From Rothia nasisuis (GTDB lineage: Bacteria > Actinomycetota > Actinomycetes > Actinomycetales > Micrococcaceae): a stretch of 64,000 nt of DNA. Below, in pieces: positions 1 to 64,000 of this stretch (the first letter of the stretch is position 1; every line of letters starts with the position of its first letter). The notes under the pieces were generated by a model. That model was not told where the DNA came from. It worked only from the letters and a program-made list of their open reading frames with translations, and did no database searches. The stretch is from positions 248,001 through 312,000 of the forward strand of contig NZ_CAKMSB010000001.1 in the NCBI RefSeq assembly GCF_928381405.1, in the 5' to 3' direction. Both the position numbers and the translations under genes were made by a program.

Positions 1-846
1 AAATCCAAAAATAGCTAGGATATTAAATGGCACAAGCCAATACAAAATGTTTCGGCTAACCTTCCTATGACCTATGAACTGTCCACCCACGACTCCTGCA
101 ATTTTCATGACGGCGAACCCTAAAAGTACAGCAGTGAGGCTGGTGTCGCCAAGACGTAGTTGCCAGAGTAAGAAAGGAGCAACAAGCGCTGCGTCTGCAC
201 AGATTGAAAGCCACGCCCTAGGGTGCCGTGAAATAGCATAAAGACCACCGAGGTATTCTCGAAGAGGCTCCTGAGAGTGTCCGCTAGCATAGTGTTTGCT
301 GGGGCGGCCAAAGAAAAAGGCAATGCCTGCACCTGCCATGAACAACGCACCTATCGCCCAAATAAATCTTGGATTGTGCGAGAAGCCTATAAGACCTATT
401 GCTCCACCCAGGAGTGAGGTTGCAGCACCAAGAACTGTGATAGCTCCGATTGCACGGCGGCGCTCGTAATCGCTAACAGTTCCTAAACGGTTCAGTACAT
501 AGGCGACTGATGTGCCGCTCATGGCTGCTGCTCCTACCCCAGTGAGAAATTCAGCTGAGAAATCTCCAACAAGCCCCAATGCCAAGAAAAATATCACTAA
601 GCCGAGGAAGCGGAGCGCGTTACCGACTTGAATTGCTACCCAATGAGATTTACGGTCAAATATTATTGCAGATGGAATCTCAGCTAGAGCAACAGAGATA
701 TTGAATGTTGCGATAAGTGCGCCGATGACTGCCGCAGGATAACCTATGCTATAAAAGTAAAAGTTGTCAAAGGCACTAAATGCACCAATACCAATACCAC
801 TTAGAGCTAAAAAAACCCAAATTCCTATACCAGTATGTTTAATCAT
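1..846 (-). CDS. MFS-type transporter, N-terminal part (gene runs off the left edge)
   Basis: The frame is open from the ATG at 846 to base 1, giving the first 282 residues of a hydrophobic protein with at least seven membrane segments separated by short loops. The loop after the second segment reads IPSAIIFDRKSHW, which resembles motif A of the major facilitator superfamily (the DRxGRR-like turn between helices 2 and 3), and a basic loop YERRRAIGA follows the fourth helix. It begins 2 nt after the stop of the YcaO gene, so the two are very probably co-transcribed and translationally coupled. By context it would export, or give immunity to, the modified peptide made by the upstream genes; that role is inferred. 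The C-terminal half lies outside the window, so substrate class cannot be judged. Confidence 0.85.
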   Translation of the reverse strand, partial: MIKHTGIGIWVFLALSGIGIGAFSAFDNFYFYSIGYPAAVIGALIATFNISVALAEIPSAIIFDRKSHWVAIQVGNALRFLGLVIFFLALGLVGDFSAEFLTGVGAAAMSGTSVAYVLNRLGTVSDYERRRAIGAITVLGAATSLLGGAIGLIGFSHNPRFIWAIGALFMAGAGIAFFFGRPSKHYASGHSQEPLREYLGGLYAISRHPRAWLSICADAALVAPFLLWQLRLGDTSLTAVLLGFAVMKIAGVVGGQFIGHRKVSRNILYWLVPFNILAIFGF

Positions 847-848
847 TG

Positions 849-2480
849 TTACATAAAAAGGGGGCCGGTGTATTTGACGAATCCTTTCGTTGATGTAAAT
901 TTACTCCAATCATCAAAACGACGAAGTTTTGGGAAGTATACATCATCTAGAGGTAAAATTCTATTTGAAATACATCGCACTACACTATGCCAGCCGCTAT
1001 CGTTTAGAATGGAACGTGCAAAATATATTCCATTCCTAGATGCATGCTCCACTAGTTCCTGCAGTATAGAATCTGGTGTTTCGGCAGAAGAAGGCTCCCA
1101 GAAATTCACATTATCTATTTCTGTATATTCAGAGTCTCCAAACAAACCAGGAAATATTTCCTTAGCTTTACCAGACCACCAGAGAGACCTCATGTCTGTT
1201 TCTGAAGATGTAACTTCGACTCCAGTAGCAATAGATCGCCACATCTGAATAGCCTCGATAATTGACTTATTAATAGACTCTTGCGGGTTGGGAGTGACAC
1301 CCATTCCGCGCGAGCACATATTTACCCCAGGGATATTTGAAAAAATCGTACAATGAGCGATGGGAATTTGCAGTGGATTGGGCACCCAGCGGAGAACTAT
1401 ATCGACATCATATTGATGCCGAATAGAATCCGCTATGGAGCTATGAAAGGGTTGACCTATCGGGATAAGCGACATATTTGTTCTCGTAGCAAACCAAAAA
1501 GCATCTCTTTCAATAAGCTCGAAAATTGCTTGAAGTGTAGCTTCTTCAATAGTGCCTCCAGCAGCAGCTCCTGTCGTCGAACTCGGAGTAGGAGATATAA
1601 TATCATTGTTTGGTGGTGTGTATGGGGCGAAGATAAGCGAGTCTGGAGCATAAATCATATCTCTCCCACCGAGGACTTCTAGGCTACGCACCTCTATTTG
1701 AGAATCATCAGATATCGCGATTGATTTTTTATCGAAATCCAGGGCACCGTACCATTTCTCATTACGGAAATGACGAGCAGCAAAAACCTGTGTTTCACCC
1801 ATCGGTCTTGAGCAAATATAGTATCTTTCGATACCTTCACCAATACAACTAGCTAAAGCCTGTTCAAGAGACGTCCCCTTTCCCCCCACTGGCGCAAAAT
1901 CCGTAATCTTATCAAGAAACATACCTGTGTCGACGGTATAAATCCCCCCAGTGCTATCTATACTTGGATTGAGAAGGACAGATGCAAAACCAAAATATCC
2001 TCGATGAGCAGAATTGAAATTCTCAGAAGATATTTTTCGCTGGATACCATTCCCTGCATTTAACTTTTTTAATTTTTCTCCCGTGTATGAAAAATAAGGT
2101 CGTTCAGGTATCAATTCAGACAGCTCATATGTACATTTTTGACAATCGGGCCAGGGTGCCAGCATTGACCAACTCTGTGCTATTTCAGCATTTGTAATAG
2201 CCATTCCAAATCCGCTAGATGCACAATCTATTACAGTAGATTCCGCAGTATCAAAATCTATTTCAGGTACAATATCTGAAGTAGAATTAAAAAGAATATT
2301 AAATTTTCTTTGAAGGCAAGTTCTGCATACTCTATTATTTTTAGCTTGCTGCGCCACAACTACAAACAAATCATCATTAAGTGGATGACTCATTGTATCC
2401 ACCAAAATTTCCTGATAAACATTTTCCTTACCCGCTAACTGTTCAAGCTCAGAGTTTATCAGTTTACGAAAATTTTTCAT
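849..2480 (-). CDS. YcaO-domain RiPP-modifying enzyme
   Basis: A 543-residue protein if started at the ATG at 2480, which has an AGGA ribosome site 5 nt upstream; an in-frame GTG at 2522 lies inside a hairpin and is less likely. YcaO hallmarks are clear: GGKG (about 199-202), SCIGEGIERY (211-220, the ATP/Mg-binding SxxxExxER) and a second SPTP…GAAAGG…EEA…ELIERDAFW block. YcaO enzymes activate backbone amides with ATP to form azolines, thioamides or amidines. The N-terminal 190 residues carry two CxxC pairs (C52/C55 and C113/C116), like the zinc site of the E1-like partner found in TOMM cyclodehydratases. The C-terminal PxPxP of many azoline-forming YcaOs is absent (it ends GPLFM), so the chemistry is open. 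It lies between a repeat-containing peptide gene and an MFS gene, and the block is AT-richer than the core genome, suggesting transfer. Confidence 0.93.
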   Translation of the reverse strand: MKNFRKLINSELEQLAGKENVYQEILVDTMSHPLNDDLFVVVAQQAKNNRVCRTCLQRKFNILFNSTSDIVPEIDFDTAESTVIDCASSGFGMAITNAEIAQSWSMLAPWPDCQKCTYELSELIPERPYFSYTGEKLKKLNAGNGIQRKISSENFNSAHRGYFGFASVLLNPSIDSTGGIYTVDTGMFLDKITDFAPVGGKGTSLEQALASCIGEGIERYYICSRPMGETQVFAARHFRNEKWYGALDFDKKSIAISDDSQIEVRSLEVLGGRDMIYAPDSLIFAPYTPPNNDIISPTPSSTTGAAAGGTIEEATLQAIFELIERDAFWFATRTNMSLIPIGQPFHSSIADSIRHQYDVDIVLRWVPNPLQIPIAHCTIFSNIPGVNMCSRGMGVTPNPQESINKSIIEAIQMWRSIATGVEVTSSETDMRSLWWSGKAKEIFPGLFGDSEYTEIDNVNFWEPSSAETPDSILQELVEHASRNGIYFARSILNDSGWHSVVRCISNRILPLDDVYFPKLRRFDDWSKFTSTKGFVKYTGPLFM

Positions 2481-2498
2481 ATAATTCCTATACGGAGT

Positions 2499-2527
2499 GG
2501 GGGGTGTAGGAATACCTAACACCCCCC
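2499..2527 (-). promoter_or_regulatory. Intercistronic hairpin between precursor and YcaO genes
   Basis: On the minus strand GGGGGGTGT pairs with ACACCCCCC (9 bp) and a further AGG/CCT closes a small loop. It sits 13 nt after the peptide stop codon and 18 nt before the YcaO start. There is no T-run after it, so it looks like an RNA-stabilising or partially terminating element. Such elements commonly let a precursor peptide be made in excess over its enzyme; that use here is inferred. Confidence 0.6.
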
Positions 2528-2540
2528 ATCACAAACTCGC

Positions 2541-2642
2541 TTATCGCGCGTTGTAGCCACCAGCCTGACGGGTAGCGTAGCCACCAGCCTGACGGGTAGC
2601 TCCTGCACTCGTGTTGTGCTTACCAAACAGGTTAGACTTCAT
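2541..2642 (-). CDS. Putative RiPP precursor peptide with duplicated ATRQAGGY core
   Basis: A 33-codon frame starts with ATG at 2642, 6 nt after a perfect GGAGG ribosome site, and ends TAA at 2541. The product has a short leader-like part (MKSNLFGKHNTSAG), two identical octapeptides ATRQAGGY ATRQAGGY and a tail NAR. It immediately precedes the YcaO gene in the same direction, the usual place of a RiPP substrate. Candidate modification sites are the Thr, Gln and Gly-Gly residues of each unit. There is no Cys and the only Ser are in the leader, so thiazoles are impossible; methyloxazoline from Thr, or amidine/thioamide-type backbone changes, are possible. The Arg-Gln pair recalls the RQGC core of trifolitoxin, also a YcaO-associated peptide, but overall similarity is slight. 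No homologue is recognised. Confidence 0.8.
   Translation of the reverse strand: MKSNLFGKHNTSAGATRQAGGYATRQAGGYNAR
2553..2600 (-). repeat. Perfect 24-bp tandem duplication encoding ATRQAGGY twice
   Basis: Bases 2553-2576 and 2577-2600 are identical at all 24 positions, including every third codon position. This points to a recent duplication of the core-peptide unit rather than selection on the protein alone. Confidence 0.97.
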
Positions 2643-2804
2643 TTGAAGCCTCCATTCTTTTGTGTATACAATTGACATATGAGCTAGCCAGCGGTTTAAA
2701 ACTATCATGTTCATCCAGAACCTATCAAGCAGATATTTAGACTCATTTTTAGAAATTTTTATTCGTAGTGGATACCCGAGAATGAGGATGTACGGACACC
2801 AAGA

Positions 2805-3706
2805 GGCTTATTCATAAGGGGTCCACACCCCAACCCCCACCAAGAGACAACGGCCCCACCAGGCGGCAAAAATATGAGCGTTAAATCTCCACAAATAACC
2901 TCAAACCACACCAGGAAAGACCGTTGCACCACCAGCGTACAACCGGGCTCACCACCACGCAATTCGCCATACTCATCACAGCCCTCAACACCCACCTCAC
3001 CTGGATCAAACCAGACCAAAAACCCCGCAGGCTCACCCTGACCCAGGCCCTAAAAATCACGCTGATCAGCTACCGACAGAACCTCACCCAAGAGACTCTC
3101 GCCCACCTCTTCGGTATCTCACAGCCAACCATCTCGCGGACCATCAAAACCATCGAAAAGGCCCTAGAAAAGGCTCTCACTCCACTAGTCCCCAGCTTAG
3201 AAGAGAGCCTGAAAGCACCTGGCTCTTTTGTGATTGACCGAACCCTTGTCCCCACCTGGAACTGGCGTGTCCCTTGGGAAAAGAAATTTCTCTGGTCAGC
3301 ATAAAAGAGCAGGATTTAACCATCAGGTGATCTGCACCCTCGATGGCAGGCTCTTAGCTATCACAGAACCGCTACCTGGGGCTAGACATGATGCTTACGC
3401 CTTCAGAACCCACGGGCTAAATCACTTTCTTGATTCTTCGACTTTGGCTGATAAGGGCTACGTAGGTTTGGGACTGGCCACACCGACAAAGCGCAAGCCT
3501 GGGGTGAAGCTAACTAAGGAGCAGAAACGAAATAATCGGATGCTCAATCGGCTACGGTCGGTGGTGGAGCGGGTCATCGCGCTGGTGTTGCACTTGGCGG
3601 GTTCTGCACACAGGCTTCAGGCGTCCGTTGGGCTCGTATGGGCGGGTGTTTCCAGTAGTTCGCGGGTTGCTCTTTTTGGCTGCGGGGTACCCCTTATGAA
3701 TAACCC
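2805..3706 (+). mobile_element. IS5-like insertion sequence, about 902 bp
   Basis: The ends form imperfect terminal inverted repeats: the left end reads GGCTTATTCATAAGGGGT and the right end, read inward, GGGTTATTCATAAGGGGT (17 of 18 identical). The element carries a two-frame transposase with a helix-turn-helix domain and a DDE_4-type catalytic domain, as in the IS427-like branch of the IS5 family. I see no clear short target duplication at the boundaries chosen (left flank ends CAAGA, right flank begins TCC). It lies just upstream of, and divergent from, the RiPP operon. Confidence 0.82.
2924..3304 (+). CDS. IS transposase, N-terminal part (orfA)
   Basis: A 126-residue frame starting with TTG behind an AGGAAAG ribosome site. 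It begins HHQRTTGLTTTQF and contains a helix-turn-helix with LTQETLAHLFGISQPTISRTI, typical of the DNA-binding half of IS5-type DDE_4 transposases. It ends in the first catalytic Asp segment, FVIDRTLVPTWNWR, and then runs into a stop at 3302. The rest of the catalytic domain continues in the +1 frame (orfB). In related transposases both parts are one polypeptide, so either a +1 ribosomal frameshift in the A/T-rich stretch near 3280-3293 joins them, or the element is inactivated. Confidence 0.85.
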   Translation: MHHQRTTGLTTTQFAILITALNTHLTWIKPDQKPRRLTLTQALKITLISYRQNLTQETLAHLFGISQPTISRTIKTIEKALEKALTPLVPSLEESLKAPGSFVIDRTLVPTWNWRVPWEKKFLWSA

Positions 3707-3716
3707 TCCAAACTGA
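3234..3716 (+). CDS. IS transposase, catalytic C-terminal part (orfB)
   Basis: This frame supplies the remainder of the DDE_4 catalytic domain: FSGQHKRAGFNHQV, the second Asp in PGARHDAYAF, ADKGYVGLG, and the Glu in RLRSVVERVIA. It overlaps orfA by about 70 nt in the +1 register. A fusion such as …WNWRVPWEKKF-SGQHKRAG… would restore the usual family sequence, placing the shift at the TTTC near 3291. The last codons run through the right inverted repeat, so the C-terminus (VPLMNNPPN) is encoded by the IS end and the stop falls outside it. The true start cannot be assigned independently; the residues before GKRNFSG are probably not translated. Confidence 0.8.
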   Translation: MTEPLSPPGTGVSLGKRNFSGQHKRAGFNHQVICTLDGRLLAITEPLPGARHDAYAFRTHGLNHFLDSSTLADKGYVGLGLATPTKRKPGVKLTKEQKRNNRMLNRLRSVVERVIALVLHLAGSAHRLQASVGLVWAGVSSSSRVALFGCGVPLMNNPPN

Positions 3717-4056
3717 CTCGGATGGAACTTGCGGGAATGGGTAGAGGTTTCCGACCACAGGGCAGACAAGGAAGTCGCTTGGACCTTCTCCCTGCCTTTC
3801 GTTCACTCTTAAACTTCCCCGCACGCAGTGAACCACTTACTCAACGACTCGAAGAAGGCCAGAAAACCAACAACATGCATGAGTCTGGGGCATCAGATGT
3901 GGACTTTTGAATAAGCCTCACTGACTCGGCAGCTGGAATGTTTTGCCTCGTGAACGCAAGCCTATAGAACGAGTCTTATTCATAAGCTCTTTCTCAAGAC
4001 ATCAACAAGCTCGCTCCCCTGCAGCTGGTACCTCACCCCCTCGAATACCAGCTCTA
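3707..4056. other. Gene-free stretch with IS-end-like remnants
   Basis: No convincing gene is present; a 62-codon frame at 3722-3910 has no family resemblance and no good ribosome site. Two pieces look like insertion-sequence ends. Bases 3898-3919, read on the minus strand, give GAGGCTTATTCAAAAGTCCA, close to the left end of the neighbouring IS, and 3971-3989 read GAGTCTTATTCATAAGCTC. The decamer ACTGACTCGG follows both the intact right end (3712-3721) and the remnant (3920-3929). This suggests repeated insertion or a rearrangement at one site. Confidence 0.55.
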
Positions 4057-4079
4057 CTACGGCGTCTAACCCCACTGCC

Positions 4080-4160
4080 TATACTGTAGATAAGGCAGAG
4101 AAGCCGCGCGGTGCGCGTCCCACACAAGCTACCAAACCCAAGGACGTTGCCGCGCGGCTT
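4080..4160 (+). promoter_or_regulatory. alsD leader: -10 box and long inverted repeat
   Basis: TATACT at 4080-4085 is a good -10 box, although the -35 region is weak. Downstream, AAGCCGCGCGG (4101-4111) and CCGCGCGGCTT (4150-4160) form an 11-bp perfect inverted repeat around a 38-nt loop, followed by four T residues in total. It lies 40 nt before the alsD start, so it could act as an attenuator or a regulator site. The function is inferred. Confidence 0.45.
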
Positions 4161-4200
4161 TTGCGCGCCGGGTGTGAGGCACCAGCGACGAAAGGACACC

Positions 4201-4953
4201 ATGAACGAGCAGCCAGCAATCCTTGAAGGCCGGTCAACTATCTACCGTAACGAGGTCTTTCAGACCGGGCTGATGAGCCAGCTACTAGATGGCATCTACG
4301 ACGGCGACATGACTATCGGTGAGCTACTCGGCCATGGCAACTTCGGCGTGGGCACCTTCGACGGCCTGGACGGCGAGATGATTGTTCTCGATGGCACCTG
4401 CTATCAGATGCGCTACGACGGATCCATCTCGTTGGCCTCCCTCGACCAGAAAACACCCTTTGCTGTGATTACCAACTTTGTGCCAGCCATCAAACGCGAC
4501 CTCCCCAAGCACCTGCTACGTCAGTCAACCAGCCAGGTACTCGACAATTTCACCCTCTCAGATAACTACATGTACGCCATCAAAATTGTGGGTCACTTCG
4601 AGTGGGTGCGCACCCGCACCGTCAAAAAACAGGTCAAACCCTACCCCAAGATGGTCGATGCCGTTGAGGGCGAAGACATCGTACAGTTCACTAACGTTTC
4701 AGGCACCATAGTGGGCTTTCGCACCCCCATCTACGAACAGGGCATCGGGGTGCCCGGTTGCCACGCCCATTTCATTGATGACGAGCGGACGCGCGGCGGG
4801 CACGTCATTGACTTCAAGCTACGGGACGCCCACGTAGAAATCTGCCCCGGAACCGGCCTGCGCCTACACCTGCCGCTCAATGAGGCCTTCTCGAATGCGG
4901 ACCTATCTCCAGAAGACCTTGCCGAGCAGATTTCGAAGGCAGAAAAACACTAG
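4201..4953 (+). CDS. alsD: Alpha-acetolactate decarboxylase
   Basis: A 250-residue cytoplasmic enzyme converting 2-acetolactate to acetoin with release of CO2, part of the overflow route from pyruvate that limits acidification. The family pattern is complete: HGNFGVGTFDGLDGEM near the N-terminus, and PGCHAHFIDDERTRGGHV, which holds the zinc-binding histidines (H188, H190, H201). Length matches the family. The start at 4201 follows GAAAGGACACC; the frame remains open upstream to 4111 but has no ribosome site there. No acetolactate synthase is adjacent. The 3' end overlaps the convergent glnE gene by 4 nt, with no room for a terminator between them. Confidence 0.95.
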   Translation: MNEQPAILEGRSTIYRNEVFQTGLMSQLLDGIYDGDMTIGELLGHGNFGVGTFDGLDGEMIVLDGTCYQMRYDGSISLASLDQKTPFAVITNFVPAIKRDLPKHLLRQSTSQVLDNFTLSDNYMYAIKIVGHFEWVRTRTVKKQVKPYPKMVDAVEGEDIVQFTNVSGTIVGFRTPIYEQGIGVPGCHAHFIDDERTRGGHVIDFKLRDAHVEICPGTGLRLHLPLNEAFSNADLSPEDLAEQISKAEKH

Positions 4954-7900
4954 GCCGGGTAGAACAGCTTTTCGTAGACCGCGCGAGCCTGGCGGGTAAT
5001 ACGCAGATAGTCATCCTCAAGAATGCGAGCAGAACCCGGCGCGTAGCCGCACCAGCGGGCGATAGCTTCAAGGTCGGAACGGGTGGTGGTCAGGGTATCT
5101 GAAGCCCGGCCCGTACGTAGCACATTGAGGCCGCGTATCTTCGATGCTAATTTCCAGGCATCGGAAAGCAAGGTGGCATCACATTGATCAACCAGCCCTG
5201 CCCTGGTAGCGGCCTCTAGAGCACCCAGTGTTGAGGTGGTACGCATACCTTCCAGCCGATGGGCGTGCTGTAGCTGTAGAAGCTGAACTAGCCACTCAAC
5301 GTCCGTGAGCCCACCGCGGCCCAGCTTGAGCTGACGGGTTTTATCTACGCCTCGAGACATGCGCTCGTTCTCCACCCGGGCCTTCATACGGCGAATCTCG
5401 GTCACCTTGTCAGGGCCGAAGGTTACCGGGTAACGGTAGGGGTCAATCAACTCAACAAAGGCCGCCCCCACGTATTCTGAACCGGCAAAAGGGCGAGCCC
5501 GTAGCAGGGCCTGGAACTCCCAGGTGTCAGCCCAGCGCTCATAGTACTCACGGTAGGAGCCCAAAGACCGAACCATAGCACCGGCCTTACCCTCGGGGCG
5601 CAGGTCAGCGTCAATTTCAAGCACCTTTTCGGCTCTGATAGCGGGCGTGGTGGGCTGCTTGAGCAGGGTGACCATACGGTTGACCAAGGTGGTGGCCTCA
5701 GCCTGAGCGTCTTTCTCATCGGCCCCATCGCGCGGGATATGCACGTACATGAGATCTGAGTCAGAACCGTACCCGATTTCTGCCCCGCCCTGGCGGCCCA
5801 TAGCAATGACGGCGACATCAGTCAGCGGGGTGCCCCCGCCTGTGTAGAGCTCGCGCTCGGCAATCGCCAGAGCTGACTGAATAGCGCCCCGGTCAACATC
5901 TGAGAGCCCGTGGGCGACCTCAGCGTTAGAGTTCAGCCCCAAGGCCTCCCCCATAGCCAGCCGCAAAATTTCGCGGCGGCGTACCATGCGCACGGCCCGA
6001 ATAGCCTCGTCTGAGTCGGTGTGGCGGGTTAGCTGCGAGCGCAGCTCACCAATGATAGCTTCGGTTTCGCGTGGCTTAAGGTCTTCGGCCCTATCAAGCC
6101 AGGCAATTGGTTCGGGGGTATCTTCGAGCAGGTCGGTGATAAAGCGGGAGGATGAGAGCAGAGCGCAGAGGCGCTCTGCGGCTGCCGGTGAGTCGCGGAG
6201 CATACGCAGGTACCAGGGTGTGCCGCCCAGAGATTCGCTGATACGGCGGAAACCGAGCAGGCCCGCGTCCGGGTCAACGCCCTTGGCGAACCACCCCAAA
6301 AGCACGGGCATGAGTGTACGCTGAATTTCAGCGGAGCGGCGTAGGCCCTTGGTGAGAGCCTCAATGTGGCCCATTGCCCTGCGTGGGTCCTTATAGCCCA
6401 GGGCAGCCAGGCGGTCTTGGGCGGCTTGGGGACTGAGCGCAGCCTCGTCTTTGGAGAGGTGGGCGACAGCGGCCAGCAGGGGGCGGAAGAAGAGGCGCTC
6501 GTGCAAGGACTTGACGGCCCGCTTGATGGAGGCCCACTGTTTGAGCATGTCAGCTTCGGTGAGCTGAGTGGGGGCCAGGGGTGAGTTCATGGCACGGGCT
6601 AGGGTGCGGCGGTCACTTTCTTTGGCTGGCATCAGGTGGGTGCGGCGCATGTAGAGCAGCTGGATGCGGTGTTCCATGACGCGCAAGGTAGCGTAATTCT
6701 CGGCAAAATCGATGGCGTCCTTACGTCCGATGTAGCTTGCCTTGGCTAGGGCTGCGATGGAGTCTGTGGTGCTTTGAGTGCGCACTGTTTCGTCGGTGCG
6801 GCCGTGGACGAGCTGGAGTAGCTGCACGGTAAATTCGACATCGCGTAGGCCGCCCGGGCCCAGCTTGATTTGGCGGTCAATCTCTGTGGCGGGGATATTG
6901 TCGGTGACGCGCTGTCGCATGGCCTGCACGGATTCGACAAAGGAATCGCGGGCGGCAGATTCCCAGATGAAGGGTCGCATAGCCCGAGCCCAGCGGATGC
7001 CCAGCTCGGGTGTACCGGCGATGGGGCGGGCTTTGAGCAGGGCCTGGAACTCCCAATTTTCGGCCCAGCGCTTGTAGTAGCTGGTGTAGGAGTCAACGGT
7101 ACGCACAAGGGCGCCGTCCTTACCTTCGGGGCGTAGGTTGGCGTCAACCTCCCAGAGGGCCGGTTCTGGGGCGGGGGCCATGATGGCCTTAGATAGGGCC
7201 ATGACCAGTTCGGTGCCCACCTGGGTGAGCGTGTTTTCATCCAGCGGGGTGAAGTTCTCGGCCAGGTCGGCTAGGGGCTTGTGGGCTACGGTGTAGACCA
7301 CGTCCACATCTGAGATGTAGTTGAGTTCGCGCGCGCCGCACTTGCCCATACCGATGACGGCGAGCTCAACGGCGTCCACGGTTTCTTGCCCCCGGGTGGT
7401 GGCGACCTCGGCGCGGGCAATAGCTAACGCCCCTTCGATGGCTGCAGCTGCGAGGTCGGCCAGCAGGCGCCCCGCCGTAGGCATAAACTGGGCCGGCGCA
7501 AAACTGATCAAATCATGAATGGCCAGCTCGGTCAGGTGGCGCCGGTAGGCAGTTCGTAGAGCTGTGTAGGCTTCTTTGCCGGTGGTGGTCGCCTGCGGGG
7601 TAACTGCGGCTGGGTCAGCGCCCACAGCGGCCAATAATTCGGTGCGGTAGACGGTGTTGAGCGGAGCGATGGGAGTGAGAAATTCGTCGTCGGTTTCGGG
7701 CAGTAGGGAGGGCGGGAAGTCCTTGGCCGAGAAATCCTGCACGGTGGCCTGCAGGAGGTCGGTGTGCTCAGGGTGACGTACCAGGAACTCTCCCAAGGCC
7801 TCGGAGCCGCCCAGAAGCCGGTAGAGCGACTCAGCTTCGGCGCCGCGGTCAGCTAGGCGCGCTATGTGAGGGGCGCGTTCGATGAGGCGCACCAGAGTGG

Positions 7901-8120
7901 GTAGGGCAATATCGGGGGATGGGGCCAGACGTAACCCTTCGAGTAGCTTGCCCCGGTCGATGCCGTCCAGCTCTTTCGAGTTAAGCCAGCGCACGCTTTT
8001 GGCCGCATCGTAGAAACCGGCTGAGGCCATCTCGGCGATGGTGCGGGCCTGGGCCTTGCGTTCTTCTTCGGCTCGGCGGGCAATCTCTTCGGGGGTGGTG
8101 TTCTGCGGGGCGTGAGTCAC
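4950..8120 (-). CDS. glnE: Bifunctional glutamine synthetase adenylyltransferase/adenylyl-removing enzyme
   Basis: A 1056-residue protein with the duplicated architecture of GlnE. The N-terminal half has a nucleotidyltransferase motif (YISDVDVVYTV, de-adenylylating domain) and the C-terminal half a second (GYGSDSDLMYVH, adenylylating domain). Each is followed by the conserved RPEGK…Y…RWA.TWEFQALL.ARP block and by an LGPGGLRDVEF / LGRGGLTDVEW block. GlnE controls glutamine synthetase I activity by AMP transfer to a tyrosine in response to nitrogen status. It lies 69 nt downstream of glnA2 in the same direction, an arrangement conserved in actinobacteria; a strong hairpin separates them. Its usual target, the GSI-beta enzyme GlnA1, is not in this window. 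Confidence 0.97.
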   Translation of the reverse strand: MTHAPQNTTPEEIARRAEEERKAQARTIAEMASAGFYDAAKSVRWLNSKELDGIDRGKLLEGLRLAPSPDIALPTLVRLIERAPHIARLADRGAEAESLYRLLGGSEALGEFLVRHPEHTDLLQATVQDFSAKDFPPSLLPETDDEFLTPIAPLNTVYRTELLAAVGADPAAVTPQATTTGKEAYTALRTAYRRHLTELAIHDLISFAPAQFMPTAGRLLADLAAAAIEGALAIARAEVATTRGQETVDAVELAVIGMGKCGARELNYISDVDVVYTVAHKPLADLAENFTPLDENTLTQVGTELVMALSKAIMAPAPEPALWEVDANLRPEGKDGALVRTVDSYTSYYKRWAENWEFQALLKARPIAGTPELGIRWARAMRPFIWESAARDSFVESVQAMRQRVTDNIPATEIDRQIKLGPGGLRDVEFTVQLLQLVHGRTDETVRTQSTTDSIAALAKASYIGRKDAIDFAENYATLRVMEHRIQLLYMRRTHLMPAKESDRRTLARAMNSPLAPTQLTEADMLKQWASIKRAVKSLHERLFFRPLLAAVAHLSKDEAALSPQAAQDRLAALGYKDPRRAMGHIEALTKGLRRSAEIQRTLMPVLLGWFAKGVDPDAGLLGFRRISESLGGTPWYLRMLRDSPAAAERLCALLSSSRFITDLLEDTPEPIAWLDRAEDLKPRETEAIIGELRSQLTRHTDSDEAIRAVRMVRRREILRLAMGEALGLNSNAEVAHGLSDVDRGAIQSALAIAERELYTGGGTPLTDVAVIAMGRQGGAEIGYGSDSDLMYVHIPRDGADEKDAQAEATTLVNRMVTLLKQPTTPAIRAEKVLEIDADLRPEGKAGAMVRSLGSYREYYERWADTWEFQALLRARPFAGSEYVGAAFVELIDPYRYPVTFGPDKVTEIRRMKARVENERMSRGVDKTRQLKLGRGGLTDVEWLVQLLQLQHAHRLEGMRTTSTLGALEAATRAGLVDQCDATLLSDAWKLASKIRGLNVLRTGRASDTLTTTRSDLEAIARWCGYAPGSARILEDDYLRITRQARAVYEKLFYPA

Positions 8121-8142
8121 CGCTGGCTCCTTGGGGTTTAAT

Positions 8143-8185
8143 CACAGCAGGCGCAACACCCTCTGCGGTGCTGCGCCTGCCTGTG
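8143..8185 (-). terminator. Strong hairpin after glnA2
   Basis: GCAGGCGCA pairs with TGCGCCTGC, an inner CACC/GGTG extends it after one mismatch, and an outer CACA/TGTG extends it past a one-base bulge. It begins 4 nt after the glnA2 stop and lacks a clear T-run, so it may only partly terminate and reduce read-through into glnE. Confidence 0.6.
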
Positions 8186-8189
8186 GGCT

Positions 8190-9533
8190 CTAGAGAATGC
8201 CCAGGTTGTTCTTGAGTTCGTAGGGGGTGACTTCAGCCCGGAAGGCGTTCCAGTCGCGGCGCTTATTGCGTAGGAACTGGTCGAAAACCTGCTCACCCAA
8301 GGTCTCTGCCATGAACTCTGACTCTTCGGTGCGGTGGATAGCGTCGTGTAGGGATGAAGGCAGGGCGTGATAGCCCATGGCGCGGCGCTCGGCGCTCGTC
8401 ATTGCCGAGATATCTTCGGTCACGGCGGCGCTGGGCAGTTCGTACTCGTTTTCAATACCCCTGAGGCCGGCCGCCAGAATCACGGCGTAGGCCAGGTAGG
8501 GATTGGTTGCTGAGTCGATACCGCGGTACTCCATGCGGGCCGACTGCATCTTGTTGGGCTTATAGAGTGGAACCCTCACCAGGGCAGAGCGGTTATTGTG
8601 CCCCCAGGAGACGTATGAGGGGGCCTCTCCCCCACCCCAGAGGCGCTTGTAGGAGTTGACGAACTGGTTGGTAACCGAGGTGAATTCGGGGGCATGCCGC
8701 AGGACGCCAGCAATAAAGTGCTTGGCGGTGCGGGAAAGCTGGTACTCGGCCCCGGCTTCAAAGAAAGCGTTCGTGTCTCCCTCAAAAAGGGAGAAGTGGG
8801 TGTGCATGCCGGAGCCTGCGTGCTCGGTGAAGGGCTTGGGCATAAAAGTCGCGTAAATACCCTGTGAGAGCGCGACTTCCTTGATAACGGTACGGAAGCT
8901 CATGATGTTGTCTGCTGTCTGCAGAGCGTCGGCGTGACGTAGGTCGATTTCATTCTGGCCGGGCCCGGTCTCGTGGTGGGAGAACTCTACCGAGATACCG
9001 ATTTCTTCGAGGGTGCTCACGGCCTTGCGGCGGAAATCCTGCACTACGCCACCGGGAGTGTGATCAAAATAGCTCTCAAAATCTACGGGCTCAGGGGCAC
9101 CGTTAGCATCAAGCTCTTTAGATTTAAGCAGATAGAACTCAATTTCAGGTGAGGTGTAGCAGGTGAAGCCCATACCGGCTGCCTTAGAGAGCACGTTCTT
9201 GAGCACCCCGCGAGTATCTGAGGCGCTGGGCTCACCGTCAGGGGTAAGAATATCGCAGAACATGCGGGAGGTAGGCTCTTCGTTGCCGCGCCAGGGCAAG
9301 ACCTGGAAGGTGGAGGGGTCAGGCTGAAGTAGCATGTCTGACTCGTAGACGCGAGAAAGGCCCTCAATTGATGAACCGTCAAAACCGATGCCCTCGTCAA
9401 AGGCGCTCTCTACCTCAGCTGGAGCGATAGCTACCGATTTGAGCTGGCCCACAACATCGGTAAACCACAGGCGGACGAAACGCACGTTACGTTCCTCGAT
9501 GGTGCGCAAAACGAATTCCTGTTGACGATCCAT
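8190..9533 (-). CDS. glnA2: Type I glutamine synthetase, GlnA2 class
   Basis: A 447-residue ATP-dependent glutamine synthetase condensing glutamate and ammonia. Visible signatures are FDGSSIEGL near residue 51, EIEFYLLK, the HHETGPGQNEIDLR metal/substrate block, and NRSALVRVP with MEYRGIDSATNPYLA. It is shorter than adenylylated GSI-beta enzymes. The segment that normally carries the adenylylated tyrosine (NLYDLP-type) is replaced by a tyrosine-free stretch before AERRAMGYHALPSSL, as in the GlnA2 group. So it is probably not a GlnE substrate despite being next to glnE. It is divergent from panB; the shared 228-bp upstream region contains a GTACCGGTAC palindrome at 9623-9632 of unknown role. 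Confidence 0.94.
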   Translation of the reverse strand: MDRQQEFVLRTIEERNVRFVRLWFTDVVGQLKSVAIAPAEVESAFDEGIGFDGSSIEGLSRVYESDMLLQPDPSTFQVLPWRGNEEPTSRMFCDILTPDGEPSASDTRGVLKNVLSKAAGMGFTCYTSPEIEFYLLKSKELDANGAPEPVDFESYFDHTPGGVVQDFRRKAVSTLEEIGISVEFSHHETGPGQNEIDLRHADALQTADNIMSFRTVIKEVALSQGIYATFMPKPFTEHAGSGMHTHFSLFEGDTNAFFEAGAEYQLSRTAKHFIAGVLRHAPEFTSVTNQFVNSYKRLWGGGEAPSYVSWGHNNRSALVRVPLYKPNKMQSARMEYRGIDSATNPYLAYAVILAAGLRGIENEYELPSAAVTEDISAMTSAERRAMGYHALPSSLHDAIHRTEESEFMAETLGEQVFDQFLRNKRRDWNAFRAEVTPYELKNNLGIL

Positions 9534-9761
9534 GTAACTTCAGTCCGTTCTTCACTTAAATGGCGGTGCCCGCACCCCAGTGGGCGAGCAGAGATACCCC
9601 TTGTACCCAATAACTCTAAAACGTACCGGTACCTCCTGCCTAGCTGGCACACACGGCCCGCGCGTAACAGTAAGGTGTTTTACACAAATCTTTCAGTGGG
9701 TGAGATATCGCCCCTGCCACCTTCGCCGTTGGCCGGGGAGCACCCACTACAGTTAAGGGTT

Positions 9762-10652
9762 ATGAGCAACGAAGAAACAGCACCCTACGGTACCCCCACC
9801 CCAGCGCCCGCCGCCCCTACCTCACTTCGACAGGGTGCCAGCGTCCTCGACGTGAAGAAGGTACGTACCGTACACCTTCAGGCAGCCAAGGACGCCGGTG
9901 AGAAGTTTGCGATGCTTACCAGCTACGATGCGCTGACGGCCACTATCTTTGATCAGGCTGGCATTGAGCTGCTACTGATTGGAGATTCGGCGGGCAATAA
10001 CGTGCTGGGTCACGAGTCTACGCTGACCATTACCGTTGATGAGATGATTCCCCTGGTTAAGGCCGTTTCTACCGCGGCCCAGCGGGCCCTGGTTGTGGCC
10101 GATTTACCCTTTGGCTCCTACGAGCAGTCCCCCGCTCAGGCTGTAGCCACCGCCGTCCGTTTCATGAAGGAGGGTGGCGCTCAGGCCATCAAGTTGGAGG
10201 CCACGGCCCACCATGTGGAGCATGTGCGGGCTATGGTTGCTGCCGGTATTCCCGTAATGGCTCACATTGGGTTCACTCCCCAGTCTGAACATGCCCTGGG
10301 CGGCTACCGGGTGCAGGGGCGCGGCGGCACAGGCTCAGTGCTTAAGGAAACCGCCCTGGCCCTCGAAGCCGCGGGTGCCTTCTGCCTGTTGGTTGAGATG
10401 ACCCGCTCGGATGTTGCAGCCGAGATTGACCGGGCGGTGCGGATTCCAATCATCGGTATTGGGGCCGGGGCTGACGTCAGCGGCCAGGTGCTGGTCTGGC
10501 AGGATGCTTTCGGCCTACGCAGGGGTAAGATGGCCCGCTTCGTCAAACAGTACGCCAACCTCTACGACACCCTCTTTGAGGGGGCCACCGCCTACCGGGC
10601 TGATGTGCGCTCAGGGGCCTACCCGGCAGAAGAGCATCGGTTCGACAGCTAG
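9762..10652 (+). CDS. panB: 3-methyl-2-oxobutanoate hydroxymethyltransferase
   Basis: A 296-residue enzyme of pantothenate (coenzyme A) synthesis that adds a hydroxymethyl group from methylene-tetrahydrofolate to alpha-ketoisovalerate. Conserved blocks are MLTSYDALTATIFDQAGIELLLIGDSAGNNVLGH (Mg-binding Asp in GDS), VVADLPFGSYE, GGAQAIKLEA, HIGFTPQS and IPIIGIGAGADVSGQVLVWQDAFGL. The start at 9762 gives the MSNEETAPYG N-terminus after TAAGGG; the frame is open another 80 codons upstream but that part is low-complexity and has no ribosome site. The about 30-residue N-terminal tail before the barrel is longer than in enterobacterial PanB, as is usual in actinobacteria. Confidence 0.95.
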   Translation: MSNEETAPYGTPTPAPAAPTSLRQGASVLDVKKVRTVHLQAAKDAGEKFAMLTSYDALTATIFDQAGIELLLIGDSAGNNVLGHESTLTITVDEMIPLVKAVSTAAQRALVVADLPFGSYEQSPAQAVATAVRFMKEGGAQAIKLEATAHHVEHVRAMVAAGIPVMAHIGFTPQSEHALGGYRVQGRGGTGSVLKETALALEAAGAFCLLVEMTRSDVAAEIDRAVRIPIIGIGAGADVSGQVLVWQDAFGLRRGKMARFVKQYANLYDTLFEGATAYRADVRSGAYPAEEHRFDS

Positions 10653-10705
10653 AGTTTACGCTCCCAGCAGTAGCATACTCGCGACTGTGGCTGAGCTTAG
10701 CTACC

Positions 10706-10803
10706 CCTGGGCTCGCGCTCGCTACCAACCCTCTCGCGGGTTTGCTAGCGCTCATACCTGATTCACGCCAGCCCCGAGCCAGCAGCTTCGCTGCGAGCCC
10801 GGG
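10706..10803. repeat. Dispersed palindromic intergenic repeat, copy 1
   Basis: A 98-bp element 53 nt after panB. Outer arms CCTGGGCTCGC and GCGAGCCCGGG are complementary, and inner hairpins follow. It shares about 36 of 39 bases (from GATTCACGCCAGC to GCTGCGAG) and much of its left half with the copy at 35253-35356. It may also act as a bidirectional terminator between panB and the convergent small gene. Confidence 0.85.
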
Positions 10804-10839
10804 TCAGCAGGCGCGAACCGGCGCCAGCGGTGATGAGCT

Positions 10840-11040
10840 CTACCAGGCGTCCTTGCCCTCGTCCCATTCTTCGTTGCGTTCCTTGGCCTTGGCCATAGCG
10901 TTCTGAGCCTCCTCATAGGTGGCAAAGGGGCCCCAGAGCTCGGTAATTTTGGACTGCTGGCCCTCTTCCACTTGCCCGGTGCTCAGGTTGTACCAGTACT
11001 GCTTCTCGTGGGGGCCGGGGGTGTAGTCTTGCAGCGACAT
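10840..11040 (-). CDS. Small SPOR-like conserved actinobacterial protein
   Basis: A 66-residue acidic protein, probably cytoplasmic (no signal or membrane segment). The pattern [18 protein letters not shown]…[28 protein letters not shown] matches a small family in actinobacteria often annotated as SPOR-domain-like, with the YxVxTGxxE…GPF…EEA scheme. A ribosome site (GGAGAAAG) precedes the ATG at 11040. It is divergent from map with about 125 nt between. No molecular function is established; the arrangement next to methionine aminopeptidase is a recurring one in actinobacteria to my knowledge, but I cannot verify it here. Confidence 0.85.
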
Positions 11041-11165
11041 GCTCTTTCTCCTTTACACAGACAGCATTTAGCACAGCCCACTTTACGCTTCAGTGGGAAA
11101 AAGATACAGTTTTTGGCACAGCTTCCAGCCAGCAGGCAGGTGAACAAGCCGATAAGCTAGAAGAT

Positions 11166-12071
11166 ATGTCGACTGCACCTGTAAGCCACAACCTGCCCGC
11201 AGAGCCGGGTAAAGCTCCCGTGGGCAACCTAACGCCCGGCGTCATCGCCCCCATGCGCCCGGTACCGGCGCACATTGAACGCCCCGAATACGTGGGTAAG
11301 CCCGAAGCCAACGAGGGTCAAGGCTCTAACTTCTACACCCCCGAAGAAGTAGAAAAGGTGCGAGCCGCCGGCAAAATCGCTGCCGGTGCCATTGTTGAAG
11401 CCGAAAAAATTGCGATACCCGGCACCACCACAGATCAGATTGACGTGCTGGTGCACGAATACATCTGCGACCACGGGGCCTACCCCTCAACCGTTGACTA
11501 CCGCGGTTTCACCAAAAGCGTTTGCACCTCCCTCAACGAGGTCATCTGCCACGGCATCCCCGATTCCACCGCGCTCGAAGAGGGTGACATTCTCAACCTT
11601 GACGTGACCGCCTACCTAGCCGGTATGCACGGTGATACCAACCGAACCCTGCTCATAGGTGAGGTTGACGAAGAATCCCGCCTGCTGGTTGAGCGCACCG
11701 AAGAAGCCCTGAACCGCGCTATGAAGGCTGTACGCCCGGGCCGTGAAATCAACGTGATTGGCCGCGTGATAGAAAAGTACGCTGCCCGTTTTGGCTACGG
11801 CGTGGTGCGCGACTTCACCGGCCACGGCGTCGGCCGCGAATTCCACTCCGGCCTGATTATCCCCCACTACGATGCGGCCCCAGCCTACAACACCGTCATC
11901 GAAGAGGGCATGATCTTCACCATCGAACCCATGCTCACCCTAGGCACCATCGAATGGGATATGTGGGAGGACGACTGGACGGTCGTCACCCGCGACCGCA
12001 AGCGTACCGCCCAGTTTGAACACACCATGGTTGTCACCGCCGACGGCGTTGACATTCTCACCCTGCCCTAA
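11166..12071 (+). CDS. map: Methionine aminopeptidase, type I
   Basis: A 301-residue metalloenzyme removing the initiator methionine from nascent proteins. The pita-bread core has all five metal ligands in their usual contexts: Asp in [18 protein letters not shown] (two), His in [13 protein letters not shown], Glu in FTIEPML and Glu in [14 protein letters not shown] and [27 protein letters not shown] are typical. The roughly 45-residue Pro-rich N-terminal extension ([24 protein letters not shown]) is the kind seen in the longer actinobacterial MetAPs, thought to help ribosome contact. It lies 26 nt upstream of ppgK and is probably co-transcribed with it. Confidence 0.96.
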
Positions 12072-12097
12072 ACACCATCACTCTCTAAGGAGCGCTC

Positions 12098-12943
12098 TTG
12101 ACTGACGCAGTTACCCCCGACGTACCGGCACCCACCGCAGCTGACCTGGTCATCGGTATCGACATTGGCGGCACCGGCATGAAAGGCGGAATCGTCGATA
12201 TCCGCACCGGCCAGCTGGTGGGCGAGCGCTTCCGCATTCCCACCCCCCAGCCTGCCACCCCTGAGGCCTGCGCCACGGTCGTGCGGGAGATTGTTGATGA
12301 GCTGCAGGGCCGCGAGCTCGCTCCCCTGCCCGATTCAGCGGTCGGTATCGACTTCCCCGCCATCGTGAAGAACGGCGTGACCCTGTCTGCTGCGAATGTG
12401 CATGAGTCCTGGATTGGCGCTGACCTTGAGGGCATCATGAGCCAGGCCCTGGGTGGCCGCGCCGTCTATGCCCTGAATGACGCAGACGCCGCTGGCCTGG
12501 CTGAGGCTACTTACGGCCAGGGTCGAGATAAGGACGGCCTGATTGCCGTGATTACTCTGGGCACCGGTATCGGTTCAGCCCTCATTATCAACGGGCAGCT
12601 GGTACCCAACACCGAGCTGGGTCACCTGGAGCTTGACGGCCACAACGCCGAGTCTCGTGCCTCGGCCCGTGCCCGCGAAATTCACGAGCTGTCATGGAAG
12701 AAGTACGGCAAGCGCCTACATCGCTACTTCTCCCACGTTGAGATGCTCTTCTCCCCCGATCTTTTCATCATCGGTGGGGGCATCTCAAAGAACCCTGAGA
12801 AGTTCATGCCCTACTTTGAAGATGAGATTCGCACCCCCATGGTCATGGCTACCCTGCGCAATAACGCTGGCATTGTGGGTGCTGCCTTGTGGGCTGCCGG
12901 GCACCCCAGTGAACACGAACGCCGCGCAGCTGCCGCAGCCTAG
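12098..12943 (+). CDS. ppgK: Polyphosphate glucokinase
   Basis: A 281-residue ROK-family kinase that phosphorylates glucose using polyphosphate or ATP, characteristic of actinobacteria. Motifs visible are the phosphate-binding [19 protein letters not shown] (about residues 11-29), [13 protein letters not shown] with the catalytic Asp, and [28 protein letters not shown]. The start is TTG, preceded by CTAAGGAGCG, which decides it. It supplies glucose-6-phosphate, which could feed the glycogen and UDP-glucose genes further along. A short GC hairpin overlaps its stop codon. Confidence 0.95.
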
Positions 12944-12957
12944 GGCTGGGGCAGCCC
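12943..12957 (+). terminator. Possible weak terminator after ppgK
   Basis: GGGCTG-GGG-CAGCCC forms a 6-bp stem with a 3-nt loop starting at the last base of the ppgK stop codon. There is no T-run. Confidence 0.35.
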
Positions 12958-13029
12958 GGAGGGTGTTAGAATGCTCTCATTAATGTTGGAGAGATTTATT
13001 TTCATCTTTCCTTAATAATGCGTCCGTAA

Positions 13030-13088
13030 TATTTTCTGGCGAAACAATCACACCACCGGTTACCCGGTTTTAATCGCACCAGAAAATA
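13030..13088 (+). promoter_or_regulatory. Long inverted repeat in the leader of the glycosyltransferase operon
   Basis: TATTTTCTGG (13030-13039) and CCAGAAAATA (13079-13088) are perfectly complementary and enclose 39 nt containing a second small inverted repeat (ACCGG…CCGGT type). The right arm ends 3 nt before the start codon of the first gene, so pairing would bury the translation start region, which has no other obvious ribosome site. Translational control is inferred. Confidence 0.5.
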
Positions 13089-13091
13089 CTT

Positions 13092-14315
13092 ATGCACCAT
13101 ACACTGACCGATGCGCCAGTACGCGTTGTGCTCTACAGCCACGATTCTCAGGGGCTGGGGCATGTGCGCCGCAACCTGGCTATCGCCCACCATATTGCCC
13201 GAACGGTCCCCGAGTTAACGGGGCGCCCAGTGGCTGGGCTCCTCGTCTCGGGTCTGCCTCAGGCGGCCACCTTTCCACTCCCTCCCGGGTTTGACTGGGT
13301 GTTTATTCCCAGCATCCGCAAGGTCAAAGGCCAGTATGCTTCGCGGTCCCTTGGCACCACGATGCCCCTGCTGGTACAGTTGCGCTCCCAGTTGCTTGAA
13401 GCCTCACTTCTGGGCTTCGCCCCTGACGTGGTGATTATTGATCGGCACATCTTCGGAGTTATGAGGGAACTCCAGGTGCCCCTAGAAAAACTTCGCGCCC
13501 TGCACCCAGAAACCCATGTGGTGCTCGGTCTGCGCGAAATTCTTGACGAGCCTGCCGTAGCTCACGCTGAGTGGTTCAAAAACGGTTCACCGGCTAACCT
13601 ACGGTCAATTGTTGATTCCCTCTGGATCTACGGTGACCCCTCGGTGCATCACCCGGTACGCTCCGGTGAAATTCCTAGGGAGCTAGCCGATCAGGCAAAG
13701 TTCACTGGCTACCTTGCCCTGGGGCGAGAGCTAGCCGAGCCCACCGGCCAGCCTGCACCCGACCGCCCTTTTATTCTCACAACCGCTGGTGGTGGTGAGG
13801 ACGGGTATACCCTCCTCGAAACGATGGTGCAGGTTCAACCGCCCGAAGGTTTTGACCACCTTGTGGTTACCGGCCCTCAGCTGGCACCCGAAAAATTCAG
13901 GCAACTGGTTGACGGCGCCGCGTCCGGAGTGCAAGTGGTTCACTCACTCCCCGGTCTCAGCCAGCTCATTGACCGGGCGGCAGCCGTGGTGTGCATGGGC
14001 GGGTACAACACCACTAACGAGGTGTTAGCAACTGCTACCCCAGCGCTCATCGTGCCCAGGGAGGCACCTCGAACAGAACAGCTCATCAGAGCACAGGCTT
14101 TAGCCCGCCAGAACGTGGCTGACTACTGTAGGCAGCAAGAGCTGACGGTTGAGAGGGCCTCAGCTTGGGTGCGTGAGGCTGTCAAAGGCAGGGTTGATCG
14201 TACCCATATTGAGCGGGACGGTCTGTGGCGAACCGCCACACTCGTTGCAGAAATAGTAGTGGGTAAGGCGGAAGCCCGAAGCTCGCAGGAAGATGAAATC
14301 TTATGGGCCATATAG
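13092..14315 (+). CDS. Glycosyltransferase (COG4671-like, GT-B fold)
   Basis: A 407-residue predicted cytoplasmic glycosyltransferase. The N-terminal Rossmann domain opens with VRVVLYSHDSQGLGHVRRNLAIAHHIA, which is characteristic of a group of predicted MurG-like transferases. The C-terminal nucleotide-sugar domain shows FILTTAGGGEDG, SLPGLSQLIDRAAAVVCMGGYNTTNEVLATATPALIVPREAPRTEQLIRAQALA, the MurG/GT28-like donor site. Substrate is not predictable. It starts a seven-gene run on the plus strand, and its end overlaps the next gene by 13 nt, so the two are coupled. A long inverted repeat covers its translation start. Confidence 0.88.
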   Translation: MHHTLTDAPVRVVLYSHDSQGLGHVRRNLAIAHHIARTVPELTGRPVAGLLVSGLPQAATFPLPPGFDWVFIPSIRKVKGQYASRSLGTTMPLLVQLRSQLLEASLLGFAPDVVIIDRHIFGVMRELQVPLEKLRALHPETHVVLGLREILDEPAVAHAEWFKNGSPANLRSIVDSLWIYGDPSVHHPVRSGEIPRELADQAKFTGYLALGRELAEPTGQPAPDRPFILTTAGGGEDGYTLLETMVQVQPPEGFDHLVVTGPQLAPEKFRQLVDGAASGVQVVHSLPGLSQLIDRAAAVVCMGGYNTTNEVLATATPALIVPREAPRTEQLIRAQALARQNVADYCRQQELTVERASAWVREAVKGRVDRTHIERDGLWRTATLVAEIVVGKAEARSSQEDEILWAI

Positions 14316-15526
14316 GTTATGTTTTGAAGGTCTACCCCAGGTTCTCTGAAACCTTCGTGGTTACCGAAATTTTGGCGCGTGAAGCTGCGGGGGAAAACCT
14401 GAGTATCTACGCTTTACGCCCCACCACTGACACTCGTTTTCACCCGGAACTGGCGCGTGTGCAAGCACCTGTGACCTGGATTCCTCGAACGAGTCAGTCT
14501 GCCTCGTTCTGGGAGCAGCTGGGGCGATCGTTGAGAACCGAACAGATGCGGTCACGGTTCGCCGTGATTTTGCCTCAGCTGATGGAGCTACCTGCCTCTG
14601 ATGTTGTTCAAGGTGTCACCCTTGCTGCCCGGGCTCAGGCTGATGGCATCACCCACCTGCACGCTCACTTTGCGTCCTTGGCTGGGCGTATGGCCTGGGT
14701 CGCCCACCAGTTGACGGGAATTCCCTACACTGTTACCACCCATGCCAAGGATATTTTCCATGAATCGGTCGATATGACCTGGCTACGCCGTATCTGTGGC
14801 GATGCTGCGGCTACCGTCGCTATTTCACGCTATAACGAGTCTTACTTACACAGGGTTCTTGAGGGCACTGGTGCCAACATCGTCCTACAGTACAACGCGC
14901 TAGAACTAGACCGCTTCCCTTACCAGAACCCGCCGGTTGTGAACCAGCAGGAGCCACTGCGGGTGGCTGCTGTGGGCCGCCACGTGACTAAAAAAGGGTT
15001 CAGCCAACTCCTGGATGCTCTAAAAATCACCGTTGACCGGGGGTTTGACGTGCAGCTGACCCTGGGTGGTTCGGGTGAGCTGACTCCGTCTCTTGTGCAG
15101 CAGATTCAAGAGTTAGAGCTGGGTGATCGAGTCACCTTGCCTGGCCCGCTCACCCAGCAGGAGGTGCGTGACCTACTTGCGCAGGTTCACGTTTTCGTAG
15201 CTCCCTGTATCCCAGCGGCCGATGGCAATATGGACGGCCTACCCACAGTTGTGCTGGAGGCCATGGCTTGCGGAGCCCCGGTTATTGCAACCAGCGTGAC
15301 CGGTTTACCGGAGGTAGTACGTAATTTACACACGGGTCTGCTTTTAGAGCCTCTGGACGTGGCTGGGCTAGCCGATGCGCTCGAGGCGGTAGCTACATCA
15401 CGGGTGAACACGGTGGCACTGGCGCAAGAGGCCCGAACCTTAATAGAAGAGAAGTTTGATAGTCGTGCCCAGGCACGAGCCCTGGGCGAGTTGCAGGCTG
15501 CCCACAGCACGAAAGGTGTGAAGTAG
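14303..15526 (+). CDS. Glycosyltransferase family 4
   Basis: A 407-residue GT-B enzyme. GHIGYVLKVYPRFSETFVVTEILAREA is the start typical of GT4 proteins of exopolysaccharide clusters; the middle has HLHAHFASLAGRMAWVAHQLTGIPYTVTTHAKDIF. The C-terminal donor domain contains VAAVGRHVTKKGFSQLLDALK, GSGELTPSL and the EX7E-type segment NMDGLPTVVLEAMACGAPVIATSVTGLPEVV, in which a glutamate binds the nucleotide-sugar ribose. Likely a retaining transferase adding a hexose to a lipid-linked or other cytoplasmic acceptor; the sugar is unknown. It overlaps the preceding gene by 13 nt and is 3 nt from the next. Confidence 0.92.
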   Translation: MGHIGYVLKVYPRFSETFVVTEILAREAAGENLSIYALRPTTDTRFHPELARVQAPVTWIPRTSQSASFWEQLGRSLRTEQMRSRFAVILPQLMELPASDVVQGVTLAARAQADGITHLHAHFASLAGRMAWVAHQLTGIPYTVTTHAKDIFHESVDMTWLRRICGDAAATVAISRYNESYLHRVLEGTGANIVLQYNALELDRFPYQNPPVVNQQEPLRVAAVGRHVTKKGFSQLLDALKITVDRGFDVQLTLGGSGELTPSLVQQIQELELGDRVTLPGPLTQQEVRDLLAQVHVFVAPCIPAADGNMDGLPTVVLEAMACGAPVIATSVTGLPEVVRNLHTGLLLEPLDVAGLADALEAVATSRVNTVALAQEARTLIEEKFDSRAQARALGELQAAHSTKGVK

Positions 15527-15529
15527 ACA

Positions 15530-16633
15530 ATGCGCATTGCCTATGTGTGTGTAGACCCGGGCATTCCGGTGTTCGGCACAAAAGGTGCATCGGTTCACAT
15601 TCAGGAGGTAGCCCGCGAACTGTTGCGCCGGGGGCACGAGCTGAAGTTTTTTGCCACGCGAAGCGGTCAGCAAGTACCCCAGGATCTAGCTGATGTTCCG
15701 TGTGAAATCTTTAAGATTGAGACCAAGGACGCCGGTGAGCGGGAGGTTGCCCAGCAGCAGGTTTCTGCGCATATTGCGCAGGCTGTGCGTGACTGGGGCG
15801 CTGATTTTGTGTACGAACGCTATTCACTGTTCTCTACGGTCTTGGCAGAGAGCCAGCTACCGGGCGTCCTAGAGGTGAACGCTCCGCTGATCGACGAGCA
15901 GAAGACTCATCGGGTGCTGGTTGATGAGCCTGCCGCCTACCAGGCCCTTACTCTCCAGGCCCAGGCCGCTTCTGCTGTTGTCGCTGTCTCTGATCAGGTG
16001 AAGGCATGGGTTGCTGGTCTGGTTCCGCAGGCTACCGTGACCACGGTGCCCAACGGAGTGAGCATCTCACGCATCACGCCCAGCCCCGAGGCTGAGGGGA
16101 GCCCGATTGTCACTTTTGTGGGCACCCTCAAGCCCTGGCACGGCGTCGCCGACCTGCTTACCGCCGCGTCCTTAGCAAGGGTGCCCTGGCGGCTAAGGAT
16201 CCTGGGTGACGGCCCCGAACGTGAGGCCCTCCAAGCCCAGGCCGATGAGCTGGGGCTTGAGGTCGACTTTGTAGGAGCGCTTGCTCCCGAGGATATGCCA
16301 GCGGCTCTGGCGGGTTCAGCTATCGGAGTTGCCCCCTACCCCGCTGCTGACGGTAGCGGCGAGCACTATTTCTCCCCCCTGAAGGTCTATGAGTACCTGG
16401 CGGCTGGCCTGCCGGTGGTCGCTACCTCTATCGGTCAGATACCTGCCACCATCGAAGGCGCTGGAACCCTGGTGCCTGGCTCAGACGCGGCCGCCCTGGC
16501 AGGCGCTCTGGATGAGCTGGCCGGTCATCGGGCGCTGCGTGCCCGCTACGGTAAGCGTGCACGAGAACTTGCAGTAAGCCGCCACTCCTGGGAACAGGCC
16601 GTGACCCGTATACTTTCTCTGGCAGGTGTCTAA
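15530..16633 (+). CDS. Glycosyltransferase family 4
   Basis: A 367-residue GT-B protein. The N-terminus reads MRIAYVCVDPGIPVFGTKGASVHIQEVARELLRRGHELKFFA, a GT4 acceptor-domain start, with FVYERYSLFSTVLAE further on. The donor domain shows TFVGTLKPWHGVADLLTAA, LRILGDGPEREALQAQA, and YFSPLKVYEYLAAGLPVVATSIGQIPATIEGAG, where the usual EX7E first Glu is replaced by the SPLKVYEYLA variant common in this subgroup. It sits 3 nt after the previous transferase and abuts the ABC transporter gene. Acceptor and donor are unknown. Confidence 0.92.
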   Translation: MRIAYVCVDPGIPVFGTKGASVHIQEVARELLRRGHELKFFATRSGQQVPQDLADVPCEIFKIETKDAGEREVAQQQVSAHIAQAVRDWGADFVYERYSLFSTVLAESQLPGVLEVNAPLIDEQKTHRVLVDEPAAYQALTLQAQAASAVVAVSDQVKAWVAGLVPQATVTTVPNGVSISRITPSPEAEGSPIVTFVGTLKPWHGVADLLTAASLARVPWRLRILGDGPEREALQAQADELGLEVDFVGALAPEDMPAALAGSAIGVAPYPAADGSGEHYFSPLKVYEYLAAGLPVVATSIGQIPATIEGAGTLVPGSDAAALAGALDELAGHRALRARYGKRARELAVSRHSWEQAVTRILSLAGV

Positions 16634-18433
16634 GTGGCTAAACGAATTCAGAAGAAGGCGCTTCGACGCACCCTCGAACTGATTGCACCAGACATCAAAC
16701 CTCAGAAGGCACTGGCAGCAGGTGGCACTCTGGCTCTCCTCTTTGAGGTAGCTTTTAGGGTCTTAGAGCCCTGGCCGCTCAAATTCGTGGTAGATGCCCT
16801 ATCTGTCTCTCTGGGAGCCCAGCAGAGCGGGCCTCCTGCCTCCTGGTCACTGCTGGTGTGGTGCGGGGTTGCCCTTATCGCAATTGTGGGTCTTCGCGCC
16901 CTCTCCAACTACCTGGCAACCGTCGCTTTCGCACTCGTGGGTTCACGAGCCTCTACCCTCCTGCGCGCCCGCGTCTTTAACCACGTGCAGAACCTGCATC
17001 AGGGGTTCCATGCCCGCAACCGGTCAGCTGACACCGTGCAGCGCATCGTGGGTGACGTGGCCAGGCTCCAAGAGGTCGCAGTTACCGCAGGTCTGCCACT
17101 CATCGCCAACCTCCTCACTCTGGCGGTCATGCTCATCGTCATGCTGGTGATAGACCCCATTCTCTCACTGGTTGTGGTGGTCGCGCTCTTTATCTTCCCT
17201 CTCATGTCTCGAGGAACAGCCCGCAAGATTACGCAGGCTTCCCGCCGCACCCGCAAGGCCGAAGGCCAGCTGGCTAACACCGCTCAAGAGTCTCTGTCAT
17301 CGATTAAGGTGGTGCAAGCCTACGGCCTGGAGGAGCACATTGGCCAACGCTTTGTAGAGGCTAACAAGAAATCGCTCAAAGATGGGGTGCGTGCCCGCCG
17401 TCTGGCGGCCCGTCTTGAACGGGGCACCGACGTCATTGTGGGCATCTCAACCGCCGCCGTCATAGTGGGAGGTGCCTGGCGGGTGCTGGAAAACCACATG
17501 ACAATCGGTGATTTGGTACTTTTTACCACCTACCTCAAAACCACTATGAAACCCCTGCGCGATATGGCAAAATACACGGGAAGAATAGCCCGCGCCACCG
17601 CCAGCGGTGAGCGTGTAGCTGATTTGATGGATGTTGAGAACGACATCGAACAGCTAGAATCCCCCCAGAACCTGGGGAAGGTAACTGGTAGCCTGGTGTT
17701 CAATAACGTATACACCGAATATGACGGTCACCCGGTTCTACGCGGGCTCAACCTTACGGTGCATCCGGGGGAATTCGTAGCGGTTATCGGGCCTTCAGGT
17801 GCCGGTAAATCAACGCTCGTTTCGCTGCTGGGCAGGTCACAAGACCCAAGCTGGGGCACCGTCCGCATCGATGACGTCACGGTTGCCACTACTGATCTTG
17901 AAGAGCTGAGGGCCAATATCTCCCTGCTTCATCAAGAAGCAGTGCTCTTCACAGCAACGATTCGCGAGAATATTAGGTACGGGCGTTTTGACGCCACCGA
18001 TGACGAAATCGAGGCCGCCGCCCGGGCAGCCCATGCTGCACCCTTCATCGAAAAACTTCCCGCAGGCTACGACACCATGGTCGGCGAACGCGGAGGAACA
18101 CTCTCAGGCGGCCAGCGCCAGCGCATCGCTATTGCTCGTGCGCTCCTGCGCGATACACCCATCGTGGTGCTTGACGAGGCCACAACGGGCCTTGACCCCG
18201 AGTCAGCTGGCCTGGTTATGGACGCTATCGAAGAACTGGTCAAGGGTAAAACAACGCTGGCTGTCACCCATGATACCGAGGTGGCTCTGCGAGCTGACCG
18301 GGTGATTTGGCTACAGGACGGTAGGGTTCAGTTCGACGGCTCTCCCGCCCACCTTCTCAAAACTAGCAGGGCCTTCCGCGCCTGGGTCTCAGCGGGCGAG
18401 AAGAACCATGATGACATTCGGGTAGGAGACTGA
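16634..18433 (+). CDS. ABC exporter, fused permease and ATPase
   Basis: A 599-residue half-transporter with six predicted membrane helices in the first ~320 residues and a C-terminal ATPase. The ATPase has Walker A (GPSGAGKST), a Q-loop (LLHQEAVLF), the signature GGTLSGGQRQRIAIARALL and Walker B IVVLDEATTGLDP. It starts with GTG directly after the preceding stop and overlaps the next start by 1 nt. Its fold is that of MsbA-like lipid-linked glycan or peptide exporters and would work as a homodimer. With three glycosyltransferases upstream, export of their glycosylated product is the natural inference. In principle it could instead be a multidrug exporter. Confidence 0.92.
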   Translation: MAKRIQKKALRRTLELIAPDIKPQKALAAGGTLALLFEVAFRVLEPWPLKFVVDALSVSLGAQQSGPPASWSLLVWCGVALIAIVGLRALSNYLATVAFALVGSRASTLLRARVFNHVQNLHQGFHARNRSADTVQRIVGDVARLQEVAVTAGLPLIANLLTLAVMLIVMLVIDPILSLVVVVALFIFPLMSRGTARKITQASRRTRKAEGQLANTAQESLSSIKVVQAYGLEEHIGQRFVEANKKSLKDGVRARRLAARLERGTDVIVGISTAAVIVGGAWRVLENHMTIGDLVLFTTYLKTTMKPLRDMAKYTGRIARATASGERVADLMDVENDIEQLESPQNLGKVTGSLVFNNVYTEYDGHPVLRGLNLTVHPGEFVAVIGPSGAGKSTLVSLLGRSQDPSWGTVRIDDVTVATTDLEELRANISLLHQEAVLFTATIRENIRYGRFDATDDEIEAAARAAHAAPFIEKLPAGYDTMVGERGGTLSGGQRQRIAIARALLRDTPIVVLDEATTGLDPESAGLVMDAIEELVKGKTTLAVTHDTEVALRADRVIWLQDGRVQFDGSPAHLLKTSRAFRAWVSAGEKNHDDIRVGD

Positions 18434-19587
18434 TGATGGGTACATCGACCACCTTCGCCGCCGTCTCTACTCTTCTAGAGCCCGGGTGGCTTTCTGAGTG
18501 GCTGGGGCGTGAGGTCACAGTGACGTCACTACGTGTTAAACCAGACACCTCCGTGCTTGCAGGCTTTAGGGCCTACAGCCCGCATGAGCTGGTTAAAGGG
18601 CAGGACGCTCACGGCTGGGTCCGTCTGCTCTGGCCAGCAGGAGCACGAAAGGCCACCCGCCACGCCGAGCAAGTTGCAAAGCTGGGCTTGGCGGCTCCAG
18701 TAGTGCCGGCGGGCCGGGAGTTTGAACCGGGTTCAGTGATTCAGACTGGCCCCCTGGCGGCTGACCCTAAACTGATGGGTCCGCTCGCTGAGAGTAGTGC
18801 ACTTCTTGCCCCCGGCGCGAGGGTCTTGCGTTACAACCCTGCCCGGCGCCTCGTCATCAGGTACAGAAGCAGTGACGGCCCCCTTCGTGTGGTTCGGGTA
18901 CTGACCGCCGGTGAGCCAGCCGATACCGGTATTCACGAGTTCGTGAGCGGGTTCGTTCCGGCTCCTCCGGTGCTTGCCCCCGATCAGGTGACCGGCCTAC
19001 CAGCCCTGGAGTACGTGGGCGATCACGACCTGAGCGATGGTCAGACTCCAGCGCAGGCTGAGGCCGCAGGTGCCCTCTTTGCTCACCTACATGCGTCCAC
19101 CCCGCATCTTCCCCCCTCCCTTAAAGGGAAGCTGGCGGATCGTTTCACCAGCGGAGCCCGCCAGTTACAGGTTCATGCCGGGGTGCTTGATGCTCTGGAT
19201 TCTGAGCTTGCGGGCCGTTGCCGTGAGCTTGCCGCTGAACTCCCCCGGTTAGAGGGGGACCCGGTGCTCGTGCACGGTGATGCCTCACCTGACCAGGTCA
19301 TCACCGATACCTCGGGCAGTTTCTGGCTCACCGACTTCGACCGGGCGCACCTCGGCCCGGCAGCCACCGATCTTGGCTCCTACCTGGCTACCAGTAGCCC
19401 AGAAGCCGGAAGGTCTTTTATGCGCGGCTACCTCAATGCTGGTGGTGTGCCCCCGTCACCCGACCAGCTCCAGAGAGCGACCGCCCACTCGCTAGCTTTG
19501 CGCCTGACCGAGCCACTGCGTGCCGGCCAAGCGACCTGGCGCACCGACATCGTCCGCCGTCTCATTCAGATAGAACAACTGCTATGA
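18433..19587 (+). CDS. APH-fold phosphotransferase 1
   Basis: A 384-residue protein of the aminoglycoside phosphotransferase/choline kinase superfamily. The catalytic loop is VLVHGDASPDQV (H281-G-D283, with Gln288 where Asn is usual), followed by the metal-binding WLTDFDRAHLGP (D301-F-D303) and a helical C-terminal part with DLGSYLA. The N-terminal lobe is degenerate, without a classical P-loop. It is translationally coupled to the ABC exporter (1-nt overlap) and to a second APH-fold gene (4-nt overlap), so antibiotic resistance is less likely than phosphorylation of a sugar or lipid intermediate of the cluster product. Substrate unknown. Confidence 0.82.
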   Translation: MMGTSTTFAAVSTLLEPGWLSEWLGREVTVTSLRVKPDTSVLAGFRAYSPHELVKGQDAHGWVRLLWPAGARKATRHAEQVAKLGLAAPVVPAGREFEPGSVIQTGPLAADPKLMGPLAESSALLAPGARVLRYNPARRLVIRYRSSDGPLRVVRVLTAGEPADTGIHEFVSGFVPAPPVLAPDQVTGLPALEYVGDHDLSDGQTPAQAEAAGALFAHLHASTPHLPPSLKGKLADRFTSGARQLQVHAGVLDALDSELAGRCRELAAELPRLEGDPVLVHGDASPDQVITDTSGSFWLTDFDRAHLGPAATDLGSYLATSSPEAGRSFMRGYLNAGGVPPSPDQLQRATAHSLALRLTEPLRAGQATWRTDIVRRLIQIEQLL

Positions 19588-20684
19588 ACACTTCTCAAGC
19601 CCTCGCAGCCCTTCGCTCTGAGCGCTCGTTTGCTCCGCACCTCACCGTCCGCAGAGCCTGGCCCCATACCAACGCATCACTCATTGCGGAGATATACAAC
19701 GGCCAGACGGAGCTGCTGGGTGCCGCCCACATCGATGCGGCCGGGCACGTCCGAGAACTCCCGTACGGTACTGACGCAAAGCTACCTGAATTAGCCGGTG
19801 ACCTCAGGGAACCCGGTTCACAGTTACTGGTGCATCGCGCAGGCAAACGGGCGGTAGTCATGCACAGCGGCCGAGTCTCTAAACACCTCAAACCGGTCAA
19901 GGTACGGTCTGTGGTTACAGCGAGCGCTGCTGTGGGAAACCTAGCCTCCGCTTCTGGTTTCACGGTGGCTGAAGTAATCAACGCCGGTCACTCCCGAGTC
20001 GATTTCTCGAAGGTTGCTGGCCGCTCGCTCTTCCAGCTGGCGGATCAGGGGCTGGAGGCCTGGAGTCATTTTGCGCTTAACTGGTCTGCCTTCTTAGAGC
20101 GTGGATCAGCTGCCTACCGGAGCGGAGAGGCCCTTCACTCACCGCAGGAAGACTACAGGCCCCCCGTCCACAGTGCCAACGAAGAGGCACTGGTGCTCGA
20201 ACAGTGGGTGGGCCATACCGAGGCCTACAATGCTTTCTCTGGTTTGAGTGATAGAAGCATAGGAGGCGCAGAGCTCTCAGCAGCGGCTCAGCGGGTCGCA
20301 CACGAACTGAGAAGCACCGAGACTCACAGCGACTACGTTCTTCTTCACCGCGACCTACACGATAAGCAGCTTCTGTGGGACGGAACCAGCCTAGGAATTA
20401 TTGACCTAGACACCGCCGCTTACGGAGAAGCCGCACTCGATGTGGGCAACCTGCTTGCCCACGTGGAACTACGAGCTACACAGGGAATCTATAGCAGGGC
20501 ATTCTCAGCCCACATCATTAAAAACCTTGAGCAGCTAGCTGCAAAGTGCGCTATACCAGAAGCCAGGCTTGAGCTCTACCGGCAGGCAGCCCGAATTCGA
20601 ATTGCCTGCGTCTACAGCTTTAGACCGTCGGCCCAGCGCTGGCTCCCCTCCTGGATTAAACACACACTGACCCCAATACACTAA
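19584..20684 (+). CDS. APH-fold phosphotransferase 2
   Basis: A 366-residue member of the same superfamily as the preceding gene but only distantly similar to it. The catalytic loop is VLLHRDLHDKQLLWDG (H255-R-D257, again Gln, Q262, in place of Asn), followed by GIIDLDTAAYGEAALDVGNLLAHVEL, with the metal-binding DLD. The start overlaps the previous stop by 4 nt (ATGA). The shared Asn-to-Gln change in both tandem kinases suggests a common specialised branch. No resistance phenotype can be inferred. It is followed 11 nt later by UDP-glucose dehydrogenase behind an AAGGAAAAAG ribosome site. Confidence 0.82.
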   Translation: MNTSQALAALRSERSFAPHLTVRRAWPHTNASLIAEIYNGQTELLGAAHIDAAGHVRELPYGTDAKLPELAGDLREPGSQLLVHRAGKRAVVMHSGRVSKHLKPVKVRSVVTASAAVGNLASASGFTVAEVINAGHSRVDFSKVAGRSLFQLADQGLEAWSHFALNWSAFLERGSAAYRSGEALHSPQEDYRPPVHSANEEALVLEQWVGHTEAYNAFSGLSDRSIGGAELSAAAQRVAHELRSTETHSDYVLLHRDLHDKQLLWDGTSLGIIDLDTAAYGEAALDVGNLLAHVELRATQGIYSRAFSAHIIKNLEQLAAKCAIPEARLELYRQAARIRIACVYSFRPSAQRWLPSWIKHTLTPIH

Positions 20685-20695
20685 GGAAAAAGAAA

Positions 20696-22066
20696 ATGAA
20701 AATTTCAGTTATCGGTTGCGGCTATCTGGGCGCAGTCCACGCGGCAGCTATGGCCCACCTAGGGCACACCGTTCTGGGCGTTGACGTTGACGCCGCCAAA
20801 ATCGACAATCTTTCAGCAGGCCAGGCGCCTTTCTACGAGCCCGGCTTCCCTGAACTTCTCAAGAGCTCACTGTCATCGGGGGCACTCTCGTTCGCTCTGG
20901 CCCCCACTGACGGTGCCCCCTCCCCTGAACTGTCAGCTCAACTTGCAGATACCGATTTGCACTTCATTACTGTGGGTACTCCCCAGTCTTCAGACGGTAA
21001 GGCAGCCAATCTCTCGTACGTAGAGGCTGCACTCGAACTGGTGCTTGCCACCATTCCTGCCGACAAAAAAGCACAGGCCAGCTCCGAGCGTCCATCTACC
21101 GTCATCGTGGGCAAATCAACCGTGCCTGTAGGAACTGCCGCTCGGTTAGCAGAACGAGCCGAAGCAGCGGGGGCTGTTCTCCTATGGAACCCTGAGTTTC
21201 TCCGCGAAGGGTTCGCTGTCAAAGACACTCTGTACCCAGATCGGCTGGTCTACGGCCTCCCCTCAGACCCTGCTCGGGCTCACGCTGGTGCGGCTGCACT
21301 CGATACTGTCTACGCACCTATTCTTGCCGCAGGTACACCACATATCAGAACCAACTACCCCACCGCAGAACTCGTTAAGGTGGCAGCTAACTCCTTCCTC
21401 GCTACCAAAATCTCCTTCATCAATGCTATGGCTGAGCTCTGCGAAGCCACCGGCGGTGACGTGACTGAGCTGGCTCACGCTATCGGCTACGACGAGCGTA
21501 TTGGCAACAAGTTCCTGCGGGCAGGTGTGGGTTTCGGGGGTGGTTGCCTACCTAAGGACATCCGCGCCTTCATGGCCCGCGCCCAGGAACTCGGCGTAGA
21601 AGATGCCGTGAGCTTCTTGCGCGATATTGACGCCATCAATCAGCGCCGCCGCGACCGCGTCGTCACCGAATCTATCAAGGCGTTCGCCGGAAACCTTGCA
21701 GATGCCCGGATTACGGTCTTGGGGGCAGCCTTCAAACCTGACTCAGATGATATACGTGACTCCCCTGCCCTTGAGGTAGCCGTGCGCCTGGCCGAGGCCG
21801 GTGCCCGCGTGACCATCACCGACCCCGAGGCGCTACCCGGTGTGGCTGCCCGCTACCCTCAGCTCATCTGTCAAACCGATGTGCAGGCCGCTCTGACCGG
21901 TGCTCAGCTGGTGTTGCTACTGACCGAATGGCCCAGCTTCGTTAACCTGGATCCCGCTGACGCGGCCTCCGTAGTGGAACGGGCTCATATCATCGATGGC
22001 CGCAATGCTCTCGACAAGCAGGCTTGGCTCGAAGCAGGGTGGATCTACGCGGGGCTGGGCCGGTAG
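20696..22066 (+). CDS. ugd: UDP-glucose 6-dehydrogenase
   Basis: A 456-residue NAD-dependent enzyme oxidising UDP-glucose to UDP-glucuronate. Visible are the Rossmann start MKISVIGCGYLGAVHAAAMAHLGH, VGTPQSSDGKA, VGKSTVPVGT, the substrate region WNPEFLREGFAV, and the catalytic cysteine C284 in VGFGGGCLPKDIRAF. The C-terminal domain has LGAAFKPDSDDIRDSPALEVA. It ends the glycosyltransferase/exporter run and would supply the acidic sugar donor, suggesting the exported glycan contains glucuronic acid or a derivative. A 15-bp hairpin follows. A GDP-mannose or UDP-ManNAc dehydrogenase activity is less likely from the motifs but not excluded. Confidence 0.93.
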   Translation: MKISVIGCGYLGAVHAAAMAHLGHTVLGVDVDAAKIDNLSAGQAPFYEPGFPELLKSSLSSGALSFALAPTDGAPSPELSAQLADTDLHFITVGTPQSSDGKAANLSYVEAALELVLATIPADKKAQASSERPSTVIVGKSTVPVGTAARLAERAEAAGAVLLWNPEFLREGFAVKDTLYPDRLVYGLPSDPARAHAGAAALDTVYAPILAAGTPHIRTNYPTAELVKVAANSFLATKISFINAMAELCEATGGDVTELAHAIGYDERIGNKFLRAGVGFGGGCLPKDIRAFMARAQELGVEDAVSFLRDIDAINQRRRDRVVTESIKAFAGNLADARITVLGAAFKPDSDDIRDSPALEVAVRLAEAGARVTITDPEALPGVAARYPQLICQTDVQAALTGAQLVLLLTEWPSFVNLDPADAASVVERAHIIDGRNALDKQAWLEAGWIYAGLGR

Positions 22067-22103
22067 AGATGCCGCTCATGGCCGGTTACCCGAGTGCATA
22101 AGG

Positions 22104-22144
22104 ACGCTGCCGCCCTCCTTCATTTATAGGGAGGGCGGCAGCGT
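22104..22144. terminator. Bidirectional terminator between ugd and glgX
   Basis: ACGCTGCCGCCCTCC (22104-22118) and its exact complement (22130-22144) form a 15-bp perfect stem with an 11-nt loop between two convergent genes. There is no strong T-run on either side. Confidence 0.8.
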
Positions 22145-22161
22145 GAGAATGAATCCGCAGT

Positions 22162-24048
22162 CTAGGAATAGACCCGAACCGACTGGGCAACCATAGCCTG
22201 CTGATGTGAGGGTTCTGACTCGAACTCTAGGTGCCAGTCGCGGCCCTCAGGGTGCGGCGGCAGGCTCAGGTCAATCTCGTCACCGGTGTTGAAGACAAGC
22301 AGCACATCACCCAGCTGAGCCTGAAAACACCGGAAGTCTGGGGCGTGCCAATCGTAACTTTCTACAGGGGTACCGTTTGATCGCCACCACAGAACCTGAT
22401 CCCCGTGCAGGAACTCACGCCGGCGTAGCTGGGGAAGGCGGCGTCTCAGGGCAACCAGTGAGGCAACATAAGACACCAGAGAGTGATCAGCGAGATCCCA
22501 GTTGAGCCAGCTCGTCTCATTATCCTGGCAGTAGGCATTGTTGTTGCCATCCTGGGTGTTGCCCATCTCGTCGCCCGCAAGAAGCATGGGTACCCCCTGC
22601 GAGAGTATTAGGGTAGCCAGTAAGGCACGAACCCTACGCTCACGGGCCTGTGCGATAGCTGGGTCATCGGTGGGGCCTTCAACGCCCAGGTTATCGCTAT
22701 GGTTATCGTTATGTCCGTCCTTGTTCCCCTCACCGTTTGCCTCGTTATGTTTCTGCGAGTAGGTCACCAAGTCACGCATAGTGAACCCATCATGGGCCGT
22801 AATAAAGTTGACGGAGGCAGTGGCCGGTCTGCCGCTGTGGTCAAACCGTTGGGCGCTCCCCAGCAGTGCTGAGGCTAGCTTACCTATCGTGTCTGTGTCC
22901 CCGCGCCATGCCTGGCGCACCCCGTCCCGGTAGGTGTCATTCCACTCCCGCCAGGGGTGAGGGAAGTGCCCCAGCTGGTAGCCTCCCAGGCCAATATCCC
23001 AGGGCTCGGCAATCATTTTGAGGCTGCGGAGCACAGGGTCCTGCCCCACAGCTTGAAAGAAGGCGGCCTGGTTCGAGAAGCCGTTCTCTGTGCGCCCCAG
23101 GGTAGCCGCCAGGTCGAAGCGGAAGCCATCAACTCCGTAGCGGGTCGCAAAGTGGCGAAGTGAGTCCAGAACCAGTCGGAGAACGTTCGGGTTACGTACA
23201 GCCACGGTATTCCCGGTGCCCGTGTCGTTGGTATAGGTGCCGTCAATGTTCCGCAGATAATAACCAGCGTCGTTGAGCCCACGCATCGACAGAATCGGCC
23301 CGTTTTCGCCGCCCTCACCGCTGTGGTTGAAGACCACATCAAGGATGACCTCAATACCGTGCTCGTGCAGAGTGTACACGGCCTGCCTGAACTCTGCGTC
23401 CGCCTGCGCGCCGTGAGCCGGGCCCGAGGCGTACCGCGGTTCGAGCGCCGAAAAGCCAACGGGCTGATAACCCCAGTAGTTCACTAGGCCGCGCTGAATC
23501 AGGTGCTCATCGTCAATAAAGGCCTGCACCGGCAGAAGTTCCAGGGCGTTAACGCCCAGGGTCTGTAGATGCTCAAGGACGGCGGGGTCGGCCAGAGCCG
23601 CGTAGGTACCGCGAATCTCGGGGTTGATAGCCGGGTGATTCTTGGTGAGACCCTTCACGTGGGCTTCGTAGATGACGAGGTCTTCCCAAAAGTGGTGCGG
23701 GCGGTTCTGGGCGGGGTCAGGGCCGCCAGGATTGGTCTCGGGTATCACGCATTTAGGTACCACCTGTGCGCTGTCACCCTGAGAGGTAGCAGCCATTAAG
23801 GAATCCCACCGCAGGGGTGCATCAAGTTGCCTGGCTGCGGGATCAATCAGCAGTTTTTCGAGCTGGAAATGCGGCGAATCGCCGACGGCGCGAAAGCCGT
23901 AGCGGCTCCCCTCGTGCGCCTCGGCAATATCGCCGATCCAGTGTTCGCCGTCCTTGGTAGTGAGCTCATGGCGGCTTTCGTAGTTCTCTTCATCGAACAG
24001 GCAAAACCACACCCGGGTGGCCCCAGGTGCCCAAACTTCAATTCTCAT
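22162..24048 (-). CDS. glgX: Glycogen debranching enzyme GlgX
   Basis: A 628-residue GH13 isoamylase-type enzyme hydrolysing alpha-1,6 branches of phosphorylase-limited glycogen. A short N-terminal CBM48 domain (MRIEVWAPGATRVWFCLFDE) precedes the barrel with VILDVVFNHSGEGG, the nucleophile in YGVDGFRFDLAATLGR, the acid in MIAEPWDIGLGGY and the transition-state Asp in VNFITAHDGFTMRDLV. It is somewhat shorter than typical GlgX, mainly at the very N-terminus. It overlaps glgA by 4 nt and is the last gene of the glycogen operon. A trehalose-pathway TreX role is less likely as no treY/treZ is nearby. Confidence 0.94.
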   Translation of the reverse strand: MRIEVWAPGATRVWFCLFDEENYESRHELTTKDGEHWIGDIAEAHEGSRYGFRAVGDSPHFQLEKLLIDPAARQLDAPLRWDSLMAATSQGDSAQVVPKCVIPETNPGGPDPAQNRPHHFWEDLVIYEAHVKGLTKNHPAINPEIRGTYAALADPAVLEHLQTLGVNALELLPVQAFIDDEHLIQRGLVNYWGYQPVGFSALEPRYASGPAHGAQADAEFRQAVYTLHEHGIEVILDVVFNHSGEGGENGPILSMRGLNDAGYYLRNIDGTYTNDTGTGNTVAVRNPNVLRLVLDSLRHFATRYGVDGFRFDLAATLGRTENGFSNQAAFFQAVGQDPVLRSLKMIAEPWDIGLGGYQLGHFPHPWREWNDTYRDGVRQAWRGDTDTIGKLASALLGSAQRFDHSGRPATASVNFITAHDGFTMRDLVTYSQKHNEANGEGNKDGHNDNHSDNLGVEGPTDDPAIAQARERRVRALLATLILSQGVPMLLAGDEMGNTQDGNNNAYCQDNETSWLNWDLADHSLVSYVASLVALRRRLPQLRRREFLHGDQVLWWRSNGTPVESYDWHAPDFRCFQAQLGDVLLVFNTGDEIDLSLPPHPEGRDWHLEFESEPSHQQAMVAQSVRVYS

Positions 24049-25511
24049 TCCACGAGAGTATCAAACATCTTCGCATACTCTCCTGCTGATTTCTCCCAAC
24101 CGACTGAGGCGCTCATCGCAGTGTGACGTAACCGGATCCACTCTTCGCTGTCTGCGTAGAGATCAATGGCTCGCCCTAGAGCGAAACTGAGGCCACCTGC
24201 GTCGATGGCTCCCCCCAGGCGGGCATCACCGAAGGTGAAGCCGGTTGCGGTGCCCGAAGCCAGGTTTTCTGGGGTGGCATCGCACACAGTGTCACGCAAG
24301 CCGCCGGTGGCAGCGACCACCGGTACAGCACCGTAGCGCATACCGTACATCTGGGTCAGGCCGCTGGGCTCAAAACGAGAGGGCACAAGGACGATGTCGC
24401 CCCCCGCATACAGGCGGTGGCTCAGGGCTTCGTCATAGCCGAGTCGCAAACCGACGCGCTCGGGGTAGCGAGCAGCCAGGTCGCTCAGAGCTACCTCGTA
24501 GGTAACGTCCCCGGACCCCAGAATAGCTACCGCGCCACCGCGGTCCAGGAAACCGGGAAGGGCCTGAACCAGCAGGTCAATGCCTTTCTGGTAGGTCAGT
24601 CGGGTTACAACCACAGCCAGTGGCCCGGTGGGTTCCGCCAGGTTAAACTCATCCAGTAAACGCTGTCGGTTAATGGCCTTATCGGCGGGGTTAGCTGCCG
24701 TGTAGGGCACAATCTCCTGATCTTCAGCCGGGTTCCATACATCGGTATCAACCCCGTTGATAATGCCGGAAAGCTCACCGCGGTCACGCCGGGCCGCTAC
24801 CACACCCTGTAAGCCGAAACCGAAGTGAGAATCCGTCAGTTCTTCCGCGTAGCTGGGGCTCACCGTGGTCAGGCGAGAGGCATGGGTCATACCCGCCTTG
24901 AGAGTGGAGAGCATGCCGTGGTATTCCAAAGAATCCGGGGTAAAGTCCCATGTGGGTAAACGTAGGTAGTCGAGCTGATCAGCACCAACAACACCCTGGA
25001 AGGCGATGTTGTGAACCGTCATGACGGTGGGAACGGTTGACCCCGCATACTTGAGGTAGGAGGGTGCCAGGCCCGCCTGCCAGTCGTGGGCGTGCACCAG
25101 GTCAGGTTTCCAACGGTCGCTGGTTCCCCTAAGCGCGATTTGCGCGGCCGCCCAGCTCAGCGCCGCAAAACGTACGTGATTATCTGGGTAGTCGCGGCCG
25201 TTCATGGCGTACGGGCCGCCCTCTCGGTCAAAGAGGTGTGGGGCATCCAGCAGTAGGACGTTGAGCCCGTCAACAGTGCCTCGCACCACCGAAGCCGGGC
25301 CCCCGAACAAGTCGGCATCACGCCAGACTCGGGTACCTCGGCTCAGACGTTGGAGCAAACCGGGGTAGGCAGGGAGGAGCACCTTGGACTTGTAGCCGTA
25401 GGGCTCAAGTGCAGCGGGCAGGGCACCCACCACGTCAGCCAGCCCCCCGGTTTTAATGAGGGGGGCGCACTCAGAGGCGACCGACAGTACGCGTTTTACA
25501 CGGCGTGCCAT
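24045..25511 (-). CDS. glgA: Glycogen synthase (ADP-glucose, GT5)
   Basis: A 488-residue GT5 glycogen synthase elongating alpha-1,4-glucan from ADP-glucose. The ADP-glucose-binding KTGGLADVVGALPAAL is near the N-terminus, HAHDWQAGLAP and TVHNIAFQG follow, and the C-terminal domain has VVVTRLTYQKGIDLLVQALP and LVPSRFEPSGLTQMYGMRYGAVPVVAATGGLRDTV. I place the start at the ATG at 25511 (MARRVKRVLSVASE), 5 nt after the glgC stop; an upstream in-frame start at 25598 would overlap glgC and add non-conserved residues. This is the classical bacterial GlgA, not the GT4 enzyme (GlgM) that mycobacteria use. Confidence 0.95.
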   Translation of the reverse strand: MARRVKRVLSVASECAPLIKTGGLADVVGALPAALEPYGYKSKVLLPAYPGLLQRLSRGTRVWRDADLFGGPASVVRGTVDGLNVLLLDAPHLFDREGGPYAMNGRDYPDNHVRFAALSWAAAQIALRGTSDRWKPDLVHAHDWQAGLAPSYLKYAGSTVPTVMTVHNIAFQGVVGADQLDYLRLPTWDFTPDSLEYHGMLSTLKAGMTHASRLTTVSPSYAEELTDSHFGFGLQGVVAARRDRGELSGIINGVDTDVWNPAEDQEIVPYTAANPADKAINRQRLLDEFNLAEPTGPLAVVVTRLTYQKGIDLLVQALPGFLDRGGAVAILGSGDVTYEVALSDLAARYPERVGLRLGYDEALSHRLYAGGDIVLVPSRFEPSGLTQMYGMRYGAVPVVAATGGLRDTVCDATPENLASGTATGFTFGDARLGGAIDAGGLSFALGRAIDLYADSEEWIRLRHTAMSASVGWEKSAGEYAKMFDTLVE

Positions 25512-25516
25512 TTCGT

Positions 25517-26815
25517 CTACTTCCCTAAGGCTTCTGCGCGCCGGTTGAGCATCTTCTGAGTAATCAGGGTGACCCCACCGGGTGAGACCCTGAACCACTT
25601 AGCATCTTCCTCGGGGTCCTCACCAACGATGAGCCCCGCAGGAATATCTACGTCGCTGTCGATGACGCAGCGGGTCAGGCGGGCTGATCGAGCAATGTCA
25701 ACGTGCGGTAGCACCACTGCCTCTTTAAGCTCCGCGTAGGAGTGCACGCGGCTCCCCGTAAAGAGGAGGGAGTTTTCTACGGATGAGCCCGAAATGATAC
25801 AGTCCCCCGAGATGAGCGATTGAATAGCATTACCGCGGCGGCCCTCGTCGTTGTGAATGAACTTGGAAGGCGGGCTGATTTCAGCATAAGTCCAGATAGG
25901 CCAGGTGCGGTCGTAGAAATCCAGCGGCGGAATCATGGCTGTCAGGTCAAGGTTGGCCTGCCAGAAAGAATCAATGGTGCCTACGTCACGCCAGTAGGGG
26001 TTGGTTTCAAGACCGCTCATGACACACGAATCGCTGAAGCGGTGCGCAACGGCCTTGCCGTTCTTCACAATGTTCGGAATGATGTCGTGCCCAAAGTCAT
26101 GCGACGAATCCAGTTTCTGTGCATCCTCGATCAGCATTTGACGCAGGAAGGCCCAGTCAAAGACATAAATACCCATCGAGACCAGGGACTCTTCGGGGTT
26201 GTCAGGTGTGGAGGGCGGGTCGGCAGGTTTTTCAAGGAAGTCCACAATGCGGCTCTGCTCGTCAACCGCCATCACGCCAAAGGCACTAGCCTCACTACGA
26301 GAAACTGTTAGACAGCCCACGGTCACATCCGCCCCGCTGTCCACATGCTGCTGGAGCATAATCTCATAGTCCATCTTGTAGATGTGATCGCCGGCCAGCA
26401 CCACGATGTACTCCACCTGATAGTCATCCACAATATCTATGTTCTGGTAAATCGCGTCTGCGGTTCCCAGGTACCACTGGTGTTCAGAGACACGCTGGCT
26501 GGCAGGCAGAATATCCAGGTACTCATTACGTTCGGCTCGGAAGAAACTCCAGCCGCGCTGCATGTGGCGAATCAGAGAGTGGGCCTTGTACTGGGTTGCC
26601 ACCGCCATCTTGCGAATACCCGAGTTGTAGGCATTCGACAGGGGAAAATCAATAATCCTGGCCTTGCCACCAAAGTGCACAGCGGGTTTGGCTCGTCGAT
26701 CGGTGAGTTCTTCTAGTCGGGAGCCGCGCCCGCCGGCCAAAACGAAGGCCATGGCCTGGCTCGATAGGCGGTGCTTATTCTCTCGTGAGCCGTGTGGGGT
26801 GCTGAGTTGACTCAT
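25517..26815 (-). CDS. glgC: Glucose-1-phosphate adenylyltransferase
   Basis: A 432-residue enzyme making ADP-glucose from ATP and glucose-1-phosphate, the committed step of glycogen synthesis. The nucleotidyltransferase signature is [44 protein letters not shown], followed by [13 protein letters not shown] and the substrate loop FLEKPADPP. The C-terminal left-handed beta-helix region contains [32 protein letters not shown]. The RRAKPA and FGG residues are typical of the allosterically regulated enzyme. It overlaps glgB by 4 nt upstream and is 5 nt from glgA. Confidence 0.96.
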
Positions 26816-28947
26816 GGTTTGTCCTCTACAAAATAGATAGCTGAAAGTGGTGGGAGTTTGAGGAGGGCTGACTGTGCCTCGGTACCCATGGGAAAGGGCT
26901 CCGTTTCAATGGCACCATCGTGCCCGCAGTCACCGCCGTGGTAGTGAGCGGAGTCGGTGTTGAGCGCTTCACGCCAGCGCCCTGGCACGGGGAAGGGAAC
27001 CCTGAAGGCATCACGCTCAACCGGGGTAAGGTTCAGCACGACGACGACGTGGGGGTCACCCGGCGCGCCACGGCGTAGCCAGGCGTACACCTGTTCATCC
27101 CGTGCATCTGCCAGCATCCACTGGAACCCGTTCGGGTCGCAGTCACTGCGGTGAAGAGCCGGTTGTTGGCGGTAGAGAGCGTTGAGATCCCGTACAAGTG
27201 CAAGGACGCCAGCGTGCCCCGGGTCATCGAGTACGCCCCAGTCGAGTTCGTCCTTGTAATCCCATTCAGAGGGCTGGCCGAACTCCTGCCCCATAAAGAG
27301 GAGTTTCTTACCGGGGTGGGCCCACATGTAGGCCAAGAAGGCCTTGAGGTTGCCCAGTTTCTCTGCGTGGTCACCGGGCATACGACCGTAGAGGGAGCCC
27401 TTGCCGTGTACTACTTCGTCGTGGCTAATGGGTAGCATAAAGCGTTCGCTGAAGATGTAGGTCAACCCGAAAGTAAGTAGGTCAGAGTGGTATTTACGGT
27501 AGACCGGGTCAAGGCCAAAGTACTCAAGTGAGTCGTTCATCCAGCCCAGGCTCCATTTATAGTTAAAGCCCAAGCCGCCGTGGCCAGTTGCGCGGGTCAC
27601 CCCGGGAAAGGAGGTGGATTCTTCGGCAATCATAATGGCCCCACCAACGGTGCGGTCTACCGCCTCATTGGTGCTTTGCAAAAAGTCGAGGGCTTCGTAG
27701 TTTTCGACTCCACCGTCCTTATTGGGCACCCACTCCCCTTCCTTACGGGAGTAGTTACGGTAAATCATTGAGGCTACGGCATCAACGCGAAGCCCGTCCA
27801 GGTGGTATTCCTGCAACCAGAAGAGGGCATTGGAACGCAGGTGCCCAGCAACTTCAGGCCGCCCATAGTTGTAAATCAGGGTGTTCCAGTCGGGGTGAAA
27901 GCCCTCCTGCGGGTTCTGGTGCTCGTATAGGGCTGTGCCGTCAAATCGGCCTAGCCCGTGCGCGTCCGTGGGAAAATGGCCCGGCACCCAGTCGGCAATG
28001 ACGCCTAGACCGCGCTGGTGGGCAGCGTCGACGAAAGCCTGAAAGTCCTCGGGTAGACCGTAGCGCGCCGTGAGGGCGTACATACCAATCGGCTGGTAAC
28101 CCCAGGAGCCGTCAAAGGGGTGTTCGGTAATCGGCATCACCTCAATGTGGGTGAAACCAAGGTCTGCCACGTAGTCAATAAGGTCACCCCAGCCCTCGCG
28201 CCGCCAGGAGCCAAGATGAACCTCGTAAACGCTCACGGGGGCATCCGGGGCACTGGCTTGTGCACGGGTACTCAGCCACTGGCCGTCCTGCCAGTCATGC
28301 CTGTCAATCGCGCGCACCACGGATGCAGTGGCGGGAGGCATTTCAGCGCCAAATCCGACCGGATCGGCTTTCAGGGGCAGTACCTCACCGGCTGAGTTGA
28401 GAATCTCATACTTGTACACCGTGCCCTCACCCAGGCCTGGGATAAAGAGTTCCCAGACACCGGTTGCCCCGCGCTGGCGCATGGGGTGGCAGACTCCGTT
28501 CCAATCGTTGAAGGAACCTACCACTGACACCCGGCTGGCGTTGGGGGCCCACACGGCAAAATGCACACCGGGGACGCTTTCATGTTCCATCAGGTGGGCG
28601 CCGAGGGCCTTCCAGAGTTGCTCGTGGTGCCCCTCGTTTAGGAGGTACTCATCGATGTTGCCAAGCACTGGAGAAAAGCGGTAGGGGTCCTCCCTCTCCA
28701 CCTGCTGACCACCGGGCCATTCAATCCGCAGACGGTAGTAGGGCAGGTAGTCGCCTTCGAAGACCGGCAGGTCGGTGAACGGGCGGGTCAGCTCACGCTG
28801 ATCCGTGCCGTTCACCGCCCAGACACGCTGGGCGCCGGGAATGAGAGCGACGATGCGCTGGCCGTCTTCGCTGGGGCCGAGAGCCTTGAAAGGATCGTGG
28901 TGCTTCCCTGCTGCTAGAGCTTGGGCTTCTATTTCTGTGATACTCAT
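26812..28947 (-). CDS. glgB: 1,4-alpha-glucan branching enzyme
   Basis: A 711-residue GH13 enzyme introducing alpha-1,6 branches. An N-terminal carbohydrate-binding region and CBM48 ([29 protein letters not shown]) precede the barrel with [24 protein letters not shown], the nucleophile in [15 protein letters not shown], the acid in [13 protein letters not shown] and [13 protein letters not shown]. The first ~100 residues form the extra N-terminal domain of two-domain (group 1) branching enzymes. It is 33 nt downstream of glgP and overlaps glgC by 4 nt. Confidence 0.96.
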
Positions 28948-28980
28948 AAGGCTTTCCTGGCTCCTTGAAGGTCTGCTCAG

Positions 28981-31386
28981 CTACAGGGCTGAATCAATTC
29001 CCCATACTTCGGTCATGTACTCCCTCACCGAACGGTCAGAGCTGAAATAGCCCATGCGGGCAATGTTCAGCACGGCCATACGCTGCCAGCGCCTGGTGTC
29101 TCGGTAGGCAGCCTCGACCTCCTGCTGGGCTCTGTCGTAGTCGTCAAAGTCCGAGGCAACAAGGAACCAGTCACTGTTCCACATGTTGTCGACCAGCTGA
29201 CCGAAACGGTAGGGTTCATCGGGGCTGAAGGCGCCCTCTGCTACAGCCTGCAAGATGTCGCGGAGGGCCTGGCTGTTTTCGATTGCGGCGCGGGAGTGGC
29301 CGGGCTGGGTTCGGCGCTGGGCAACCTCTTCGGTGGTGAGGCCGAAGAGGAAGAAGTTCTCAGCGCCTACGTGCTCACGAATCTCGACGTTGGCACCGTC
29401 CAGCGTGCCAATGGTCAACGCCCCATTGAGGGCAAACTTCATGTTGCCGGTTCCCGAAGCCTCCATACCAGCGGTTGAAATCTGCTCGGAGAGGTCAGAG
29501 GCAGGAATCAGACGCTCAGCCATAGAAACGTTGTAGTTGGGCGGGAAGACAATACGCAAGAGGTGCTTGGTATCTGGGTCGTTGTTAACAACCTGGGCCA
29601 CATCGTTGATGAGCTTAATGATGTCTTTCGCGGTGTGATAGCTGGGGGCAGCCTTACCAGCAAAAATCTTGACGCGGGGCACCCAACCTGCGTTGGGGTC
29701 ACGCTTAATACGCTGGTAGTGGGCTACGGTCCACAGAATATTGAGTAGCTGGCGCTTGTATTCATGCATACGCTTGACCTGGGAGTCGAAGAGCGCATCG
29801 ATGGGTAGCTCAACCCCGTGTTCGTCGCGCATCCAGTCGGCAAAGCGCTGCTTGGCAGCCATCTTGGTCTGCCCGAAAGCGTCCAGGAAGGCGGGGTCGT
29901 CCGCGTAGGCTTCGAGCCCGCGCAGGCGTTCCAGGTCGGTCTCCCAGCCTTCACCAATAGTCTCGGTAATCAGGTCAGCCAGCGCTGGGTTGGCCAGTTT
30001 GAGCCAGCGGCGGGGAGTAATACCGTTGGTGATGTTGACGATGCGGTCAGGGTGCAGGGCGTCGTGTACGGGGAAGAGCTCGGTTTTAACCAGCTCGGTG
30101 TGCAGCGCTGAGACGCCGTTGACGCGGTGGCTGGTGGTGAAAGCCAGGTCACCCATGTTGACCTGGTCGCCCGAAATAAGGCGGGCGGGGTGCGCCGAGC
30201 CTGCCTGTAGGTCAACGAACTGCTGATCCAGACGTTCAATGATTTGTAGGTGGCGGGGTAGCACATTGCGCATCAGGCCGACGGTCCAGCGCTCCAGGGC
30301 CTCAGGTAGCAGGGTGTGGTTGGTGTAGCCCAGCACCCGGGTTGAAAGGTCAGCGGCGCGGTCAAAATCAAAGCCGTGCTCGTCCACCAGAATACGGATA
30401 AGTTCAGGGCCAGCGATAGCCGGGTGGGTGTCGTTCATCTGAATGGCGACGTGCTGGTCCAGGTTCTCGAGTGAGGAGTGGGAGACCAGGTGACGGCGCA
30501 CGATGTCTTGGACAGACGCGGAGGTGAGAAAGTACTCCTGCGACAGGCGTAGCTGCTTGCCGCCGTCCGTGGTGTCGTTGGGGTAGAGCACACGGCTGAG
30601 ACTGCGGGCGAGCGCTTCTGGTTCTGCTGCGGCAGCGAAGTCGCCCGCGTTAAAGCGGCCCAGGTCAAAGAGGTCAGCGTTGGGGGTCGCAGCCCAGAGG
30701 CGCAGGGTGTTGGCCCAAGCTCCACCATAGCCCACTACGGGAGTATCGAAAGCTTGAGCCTGCACGTGGGTACCCGGGGTCCAGCGGTATACACCGTTCT
30801 CTTCGTGGATGCCGCCGCCAAAGCCAACGCCATAGACAGATTCGGGGCGGTCAAAGTCCCAGGGGTTGCCGTGAGCTAACCAGTTCTCTGGGTTCTCCTG
30901 CTGACGGCCGTTTTCAAAGGACTGCTCGAAGAGGCCGTGTTCGTAGCGCAGGCCATAACCGTAGGCAGGGCAGCCCACGGTTGCCATTGATTCAAGATAG
31001 CAGGCTGCCAGGCGCCCCAGGCCACCGTTACCTAGTGCCGCATCGGGCTCAGACTGCGCTATTGTGTCAAAATCAACGCCAAGGTCTGCCAGGGCCTCGC
31101 GCGCGATATCGCGTACGCCAAGGTTGATGGCCAAATCCTCCATGAGGCGACCAATGAGAAACTCCATAGAGAGGTAGTAGACGCGCTTGCGATCTTCGTC
31201 CCAGGTGCGGCGGGTGGAGTTGAACCAGGGCTCAACCGCCATGTCGCGCAGGGCATGGGAAAGGGCGATACGCCAGTCGAAAGTGGTGGAATGCTTCGGA
31301 TCCTTACCTGCGGTGTATTGCAGGTGCTGTAAGAGAGAGGAGCGGAAGCTAGCTACTGATGGTTCTGGGCGATTGTGTTCTGCCAT
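28981..31386 (-). CDS. glgP: Glycogen/maltodextrin phosphorylase
   Basis: An 801-residue GT35 phosphorylase releasing glucose-1-phosphate from alpha-1,4-glucan ends. It has the family start STRRTWDEDRKRVYYLSMEFLIGR, ALGNGGLGRLAACYLESMA, NDTHPAIAGPELIRILVD, and the pyridoxal-phosphate site MEASGTGNMKFALNGALTIGTLDGANVEI, with the Schiff-base lysine in GTGNMKF. It is the first gene of the operon, so degradation and synthesis enzymes share transcription; the 171-bp region to nrdR must hold the promoter. It could favour maltodextrins over glycogen, which the sequence alone does not decide. Confidence 0.96.
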   Translation of the reverse strand: MAEHNRPEPSVASFRSSLLQHLQYTAGKDPKHSTTFDWRIALSHALRDMAVEPWFNSTRRTWDEDRKRVYYLSMEFLIGRLMEDLAINLGVRDIAREALADLGVDFDTIAQSEPDAALGNGGLGRLAACYLESMATVGCPAYGYGLRYEHGLFEQSFENGRQQENPENWLAHGNPWDFDRPESVYGVGFGGGIHEENGVYRWTPGTHVQAQAFDTPVVGYGGAWANTLRLWAATPNADLFDLGRFNAGDFAAAAEPEALARSLSRVLYPNDTTDGGKQLRLSQEYFLTSASVQDIVRRHLVSHSSLENLDQHVAIQMNDTHPAIAGPELIRILVDEHGFDFDRAADLSTRVLGYTNHTLLPEALERWTVGLMRNVLPRHLQIIERLDQQFVDLQAGSAHPARLISGDQVNMGDLAFTTSHRVNGVSALHTELVKTELFPVHDALHPDRIVNITNGITPRRWLKLANPALADLITETIGEGWETDLERLRGLEAYADDPAFLDAFGQTKMAAKQRFADWMRDEHGVELPIDALFDSQVKRMHEYKRQLLNILWTVAHYQRIKRDPNAGWVPRVKIFAGKAAPSYHTAKDIIKLINDVAQVVNNDPDTKHLLRIVFPPNYNVSMAERLIPASDLSEQISTAGMEASGTGNMKFALNGALTIGTLDGANVEIREHVGAENFFLFGLTTEEVAQRRTQPGHSRAAIENSQALRDILQAVAEGAFSPDEPYRFGQLVDNMWNSDWFLVASDFDDYDRAQQEVEAAYRDTRRWQRMAVLNIARMGYFSSDRSVREYMTEVWGIDSAL

Positions 31387-31524
31387 ACCCTAATGCTACT
31401 GTTCAAATTTCAGTAAGTAGCGGGTTTGCCGGTGAGTCGCCGATTTTTCACTGTACGTCTCTCGTTGTGAGACAGTTTGATGGCACAAATCATATACCCG
31501 GTATGTGGTTTACCTATTTTTACT

Positions 31525-31547
31525 GGGCATCAGGCACCGTTATGCCC
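31525..31547 (-). terminator. Possible weak terminator after nrdR
   Basis: GGGCAT (31525-31530) and ATGCCC (31542-31547) form a 6-bp stem with an 11-nt loop, 10 nt after the nrdR stop. No T-run follows, so the assignment is tentative. Confidence 0.3.
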
Positions 31548-31557
31548 ACTCTCCATC

Positions 31558-32034
31558 TCAGAGAAGCGTACCCCGCTCGTCTCTGCCTGCGCCCGATTCA
31601 CGCAGAACTGCAATAGCCTGCTCAAAGTCATCGAGAGACTCAAAAGCCTGGTAGACGCTAGCAAAACGCAGGTAGGCCACGGTATCGAGTTTTGAGAGGG
31701 GCTCAAGAATGGAGAGCCCCACCTCGTGAGCATCAATTTCAGCGATACCCTTAGCCCGGATTGCCTCTTCAACCTCCTGGGCTAGTTTGGCCAGGTCGTC
31801 CTCGCTGACCGGGCGGCCCTGGCAGGCTTTGCGAACGCCAGCGACAATCTTGGACCGATCAAAAGGTTCCGTTACCCCGCTGCGCTTGATGACTGATACG
31901 GCGGTGGTCTCAACCGTGGTGAAGCGCTTGCCGCAGTTGCTGCACTGGCGGCGGCGGCGAATTGCTGAATTGTCGTCGGTCGTTCGCGAGTCGACGACCT
32001 TTGAGGTGGAATTACGACAGAAGGGGCAGTTCAT
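31558..32034 (-). CDS. nrdR: Transcriptional repressor NrdR
   Basis: A 158-residue regulator of ribonucleotide reductase genes. The N-terminal zinc ribbon is intact ([17 protein letters not shown]…[17 protein letters not shown], four Cys), followed by the ATP-cone domain with [24 protein letters not shown]. NrdR senses ATP/dATP and binds NrdR boxes upstream of nrd operons. It lies 21 nt downstream of hisD in the same direction; a hisD–nrdR or lexA–nrdR type linkage is common in actinobacteria. No ribonucleotide reductase gene lies in this window. Confidence 0.97.
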
Positions 32035-32055
32035 GTGGTTCCTCCGGTGGGTACC

Positions 32056-33426
32056 TTATTTGGGCTGACCGGTGCGGGCAGTAATTGCTTCGCCGTGGGC
32101 TGGCAGGTCTTCGTCCTGGGCAACGGCTACAATAGACTCCCCAATGTTGGCCAGGGCATCTTGGCTGTAGTTGATGAGCTGAACCGCCTTCATAAAGACG
32201 GTGGTGTTGAGCCCTGATGCGTAGGCCGCTGAGCCGCCGGTGGGCAGAACGTGGTTGGACCCTGCCGCGTAGTCGCCCAGGGGCACCGGCGAGTAGGGGC
32301 CGATGAAGATAGCGCCGGCGTTACGCACGCGAGCGGCAACCTCTTCTGCCTTCTCGGTGTGGATTTCGAGGTGCTCGGCGGCGTAGGCGTCGGCCACGGC
32401 GATAGAGGCATCGAGGCTGTCAGTGAGTACCACACCTGACTGCGGGCCGGTCAGGGCCTTGGCAACGCGCTCGCTGTGTTTGGTGGCGGACGCCCGGCGG
32501 TCAATGGCTTCCTGCACAGCAGCTGCTAGGGCCGGGCTGTGGGTAATAAGGACGGACCCCGCGTTGGGGTCGTGTTCTGCCTGGGAGATGAGGTCGGCAG
32601 CAACATAGTCGGGGGTTGCCGTGTCGTCTGCGATGACGGCGATTTCGGTGGTTCCGGCTTCGCCATCTACACCTACAACACCTTGCAGGGCCCGTTTGGC
32701 CATGGCAACAAAGATATTACCGGGGCCGGTGATGGTGTCGACGGGTTCGAGTACTTCACCGGCGTCGTCCAGGCCGTAGGCCATAGCACCGAGGGCACCG
32801 GCGCCACCAATGGCCCAGACTTCGGTGATCCCGAGCAGGCCAGCTGCACCCAGAATGGTGGGGTGGGGCAGGCCGCCGAATTCTTTTTGGGGCGGGGTGC
32901 AGAGCACGATAGAGCCAACACCGGCTGCCTGGGCAGGCACGGTGTTCATAATGACAGATGAGGGGTAGACAGCCAGGCCGCCGGGCACGTAGACGCCGGC
33001 GCGGCGCACTGGGGTCCAGCGGTTGGTCAGGACGGCGCCGGGGGCAACCTCGATGGCCTGGTCAGCGGGGCGCTGGGCAGCTGCGAAGGCCCGTGTACGT
33101 TCGATGGCTATTTCAAGGCCTTGGCGGACGGCCGGGTCCAGGTCGGCTACCGCCCGGTTGATAGCGCTTTGGGGTACGCGCAGGGCGCCTTGATCTACGC
33201 CGTCGAACTTTGCGGAGAGTTCCCGCAGGTAGTCAGCCCCGCGGTCCTGCACGTTCTCAAGAATCTCGTGCACGGTGGTGAGCGCATTCCCCACGAACTC
33301 GGTGGTCTGACGCGGGACGATGCGGCGCAGCTCGGCGTAGGAGTGGTTGCTGCCGCGCAGGTCGATAGTGCGCAGGGTGAAGTCTGCGGGGGCAGTGGAG
33401 TTCTGGGTGCTGTCTCTTGTGCTCAT
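32056..33426 (-). CDS. hisD: Histidinol dehydrogenase
   Basis: A 456-residue zinc-dependent NAD enzyme catalysing the last two oxidations of histidine synthesis. Signatures include TPVRRAGVYVPGGLAVYPSSVIMNTVPAQAAGV, AIGGAGALGAMAYG, DTITGPGNIFVAMAKR, EAGTTEIAVIADDTATPDYVAADLISQAEHDPNA with the zinc/substrate residues, and AEHLEIHTE. The C-terminal PTGGSAAYASGLNTTVFMKAVQ is also typical. It is probably the first gene of a his operon in many relatives, but here it is followed by nrdR and then the convergent-free glgP promoter region; no other his gene is in the window. Confidence 0.97.
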   Translation of the reverse strand: MSTRDSTQNSTAPADFTLRTIDLRGSNHSYAELRRIVPRQTTEFVGNALTTVHEILENVQDRGADYLRELSAKFDGVDQGALRVPQSAINRAVADLDPAVRQGLEIAIERTRAFAAAQRPADQAIEVAPGAVLTNRWTPVRRAGVYVPGGLAVYPSSVIMNTVPAQAAGVGSIVLCTPPQKEFGGLPHPTILGAAGLLGITEVWAIGGAGALGAMAYGLDDAGEVLEPVDTITGPGNIFVAMAKRALQGVVGVDGEAGTTEIAVIADDTATPDYVAADLISQAEHDPNAGSVLITHSPALAAAVQEAIDRRASATKHSERVAKALTGPQSGVVLTDSLDASIAVADAYAAEHLEIHTEKAEEVAARVRNAGAIFIGPYSPVPLGDYAAGSNHVLPTGGSAAYASGLNTTVFMKAVQLINYSQDALANIGESIVAVAQDEDLPAHGEAITARTGQPK

Positions 33427-33542
33427 CTCTTCGATTTTAACGCGGCCGTCAAGCCACGTGGAGCTTGGGAGCCTGATTATTTCAGCTGGTGGTCAATGTG
33501 TAACTTTTTTAGCAGGTCACCCTAACCACACAGCTATTCAAG

Positions 33543-34052
33543 CTATTGCGTAATAAGCCTTACAATTTTCCGGGCTGTGCTCATTGGAAGGTACATACGG
33601 TTACTTGATGCTGAAAGGCGTTTAAAACCAAATTTCTGGTAAAACCCGATAAGTTCTGGAGTGGCTGCGTCGAGCACGATGGCTCGTGTTGCAGCGATAT
33701 CTGCTGCGGCAACAGCATACGAAATCGCTTCACCTAGTAGTCGCTTACCTAGCCCTCTGCCCTGCAAGCGTTCCAAAACGCCCATCTGTGCTATCAGAAT
33801 ATCGGTTGAATTGTTATCAAAATAGTTCCGTGCTTTTGAGCTTGCTTGGGGATGTTGTGTCAGCACAACGGTTTTAAGCGCGAAGAATCCCATAACAGTA
33901 TTGTCATCAGCTAAGCACACCCAGGTAATAACTCTTTTCGCAGCTTGTTCGCTCAATGAGTTACTGCGGAACCAGTGGTCTACTGAGTCGAGGCCTGTTG
34001 TAAAATTCTCAGCCTGACTAGATGGAGAGATTGGTTCTATCGTATGCCACAT
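33543..34052 (-). CDS. GNAT acetyltransferase resembling TacT-type toxins
   Basis: A 169-residue GNAT-fold protein. The acetyl-CoA loop is VLERLQGRGLGKRLL (about 92-106) and the catalytic-type tyrosine is in GFYQKFGF (Y138). The wording around these (SVDHWFRSNSLSEQAAKR…VMGFFALK…QMGVLERLQGRGLG…FYQKFGF) is that of the TacT/AtaT family, which acetylates aminoacyl-tRNA and stops translation. Such toxins normally have a ribbon-helix-helix antitoxin upstream. Here the gene 9 nt upstream encodes a Panacea-domain (DUF4065) protein instead, so an unusual toxin–antitoxin pair is inferred. A housekeeping N-acetyltransferase cannot be excluded. Confidence 0.85.
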   Translation of the reverse strand: MWHTIEPISPSSQAENFTTGLDSVDHWFRSNSLSEQAAKRVITWVCLADDNTVMGFFALKTVVLTQHPQASSKARNYFDNNSTDILIAQMGVLERLQGRGLGKRLLGEAISYAVAAADIAATRAIVLDAATPELIGFYQKFGFKRLSASSNRMYLPMSTARKIVRLITQ

Positions 34053-34061
34053 TCCGCAGCC

Positions 34062-34664
34062 TTATCCTTCTGCCCACGCTGCGAGGATTCTCTTTTCTTC
34101 CTCTTCAGTAAAGGGCTCGAAGGAGCCCATGTAGACAGTATCCAGCTCGACTCTGCGTTGATCGGCCAGGTTCGCGTACCAGGTGCGCATTTCGTAGTCT
34201 GGGATAATGCTATGTAACCTGCCGGGGTGGTAATTATCTGACCAGGGCTTATCTTTATGGCTCAGAGCACGCAATTGGCTAGCTGACTGCTCCCCGAACT
34301 GTGACCAGATTGCATCAAGGTAGTTGGCAATATTTTCAGGTAGTTCCTGTTTACCGTTTCCACTTTGACTGGCATCTGCTACAACGATAATCCTGCGCCC
34401 AAATTGTTCGTAATGACGGCGGATGGACTCGACAACAGGGCCGTGCTCGAATGCTTCGATATGGGCATCGAAGAGGCGCTGCCCGGTCGACGCGAGGTAA
34501 TTGGCTTGGGCGAAGTAAAGAAGTTTGTGGAGCTTCATCTGAGTAACGTCAGAGTCATCGCGTGAAGCATCACGGGCAAGTAGGTAAGTTGCTACTGCGA
34601 GCGGGGAGATACCTGTGACTAACGGTTCTGCTGCTACTAGTTGTAGGGAATCTGCTGTGCCCAT
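34062..34664 (-). CDS. Panacea-domain (DUF4065, SocA-like) putative antitoxin
   Basis: A 200-residue protein when started at the ATG at 34664, which has a GGAGG ribosome site; further upstream the frame is open but not conserved. The domain signature is clear: ISPLAVATYLLARD…VTQMKLHKLLYFAQANYLASTGQRLFDAHIEAFEHGPVVESIRRHYEQFG, then a helical part ending IPDYEMRTWYANLAD. The family includes SocA and the promiscuous PanA antitoxins that neutralise many unrelated toxins. The order antitoxin then toxin, with a 9-nt gap to the GNAT gene, fits a type II operon. The 3' end of the opposite-side YjbR gene lies 74 nt upstream, so the promoter must be in that short gap. Confidence 0.9.
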   Translation of the reverse strand: MGTADSLQLVAAEPLVTGISPLAVATYLLARDASRDDSDVTQMKLHKLLYFAQANYLASTGQRLFDAHIEAFEHGPVVESIRRHYEQFGRRIIVVADASQSGNGKQELPENIANYLDAIWSQFGEQSASQLRALSHKDKPWSDNYHPGRLHSIIPDYEMRTWYANLADQRRVELDTVYMGSFEPFTEEEEKRILAAWAEG

Positions 34665-34738
34665 GTTGTCCTCCTTCGCGCTGTGTTGTTGTGTTTCTAG
34701 CTTAGTGGTGCGGTTGTGAAAAAGATAGGGGAAGGTGG

Positions 34739-35182
34739 TTACCTTATCCCCGGGGTGATGCTCTCGGTCATCGTCTGCCAGCTGGGCGGACGCTTGGCTT
34801 TGGGCATGGCCTCGACGACGGTGAGGTAGGACTCGGTAATGAGCTCGCAAAGAAGTTCAGCGGGGAGGTCTGGGCCGTTGGTGAGGGTGTACCAGTGGGT
34901 TTTGTTCATGTGCCAGGCCGGACGCGCCGCCGGGTGGGTTTCGATGATGGCGGCGACGTCTGCCGGGTGGGCTTTGAGGTTGACCAGTTGGGTGCCGTCC
35001 TTCTCAGCTAGCACCATGAACCACTTGCCGCTCACGCGGGCAGCTTCGGCCTCGCTGCGGGGGCTGAAGCGGTAGATTTCAGCCTCGGGCAGGGCCAGGG
35101 CGTGCGCGGACGCCGCCTCGTAGAGGGCGCGGGAGGTGGAAAGGGGCATGGGGTCCAAGTTTATATAGTCATCCATCTTCAT
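34739..35182 (-). CDS. MmcQ/YjbR family protein
   Basis: A 147-residue single-domain protein of the YjbR/CyaY-like fold. Recognisable are ALALPEAEIYRFSPRSEAEAARVSGKWFMVLAEKDGTQLVNLKAHPADVAAIIETHPAARPAWHMNKTHWYTLTNGPDLPAELLCELITESYLTVVEAMPK, the standard MmcQ/YjbR layout with KxxHWxxL. Members are annotated as DNA-binding from fold similarity, but the physiological role is unclear. It lies upstream of the Panacea/GNAT pair on the same strand; a 74-nt gap makes a separate promoter for the pair likely. Confidence 0.88.
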   Translation of the reverse strand: MKMDDYINLDPMPLSTSRALYEAASAHALALPEAEIYRFSPRSEAEAARVSGKWFMVLAEKDGTQLVNLKAHPADVAAIIETHPAARPAWHMNKTHWYTLTNGPDLPAELLCELITESYLTVVEAMPKAKRPPSWQTMTESITPGIR

Positions 35183-35252
35183 CTAACAGTCTTTTGCATA
35201 GCAGGACCCTAGTTCTTTTTTCATCTAGTACCCGGCTGTATTTTCATATGGT

Positions 35253-35356
35253 GAAGCAGGCTCACGCTCGCTGCCGACCCTCTCGCCTGGTTCGCTTCGC
35301 TCACGAGGCGATTCACGCCAGCCGCCGAGCCAGCAGCTTCGCTGCGAGCCTGCTTC
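35253..35356. repeat. Dispersed palindromic intergenic repeat, copy 2
   Basis: A 104-bp element with outer arms GAAGCAGGCTC (35253-35263) and GAGCCTGCTTC (35346-35356), perfectly complementary. The interior matches the copy at 10706-10803 closely, but the outer arms differ in sequence while staying complementary, as expected if a folded RNA or DNA hairpin is conserved. It lies in a 233-bp gene-free gap between the defence operon and the yjbR-like gene. Confidence 0.85.
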
Positions 35357-35415
35357 ATCTGCCCTTATGGATAAGCATCCTTTTCCAAATCTCTTGGAAG
35401 GTATAAAGCTTATTA

Positions 35416-36573
35416 CTAATTAACACTTTCTAAAATTTTCTCCAGATCAGATCTCCGACTAGACAATGATCTATGTAGCCTCTCACGCACCAACTCCTCA
35501 ATACCGTCTTTATATTCTCGAAATATCCTACGAATCCAAATCAAAGGAGATATGATTGTATAGATGATAGAGAATAGAAACAAAAGACTAACCAGCCAAC
35601 CAGATACGCCACCACCAACCACCAATGCACCATAAATAACACCACTCGTGATCATTATCGGAGATAGACTCAATAGAATTGCTACCACCACCATCAGAGA
35701 CAACTCTAAAACATTTTTCTCTGAAGCTACACTCCCTACAAAGCGAATTCTATTCCATCGCTCAAATATAAAAACAATAAAGCCGAGAGGGAATACAAAA
35801 GTGAATACGAATAATACGACCATTTTTCCGTCTTGCCACCCAAAGACTGAAACAACTACCGATAGAACCAATAGAAGAATAAGAGAAGGGAGATAATACT
35901 TGGCCAACATAAACCTCACTCTAAAAATTCCAGAGTACACACCAGACACACCCTTTGATTTTATTTTTAACACCTTCCCTTGGTAGTCATTCTTCTCGCA
36001 CCATGGAGGAATGGCCAATCTGGAAATCTTTTTATCGATAGACTCCATCTCCTGAAGAACCCTTACGCTCGAAGGGGCTGTATTAAGGGCACCAAAAATA
36101 AAAACAAAAGATGAAATAATCATCGAAAAAAGCAGTTGGACAAAATTCTCTTCATTATGATAATAACCGGACCACACTTGAAACCCAAGCAACGACAAAG
36201 AAGAAGCGACAGCAATCAGAGAAATTAACGATATTGTCACTGAAAGATATCTCAGATTCTCCATGTAATCTAATTCAGCTTCCACCATCAATTTTCCTGG
36301 AATAATTGATAGTGCAATCATTAGAGCAACAACCAGTGCAGCCACAGAAAGCCACGTGCTCGAAGGAAAAATTTGAAAAGATTCTACAAGAACGCCGACT
36401 CCCTCCTTGAGCTTTGGTAAAATCTTATAAATATCCTCCCCTTGAATTTTGCCAGCATGAGGAATGAGAATTGAGCATGATACAACCAAAACCGAAGTAG
36501 CCAAAAAAACACTGATTATTATATATAAGTAACCCGTAAAAATATCTTTACGGGTCGGCACTCTAACATTCAT
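35416..36573 (-). CDS. Multi-pass membrane protein, end of the restriction-like operon
   Basis: A 385-residue protein that I do not recognise. It has about eight hydrophobic segments (starting near residues 11, 55, 88, 143, 228, 250, 285 and 308), a central charged loop of about 50 residues with SIDKKISRLAIPPWCEKNDYQGK, and a basic C-terminal tail ending in EELVRERLHRSLSSRRSDLEKILESVN. Codon use and base composition are clearly AT-richer than the flanking core genes, suggesting transfer. The ATG at 36573 lies 1 nt after the stop of the GIY-YIG gene, so translation is coupled and it is probably part of the same system, perhaps as a membrane effector. That role is inferred from position only. 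Confidence 0.8.
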   Translation of the reverse strand: MNVRVPTRKDIFTGYLYIIISVFLATSVLVVSCSILIPHAGKIQGEDIYKILPKLKEGVGVLVESFQIFPSSTWLSVAALVVALMIALSIIPGKLMVEAELDYMENLRYLSVTISLISLIAVASSLSLLGFQVWSGYYHNEENFVQLLFSMIISSFVFIFGALNTAPSSVRVLQEMESIDKKISRLAIPPWCEKNDYQGKVLKIKSKGVSGVYSGIFRVRFMLAKYYLPSLILLLVLSVVVSVFGWQDGKMVVLFVFTFVFPLGFIVFIFERWNRIRFVGSVASEKNVLELSLMVVVAILLSLSPIMITSGVIYGALVVGGGVSGWLVSLLFLFSIIYTIISPLIWIRRIFREYKDGIEELVRERLHRSLSSRRSDLEKILESVN

Positions 36574-36574
36574 T

Positions 36575-37774
36575 TCAGCTCTCTCCGATATATTTCAGCT
36601 TCTGCAGCTCCGGTACGTACTCGAAGTCCACGATGTCACCATTGATGACCATGAGTACAGCCTGATCAATAACCTCTAGGGGTACTATGAACCACTCTGA
36701 GGGTTTGAAAGGCTGCCCAGCTTCGTCGCTCAAAACGATGTCCAGGCGTACGTCACTAAAGATTCTGTGGAGGAGGTGCTCCAGCTTTGAAGCCTTCACA
36801 TTCTGCACCGCGTATTCTGCAACCAATTCAACCGGTGCCATCAGGTAGGTGGGCTGTGTCTCTGCATGAGCTATTCGCTTCTGCACAGGCCCGCGCGAAA
36901 ACCCGATCTTATAAAGGTCACGAAGCTGCGCAATATCCGGGTTAGTGCTCATCGATTTCAGCACATAAATGTAGCCGTCGGGCATGAAGTTATCGCCCAG
37001 TTCTTCGGTTGCGAAGTCACTGTGGTTTGTTTCTTGTAGGGCTAGGCCGTCTTTCTCCCCTAGCCGTACAGCCAGTGATTGGCGGTACATAGAGGATTCA
37101 GTACCGTTTTCGAAGATAACTCTCAGCCGCTCCTTGGGTACCATTCGATCACCATTTTTGACGTGTTCGGTCTCCCCTACCTCTGCCACGTAAAGCATGA
37201 CTCCGCCGAGTACGAAGAAGCGCCCCTGCTTGATGGTTGAGACTCCAGTGTAGTCACCAAGTTTCAGCTCCCCAGTTTCCAGTTGCTGGTGTTTAAGCTC
37301 GAAGAAGGGCTTGAACTTTTCAAAGTCTTCGGCTTTTTTACGCTGAGCTACATCTAACTCATCGGGTTCTCGTTGCAGCTCCTCCATGCCAGTGAAGTCG
37401 TAGATATCATTCTCGTCTTCAAGCAGGTCAAAAACATCGATGTCACTTTCAAATAGCTCATCGACGCTGGTGGGTGCTTCGGGTAGAGCCAGAAGGTCAA
37501 ACTCGTCTAGGTGCCGTACTAGATCAGCTTTGGCTTCATCATTGAGGAAACCCACTAGTCGTGCCCCTAGTTTTCGTTCTGAAATCTCAAGGGTTTCAGG
37601 CGAGGGCAGGCGGTCGTGCTCCCGTCGGAAATCTACGATCTCAAGAAAGGCACGTTCAAGCCGATCGGTAGCGGTAATGGGCTTGGGTTTCTCGGGGGTA
37701 TCGAGCAGCCCGTCGGTGTCATCAGCAATGAGCTGGTCTAACAAATCATCGAATGAGGTTTTCTCAATGCTCAT
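36575..37774 (-). CDS. GIY-YIG (T5orf172/Mug113-type) nuclease
   Basis: A 399-residue protein with a C-terminal GIY-YIG nuclease domain: GYIYVLKSM (about 267-275), DLYKIGFSRGPVQKRIAHAE (YxIG at 288-291 and the catalytic Arg about 300) and ASKLEHLLHRIF (metal-binding Glu about 332). The N-terminal 250 residues are acidic and include DRLERAFLEIVDFRREHDRLPSPE, a small helical module also seen in restriction-associated proteins, plus a central domain around LGDYTGVSTIKQGRFFVLGGVMLYVAEVGE. It sits between the helicase 3' fragment (12-nt gap) and the membrane protein. Its likely role is DNA cleavage in the methyltransferase/helicase system. Confidence 0.9.
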   Translation of the reverse strand: MSIEKTSFDDLLDQLIADDTDGLLDTPEKPKPITATDRLERAFLEIVDFRREHDRLPSPETLEISERKLGARLVGFLNDEAKADLVRHLDEFDLLALPEAPTSVDELFESDIDVFDLLEDENDIYDFTGMEELQREPDELDVAQRKKAEDFEKFKPFFELKHQQLETGELKLGDYTGVSTIKQGRFFVLGGVMLYVAEVGETEHVKNGDRMVPKERLRVIFENGTESSMYRQSLAVRLGEKDGLALQETNHSDFATEELGDNFMPDGYIYVLKSMSTNPDIAQLRDLYKIGFSRGPVQKRIAHAETQPTYLMAPVELVAEYAVQNVKASKLEHLLHRIFSDVRLDIVLSDEAGQPFKPSEWFIVPLEVIDQAVLMVINGDIVDFEYVPELQKLKYIGES

Positions 37775-37786
37775 GGATTAGCCTTC

Positions 37787-38035
37787 CTAGCTCTGTGACT
37801 CTGTTTCGGGTGCCTGCCCAGCAGCTGCCCGTCGCTGTTCCCGTTCTCGCTTAGCTTTTTGCAGGATGAGTAGGGCTTCAGCATAGGTACGTTCGGTGGC
37901 GTCTTCGGTTCGACGTTCGGGTTTGCGGCCGTTGACCTGTACCCACATTTTAATTTTGGGGTAGAGAGCCAAGGCTTCTTCCGGTGTCATCACGATTTTA
38001 TTGGTGGCTATGGTATCTGAAATAAGCCGAAGCAC
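37787..38035 (-). pseudogene. Displaced C-terminal part of the helicase
   Basis: An 82-codon frame (LRLISDTIATNKIVMTPEEALALYPKIKMWVQVNGRKPERRTEDATERTYAEALLILQKAKREREQRR…). It would need a GTG start inside the end of the helicase gene with no ribosome site. Adding one base to the G7 run at 38039-38045 joins it in frame to the helicase, giving a protein of about 666 residues ending in this segment. It is therefore best read as the helicase C-terminus, cut off by a frameshift. An independent small gene is possible but less likely. Confidence 0.75.
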
Positions 38036-39786
38036 ATTGGGGGGGTGACTGACTTTGAGAGTACCTCAAAGGCTTTCTGGAAGGGGTTAATAGTGTCAAT
38101 CAGGTTGATGTTGAGGTCGTCAATGTTGATGAACTTATCAGCCATCATCACAAATTTTTTATCACCTACGTTGCGTACTTCGCCGTTCTTGACGACGGAG
38201 TCCACAACAACCTGCTGACGGACTTCTTCTACTTCTTCATCATTGAGGTCGGGGTACTGGGTGCGGATAATTTTGGGGATGATGACCTTGTTAGTGGTTT
38301 CTGCATCGAGGGCTCCTGTTGCGGCTCGGGCAAAGGAGTCATCTTGCAGGATTTTGGCTTTGAGGTCGTTAAGGTCGGTGCGGACGATTTGGCGTACTCG
38401 TTCTGTTGAGGGTTCTTTGAAGCCTTTGATGGCGATGGTGCCGGGGTCGGGGTAGTCGTCGTTCCCCTTTTTGGCTTTGAAGTTGAAGTTGGGGGCTAGT
38501 ACCTGTTCCATGAGCAGGGATGCTGTGATGGCTTTGAGGGTGTTGTTGACGGAGACTGTGACCTGGCTTTGGGCGGCGTCTGGTTCGGCGATGAGGTTGG
38601 TGAATTGGGCGTGGGTTTTGCCTTCTGAGTCTCGGGTGACTCGCCCAATGATTTGGATGACTTCGGTGAGGGAGGCTCGGTAGCCGACGGTGAGGGCGTG
38701 TTCTGCGTAGGGCCAGTCGAAGCCTTCTTTGGCCATGCCGAGTGCGATGATGATGTCTACTGCGTCGCGGTTTGTGGAGGCGATGGTGGTGAGGTAGGTG
38801 AGGGTAGCGCTGCGTTTTTTGGGGTCGGTGTCGTCTACGAGGTCGGCTACGCGCACCAGTTGGCCGGTGTCTTTGCGGCGCATGACGATGATTCCGGTGT
38901 CGTCTTCGGTTTCTACGTGGTCGCCGATGGTGTCGAGGATGAAGCCGACTTCTTCGTATTTGTCTTTGGTAGATTCGCCTGATCCAACGCTGGGTATGTG
39001 CAGGATGGTTTTCTTGTCGAGGTCGAGTACCTGGTCGATGGCGTCGGTGTAGCGCCCCTGGTAGAAGTGGTGGCCAATTCCTAGGGTTTTGAGGTGTTGG
39101 TAGCCGTTGAGCTGGTCGTAGTAGTTGAAGGTGACGGGGGTGAATTTGGCTTCATCTTCGGGGGTGAGCACGGGTACGGAGTCGCCGCGGAAGTAGGAAC
39201 CTGTCATGGCGACGATGTGGGCGTCGGAGTGGGCCATGATGTCGCTGAGTAGGGAGCCGAGGCGGCTGTTGTCGAGGTCTGCTGAGACGTGGTGGAATTC
39301 GTCGATGGCGAGCACGGTGCCGTTGAATTCTTCGGGGGCGAGTTTTTCGAAGGCGAAGCGTAGGGTGGCGTGGGTGCAGACGAGGACGGTGTCTGGGCCT
39401 TTGAGGAAATTGGTGAAGCGGTCTACTTTTTTACTGGATGAGCCGGGGGTACAGAGGTTGTTTTCGGGTTTGACGTCCCAGTCGGCGAAGAAGCCGTGGG
39501 CGGTGAGCTTGGTGCTGGCGAAGGAGGCGCCGATGGAGCGTTCGGGAACGGCGACGATGACCTTGGTGCGGTCTTGGTTGAAGAGTTTGTCGAGGCCGAC
39601 GAACATGAGGGCACGGGATTTGCCGGAGGCCGGGGGTGCTTTGACCAGTAGGTATTGGGCGGCTCGTTCGGCGTAGACGCGGCGTTGCATTTCGCGCATG
39701 CCCAGTTCGTCGGTGGTGACGGAGGTGCCTGCTTGGGCGTAGGTGACGTTGACGATGTTCTTGGTCTTGTCGGTTGGAGTGCTCAT
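38008..39786 (-). CDS. SF2 DEAD/DEAH-type helicase, probably frameshifted at its 3' end
   Basis: A 592-residue superfamily 2 ATPase. Walker A is KAPPASGKS (49-57), Walker B is AIDEFHH (D162-E163-F164-H165), motif III is MTGSYF, and motifs V/VI read IALGMAKEGFDWP and EVIQIIGRVTR. It starts 3 nt after the methyltransferase stop. The last residues, PPMCFGLFQIP, arise after a run of seven C (minus strand) and look out of frame; one more C continues into the conserved-looking C-terminal segment at 37787-38035. It likely powers DNA translocation for restriction together with the GIY-YIG nuclease. Whether the slip is phase variation, mutation or a sequencing error cannot be told from one sequence. 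Confidence 0.88.
   Translation of the reverse strand: MSTPTDKTKNIVNVTYAQAGTSVTTDELGMREMQRRVYAERAAQYLLVKAPPASGKSRALMFVGLDKLFNQDRTKVIVAVPERSIGASFASTKLTAHGFFADWDVKPENNLCTPGSSSKKVDRFTNFLKGPDTVLVCTHATLRFAFEKLAPEEFNGTVLAIDEFHHVSADLDNSRLGSLLSDIMAHSDAHIVAMTGSYFRGDSVPVLTPEDEAKFTPVTFNYYDQLNGYQHLKTLGIGHHFYQGRYTDAIDQVLDLDKKTILHIPSVGSGESTKDKYEEVGFILDTIGDHVETEDDTGIIVMRRKDTGQLVRVADLVDDTDPKKRSATLTYLTTIASTNRDAVDIIIALGMAKEGFDWPYAEHALTVGYRASLTEVIQIIGRVTRDSEGKTHAQFTNLIAEPDAAQSQVTVSVNNTLKAITASLLMEQVLAPNFNFKAKKGNDDYPDPGTIAIKGFKEPSTERVRQIVRTDLNDLKAKILQDDSFARAATGALDAETTNKVIIPKIIRTQYPDLNDEEVEEVRQQVVVDSVVKNGEVRNVGDKKFVMMADKFINIDDLNINLIDTINPFQKAFEVLSKSVTPPMCFGLFQIP
38039..38045. repeat. G7 homopolymer at the helicase frameshift
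   Basis: Seven consecutive G (C on the coding strand) at the exact position where the helicase frame ends and its presumed C-terminus continues in another frame. Homopolymers of this kind slip during replication and can switch genes on and off; they are also a common place for assembly errors. Confidence 0.7.
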
Positions 39787-39788
39787 GG

Positions 39789-42587
39789 TTAGTTCTCGTG
39801 GGTGGTGGGTGTGGTGGCAGGTGCGGACGCGGTTGTTTTGGGTCCGCGGGCCCTGCGGCTGGTTTTCTTGGCGGCTTTGGCAGCTGCTTCGCCTTCTGCT
39901 TCTTCGGCGGTCATTTTTTCGTAGAGATCGAAGAGTACTGCCAGGCGTTCTTCGTCTGTTTCGAAGGGTTTTTTGGAGTAGAGGGAGTCGACGAGGTAGT
40001 CGATAGCCAGGTGGGCGCTTTTCAAGTCGTCTGGCATTTTGTCGGGGTCGTAGAGTTCAGCCAGGGTCTTCTCGCAGTGGTACTCACGGACGTCAAGGAC
40101 GCGCAGGGCAGCAGCGGTCAGCTTCTCCTTAGTCTTCTCGTTGAGTGGAGGAACCGGGAAGGTGTTGTAGACCAGGGTGTTGGTATAACGTAACCGAGTT
40201 TCAAGTTTGCCACCAACAGTAGCTACCCAAACCATGTGTAGTCGCGAGGTGAGAAGAGCAAAAAGCCAGGGTTCAGCGTCATAAATCGCATACGCAAGAT
40301 TTGAGATAACGGTATCATCACCCACAAAGCCAATCGGAATATAAGATCGCCGCTCAGAAGAAACGCTTGGAACGATAATAGCCTTCCCAATATTCTGTTC
40401 CCGGAAACGCCAAGGAGTCTCAGCTAATTTTTGAGCCCCTTTGTCGCGGCTTGCCAGCCTCATCTTTTTTACTCGGTTGAACCGTTCGCCGACAAGTGGC
40501 GAGTCCTTCAACATTAAATATTCAGATTCATTTATCCAAAGGCAGAAACGATCTTTACCGTTGATATACTCGCTCGCGCCAACAAATTTTTTTAAGAACT
40601 TTGACAGACTATTTCCAGCAGCTATTAGTTCATCTTTTTCATTGCTTGATAATATTAGATTCCCCCCGTCGACAGATTTGTTACCAAATTTCATAGCAGG
40701 AAATTCAGAACATAAAGGATTACTTCTACCCGACACTATTAAATCATCACCATCAGTCAAATAGGGAGATATATTATCCACAATTTGACTCACTTTTTCA
40801 GAATACAAGTATTTACTATCTTGAGATAGGTTTCTGAGACTAATCACCACTACGGAGACACCCGCATTCCGTTTGGCGTTGTTCTCCCATTTAAAGGAGG
40901 TATAGGCGTAGCCAATCTCAATCCCACCACTAAGGATCGTAGGGAACATGAGGGCTACGTGGTCGCCTTGGGCTACTGAGTTCGTTGAGACGAAGGCTAG
41001 CTGGGCCTTTGTGCCGCGGATATGGTCCGCTCCCTTAACGAACCAGAGGGCAATATAGTCCAGTTTCTTAGAGTAGGGTCGCTCCCCAAATACGTAGGGG
41101 AAGTCTTCCTTTTGCTCCTTGGTTTGCATGGAAGATCCCACATAGGGTGGATTACCGATCAGATATACTTCATCTGTTCCCTCGTTGGGGCAGATCTGCT
41201 TCCAGTCGAGGCGGGTGGCGTTACCGGCCTTAATCTGGCCTGTCTCTTTGAGGGGAATCAGAGGAATTTCGATGCTGAATTTTTCCTTGAACTCCCGGTT
41301 CATCTGGTGCTTGGCAATCCAGAGGGAGAGCACCGCTATTTCTACCGCAAAGTCGTCGATCTCAATGCCGTAGAAGTGTTCAATGGAAATCTGTGAGTCG
41401 TGGTAGAGGAAGCCCTGCTTGTTACCGCCAATCGTTTGGAGGCGCTCTAAGATAGCGTGTTCCAGGCGGCGGAGCTCCTTGTAGGCAATGACCAAGAAAT
41501 TACCGGACCCACAGGCAGGGTCAAAGATTCGGATTGCCGCTATGCGATTCAGTAGTTTCTGTAGTTTCTTGACGCTGTTGTAGGCTGCGTCGAACTCTTC
41601 GCGCAACTCATCCAGGAAGAGGGGTTCGATGGTTTTGAGAATGTTCGGCACCGAGGTGTAGTGCTGCCCTAGGTCAGAGCGCTGACCCGGGGCAACCACT
41701 GCCTGGAACATGGAACCGAAAATATCCGGGTTGATCTCCTGCCATTTGAGGGTGCCCAGCTCAATGAGGGACTCCCTTGCCTTCTGGGTAAAGGCAGGCA
41801 CCACGAGCCCCTCGTTCTCACCGCCCCTACTGAACAGCCGGCCGTTCACGTAGGGGAAGTCCGCAAAAACCCCGGTCTTCTCGTGGGGATCAGAGGTATC
41901 AAGGGCATCAAAGAGACCTGTCAAGAATTCCTGGGTGTCACTACCATCCGCCTGGGTGAACCTGCTTACCGCATTCGTGAACTGGTTATCGTCAAAAATT
42001 CCGGTGTCCTCTGCGAAGAAGCAGAAGAGCAGGCGGGTAAAAAACACGTTAAGCAGGTGGCGGGCGCTCTCCGACTCAGTTACATGCGGGTTGGCTGAAA
42101 GCAGTTCATCAAAAAGCTTGCCCATCTTTTCAGCTGCCTTGACATCGGCGTGGGCTTCTGAGGTGTACTGGGCTTTTTCCATCCCGGCCCAGGGAAGGAA
42201 AAAGGTGAACTTCTGGTCGATCTGGGCAATAGGGGTTGCGAGAGTTTCACCGGTTTTGGTGTCAGCGGCCAACAGTTCCTGGTAGTCAGTCACGATAATA
42301 AACCGCGGGGAATAGCGGGTGACGTGGGCTGCGAGCCGGAGCTTTTCTAAAAGTTCTAGGGTGTCTTGCCCGGGCCAGGCTTCGCTGAAGTAGACGTAGT
42401 TCTTCAGGGCAACCTCGCGGTCAGGATCCTGAGCAACATTCAGATGCCCGCTTCTGAGGCGGCTAATGGTGCTTTTGGGGCGGCCGTAAGCTGCCAGCAG
42501 GTCGAAGATGAAGTCCTGGTCATAGACTTCACGCCGTCCTAGCGGCTTCATGCGTTCCTCAATTGCGGAAAGGTTCAACCGAGCCAT
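39789..42587 (-). CDS. MmeI-like class I N6-adenine DNA methyltransferase
   Basis: A 932-residue enzyme related to the MmeI/type IIG methylases. It has an N-terminal domain (LNLSAIEERMKPLG…RYSPRFIIVTDYQELLAADTKTGE), a helical linker, the SAM motif IRIFDPACGSGNFLVIAYKELRRLE (about 350), the adenine-methylase motif YLIGNPPYVG (NPPY about 476-480), a target-recognition region and a coiled C-terminal tail ending in KKTSRRARGPKTT. I see no clear PD-ExK nuclease motif in the N-terminus, unlike MmeI itself, which fits cleavage being done by the separate GIY-YIG and helicase proteins. It is the first gene of the operon, with GGGGAG before its ATG, and is 3 nt from the helicase. It would modify host DNA and define specificity. 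Confidence 0.93.
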   Translation of the reverse strand: MARLNLSAIEERMKPLGRREVYDQDFIFDLLAAYGRPKSTISRLRSGHLNVAQDPDREVALKNYVYFSEAWPGQDTLELLEKLRLAAHVTRYSPRFIIVTDYQELLAADTKTGETLATPIAQIDQKFTFFLPWAGMEKAQYTSEAHADVKAAEKMGKLFDELLSANPHVTESESARHLLNVFFTRLLFCFFAEDTGIFDDNQFTNAVSRFTQADGSDTQEFLTGLFDALDTSDPHEKTGVFADFPYVNGRLFSRGGENEGLVVPAFTQKARESLIELGTLKWQEINPDIFGSMFQAVVAPGQRSDLGQHYTSVPNILKTIEPLFLDELREEFDAAYNSVKKLQKLLNRIAAIRIFDPACGSGNFLVIAYKELRRLEHAILERLQTIGGNKQGFLYHDSQISIEHFYGIEIDDFAVEIAVLSLWIAKHQMNREFKEKFSIEIPLIPLKETGQIKAGNATRLDWKQICPNEGTDEVYLIGNPPYVGSSMQTKEQKEDFPYVFGERPYSKKLDYIALWFVKGADHIRGTKAQLAFVSTNSVAQGDHVALMFPTILSGGIEIGYAYTSFKWENNAKRNAGVSVVVISLRNLSQDSKYLYSEKVSQIVDNISPYLTDGDDLIVSGRSNPLCSEFPAMKFGNKSVDGGNLILSSNEKDELIAAGNSLSKFLKKFVGASEYINGKDRFCLWINESEYLMLKDSPLVGERFNRVKKMRLASRDKGAQKLAETPWRFREQNIGKAIIVPSVSSERRSYIPIGFVGDDTVISNLAYAIYDAEPWLFALLTSRLHMVWVATVGGKLETRLRYTNTLVYNTFPVPPLNEKTKEKLTAAALRVLDVREYHCEKTLAELYDPDKMPDDLKSAHLAIDYLVDSLYSKKPFETDEERLAVLFDLYEKMTAEEAEGEAAAKAAKKTSRRARGPKTTASAPATTPTTHEN

Positions 42588-42720
42588 GCCACTCCCCTAT
42601 GGTGATAAGATTTCGACTTCTCTAAGGATACCCATTCTGGGCTTCGGCTAGACGATGTAGACACTACAGCATCACAGCGAAAGGCTTTCTGGGGCCTATC
42701 TACCCTGGGATAATTGGAGC

Positions 42721-43341
42721 ATGGTATTCATAGCTACTCTTGATCCTTGGTCATTTTTGAAAACTGAAGCCGGTCCGCTGACCGTCATAACAGCAATTCT
42801 TGGTGTTATCTTTGCGGTGCTCAACCTCATGAAGCTAGCGTCAGACTCTCGCGAGCGCACCAGGCCCTACATTGCTCTCGAACCGAGGCTGGGCGTCCAT
42901 CTCAACGGTGCAATTGATTTAGTGGTTACTAACTACGGTCAGTCCCCCGCACACAACGTTGTTCTCAAGCCGCTTGGTAAACTAGAGGGCGGAGAAAATG
43001 AGTATATTTTGCCGCTTCTGGATAAGGTCTTCAATCGCCCTTTCTATTTAGCTCCACATGCAAGTTTCAGAATCATATGGCGGACAGTCAAAGCAGAAAA
43101 AGTCGGAGGAACTCCAGAAGTTCTAGATGTAGAAGTTACATATACATGGGATAAACCTGGCTTGTTCAGAAGAAAATTTCAGTACGCAGAGGTGATAACC
43201 GTTGATACAGGTTTTACTGCCGCAGCTCCTGTTCCGGTTACGGGGCCAAAAAGAATGAGTGGTGATTCTAGAGATAAGGCTTTAGTTAACATCGACAATG
43301 CAATTAGGACGCTGAGTCAGCACGTTGCAAATCGCTACTAG
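42721..43341 (+). CDS. Membrane-anchored hypothetical protein
   Basis: A 206-residue protein of no recognised family. One hydrophobic segment near the N-terminus (LTVITAILGVIFAVLNLMKLA, about 20-40) is followed by a basic stretch DSRERTRPYI and a beta-rich domain (LEPRLGVHLNGAIDLVVTNYGQSPAHNVVLKPLGKL…YTWDKPGLFRRKFQYAEVITVDTG), which resembles the immunoglobulin-like domains of many membrane-anchored hypotheticals in mobile regions. It is divergent from the methyltransferase gene with 133 nt between, and has no ORF partner downstream on its strand. Role unknown; it may belong to the defence island. Confidence 0.7.
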   Translation: MVFIATLDPWSFLKTEAGPLTVITAILGVIFAVLNLMKLASDSRERTRPYIALEPRLGVHLNGAIDLVVTNYGQSPAHNVVLKPLGKLEGGENEYILPLLDKVFNRPFYLAPHASFRIIWRTVKAEKVGGTPEVLDVEVTYTWDKPGLFRRKFQYAEVITVDTGFTAAAPVPVTGPKRMSGDSRDKALVNIDNAIRTLSQHVANRY

Positions 43342-43513
43342 GGAATTTTCAGCATCAGGTGAACATTCATTGACGGTTCGTTCAGAGATGTTTCTTCAAG
43401 AAAAGGAACACAGGAAGGAGCAACTCCTCAACCTCGTGTGCCGATGTGAAAAGCGTAGAGTTGGTTAGCTTCACTCAAAGAACCTGCTTGTTTTACCCCT
43501 ACCCTCCACGATG

Positions 43514-44404
43514 CTATGGGCGGTGGTCTCTCGGAGAAACCGGGGTCGTATACCCCTTCCACGTATGACTAGAGTGAGAAAAGAGTTTGAATACTTCTGG
43601 CATGAGAGGTTGCCCAAGACCGGCTCGTACATAGAGATCATCCAACGAGGCAATGACATCCGCAACAGATCGAGGCTCAAACTGCCCCACTAGCCTTTTA
43701 GCTTTTACTCGAACATTGTTAGGGGTAGGGCCAGCATCAATCACCGAGTGGTGCCACAAGCGACTATGATGAGCACATCTATTTCTCAGGTACACCAGCG
43801 CCCTAATTCTATAGGCAAAGCCTGCTTTAGCTACCCCGAGTTCTTGAGCTACTTTTCGGGCTAGTTCTCCACTATCACCTAGCTCAATCACTTTAGATAG
43901 GGTGCCAAAGGAAAATGCCTCAACCGCAGACCAAATCGGTAAAGACTGAAGGCCGTCTCCTTGGCCGGCACCCTGTTCCACATACTTCAAGATGTGCCGA
44001 TCACGGCTCCTATCTATATCCCTGGTACAGGCTAACCGAACATGGTCACCAGTTGACCCATAAAAATCAGAATCTAGATAACGGCGGTATGCTTCATAGT
44101 CTCGGGCCAGTACCCTAGCAAGTACTGTTCTGAGTAGCAGCTCAATCTCGGTTAGGCGAGCAAGTAGCAAACCACGCAGCCTCGCGTCATCATCATAAAC
44201 CCGACAAATAGCACTGAACGATACTCCGGTGCGAAATGTATCATCACCTCGTTCTGGAGCGACCTGAAAATACCGGGCATACCCTGAAAATCTGTAATAG
44301 TTATTGGTCCTGAAGAATTCTAGACAGGCATCTAAATTATCTACCGCTAGACCCCGTTTCACCACGAGATCGGCCTGTTCTTCTGGGGTAAGGTAGGGCT
44401 TCAT
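43514..44404 (-). CDS. Abi_2 (AbiD/AbiF-like) abortive infection protein
   Basis: A 296-residue protein when started at the ATG at 44404 (AAAGGTG ribosome site). It begins MKPYLTPEEQADLVVKRGL and carries the Abi_2 signature NNYYRFSGYARYF, ending with LVYLRNRCAHHSRLW, where R207 and H212 form the RxxxxH motif of HEPN ribonucleases. Abi_2 proteins block phage growth by RNA cleavage after infection. In-frame ATGs at 44482-44485 overlap the likely -10 box and are unlikely starts. A GC-rich hairpin lies in the leader between promoter and start, a position where a regulatory or antitoxin RNA could reside. It is an isolated gene convergent with the 206-residue membrane protein. Confidence 0.9.
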   Translation of the reverse strand: MKPYLTPEEQADLVVKRGLAVDNLDACLEFFRTNNYYRFSGYARYFQVAPERGDDTFRTGVSFSAICRVYDDDARLRGLLLARLTEIELLLRTVLARVLARDYEAYRRYLDSDFYGSTGDHVRLACTRDIDRSRDRHILKYVEQGAGQGDGLQSLPIWSAVEAFSFGTLSKVIELGDSGELARKVAQELGVAKAGFAYRIRALVYLRNRCAHHSRLWHHSVIDAGPTPNNVRVKAKRLVGQFEPRSVADVIASLDDLYVRAGLGQPLMPEVFKLFSHSSHTWKGYTTPVSPRDHRP

Positions 44405-44420
44405 TGCACACCTTTCAGAT

Positions 44421-44509
44421 GCAAAAGGCCCCTCCCATTTGAGCTTCTGCGATAGGCTTGGGAGGGGGACGATTGTATTCATCATAGCATTGATACAGGC
44501 TACATGAAA
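44421..44509 (-). promoter_or_regulatory. Promoter and structured leader of the Abi_2 gene
   Basis: On the minus strand TATGAT (44486-44481) is a strong -10 box with TTTCAT 17 nt upstream (44509-44504). Transcription would start near 44474. Only a few bases later CCCCTCCCA (44467-44459) pairs with TGGGAGGGG (44437-44429) in a 9-bp GC-rich stem, followed by CCTTTT, a terminator-like end. The result would be a leader RNA of about 50 nt in front of the toxin-like gene. Small RNAs are known next to some abiF genes; equivalence here is inferred. Confidence 0.55.
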
Positions 44510-44604
44510 CTCGATAAACCTTAAAGGGCAGGGCCAGCGCTGAGGCAGCCGCCGCCATGCAGAGTCAGCCTGAGTCTTCTGGCTCTCCCGGTAGACTGAG
44601 TTCC

Positions 44605-45183
44605 ATGGAAACCCTCATGCTCACCCTGAGTTCCGGCGCTGTCAGCGGGATCCGCCCCTACCTGATGCTCCTACTCCTGGGTCTTTCTGGCCGCTTCTTC
44701 GGCCTGGATATCGTCCCTGCCGCCCTGCAACGCACCGATGTGCTCGTGATAGCGGGCGTCCTCGTCCTCGTAGATTTTGCCGCCGACAAAATTGCCCTCT
44801 TCGACTCCTTCTGGGACACCGCCCACACCATCATCCGCCCCGTCGCCGGTGGCGCTATCGGCTACCTCCTCGGCGGAGAAACAAGCACCGCCAACGCCCT
44901 CGTGCTTGCGGCCGTCGGTGCAGCGAGCGCCTTCGGCGTCCACGCCACCAAGACCAGTGCCCGCGCCGTCGTCAACCTCTCCCCCGAGCCTGTCTCCAAC
45001 ATCGCTGTCAGCATCGGCGAAGACATTGCCGCCTTCTTCTTCGGTATCTTTGCCCTCCTCCTGCCGATTCTGGCGGGTTTCGTCGCCCTTACCTTCATCA
45101 TTCTGGGGGTATTCATCACCGTCTACCTGGTACGCCGCGTAATCCCCCTGCTCAAAAAGCGGAGGGAAGGGAAAACGGCCTAG
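44605..45183 (+). CDS. DUF4126 family membrane protein
   Basis: A 192-residue membrane protein with several glycine-rich hydrophobic segments. METLMLTLSSGAVSGIRPYLMLLLLGLSGRFFGLD, LVIAGVLVLVDFAADKIALFDSFWDTAHTIIRPVAGGAIGYLLGG and ATKTSARAVVNLSPEPVSNIAVSIGEDIAAFFFGIFALLLPILAG match the DUF4126 pattern (KxPxxDSxWDxxHTxIRP core). I prefer the ATG at 44605; the frame is open back to 44557 but without conserved residues. The family's function is unknown. It is divergent from the Abi_2 gene and is followed by a good terminator. Confidence 0.85.
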   Translation: METLMLTLSSGAVSGIRPYLMLLLLGLSGRFFGLDIVPAALQRTDVLVIAGVLVLVDFAADKIALFDSFWDTAHTIIRPVAGGAIGYLLGGETSTANALVLAAVGAASAFGVHATKTSARAVVNLSPEPVSNIAVSIGEDIAAFFFGIFALLLPILAGFVALTFIILGVFITVYLVRRVIPLLKKRREGKTA

Positions 45184-45198
45184 TCAACCCCACACAAA

Positions 45199-45227
45199 GG
45201 ACCGTGAAGCGTGCTGCTTCACGGTCC
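45199..45227 (+). terminator. Rho-independent terminator
   Basis: GGACCGTGAAGC and GCTTCACGGTCC form a 12-bp perfect stem with the loop GTGCT, followed by TTCTTC. It lies 15 nt after the DUF4126 stop codon and could also serve the convergent oxidoreductase gene. Confidence 0.9.
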
Positions 45228-45352
45228 TTCTTCATGCACCTGGAGTGGGTCTGTCTGCCTCCGGCAGGAATGATTGCTGCCCTGCCCCAGCTACCATATC
45301 GAGCACCCGGGAACTATTGTTCCCTATCTTTGTGCAAGATAAACAGGTAGTC

Positions 45353-45961
45353 CTACTTACCCTGGGCTGCTGCCTCATCAGCTGAAGCAACGGTGAAACG
45401 GGTACCGGCGTGGGCGGGGTTTTCAATTTCGTCCAGGGCCGCTACGGCGAAGTCCTGGGTGGAGACGAACATGCCGGCGGGGACGTCCAGCTCGGTACGG
45501 TAGTCACCGGTACGGGCGCCGGGGGCGATCATGGGTGAGGGGGCCAGCATGGTCCAGTTCAGACCGGACGCAGCCCGGTAGTCCTCAAGGACGGTTGCGA
45601 AGGTCTTGGCTTCGGGCAGGTATTCTGCGGGGAAGTCGGGGCTCTCCAGCAGCAGGCCTTCCCCGACATTCAGGGCACCGGCACCGCCAACAACCAGGAA
45701 GCGGCCGGTGGGGGCAGCGGCTATGAGGGCACGGTGGGCGGCAATAGCTGCGGAGTAGTCACCACGGCTAGCTACGGAAATGACGGTGGCATCAGAGGAG
45801 TTAATGACCTCTACCAGGGCTTGGGTGTTAGCCAGATCAAGGGCTGAGGTGCCTGCTGAGCCGCTGCGGGTGTAGCCGGTGACTTCGTGGCCGCGGTTCT
45901 TAGCTTCTGCGACGATGTCTGAGCCGACCATACCTGCTGCGCCGATGACTGAGATGTTCAT
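45353..45961 (-). CDS. NAD(P)H-binding oxidoreductase (atypical SDR, NmrA-like)
   Basis: A 202-residue Rossmann-fold protein. The nucleotide site is MNISVIGAAGMVGSDIVAEAKNRGHEVTGYTRS with a GxxGxxG-type loop, VISVASRGDYS and RFLVVGGAGALNVG follow, and DYRAASGLNWTMLAPSPMIAPG is typical of the NAD(P)H-dependent epimerase/NmrA-like group. There is no YxxxK catalytic motif, so it may be a quinone-type reductase or a redox sensor. It is divergent from an HxlR regulator 119 nt away, and such pairs are usually regulator and target, responding to electrophiles or quinones. Confidence 0.88.
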   Translation of the reverse strand: MNISVIGAAGMVGSDIVAEAKNRGHEVTGYTRSGSAGTSALDLANTQALVEVINSSDATVISVASRGDYSAAIAAHRALIAAAPTGRFLVVGGAGALNVGEGLLLESPDFPAEYLPEAKTFATVLEDYRAASGLNWTMLAPSPMIAPGARTGDYRTELDVPAGMFVSTQDFAVAALDEIENPAHAGTRFTVASADEAAAQGK

Positions 45962-46026
45962 GGGGTTTCTCCTTGAAGAAGTTGTTTTCGTTTTCTGATA
46001 GTTCTATAGTATATTTTAGAAACTAA

Positions 46027-46040
46027 TTACCTCAAGGTAA
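46027..46040. promoter_or_regulatory. Palindromic operator candidate between oxidoreductase and hxlR genes
   Basis: TTACCT-CA-AGGTAA is a perfect 6-bp palindrome with a 2-nt spacer in the divergent intergenic region, near AT-rich promoter-like sequence (TATAGTATATTTT at about 46007-46019). HxlR-family dimers bind such inverted repeats, often with TAC/GTA cores. Binding by the adjacent regulator is inferred. Confidence 0.6.
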
Positions 46041-46080
46041 CTATTGGAAGATTTTTAAAAAACTTTTCGAAAGGCCCACC

Positions 46081-46506
46081 ATGCCCTCCTCAACCCAGGT
46101 CAGCGCGGACGTCCGCCCCGCTTCCCCGCCCGACGCAGAGCAGCTGCCCGCCGACGTTCTGAGCCAGCACTGCCCCTCCCGCATGGTGCTGCGCCACCTG
46201 ACCGACCGCTGGACACCGCTGATCGTCGCCGTGCTTGCTGACGGTGAGCCGGTGCGGTTCAAGGACATCAAAACCCGGGTAGAGGGCATCTCACCCAAGG
46301 TTCTCACTGAAACCCTGCGCTCCATGGAACGCGACGGGTTGGTTGAACGCCTGGTCACCGCCAGTGTGCCCCCGCGCGTGGACTACAAGCTCACTCCCCT
46401 AGGCGCCACCACCGTAGAGCCTCTTACAGCAGTGCGTATCTGGGCCGAAACCCACCTAGCTGAAGTACAGGCCAACCGCCAGCGCTACGACTCCACACGG
46501 CTTTAA
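46081..46506 (+). CDS. HxlR-family transcriptional regulator
   Basis: A 141-residue winged-helix regulator. The core CPSRMVLRHLTDRWTPLIVAVLADGEPVRFKDIKTRVEGISPKVLTETLRSMERDGLVERLVTASVPPRVDYKLTPLGATTVEPL is the complete HxlR domain, including the first-helix Cys (DVLSQHCPS) used by some members as a redox switch. It has an about 25-residue N-terminal tail. GAAAGGCCCACC precedes its ATG. It is divergent from the NAD(P)H-binding protein and probably controls it and itself through the palindrome between them. Confidence 0.93.
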   Translation: MPSSTQVSADVRPASPPDAEQLPADVLSQHCPSRMVLRHLTDRWTPLIVAVLADGEPVRFKDIKTRVEGISPKVLTETLRSMERDGLVERLVTASVPPRVDYKLTPLGATTVEPLTAVRIWAETHLAEVQANRQRYDSTRL

Positions 46507-46665
46507 ACAACCAGATTCCTTTGCCATAACTGCCCGTAGAGCATTAAATATTTATTCTTAGAGGTCAGAGCCGCTACACTAAGAAGCGGAGTCAGCTTTG
46601 CCCCCTAGCTACCTGGCTCCATGTACACATCACTAAATCGCATATGATTCGAAAGGGTTCCCCTC

Positions 46666-47205
46666 ATGGAGAACACTGACTATCACCAGCCAGCTTCGAC
46701 CGGTTCACAGCCCCGCCCCGCTGTCGGTTTCAGCCAGGCACTGAAAAATAATTTCAAGTACCTCTTCCACTTCTCAGGTAGGGCATCTCGCTCAGAGTTC
46801 TGGTGGGTTTACGGCACCTTTTATCTCGTTACACTCGTCATGGCAATCATCTTGAGCTTTGCCGTCGCAAGCAGAGTGAGCGAAGTAGCCAGGTTCAATG
46901 AGGCCTCCACTCAATACGTGACTGGTGAAATCACCCGCGCTGAGTACGAGGCACTCGCTGAAAGTAGCACCGAGCCTGCCTACGGCGTCATTGTTCTTCT
47001 CATTCTTCTCGGGCTTTGGGGTCTAATCACGCTTGTTTGCACTATTGCCGTCAGCTGGCGCAGGCTACAGGACGCTGGTTTTCACGGCGCTTTCTACCTG
47101 CTTACCCTCGTTGCTCTTGGTATCGTTCCGTTCGTCATGTACTTCTTCCCCAGCTCACCCAAGGGCTACCAGTACGATAAACCAGCCGATATAGGCCGCC
47201 CCTAA
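46666..47205 (+). CDS. DUF805 family membrane protein
   Basis: A 179-residue membrane protein with the DUF805 signature VGFSQALKNNFKYLFHFSGRASRSEFWWVYGTFYLVTLVMAI near its N-terminus, a middle loop with STQYVTGEITRAEYEALAESST, and the closing VSWRRLQDAGFHGAFYLLTLVALGIVPFVMYFFPSSPKGYQYDKPAD. Four hydrophobic segments are expected. Function is not established for the family. It is preceded by a 160-nt gap with no recognised gene and followed by a strong terminator. Confidence 0.92.
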   Translation: MENTDYHQPASTGSQPRPAVGFSQALKNNFKYLFHFSGRASRSEFWWVYGTFYLVTLVMAIILSFAVASRVSEVARFNEASTQYVTGEITRAEYEALAESSTEPAYGVIVLLILLGLWGLITLVCTIAVSWRRLQDAGFHGAFYLLTLVALGIVPFVMYFFPSSPKGYQYDKPADIGRP

Positions 47206-47237
47206 CGCGCTACCGCCTTCTGTGCAAGGTGGAGCAC

Positions 47238-47276
47238 AACAGTGAGAGCACGTAGAGTCTACGTGCTCTCACTGTT
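47238..47276. terminator. Long bidirectional terminator between DUF805 gene and dnaE
   Basis: AACAGTGAGAGCACGTAGA and its exact complement form a 19-bp perfect stem around a single central G (so the loop is 3-5 nt in practice), followed by TT on the plus strand. It lies between convergent genes. Confidence 0.88.
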
Positions 47277-47317
47277 TTAAACGGTTGCAGTGGGTAGGGC
47301 GTTCCTTGTTCCCCAAG

Positions 47318-50300
47318 CTACGCGTCCAAGCAGGCCGGGCCCAGGAGCACCTTCAAGTCACCAAAGAGAGCCGGGTTTGGGTTAACACGCAGGTCTGCGC
47401 CCAGACGAATCAGCAGACGCTTGGTACGGGTAGTCATGGCGATTCGCACCTCGGATTCACCGCGGTGGTTGCGCAGAATATCGCGCAGCTGCCCCAGAGC
47501 CTCCTCGGTAGCCTTGTATTCCGGGAGCACGATGGTCACTGGTCCACCCACACTGTCCGCCGAAATCTCGGGTATATTCAGCTCCTGGGCGCTTAGAGTC
47601 ACCGACCCGTCGTCACGGCGCTGCAGGCGCCCCTTGATGGTACAAATCAGGTCTTCGGCCAGCACCCCCGCAATCGGCTCATAGGCCCGGCCAAAGAACA
47701 TGACCTCAATAGACCCCGTGCGGTCCTCCAGCTCAATCCGAGCATAGGGGTTACCCGAGTTCTTGGCGATGCGGCGGGAGACCGAGGTAATCATGCCTGC
47801 TACGGTCACAATCGCACCGTCAGGCTTAACCGAATCCTCAGAAAGCAAGCCCTGGATGGTTGAATCCGAGAGAGCATCAAGGGCATCTTCTAAGCCGCGT
47901 AGGGGGTGGTCAGAGACGTAAAGGCCCAGCATCTCGCGCTCAAAGTTGAGCTTGTCGCGCTTCTCCCATTCGGGGGAATCCGGAACCTGCACCGCAAACT
48001 CCCCGACCGGGTTATCCTCCTCAAGCCCTAGCCCACCGAAGAGGTCAAACTGACCGGCGGCCTCCTGCCGCTTGATTGAGACGGTTGCGTCAATGGCCTC
48101 CTCGTGAATCATAGAGAGCGGGCGTCGGTTGTGACCCAGCGAGTCAAAAGCACCGGCCTTAATCAGCGAATCCACGGTACGTTTATTGCAGACCACAACG
48201 GGCACCTTGGCGAGAAAGTCATTGAAACTCTCATAGCGGCCCTTCTCCTCGCGGCTAGCAACCATGGCCGCAACCACATTGGCACCCACGTTACGAATTG
48301 CTCCCATACCAAAGCGAATGTCGTCACCCACAGGGGTGAAGTTCAGGGCCGATTCATTCACATCGGGCGGTAGCACCGTAATCTTCATGTGGCGGCATTC
48401 GTTTAGGTAGAGCGCCAGTTTGTCTTTGTCATCGCCAACCGAGGTCAGCAGGGCAGCCATGTACTCCTGGGGAAAGTGCGCCTTCAGGTAGGCAGTCCAA
48501 TAAGACACCAGACCGTAGGCTGCGGTATGAGCCTTGTTAAAGGCGTAGTCAGAGAAGGGAAGCAAGATGTCCCACAGTGCCTTCACCGCGCCCTCAGAGT
48601 AGCCGTTATCAAGCATGCCCTGGCGGAAGGTGGCGTACTGTTTATCCAGCTCCTCCTTCTTCTTCTTGCCCATGGCACGGCGCAGAATGTCTGCCTCACC
48701 CAGAGAGTAGTTAGCAACCTTCTGGGCGATCGCCATAACCTGCTCCTGATACACAATCAGGCCGTAGGTGGTTCCCAGAATTTCCGCCAAAGGCTCCTCA
48801 AGCTCCGGGTGGATGGGGGTGACCTCCTGTAGACCGTTTTTGCGCAGGGCATAGTTGGTGTGGGAGTTCGCACCCATGGGGCCTGGGCGGTAGAGGGCCA
48901 GGACCGCCGAAATGTGCTCAAAGTGGTCGGGCTGCATGAGCTTGAGTAGCTGACGCATGGGCCCGCCGTCGAGCTGGAAGACGCCCAGGGTGTCGCCACG
49001 AGCAAGTAGCTTGTAGGAGGCAGCGTCATCAAGTTCAAGTGTCTCAAGATCAAGGTCAAGGTCGCGGTTGAGCTTAATATTTTCAATCGCATCCGAAATG
49101 ATGGTCAGGTTACGCAGGCCCAAGAAGTCCATCTTAATCAGCCCCAGCCCCTCACAGGTGGGGTAATCGAACTGGGTGATAACCTGCCCGTCCTGCTCTC
49201 GGCGCATAATGGGAATCACATCAATGAGGTCGTGACTCGACATAATGACGCCCGCCGCGTGCACGCCCCACTGGCGCTTGAGGCCCTCAAGGCCCTTGGC
49301 TGTTTCAAAGACCTTAGCGGCATCCTGATCAGTCTCAATCAGGTCTCGCAACTCCTGCGCATCGTTGTAACGCTTGTCGTCAGAGTTATAGACATTCGCC
49401 AAGGCAATATTTTTGCCCATGACGTCCTCAGGCATGGCCTTGGTCAAGCGCTCACCGGTGGAGAAGGGGTAGCCCAGCACACGGGAGGAATCCTTGAGCG
49501 CCTGCTTGGCTTTAATAGTGCCGTAGGTGACAATCATAGCCACCTTATCTTCGCCGTACTTCTCGGTCACATAGTGAATCACTTCAGAGCGGCGGCGATC
49601 GTCAAAGTCCACGTCGAAGTCAGGCATGGAAACGCGATCAGGGTTGAGAAAGCGCTCGAAAATCAGGTCGTGTTCAAGCGGATTCAGGTCAGTGATACGC
49701 ATGGCGTAGGCAACCATAGAGCCCGCACCCGAGCCGCGACCGGGGCCCACGCGGATGCCGTTCTCCTTGGCCCAGTTGATAAAGTCGGCAACCACCAGAA
49801 AGTAGCCGGGGAAGCCCATCTGGGAGATAACGTCCACTTCGTACTCAGCTTGCTTGCGGACATCATCGGGCACCCCCTTGGGGAATCGATAGTGCAAGCC
49901 GCGCTCAACTTCTTTGACGAACCAGGATTCCTCGTTTTCGCCCTCGGGTACGGGGAAGTTGGGCATATAGTTGGCCTTGGTATTGAACTCCACAGAGCAG
50001 CGCTCGGCGATCTCCATGGTGTTGTTGCAGGCCTCGGGGTAGTCGCGGAAGAGTTCGCGCATCTCAGCTGGCGACTTGAGGTAGAAGTTATCGGCGTCGA
50101 ATTTAAAACGTTTAGGGTCCTGCAAGGTGGAGCCCGACTGCACGCAGAGCAAGGCGGCGTGCGCTTTGGCGTCCTCGGCGTGAGTATAGTGCAGGTCGTT
50201 GGTAGCGACCAGGGGCAGGTCGAGCTCTTTGGCGAGCTTGAGCAAGTCGGCCATCACGTTTTTCTCGATGGAAAGACCGTGGTCCATGAGCTCGCAGTAG

Positions 50301-50854
50301 AAGTTTTCTTTGCCGAAGATGTCACGGAAGTCAGATGCCGCCTGCAGGGCCTCGCGGTACTGGCCCAGGCGCAAACGAGTCTGGACTTCACCAGAGGGGC
50401 AGCCGGTAGTGGCGATCAGGCCCTTGCCGTAGGTTTGCAACAGGTCGCGATCCATACGCGGCTTGTAGAAGTGCCCCTCAAGTGAGGCAAGCGATGACGC
50501 CCGAAACAGGTTATGCATGCCCTGTGTGTTCTCTGCCCACATGGTCATGTGCGTGTAAGCGCCACCACCAGAGACGTCATCACGGCCGCCCTCACCAAAC
50601 TTCACTCGGGTTCGGTCAGAACGGGCTGTGCCCGGGGTCAGGTAGGCTTCCACCCCAATAATGGGTTTAACCCCGGCTTGCTTGGCCTTGTTCCAAAAGT
50701 CGAAGGCACCAAAGAGAAAGCCGTGGTCGGTCGTCGCTAAGGCATTCATGCCGAGATTCTTGGAGTGCTCAAAGAGATCGGTGAGTCGGGCGGCACCGTC
50801 AAGCATGGAGTACTCGGTGTGCACGTGCAAGTGGGTGAAGTCAGTTCGAGTCAT
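47318..50854 (-). CDS. dnaE: DNA polymerase III alpha subunit
   Basis: A 1178-residue replicative polymerase of the DnaE1 type. It starts with the PHP domain (DFTHLHVHTEYSMLDGAARL), followed by the palm with GPGRGSGAGSMVAYAMRITDLNPLEHDLIFERFLNPDRVSMPDFDVDFDDRRR, where the catalytic aspartates lie in PDFDVDFDD. Next come the fingers/tau-binding part (YNKAHTAAYGLVSYWTAYLKAHFPQEYMAALL), a helix-hairpin-helix region and an OB domain (VTVAGMITSVSRRIAKNSGNPYARIELEDRTGSIEVMFF). Length and order match the family. It is the essential chromosomal polymerase, working with clamp and loader. It lies 25 nt downstream of the pseudouridine synthase gene on the same strand. Confidence 0.98.
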   Translation of the reverse strand: MTRTDFTHLHVHTEYSMLDGAARLTDLFEHSKNLGMNALATTDHGFLFGAFDFWNKAKQAGVKPIIGVEAYLTPGTARSDRTRVKFGEGGRDDVSGGGAYTHMTMWAENTQGMHNLFRASSLASLEGHFYKPRMDRDLLQTYGKGLIATTGCPSGEVQTRLRLGQYREALQAASDFRDIFGKENFYCELMDHGLSIEKNVMADLLKLAKELDLPLVATNDLHYTHAEDAKAHAALLCVQSGSTLQDPKRFKFDADNFYLKSPAEMRELFRDYPEACNNTMEIAERCSVEFNTKANYMPNFPVPEGENEESWFVKEVERGLHYRFPKGVPDDVRKQAEYEVDVISQMGFPGYFLVVADFINWAKENGIRVGPGRGSGAGSMVAYAMRITDLNPLEHDLIFERFLNPDRVSMPDFDVDFDDRRRSEVIHYVTEKYGEDKVAMIVTYGTIKAKQALKDSSRVLGYPFSTGERLTKAMPEDVMGKNIALANVYNSDDKRYNDAQELRDLIETDQDAAKVFETAKGLEGLKRQWGVHAAGVIMSSHDLIDVIPIMRREQDGQVITQFDYPTCEGLGLIKMDFLGLRNLTIISDAIENIKLNRDLDLDLETLELDDAASYKLLARGDTLGVFQLDGGPMRQLLKLMQPDHFEHISAVLALYRPGPMGANSHTNYALRKNGLQEVTPIHPELEEPLAEILGTTYGLIVYQEQVMAIAQKVANYSLGEADILRRAMGKKKKEELDKQYATFRQGMLDNGYSEGAVKALWDILLPFSDYAFNKAHTAAYGLVSYWTAYLKAHFPQEYMAALLTSVGDDKDKLALYLNECRHMKITVLPPDVNESALNFTPVGDDIRFGMGAIRNVGANVVAAMVASREEKGRYESFNDFLAKVPVVVCNKRTVDSLIKAGAFDSLGHNRRPLSMIHEEAIDATVSIKRQEAAGQFDLFGGLGLEEDNPVGEFAVQVPDSPEWEKRDKLNFEREMLGLYVSDHPLRGLEDALDALSDSTIQGLLSEDSVKPDGAIVTVAGMITSVSRRIAKNSGNPYARIELEDRTGSIEVMFFGRAYEPIAGVLAEDLICTIKGRLQRRDDGSVTLSAQELNIPEISADSVGGPVTIVLPEYKATEEALGQLRDILRNHRGESEVRIAMTTRTKRLLIRLGADLRVNPNPALFGDLKVLLGPACLDA

Positions 50855-50879
50855 GACGCTACCTCTCTACAAATCTCAA

Positions 50880-51839
50880 CTAAGAACCAAAGTTGCCCTC
50901 GCGCAGGGCTTCTAGCGCGTAGACCAAATCCTGCGGGTAGGGGCTCACATATTCGACGGGCTCACCGGTGCTAGGGTGCGTAAAGCCTAGGCGGTGAGCG
51001 TGAAGCCACTGGCGGGTCAGCCCCAGGTGGGCTGAAAGCACCGGGTCAGCCCCATAGGTCAGATCACCGGCGCAGGGGTGGCGTAAAGCCGAAAAATGCA
51101 CGCGGATCTGATGAGTACGGCCGGTCTCAAGGTGCACCTCAACCAGGGACGCCGGGCCAAAAGCTTCTTGTACCTCATAGTGGGTGATAGCGGGTTTTCC
51201 GTCCTCGCTGACCGCAAATTTCCACTCGCTGCCGGGATGACGGCCAATCGGGGCATCAATGGTGCCCTTGAGGGGGTCGGGTAACCCCTGCACCAGAGTG
51301 TGGTACACCTTATTCACTGTTCGCTCTTTGAAGGCACTCTTGAGCACCGAGTAGGCGCGCTCATTTTTAGCGACCACCATGAGGCCTGAGGTACCCACGT
51401 CCAAGCGGTGCACGATGCCCTGCCGTTCAGCAGCTCCGCTGGTGGCAATCTCAACTCCGGCATACTTGAGGGCGCCGACGACGGTAGGCCCGTGCCAGCC
51501 CATGGAGGGGTGGGCTGCAACACCGGTGGGCTTATCGACCACCACTATGTCATCGTCCTGGTACACGAGGGAGAAACCATCAATCTGCTCCGCCTCAATC
51601 CGTGTAAGGTCACGAGGGGGTGAGCCAGTAGCACGCACGGTCTGCCCGGCAGCTACCTTGGTGGACGCCTTTGCCTTCACTTCCCTGCCCCCGGTATCGA
51701 AAAGCCTTACAGCGGCGTCTCTAAACCAGGTAGCCACCGTAGCACGGGACTGGCCAGAGACCTCCGCCAGCAGGGCGTCTAAACGGGTACCCGCCTGCTC
51801 CCCTGCTATCACAAATTCCAGCTCAATCTTCTGGCTCAT
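50880..51839 (-). CDS. rluD: RluD-type 23S rRNA pseudouridine synthase
   Basis: A 319-residue RluA-family enzyme. An N-terminal S4 RNA-binding domain ([53 protein letters not shown]) is followed by the catalytic domain with [17 protein letters not shown] and [21 protein letters not shown], holding the catalytic Asp of HRLDxxTSG, and by [32 protein letters not shown]. The combination with S4 and the position next to lspA is the usual RluD (helix 69) arrangement, though RluC/A specificity is not excluded. Its start overlaps the lspA stop by 4 nt. Confidence 0.93.
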
Positions 51840-52384
51840 TCCGATGCCCCACCTTTCACAGCGGTCTCCTCAGCTTTTACCTCCCGCTGACCATCCATGC
51901 GATAGCCCAGAAAAGTAAGCAGAACAATCGCAGCCATCGAAATACAGATAGAGGCATCCGCAATGTTAAAAATCGCAAAGTTCGGCACAGAAATATAATC
52001 CACTACATGGCCCACTCCAAAGCCCGGCTCGCGAAAGAGACGGTCATGCAAGTTGCCCACAATCCCACCGGCCAGGGTCGCTAGAAGCACCACCCAGGGA
52101 AGGGTGCGGGCACGGACGATGAGCCACAGGCAGACCAGAGCCCCCACGGTCGATATGATGGTGAAAATCCAGGTGGATCCCTCCCCCATTGAAAAAGCAG
52201 CACCGGAGTTCAAATAGTAGCGCCACCAAAGCCACCCATCAATAACGGTGATGGTTTGCCCCACCTGCATGGTGCTCTCCACCAGGTGCTTCACCCACTG
52301 GTCAACCCCATAGATGGTAGCGAACAGCGCACCGGCCAGTAACGCCTTGCTCAGCCCAGAAATCGTCCGCACGGGCACCGTCAT
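51836..52384 (-). CDS. lspA: Lipoprotein signal peptidase II
   Basis: A 182-residue aspartic membrane protease removing signal peptides from prolipoproteins. Four membrane segments are visible, with the first about residues 10-30 and the two catalytic aspartates in [13 protein letters not shown] and [23 protein letters not shown] is a further family block. The start at 52384 ([10 protein letters not shown]) has GAGGG close by; a GTG at 52414 would add ten residues. A His stands where Ile or Leu is common before the first catalytic Asp (NLHD), a mild oddity. It is coupled to the rluD-type gene and preceded by a terminator following divIVA. Confidence 0.93.
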
Positions 52385-52508
52385 CGTACCCTCACCACTC
52401 CTCGCCGAAGCCACAGCGCCCCCGTAAATCTCTCATCAAAAACTGCACACCCTAGCTTATCGTGTCTGGGCCGCCCCGGGTACCGCTAGAGACTATCTTA
52501 AACATCTC

Positions 52509-52542
52509 AGGCGGCAACCCCCTGCGCAGGGAATTGCCGCCT
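52509..52542 (-). terminator. Terminator after divIVA
   Basis: AGGCGGCAA pairs with TTGCCGCCT and the inner CCCTGC/GCAGGG extends the stem, giving a long hairpin between the divIVA stop (52567) and the lspA start. AAGGTATATA on the plus side means no T-run on the plus strand. Confidence 0.7.
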
Positions 52543-52566
52543 AAGGTATATACCCAATCTTAAAGA

Positions 52567-53277
52567 CTAGAGCTTATTGTTGTTAGCTCCACCGCCATTA
52601 CGCTGGTTAAAAGCGCCAAACCCCTGGGTCTGCTTCGAGTCATTAGCGGTTTTAGCTACGGCTGGAGCGCCATCACCCTTGGGTTCCAGTGCCGGAGCCT
52701 CCTCAAGGTTGGTCAGCTGCTTATTCAGGTAGTCGCGTAGCGAAGTGCGGTACTGGTTCTCAAAGGAACGCAGCTTGGCCACAGAAACTTCAAGGGCACT
52801 CTTGCTCCTTTCAAGTTCACCCAAAACCTGACTTGACTTCTGCTCAGCGTCAGTAACCAACTTACTGGCTTCATCGCGGCCTTCACCGATGAGACGCTCA
52901 CGCTCACGCTTGCCCTCTAAGACGTAGTCGTCGTGGACCTTCTGAGCCATGGCCAGCAGGCCAGTTGCGCTAGAGGGTGCGCCAGCGGAGTCAGCAACAG
53001 GAGCTGAAGCTGCAGGTGATGCAACCGAGTTAGTGGCAGACTGCTGGGAGGTAGCAGCCGCTGCCGCTGTACCGGTGGACTGCTGTGCAGGAGCCAGAGA
53101 AATCTTCGCTTCAGCTTCTTCAAGCTGACGTTTCAGGCTCAAATTTTCAGCGTTCAGACGGCGTAGCTCAATGACAATCTCATCGAGAAAGTCATCAACC
53201 TCTTCGGGGTTGTAGCCTTCCTTAAACTTAGTTGGCTGGAAGCGCTTGTTAATGACTTCCTCAGGCGTGAGTGCCAC
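52567..53277 (-). CDS. divIVA: DivIVA/Wag31 polar growth protein
   Basis: A 236-residue coiled-coil protein. The N-terminal membrane-binding DivIVA domain is MALTPEEVINKRFQPTKFKEGYNPEEVDDFLDEIVIELRRLNAENLSLKRQLEEAEAKIS. A low-complexity Ala/Ser/Thr linker (about 65-105) follows, then the second coiled coil GLLAMAQKVHDDYVLEGKRERERLIGEGRDEASKLVTDAEQKSSQVLGELERSKSALEVSVAKLRSFE. In actinobacteria DivIVA/Wag31 recruits wall synthesis to curved membrane and septa. The start is GTG behind AGAGGTG. A promoter candidate lies in the 337-bp gap upstream. Confidence 0.95.
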   Translation of the reverse strand: MALTPEEVINKRFQPTKFKEGYNPEEVDDFLDEIVIELRRLNAENLSLKRQLEEAEAKISLAPAQQSTGTAAAAATSQQSATNSVASPAASAPVADSAGAPSSATGLLAMAQKVHDDYVLEGKRERERLIGEGRDEASKLVTDAEQKSSQVLGELERSKSALEVSVAKLRSFENQYRTSLRDYLNKQLTNLEEAPALEPKGDGAPAVAKTANDSKQTQGFGAFNQRNGGGANNNKL

Positions 53278-53614
53278 GATTGTTCACCTCTATTTTCTAA
53301 AACGTATTTGCTTCGGCCACTAGCGCCCAGCAGGCAGATGACATTCCACCCGCGTTCGGCTTTGAACCCGGCCTCAAGATGAGCGGTTCGAGTCAAGCTA
53401 CAGCAGAGTTGGCTGTTAGCGCTCGTGTACGACGCTCGAACTCTCAGTGCGTTGAAAGTTCGGGTAGTCCCCTATTTACTACAACACAAAATTACATGGC
53501 AACGGCAGAGCTTGCAACATTCTAGGCGCACATTAAGGATGAGCCACTGGTCACGCATCCGCTCACTAGCGCACTCACCGCGACCCGCCCACGCTGGGCG
53601 GGGTAGCCCTTGTT
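53278..53614 (-). promoter_or_regulatory. Gene-free region upstream of divIVA with a promoter candidate
   Basis: No gene is seen in these 337 bp. On the minus strand TTGCAA (53517-53512) and TAATTT (53494-53489), 17 nt apart, form a plausible promoter for divIVA with a leader of about 200 nt. The inverted repeat GTTCGAG/CTCGAAC (53386-53392 and 53435-53441) sits in that leader. A GC-rich hairpin at the far end, 53584-53602, is listed separately. Confidence 0.45.
53584..53602 (-). terminator. Hairpin after the yggT gene
   Basis: CCCGCCCA and TGGGCGGG form an 8-bp stem with the loop GCG, 12 nt after the YggT stop. No T-run follows, so it may be a weak or factor-dependent terminator. Confidence 0.55.
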
Positions 53615-53914
53615 TTACGACAAAGTTTGCGTCAGCCTACTGAGTACCATAAAGCCAAACCCTAGAGCCACTAGCAAGACCATAAATCCCAAATCCAGCG
53701 AGATACCACCCAGGTTCAAAGGCTTGATAAAGCGGCGGGTCACGTTCATGAGCGGGTCTGTTACCGAATACACAAAAGAAGCCAAAATCAACGTTATGCC
53801 CTTGGGGCGCCAGTACCGGGCAAACATTGTCACCCAGTCAAACACCAGACGAATCATGAAGGTCACGATGAGCAAATACAGCGCAATCGCCAGCAGGGAT
53901 ACAAGGTAACCCAT
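53615..53914 (-). CDS. YggT family membrane protein
   Basis: A 99-residue two-helix membrane protein: LVSLLAIALYLLIVTFMIRLVFDWVTMFARYWRPKGITLILASFVYSVTDPLMNVTRRFIKPLNLGGISLDLGFMVLLVALGFGFMVL, with the conserved TDPLxxxxRRFIPP-like segment (here TDPLMNVTRRFIKPL) and a DLxFMxLL helix. YggT proteins occur next to sepF and ftsZ in Gram-positive bacteria and are thought to act in septation or wall maintenance. It is 10 nt downstream of sepF. Confidence 0.93.
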   Translation of the reverse strand: MGYLVSLLAIALYLLIVTFMIRLVFDWVTMFARYWRPKGITLILASFVYSVTDPLMNVTRRFIKPLNLGGISLDLGFMVLLVALGFGFMVLSRLTQTLS

Positions 53915-53924
53915 AGTCCGTAAC

Positions 53925-54671
53925 CTAAACCTGATTGAAGGGGGTTACGTCGTCGTCGCTATCGAGGGCGACGGGGACCTCGGTACCTTCAGCACCCAGC
54001 ACCTCAAGATTGGCGGGGGTTAACAAAAAGACTTTGTCGGTGACGCGCTCAATATGGCCATTGAGTGCGAAAGCCAAACCCGCAGAGAAGTCAATAAGAC
54101 GCTTTGCGTCGGCATCTCCCATGTCGGTCACATTCATGATGACCGGGATATTCTCGCGAAAGGACTCGCCGATAATCTTGGCATCGTTGTAGGAGCGGGG
54201 GTGGATGGTGGTGATACGGCGCAATTCGTCGCTGCTTTCTTCGGGGACGGATGGGGTGAAAGAGGGCGCGCTACGGGCGACCCTTGAATCGGTGGCAGGG
54301 AGGTCCCACTCGTCTGAACCAGTGGAGTTCAGCTCGAGCAGTTTGTCAGCTTCAGTGGTGGATACGCTACCGTAAGGACGCTCTGAGGAGGATGTTCCGT
54401 AGGTTTCGGTGACATGAGACCGGGGCGCATTATTCTGAGCCGCTACCTGGTCAGAAGCTATACCGTGGAGCACGTCGCGGTCAGCTGTGGAGGAGGCGTA
54501 GGTGCGCGGCTCACGTGTTAAACGGTCGTCGTAGTCTTCGTACTGGTCATCGGGCATGAAAACAGTTTCTTCATAGACCGTCTCAGGGGTACGGCGCTCC
54601 GCCCGTTGGTTATCATCTTCTACCTGGCCCAGACCTAGGTAGGCCATCGCCTGGTGAAGTGTGCGAGCCAT
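53925..54671 (-). CDS. sepF: Cell division protein SepF
   Basis: A 248-residue SepF, which aligns FtsZ filaments at the membrane. The N-terminal amphipathic helix region is [16 protein letters not shown], followed by an acidic, Ser/Thr-rich linker, and the C-terminal SepF fold is [76 protein letters not shown]. The linker is long compared with firmicute SepF, as usual in actinobacteria. It lies between yggS and yggT on the minus strand; a 190-nt gap separates it from the yggS stop. Confidence 0.95.
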
Positions 54672-54861
54672 GTGTTCCCTCCCTCGTCAACAGTGTTGCC
54701 CACCCGGTGGTTTCGGGCGCTGTTTCCACTGTTCCAACAACCTTTTACGGTACCAAAAATATGCCGCCTGTGCCGAATGACAAGCCCATGAAGCATCTGC
54801 CGATTCCCGGTGAATTCAGGGGCAAGGTCCTTAGCCGTTGGGCTGATGTATGGAGCAAAGG

Positions 54862-55668
54862 TTAGGCAACGGGGCGGGGGCCCATGATGGCTGAGCCGAC
54901 TCGGACTTCGGTGGAGCCCCACCGTACAGCTTCAGCCAGGTCGTGGCTCATACCGGCTGATATGGTTGTAGCTTGCGGGTAAGTTGCTTGGAGTTGCTGG
55001 GCGTAACCGTAGAGACGCTCAAAGGCGGCTGCTGCGTCCTGCCCCAGCGGGGCAACTGCCATCATCCCTCCCAGGGTGAGTCCCGGTAAAGATTCGATGC
55101 GTTCGGCAAGGGCCGCCACATCTGCTGGGGCAGCACCACCCCGAGCCCCAAGAGCTGCCTGACCCGCGGTAGCCTCAACCGACTCATCTAGACCAATCTG
55201 AATAAGGCAACGCAATCCACCGTGGGCGTGGGCTGCGGGAGCGGGAGCTTCACCAGCTTCGTAGCGCGCTAGACGGTTGGTATAGGCTTTCGAGAGCGCA
55301 TCAGCTAATTGCAGGCGATCCACCGACTGCACCTCGCTAGCGTACTGCACCACTGACTTTGATTTATTTGTCTGTAGCTGGCCGATAAAGGCCCAACGGA
55401 GTGAGCCGCCAGTGTAGGTAGCCAGTTCCTTGGACTTAGCCGAAGCTTCTTGGTCTCGGTTCTCGCCGACCTTGCCCATCCCCGTGTCGTACAGGGCCGC
55501 CACGTCAGAGGCTGGAAAGAACTTGGTGACCACAACCAGCTCAGGGGCTGGCGAGGCTGTGGTGCGAGCACCACTGACATCTTGGGCTGCCTGTTCAAGA
55601 ATTTTGCGGACGCCCCCCACCCGCTCGCGCAGTTCAGCGGCCCGCTCAGGGGTATAGGTCAGTTTCAC
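54862..55668 (-). CDS. YggS-family pyridoxal-phosphate homeostasis protein
   Basis: A 268-residue single-domain TIM-barrel protein that binds pyridoxal phosphate without enzymatic chemistry. Visible are LVVVTKFFPASDVAALYDTGMGKVGENRDQEASAKS (Lys of the PLP Schiff base in VTKFF), RWAFIGQLQTNKSKSVVQYASEVQSVDRLQLADALSK, CLIQIGLDESV, LGGMMAVAPLGQDA and ISAGMSHDLAEAVRWGSTEVRVGSAIMG. YggS controls intracellular PLP and amino-acid levels. It overlaps pgeF by 4 nt. An Ala-rich insertion follows CLIQIGLDE. Confidence 0.93.
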   Translation of the reverse strand: MKLTYTPERAAELRERVGGVRKILEQAAQDVSGARTTASPAPELVVVTKFFPASDVAALYDTGMGKVGENRDQEASAKSKELATYTGGSLRWAFIGQLQTNKSKSVVQYASEVQSVDRLQLADALSKAYTNRLARYEAGEAPAPAAHAHGGLRCLIQIGLDESVEATAGQAALGARGGAAPADVAALAERIESLPGLTLGGMMAVAPLGQDAAAAFERLYGYAQQLQATYPQATTISAGMSHDLAEAVRWGSTEVRVGSAIMGPRPVA

Positions 55669-56489
55669 CGGCCTGTCTCCTCATCGATAGTGTTTTGTGC
55701 AGACTCTACCCAGACCAGACCTGCGATTCGGCCAGCAGCTTCTGCTCGCTGTGTATGACCACGGTGCGAATAGAGATCTGAGGTTTCAAAAGTGCAGGCT
55801 GCTGTATCGGTATGAACGGCAATACCCGCCGGGTGGCTACTCAACACTGCAACTGCACCGGCTGGCAGGTCAAGACCTGGGGTGCCCCAGCTCGTTCGAG
55901 AAGCCACCTCTGCACACTGCGCAACTGACTCTGTGAACATACTCTCGGGGACTTCATAGCAACGCCCACAGATGGAAGGGCCGAGCCAGGCATGAATATT
56001 TTCTGCTTCACGGGCCACCAGGTCATGAATCTCAGCCTGCAGAACCCCGTCCAGCAGACCGCGGCGGCCAGCGTGGGCTACACCCAACACCGGCTGGCCG
56101 CTCTGACGGTGCTCCCCTATAAACACAACGGGAATACAATCAGCCACCATAATCGCCAGGGGTTTTGCCTCCGAGCTAGAGGCGGCATCTGCAGTGGGGG
56201 CCGAAAGATGTGCGCCCGGGAGCACCTGCCTATGCCCCGCGGGCAGGGGGTTGGTTTGGTCCGCGTTGAACACCGCAGTTCCGTGTACCTGGTTCAGATA
56301 GGTGAATCCGTAGAGAGCACTGGGGCCGAGCAGTCGTTCTTCGAGTCTTGTGCGTGCAGTCAATACTTCGGCCTGGCTGCCGCCAACATGCAAGCCCAGG
56401 TTACCTGCTCCGACCGAGGTGAAAGCTACCTTTACTACAGAACCGTCAACGGTTCTATGCTCAGCGCTCGAAAACAGAAAGTCCGTCAC
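55665..56489 (-). CDS. pgeF: Peptidoglycan editing factor / multicopper-type polyphenol oxidase (YfiH family)
   Basis: A 274-residue protein when started at the GTG at 56489, which has an AGGAG site 5 nt upstream; the open frame extends to 56549 but without conserved residues. The family pattern is AFTSVGAGNLGLHVGGSQAEVLTARTRLEERLL, LNQVHGTAVF, ADCIPVVF, VAHAGRRGLLDGVLQ, GPSICGRCYEVPESM and the closing DLYSHRGHTQR…GRIAGLVWVE, with the metal-binding His/Cys residues in NQVHG, ADCIP and AHAG. PgeF removes aberrant muropeptide precursors in E. coli. Its position between ftsZ and yggS supports a wall role. Confidence 0.93.
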   Translation of the reverse strand: MTDFLFSSAEHRTVDGSVVKVAFTSVGAGNLGLHVGGSQAEVLTARTRLEERLLGPSALYGFTYLNQVHGTAVFNADQTNPLPAGHRQVLPGAHLSAPTADAASSSEAKPLAIMVADCIPVVFIGEHRQSGQPVLGVAHAGRRGLLDGVLQAEIHDLVAREAENIHAWLGPSICGRCYEVPESMFTESVAQCAEVASRTSWGTPGLDLPAGAVAVLSSHPAGIAVHTDTAACTFETSDLYSHRGHTQRAEAAGRIAGLVWVESAQNTIDEETGR

Positions 56490-56591
56490 GGGGGCTCCTG
56501 GTAGGTGAAGTTTAAAGACGAGAGGGGTGGAAGCAGCCGGTGCTTCCACCCCTCTACCCTATCTCGTTTGAAACGAGCAGGGCCGTTTTTG

Positions 56592-57803
56592 TTACTTTAG
56601 AAAGTCCGGAACGTCGAGGGTCTCACGGCGGCTCTGCTGATTGTCTTCAACTACAGGCGGCAAATCTACATCGAAACCCGCGTTGGTAGGAACGTCAGCG
56701 CTACCGTTGTTCCTATTGCTACCCGCAGCAGGTGCAGAGCCAAAGCCATTACCCGCCGTAGCGGGGGCGGCTGAGGTGCCGCCGAAGGACTGCTGGGTGC
56801 GTGCAGCCTGGTTAGCTGCCGCATTAGTGCTGTTGGAGTTGGTTTCGGGGTCAACAGAGTCGAAGCCTGCTGCGATGACGGTAACACGTGCCTCGTCACC
56901 CAGCGCATCGTCAATGACGGCACCAAAGATGATGTTGGCATCGGGGTGCGCGACCTCCTGAACCAGGCGAGCTGCTTCGTTAATTTCGAACAGACCCAGG
57001 TCTGAACCGCCCTGGATAGAGAGCAGAACGCCGTGGGCGCCGTCAATTGATGCTTCGAGTAGAGGTGAGGCTATAGCCAGCTCAGCTGCCTTGACAGCAC
57101 GGTCCTCACCTGAGGCCGAACCAATGCCCATGAGCGCTGAACCTGCGCCCTGCATGACGGACTTGACGTCAGCAAAGTCGAGGTTGATCAGGCCCGGGGT
57201 AGTAATCAGGTCGGTGATGCCCTGAACACCAGAGAGCAGGACCTGGTCTGCTGATTTGAAGGCATCAAGCATGGATACGTTTCGGTCTGAGATAGAGAGC
57301 AGTCGATCGTTAGGAATCACAATCAGGGTGTCGACCTCATCACGAAGTGAGGCGATGCCGGTTTCTGCCTGGTTGGAGCGGCGGCGGCCCTCGAAGGTGA
57401 AGGGGCGGGTAACAACACCGATAGTCAACGCGCCGAGAGAGCGTGCAATGCGGGCAACGACGGGGGCGCCACCGGTACCAGTGCCACCACCTTCACCGGC
57501 GGTCACGAAGACCATATCTGCACCCTTGAGGACCTCTTCAATTTCCTGTTCGTGATCTTCGGCAGCCTGACGCCCAACATCGGGATTAGCGCCTGCACCC
57601 AGGCCTCTGGTCAGTTCGCGGCCGACGTCAAGTTTGACATCTGCATCCGACATGAGCAGAGCCTGAGCGTCGGTGTTAATTGCGATAAATTCAACGCCAC
57701 GCAGACCAACCTCAATCATGCGGTTGACAGCGTTGACGCCACCGCCGCCGATACCGACGACCTTAATGACTGCCAGGTAGTTCTGGGGAGTTGCTGTATC
57801 CAT
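56592..57803 (-). CDS. ftsZ: Cell division GTPase FtsZ
   Basis: A 403-residue tubulin homologue forming the Z ring. [35 protein letters not shown] begins the GTPase domain; the tubulin signature is [15 protein letters not shown] (about 104-118), and the T7-loop Asp region is in [23 protein letters not shown] variable Asn/Ala-rich linker leads to the C-terminal peptide [10 protein letters not shown], which contacts SepF/FtsW in actinobacteria. It lies after ftsQ with an AT-rich 195-bp leader containing CTCAACT/AGTTGAG (57839-57845 and 57856-57862), and is probably transcribed from its own promoter as well. Confidence 0.98.
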
Positions 57804-57838
57804 GGAATCCCTACTATTTTGTGCTTTATTCAGGCCAA

Positions 57839-57862
57839 CTCAACTATCGATTTAAAGTTGAG
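57839..57862 (-). promoter_or_regulatory. Inverted repeat in the ftsZ leader
   Basis: CTCAACT and AGTTGAG are complementary arms separated by 10 nt, 36 nt upstream of the ftsZ start codon in an AT-rich region. It could be a protein-binding site or a leader hairpin controlling ftsZ. The surrounding 195 bp hold no gene. Confidence 0.4.
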
Positions 57863-57998
57863 AATTGGAGTAAACCTATTAATTCAATCAATGAAAGATT
57901 ATCAACTTCACCTGACATTGTCGCCCTGGTTTCACTAATGAGCTTATTTTTCTTAGAAAATACCAAGGTGTAAAGAAAACCTAAGGTAGAAGTTGAAT

Positions 57999-58940
57999 CT
58001 ATTGTACGGTGGGGACGAGCGGGCTTGAGACATCGTAGGTCGTTACACTCACTTCACTCCCCACTGACTCCATAAGCTGAACCAATACCTTAGCTTTAAT
58101 CTCACTGTCTTGCGGTGTCCCCCAGACCACTTGGGTCCCGTCGGCCATCTCCAGAGTAATTGTTGAGGCCGAGTCAGCCTTCGCTTCAGATACTTGGGAA
58201 AGGATAGAGGTAGGTAGAGCCGCTAGCACACCCGTTACTGTTTCAAAGGCCGGAGTGCCAACAATATCGAGGCCACCAGCAACCAGGGGCACACCGGCTT
58301 CTTCAACGGACTCCGCCTGCCCCAGTTGCACGCCCTCGTTATCTACAAGCACATAGACCCCAGCATCTTCCACCACAGCAACGGGCACCCGCTCGTGCAG
58401 TTTGACAACTAGCTCATGCGGTGGATTTGCCTCAAGCGTAACGCCATACAGCACGTTCTCGTTGCCAATCAAAGAGGATACATCCGACTCGGTAATACGG
58501 GTCATGGGTACCCCCTCCAACGGGCTTAGCTGTTCTTTAACAGTCGAAGCATCAAGGAGGGAAGCTCCCTGCACCGTAATAGTGCGCGTAGCTAGCAGAG
58601 GTGAGAAGAAAACCACGCCCACAAAAATAAGTGCTGCTAGGAATAGTGCGCCCATCAGACTCGCCCACTTTTTCCAGCTCCATCCAGCTCGGGTGCGGGG
58701 GCGCAAGGGGGTGGGGGCCGCCGGGCTCTGCCCGCCAGCGTCCGCACGCCGTGGTGTAGCCGTAGCCTGGCGCTGTGCCTTAGCCTGCTTCTGGGCTTCA
58801 CGCCACTGGGCAAAGCGGCTGTTGTTCGAAATATCGACCAGATTATCTGTACTCTCAGGGAGCTGGCTCACCTTAGCTGAATTGAGCCTAACGTGTGACT
58901 TTCGCCCCCTGTTATTCTCGGTTCCGCTCGTATCAGTCAC
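57999..58940 (-). CDS. ftsQ: Cell division protein FtsQ
   Basis: A 313-residue bitopic membrane protein. A basic, Pro/Ala-rich cytoplasmic tail (about 1-88) precedes one membrane helix (WASLMGALFLAALIFVGVVFFSP, about 91-113). Then comes the POTRA domain (LLATRTITVQGASLLDASTVKEQLSPLEGVPMTRITESDVSSLI) and the beta domain (NPPHELVVKLHERVPVAVVEDAGVYVLVDNEGVQL). FtsQ joins FtsB/FtsL in the divisome. The GTG start overlaps the murC stop (TAGTG). Confidence 0.93.
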   Translation of the reverse strand: MTDTSGTENNRGRKSHVRLNSAKVSQLPESTDNLVDISNNSRFAQWREAQKQAKAQRQATATPRRADAGGQSPAAPTPLRPRTRAGWSWKKWASLMGALFLAALIFVGVVFFSPLLATRTITVQGASLLDASTVKEQLSPLEGVPMTRITESDVSSLIGNENVLYGVTLEANPPHELVVKLHERVPVAVVEDAGVYVLVDNEGVQLGQAESVEEAGVPLVAGGLDIVGTPAFETVTGVLAALPTSILSQVSEAKADSASTITLEMADGTQVVWGTPQDSEIKAKVLVQLMESVGSEVSVTTYDVSSPLVPTVQ

Positions 58941-60436
58941 TAGTTCGTAGCACCTTCGGTTGTACGTATGGCAAGTTTCTCAACGAGTACCCGCCCCAAG
59001 GAGGTGACATCGCCCGCGCCAACGGTCATAACAATATCACCGGGTAGCGCCGCAGCCACCACAGCCTCAACCGCCTCTTCAGCGCTCTTAGCATAGTGCA
59101 CCTCTGAATAGCCAGCCTCGGTAATAAGGCGGCTTGTCACGCCCTCTATAGGAGCCTCTCGGGCGGGGTAGATATCGAGCACATAGGTGCGGTCAGCCTG
59201 GGCTAGGGCCTGTGCAAATTCAGCGGCAAACTCCTGGGTGCGAGAAAAGAGGTGGGGTTGAAAAATGACATAAAGATTATGACCAGAAGCTACCGTTCGC
59301 CCGGTCTCAAGCGCGCGTTGCACCTCGGTAGGGTGATGAGCGTAATCATCAAAAACCTTCACGCCAGCAACCTCACCGCGCAGGGTGAAGCGGCGGTCGG
59401 TGCCGCCAAAGGTGCCCAGGGCGGTAGCTGCAGCTTCGGGGCTTGCTCCAGCGATGAGAGCGCAGATAAAGGACGCCGTAGCGTTGAGCTGGTTATGGAC
59501 GCCCGGCACTTTCAGGGTAAGAGTAATGTGGCCAGCATATTCCTGCCCACGGGCAGTAAAGTTCCACACCAGGTTCGATGAGCAGGCGGTACCCTCAGAG
59601 GTGATACCGGTGAGGCGGACCATGGCGTTCTCGCCCTCACCGTAGGTCACCACCTGCACACCGGCCTCGGCGACCCGAGCCGCCAAATGAGCCGCGCCAG
59701 GATCATCAAGGCAGGTCACAAAAACTCCACCAGGAGCCATGGAGGCAATAAAGCGGTTAAAGGCCTCAAACACTCGTTCAGAAGAACCATAGAAATCGAG
59801 ATGGTCCGGCTCGGCGTTGGTTATCACCGCAATTTCGGGGCGGTACCGCACAAAAGACCCATCTGATTCATCAGCTTCAGCCACAAACCAGGTTTTTTCA
59901 CCACCAGCACCTAGATGAGCGTTGGTGTTATACCCGGCGATTGTCGAGCCCACCGCAAAAGAAGGGTCAAGCCCCAGTTCACCGAGCATCACCGCAATCA
60001 TGGAACTGGTGGTGGTCTTACCGTGTGTACCGGCAACCGCAATTACCTGGGAGTCACGCATAGTCGCAGCCAGCGCCTCAGAGCGGTGGAGCACCCGCAA
60101 GCCGCGTTCACGAGCACCGGCCAGCTCGGGATTATCATCACGAATAGCGGTTGACACCACTACGGTGTCTACCCCGTCAAGGTTCTCAGCGGCCTGCGGC
60201 ACAGATACATGCGCGCCCAGCTCACGAAGGGCGCTGACCGCAGCGCTCTCAACCTGATCTGACCCACTGACAGTCATGCCAGCTGCCAACATGAGACGGG
60301 CAATAGCAGACATGCCAGCTCCGCCAATACCCACAAAATGTACAGCGCCCAAGCGGTTGAGAGCGGGCCGATCGGGGAAGGGAGGGTTCAGAGGCACGGG
60401 AAGGTCAATAGAAAGATTCATCAAAGAGTTGCTCAT
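58940..60436 (-). CDS. murC: UDP-N-acetylmuramate–L-alanine ligase
   Basis: A 498-residue Mur ligase adding L-Ala to UDP-MurNAc. The N-terminal domain has AVHFVGIGGAGMSAIARLMLAAGMTVSGSDQ; the ATP site is AVAGTHGKTTTSSMIAVML; AEADESDGSFVRYRPEIAVITNAEPDHLDFYG carries the Mg and substrate residues; and KVFDDYAHHPTEVQRAL is the C-terminal signature. It overlaps murG by 4 nt, in the usual dcw order. Confidence 0.97.
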   Translation of the reverse strand: MSNSLMNLSIDLPVPLNPPFPDRPALNRLGAVHFVGIGGAGMSAIARLMLAAGMTVSGSDQVESAAVSALRELGAHVSVPQAAENLDGVDTVVVSTAIRDDNPELAGARERGLRVLHRSEALAATMRDSQVIAVAGTHGKTTTSSMIAVMLGELGLDPSFAVGSTIAGYNTNAHLGAGGEKTWFVAEADESDGSFVRYRPEIAVITNAEPDHLDFYGSSERVFEAFNRFIASMAPGGVFVTCLDDPGAAHLAARVAEAGVQVVTYGEGENAMVRLTGITSEGTACSSNLVWNFTARGQEYAGHITLTLKVPGVHNQLNATASFICALIAGASPEAAATALGTFGGTDRRFTLRGEVAGVKVFDDYAHHPTEVQRALETGRTVASGHNLYVIFQPHLFSRTQEFAAEFAQALAQADRTYVLDIYPAREAPIEGVTSRLITEAGYSEVHYAKSAEEAVEAVVAAALPGDIVMTVGAGDVTSLGRVLVEKLAIRTTEGATN

Positions 60437-61530
60437 GCGCGTACCGCCTTCAGTACTTCGTCTGCCATAACCTCCGCAGCATCACGGATGCCGTGTCGGT
60501 AGGACTTATCAGCCATATCGGCTAGTTTTTCGGGGTCGGCCAGTAAACCGGGGACGGTAGCGCGAAACCAGCTGGCCGTGAATTCGGAGTCGTCAACGAG
60601 CAGGCCTGCCCCGGACTCTACCAGTGAACGGGCATTCAGAGCCTGTTCACCGTTTCCAATGGGCAGGGGCACAAAAATAGCGGGCAGACCCACAGCCGCG
60701 ACTTCACTGACGGTTGCAGCGCCGGAGCGCACCACCATCAAATCGGCCGCTGCATAGACATCCTCCATAGAGGTGATGAACTCGACCTGATGGTAGCCGG
60801 GCGCTGTGCGCGGCTGCCCAGTATCGTCCTTCAGCGCCTTCTCTCGGCCGGTGATGTGCAGTAGCTGATAGCCTGCCGGCGCAATTTCATCAATAATTTC
60901 AGCTACGGTTCGATTGAGACTGAGTGCCCCTAACGAACCTCCTGTGACGACCAGCGTTGGTAGGTCTGGGTCCAGCCCCAGGCGTTCACGTGCACCTGCC
61001 TGCTCAGCTGCCCGATTCAGGGTGGCGATGTTCTGGCGCATGGGCATACCCACGGTACGGGCCCCTTTGATAGGGGTGTTAGGAAAGGCTGTGGCCACCA
61101 GGGCAGCTTTTGTAGCACCTACTCTGTTAGCCAGGCCCGGTTTCGCATTGGCCTCGTGAATAATGACGGGCACACCTAACCTGTAAGCGGCTAAATACAT
61201 GGGGGTGCACACATACCCTCCCACGCCAACAAGCACCTGTGCCTCAGTTTCGTTCAGAATCCTCTCCGCCTGTTTGATGGAGTTACGGAAACGCCCCGGA
61301 AAGGTGAGGGCATCAAGGGTGGGACGACGCGGAAAGGGAACCTTGGGGATAAAACGCATCTCGTAACCCGCAGCGGGAACCATGCGGGCTTCCATACTGT
61401 TTTCAGTACCAACGGTCACTATGCCTACGCCCGGCTCCCGCTCTTGCAGGGCCCGTGCGATAGCCAGCATGGGGTTGATATGCCCGGCTGTTCCTCCGCC
61501 TGCCAGAACGACAGTGGGTGCTTGGGTCAT
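60433..61530 (-). CDS. murG: UDP-GlcNAc transferase MurG
   Basis: A 365-residue GT28 enzyme converting lipid I to lipid II at the inner face of the membrane. The N-terminal domain has VVLAGGGTAGHINPMLAIARALQ and GVGGYVCTPMYLAAYRLGVPVIIHEANAKPGLANR, and the C-terminal domain TLVVTGGSLGALSLN and ADLMVVRSGAATVSEVAAVGLPAIFVPLPIGNGEQALNARSLVESGAG. These include the GGTAGH and GGS…RSGA…E motifs for donor binding. It lies between murC (4-nt overlap) and ftsW. Confidence 0.97.
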   Translation of the reverse strand: MTQAPTVVLAGGGTAGHINPMLAIARALQEREPGVGIVTVGTENSMEARMVPAAGYEMRFIPKVPFPRRPTLDALTFPGRFRNSIKQAERILNETEAQVLVGVGGYVCTPMYLAAYRLGVPVIIHEANAKPGLANRVGATKAALVATAFPNTPIKGARTVGMPMRQNIATLNRAAEQAGARERLGLDPDLPTLVVTGGSLGALSLNRTVAEIIDEIAPAGYQLLHITGREKALKDDTGQPRTAPGYHQVEFITSMEDVYAAADLMVVRSGAATVSEVAAVGLPAIFVPLPIGNGEQALNARSLVESGAGLLVDDSEFTASWFRATVPGLLADPEKLADMADKSYRHGIRDAAEVMADEVLKAVRA

Positions 61531-61641
61531 GAGTGCTTACTCCCTTTGCTCTTCTGTGGTGCCCCTTCAGTTTACGCTGGGTTCTTGCCAGGCCGCACTT
61601 TAACCGGGCCGAGGTGAGCGAGCTTACCTCTCCTAGAGTAG

Positions 61642-63303
61642 CTACTGCTTGTTGTCGGGTAGCTGGCGTGCTTTGCGAATAGTGCGTAGGCCCGCAGGGA
61701 GCGCAGGCTCTGAGGGCTGAACGGGAGCTACCGGCTGCTGTTTTTTCGTCGGTGGTGGCGGAGCCTCAGGCTGATTTTTAGGCTGGGACGCGGCTGCGTG
61801 CGGCGTACCCGACTGCCTTAGGGCAGCTGAGGGGGGCTGAGGCACCGGGCCTTTCTTCGCAGGCGAAGGGGTCGAAGCGGGTGGGGCGGGTGTACGTGCC
61901 CGGCCGTCAATCAGTAGCCCGAGGCGGGTACGGAACTTGTCGAGGGTCCAGCCGGCACCAACGGGATCAGCAGCAATCACCGCCTGCTCACGTTCAGCAA
62001 TACGAGCCAGACCAAGACGACGGGTAGCGTCCTTGTGCATCTTACTGTTAGCAGGTGCTGGGCTTTCTCCCACCATGGACGTCAGCGGGGTCTGGCGAGC
62101 AAAAGCTATCAGAATACCAACGCCAATCAAAGAGGAGATGAGCGCAGAGCCGCCTGCGGAGATAAAGGGCAATGGCACCCCGATGACGGGGGCTACGCCC
62201 GCCACCATACTGATATTCAGCAGGGCCTGACCTGCAATCCAGGTGATTATACCTACGGTTGCAAAGCGAATGAAAAGGTCTGAGGAGCGCAACAGGATGC
62301 GCATAGCAGCATAGATGAGGGCTGCGTAAAGCACCAGCACGGCCAGCGCCCCAATGAGTCCAAGCTCCTCCCCCACAACAGCAAAAATATAGTCGTTGTG
62401 GGCTTCTGGTAGATAGTTGTACTTTTGGCGTGACTGCCCCAAGCCCACACCCCAGAAACCTCCGGTGGCGAGGGCTGCCAGGCCGGAGTTTGCCTGGTCA
62501 CAGGTGGCCTCGACACAGTCCTTCCAGAAGGAGTAGGTGTTGAGCAGACGCTCAACTCGGTTGGGGCTCATCAAAACCATAGCGGCACCTGCTACCAGGC
62601 CCAGACCCACGGTAAGCATCACCAGGGCTCTGGATGGGCGGGCCACCATAATCATGGCAAGAAAAACCACGGCATAAACCAGCACCGTGCCCACGTCGTG
62701 ACCGGCCAGAATCAGAGCTGTCACCAGGCCAAAACCCACCACAGCCGGCATAAGCCCTTTGTAGATGGTTTGCCCGGGCGTTCCCACATCGATACGGCCC
62801 TGACGGGAGTAAACCGAGGCAAGCCACAAAATCATAACCGGCTTGGCGAATTCTGAGGGCTGCACAGAGAGGCCCCCTAGGTTGATCCAGTTGCGGTTAC
62901 CGTTAACGGTGGTACCCACAACAATGACGGCCACGAGTAGCACTACCACCACCGCAAGGAGCGCCGTTAACGCAGCCGGTCTGCGGTACCAGGTCACCGG
63001 AATCAGATACCCCACCACAAGCATGAGTACCAGGCCAATTAAGGCGAATACGCCCTGGGAACGCGCCTGCGTGTAGGCACCCACCCCCGATGATATCTGT
63101 TCGACGCTTGAGGCTGAGAGCACCATCATCACACCGAAAAGTGTCAGGATAATAGCGGTCACCATCAGCACCACGGGGACGTCGGTGAGCACCATAGTAC
63201 TCAGGCGCACCTGTGCGTTTTCCCAGGTCTTCTTGAGAGCGGGGCCTAGATTCCTCAGGCCATTGGCAAGTCGGCGTCGTGTGGTGTTTGCTACCAGGGG
63301 CAT
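61642..63303 (-). CDS. ftsW: Peptidoglycan polymerase FtsW
   Basis: A 553-residue SEDS-family glycosyltransferase of septal wall synthesis. Ten membrane segments follow a short cytoplasmic start; typical blocks are [30 protein letters not shown], which includes the conserved SEDS loop, [30 protein letters not shown], and [36 protein letters not shown]. A Pro/Ala-rich cytoplasmic tail of about 130 residues ([16 protein letters not shown] … [14 protein letters not shown]) is longer than in E. coli and typical of actinobacteria, where it helps bind FtsZ. It lies 30 nt downstream of murD. Confidence 0.97.
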   Translation of the reverse strand: [553 protein letters not shown]

Positions 63304-63333
63304 AGTTACGTCTCCCTCCGTGTGGCCGGGTGG

Positions 63334-64000
63334 CTACGAATTAATCTGGTTGACAAGGTCGGCTACCGCATCGATAAAGCTGTTGCCGCGGTCAGCATAC
63401 GAAGCGAACTGATCCATCGAAGCCGCAGCCGGCGCCATGAGCACGGTGTCGTTTTGTTCAGAGATTTCGTGAGCTTCAGCTACGGCCAGCCGCATCACGG
63501 CATTACCGTCAGTGGGATCGGCGAGCAGGGAGCTAGCGGTAACATTACGAACCGGAACCTCGGGGGCATGCTTAGCCAGGGCCGCTTGCAGGGCCTCGGT
63601 ATCGGTGCCAATCAGAATCACGGCCTTGAGGCGGTCCCTGTGATTACTGACGAGCTCATCGTACGTCACGCCCTTGGACAGACCCCCAGCCACCCAGATG
63701 ACGGGGTTGAAAGAAGCCAGTGAAGCGTTGGCGGCGTGGGGGTTGGTTGCTTTAGAGTCGTTGACCCACAGAACGCCGTGTGTATTGGCCACGAGCTGAA
63801 TACGGTGAGCACCGGGCTCATAGGCCTGTAACCCGGCCTTGACCTGCTCAGGCGAGACACCCGCTGCACGGGTCAGTGCCGCAGCCACCAGTGCGTTCTC
63901 TACGGTGTGTTTGGTGGGTAGATGACCGGTGTCTGCAACCTCGGCAAGTTCAAGCGCCTGGTTGCGGCGGTCATCAAGAAAAGCCCGATCAACCAAAAGC
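63334..64000 (-). CDS. murD: UDP-N-acetylmuramoyl-alanine–D-glutamate ligase, C-terminal part (runs off the right edge)
   Basis: The frame continues past base 64000, so only about the last 222 residues of a Mur ligase are present. TKHTVENALVAAALTRAAGVSPEQVKAGLQAYEPGAHRIQLVANTHGVLWVNDSKATNPHAANASLASFNPVIWVAGGLSKGVTYDELV contains the MurD signature NDSKATNPHA and the HR residues of the C-terminal domain; the ATP-binding N-terminal half is outside. MurD adds D-Glu to UDP-MurNAc-L-Ala. It is the first visible gene of the dcw part of the window. Confidence 0.96.
   Translation of the reverse strand, partial: LLVDRAFLDDRRNQALELAEVADTGHLPTKHTVENALVAAALTRAAGVSPEQVKAGLQAYEPGAHRIQLVANTHGVLWVNDSKATNPHAANASLASFNPVIWVAGGLSKGVTYDELVSNHRDRLKAVILIGTDTEALQAALAKHAPEVPVRNVTASSLLADPTDGNAVMRLAVAEAHEISEQNDTVLMAPAAASMDQFASYADRGNSFIDAVADLVNQINS

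Follow-up and report, generated by a model that had tools for sequence, protein, structure and literature searches.

A hairpin repeat family with covarying helices, restricted to part of the genus Rothia, and its possible movement as folded single-stranded DNA

The window analysed here, a stretch of 64,000 nucleotides from Rothia nasisuis (contig NZ_CAKMSB010000001.1, positions 248,001 to 312,000), holds two members of a hairpin repeat family of roughly 105 bp together with an insertion sequence (IS), all given on the plus strand. Copy 1 (10706-10803; recognised by sequence, covariance model and site comparison) lies between two convergent genes, the left of which we take to be panB. Its outer stem P1b has its 5' side at 10706-10716 and its 3' side at 10793-10803, and its core (AACCCTCT ... 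ATTCACGCCAG ... AGCCA) spans 10727-10781, the minus strand being the one that would fold. Copy 2 (35253-35356; recognised by sequence and covariance model) has the corresponding stem sides at 35253-35263 and 35346-35356 and a core (GACCCTCT ... ATTCACGCCAG ... AGCCA) that sequence and the alignment script place at 35276-35332; at 35362-35376 stands CCCTTATGGATAAGC, read by eye as the degenerate right end of a copy-carrying type of MITE. The IS5-like IS (2803-3708; family presumably IS5), identified by an end search and by its ORF domains, has two overlapping ORFs matching HTH_Tnp_4 and DDE_Tnp_4, and its inverted ends, GAGGCTTATTCATAAG, match those of MITEs that carry part of the hairpin family.

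The initial annotation located both copies correctly and was right that their arms pair, GAAGCAGGCTC with GAGCCTGCTTC perfectly and CCTGGGCTCGC with GCGAGCCCGGG with one T.G. It had also described the outer arms as different in sequence, but the arm is shared further than claimed (GGCTC[G/A]CGCTCGCT...): only about the outer 5 bp differ between copies 1 and 2, whereas across the family whole arms differ. When folded as DNA with flanks, copy 1 did no better than shuffled sequence (z -0.56) and copy 2 did (z -4.60); as RNA, the z-scores were -2.92 and -4.70, respectively.

Further copies, which had been proposed as a check, were found both in this genome and in its relatives. The 13-base core occurs 33 times at ≤1 mismatch in the 2.7-Mb genome, against 0 for the reversed pattern, and a covariance-model search returned 33 places at E≤0.01 (best 3.9e-19) and 41 at E≤1; the model was built from 14 of the genome's own copies, which are counted among the 33, after exclusion of three B-type copies. 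These matches cover 13 of 13 exact and 8 of 20 one-mismatch core places, and around the other 12 the surrounding sequence has none of the rest of the motif where it was read (all but one, C20). A search of the window by itself, allowing ≤3 mismatches, gave 25 core matches against 21.3 expected, no enrichment, so that only the two exact copies count there. With the same model, 20 of 35 Rothia genomes are carriers at E≤0.01, with up to 81 copies per genome, and 15 have none; when 295 genomes drawn at family level were searched with stricter filters, 15 matched, a tally of one genus in 32. Moreover, a sequence pattern searched among named genomes returned at least 114 stretches, and the 80 matches listed are all from Rothia, while viral contigs held no exact match to one exact pattern of the element and plasmids no match to copy 2. 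In these searches the hairpin family is restricted to part of the genus Rothia. Among literature titles and abstract openings, we found none describing it.

The unit is a hairpin in which arms of about 26 nt flank a core of about 55 nt. A motif-requiring script collected 165 distinct copies, orthologues included, in 28 arm clusters (the biggest with 95 copies); among the 138 copies without MITE ends, strict scoring gave median arm reaches of 26 and 27 nt (5-95% ranges, 19-29 and 20-31). The script demands CC[CT]TCT and AGCCA exactly and ATTCA...GCCAG with ≤1 change, so that degenerate copies are missing and these motifs, like the first P2 pair, are conserved by construction; neither the arms nor P2 pairs 2-5 were used in its selection, though many loci had been fetched with the covariance model, which itself holds P1 and P2 pairs, and others by sequence alone. 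Two helices covary over the 28 arm types: P1a, of 6 bp, and P2, of 5 bp. With each cluster represented by one copy, and with P1a scored at whichever of three offsets paired best, standard pairs occupy P1a positions 1-6 in 26-28 of the 28 types, a single position showing as many as five standard pair types, and pairing falls at pair 7 (15 of 28). In P2, 26-28 of 28 types have a standard pair at positions 2-4 and 22 at position 5; pairs 2-5 combined are standard in 103 of 112 cases, against 60% when sides are swapped between copies. The arm covariation that the initial annotation had suggested examining is likewise evident in the duplexes, whose mean energy is -49.2 kcal/mol for own arms and -24.9 for swapped ones, own arms beating all ten swaps in 28 of 28 types. 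A consensus fold by RNAalifold, computed from trimmed blocks lined up at the best P1a offset, recovers P1a and P2. The hairpin runs from an outer stem of free sequence through P1a into an asymmetric, sequence-conserved internal loop, beyond which P2 closes a variable loop. Three subtypes can be told apart by eye: A (with GCTCGCTGCC arms, the type found in the window), B (CCTTCT ... CCAGCCA) and C (P2 TTGGGC or similar). By eye, the P2 loop also seemed to form a pseudoknot with CGAGCC, an idea rejected because the partner's place is not constant. These comparisons show a repeat family with a covarying structure.

The mismatches left in the helices are unevenly distributed between the strands. 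Counted uniquely on the written strand, they comprise 77 A.C, 27 G.T and 87 others (binomial p 1e-6); the A.C:G.T ratio is 89:31 with repeats retained and 17:8 in the 28 representatives, and it leans the same way in subtype A (32:13) and in B/C (45:14). By gene context, it is 30:7 for +-, 20:4 for -- and 4:2 for unplaced copies; the ++ context taken by itself gives no significant asymmetry (19:10, p 0.14), and the small -+ class shows none (4:4). Since an A.C on one strand reads as G.T or G.U on the other, pairing is better preserved in the complement. RNA energies likewise favour folding of the complement in 28 of 28 types, by a mean of 11.5 kcal/mol, an advantage that may be partly one of composition, its loops being G/T rich. 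A deamination bias tied to one strand could produce this pattern of mismatches too; such a bias would itself single out that strand as the exposed one. The folding strand therefore appears to be the complement of the one written in the initial annotation, a reading that is well supported.

Copies lie mostly behind genes, in both orientations. Over eight collinear stretches totalling 2.39 Mb, with ORFs called by a simple script rather than a gene finder, 28 of 44 copies (representing 19 sites) fall between convergent genes, against 127 convergent gaps among the 842 of ≥100 bp (the rest being 506 tandem and 209 divergent); the remaining copies are 12 tandem, 2 divergent and 2 inside an ORF call. 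The full set of 165 comprises 54 convergent, 71 tandem, 8 divergent, 10 in ORF calls and 22 unplaced. In G005, no replication-strand preference was evident among 49 hits (27 vs 22, by hand count, with the origin assumed at coordinate 1 and the terminus mid-genome). The gene context thus joins the genome and genus copies and the covariation in supporting the earlier description of a structurally constrained, intergenic palindromic repeat family, and neither of the two outcomes named there as refuting it, a lack of further copies or arms that fail to covary, came about.

A structured RNA is the main rival to movement as DNA. Under this explanation, transcription of the folding strand would yield an RNA whose core, a motif that binds protein or is catalytic, has spread with the repeats and serves in 3'-end processing, as a terminator or as a small RNA. 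The covarying helices around a conserved asymmetric internal loop, the tolerance of G.U-type pairs on one strand, and the location of 54 of the 71 tandem copies ≤100 bp from the end of the upstream gene (hand count) all speak for it. However, of the 71 tandem copies 44 have the written strand in the gene-sense direction and only 27 the folding strand, copies invert in place, some orthologous sites are empty (in G019 and G020), and the core matches no Rfam family, neither in the window at gathering scores nor at 10 and 7 loci with permissive E-values. Hence, we consider a structured RNA unlikely on balance. Separately, the Rfam covariance search identified a SAM-IV riboswitch at L011:2871-2986 (minus strand, E 3.9e-8).

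The initial annotation had described the repeats as REP/MITE-like and had pointed to a REP-associated transposase as something to look for. REPs of the GTAG and CGTC super-families are described as palindromes of 20-40 bp with an unpaired GTAG or CGTC tag at one end (PMC3733652), and a second study ties REP membership to a RAYT gene in the genome (PMC2817692). Like REP/BIME repeats with RAYT, the present hairpins are multi-copy, extragenic palindromes that stand behind or between convergent genes in either orientation, and the REP location, behind genes in convergent or unidirectional order, is that of 28 convergent and 12 tandem copies of the 44. Unlike them, they measure about 105 bp, and have an asymmetric conserved inner core, free-sequence arms and no tag: within 12 nt of the folded stem, whose foot is approximate (folds with 45-nt flanks), GTAG, GGAG, CGTC and CTAC occurred in 0 and GACG in 1 of 28 arm types. 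A Y1 (RAYT/IS200-type) transposase (Pfam PF01797) had no match in this genome and matched in 3 of 35 genus genomes, with 5 of 14 control genomes positive. All three Y1-bearing genomes (G004, G018, G019) are copy-rich, but 17 of the 20 carriers, this one included, have no Y1 match. With both defining features, RAYT gene and tag, missing, we rejected a true REP/BIME family moved by RAYT as extremely improbable, and the strict REP label is not supported.

Other candidate movers fared no better. Reverse transcriptases (none in this genome; 4 of 35 genus genomes matched, 3 over the cut-off) and IS110-type transposases (none in this genome; 3 of 35 matched) were rejected as movers for want of a match here. 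Among ORFs of at least 60 aa within 1.5 kb of the 165 copies (92 site groups), no recurrent neighbour was an evident mover, the top cluster being a 179-aa frame at 7 site groups.

The MITE-like part of the earlier label may hold for a minority of copies: exact 8-base shared inverted ends were found within 90 nt of 27 of 165 copies and were lacking at 138, in a test that misses decayed ends. A genome search for the ends GAGGCTTATTCAWAAG allowing ≤1 mismatch gave 104 occurrences, against 0 for the reversed control, and many small MITEs of the genome have ends that match those of the IS. Besides the IS in the window, a second IS5-like stretch with such ends, carrying one 257-aa ORF, lies at G000:C5:106700-107900 (L330). 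Equal flanking triplets were present at 18 of 53 distinct end pairs <420 bp apart, a figure without control from the loci examined. One could suppose from this that the whole family consists of IS5-family MITEs, moved by an IS5-like transposase through the GAGGCTTATTCAWAAG ends, and that copies without ends are decayed. We judge this improbable, as the 138 copies without exact ends include well-paired ones with long unique arms, and the core is present in some MITEs with these ends and absent from others. Most hairpin copies show neither such ends nor a target duplication: in those 138, duplications of 3 nt numbered 19 against 16.2 expected, and of 4 nt 5 against 4.2. The IS5-like layer may explain the spread of part of the family and not the rest.

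Comparison of orthologous sites revealed varied histories. Behind the gene to the left of copy 1, the element is present in G018 and G028, inverted in G019, and accompanied by further inserts in G030, G005 and G017; the hairpin is bare in G016 and, in the inverted form, in G004, and G020 has nothing there. G008 carries a C-type copy whose arms differ, and G026 matches the B type weakly. The site at G030:250683 is filled in G030, G028 and G017 and bare in G018, G005 and G020. Hairpins such as these, lacking only the core, with the loop GCTCGCT (5 in 1.6 Mb), initially led us to favour the core as an insert that lands in pre-existing hairpin loops, the arms belonging to the target. We abandoned this explanation, now very improbable, once the core was seen in more distant relatives at two sites (G017 at G030:250683; G000, G028 and others at copy 1); moreover, the bare forms are rarer than A-type filled ones (5 vs 26 motif matches), and the inner helix terminates at a fixed place. 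With the distant relatives filled at these two sites, the simplest account of the bare forms is deletion between CGCTG repeats.

Elsewhere, a whole hairpin common to G018 and G005 and absent at that site in G020, G028 and G030 is likely a gain. Nothing stands at the site orthologous to G018:136958 in G019 and G020, nor at that of G018:242268 in G020; at G018:217954 a C-type hairpin takes the place where G017 has a B-type element, and at G005:144432 the genomes located differ in subtype or arms. Inversion in place is seen between like flanks, where L062 and L065 are opposite to L080 and L081, and was read by eye at three further sites. At the sites inspected, clear gains were seen less often than losses and replacement of the entire intergenic stretch, so the case for mobility depends chiefly on copy number. 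Two more repeat modules, CCCCGCCTTGCGGCGGATTCCG and CCTCGCGCGCTCGGAATCT (14 and 17 matches, respectively, at ≤3 changes in 2.39 Mb; control, 0), are nested Russian-doll fashion inside elements at L048, L050, L059, L096, L097 and L101, and in G028 and G019 at the G018:242268 site. A B-type copy also adjoins an oppositely oriented A- or C-type copy at L013 (G000:C11:22384-22590) and L176 (G005:C1:1320516-1320722).

Taken as a whole, the hairpins may well represent a non-autonomous mobile element of about 105 bp, limited to part of Rothia and recognised as folded single-stranded DNA, which is our preferred, though tentative, reading. We infer that the strand complementary to the one first written becomes single-stranded, and that its folded core is recognised in trans by a putative recombinase or transposase, with stems kept for shape and not for sequence. 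Insertion behind genes would leave promoters intact and so be tolerated, a terminator function is possible for some copies, and the events read from orthologues would comprise whole-hairpin gain, core loss between CGCTG repeats, nesting and flipping in place. That the hairpins are a new genus-limited element in the form of the folded strand, with a mover that is neither Y1/RAYT, IS110-type nor a reverse transcriptase, is possible, if doubtful. The integron attC site provides a parallel, as it acts as a folded single strand with free stem sequence, fixed unpaired positions and one active strand, but the conserved part of our hairpins is central whereas that of attC is in the outer R and L boxes. 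Mosaic repeats such as BOX, RUP and Bcr1 are likewise short, structured, gene-free and intergenic.

To our knowledge, small structured repeats are common, and few clearly keep shape rather than sequence. The 28 arm types provide unusually clear covariation and the strand asymmetry points to the strand that folds; together they make a search for a binding protein directly testable. In its gains, losses, nestings and inversions, the family also provides a natural series of events to study.
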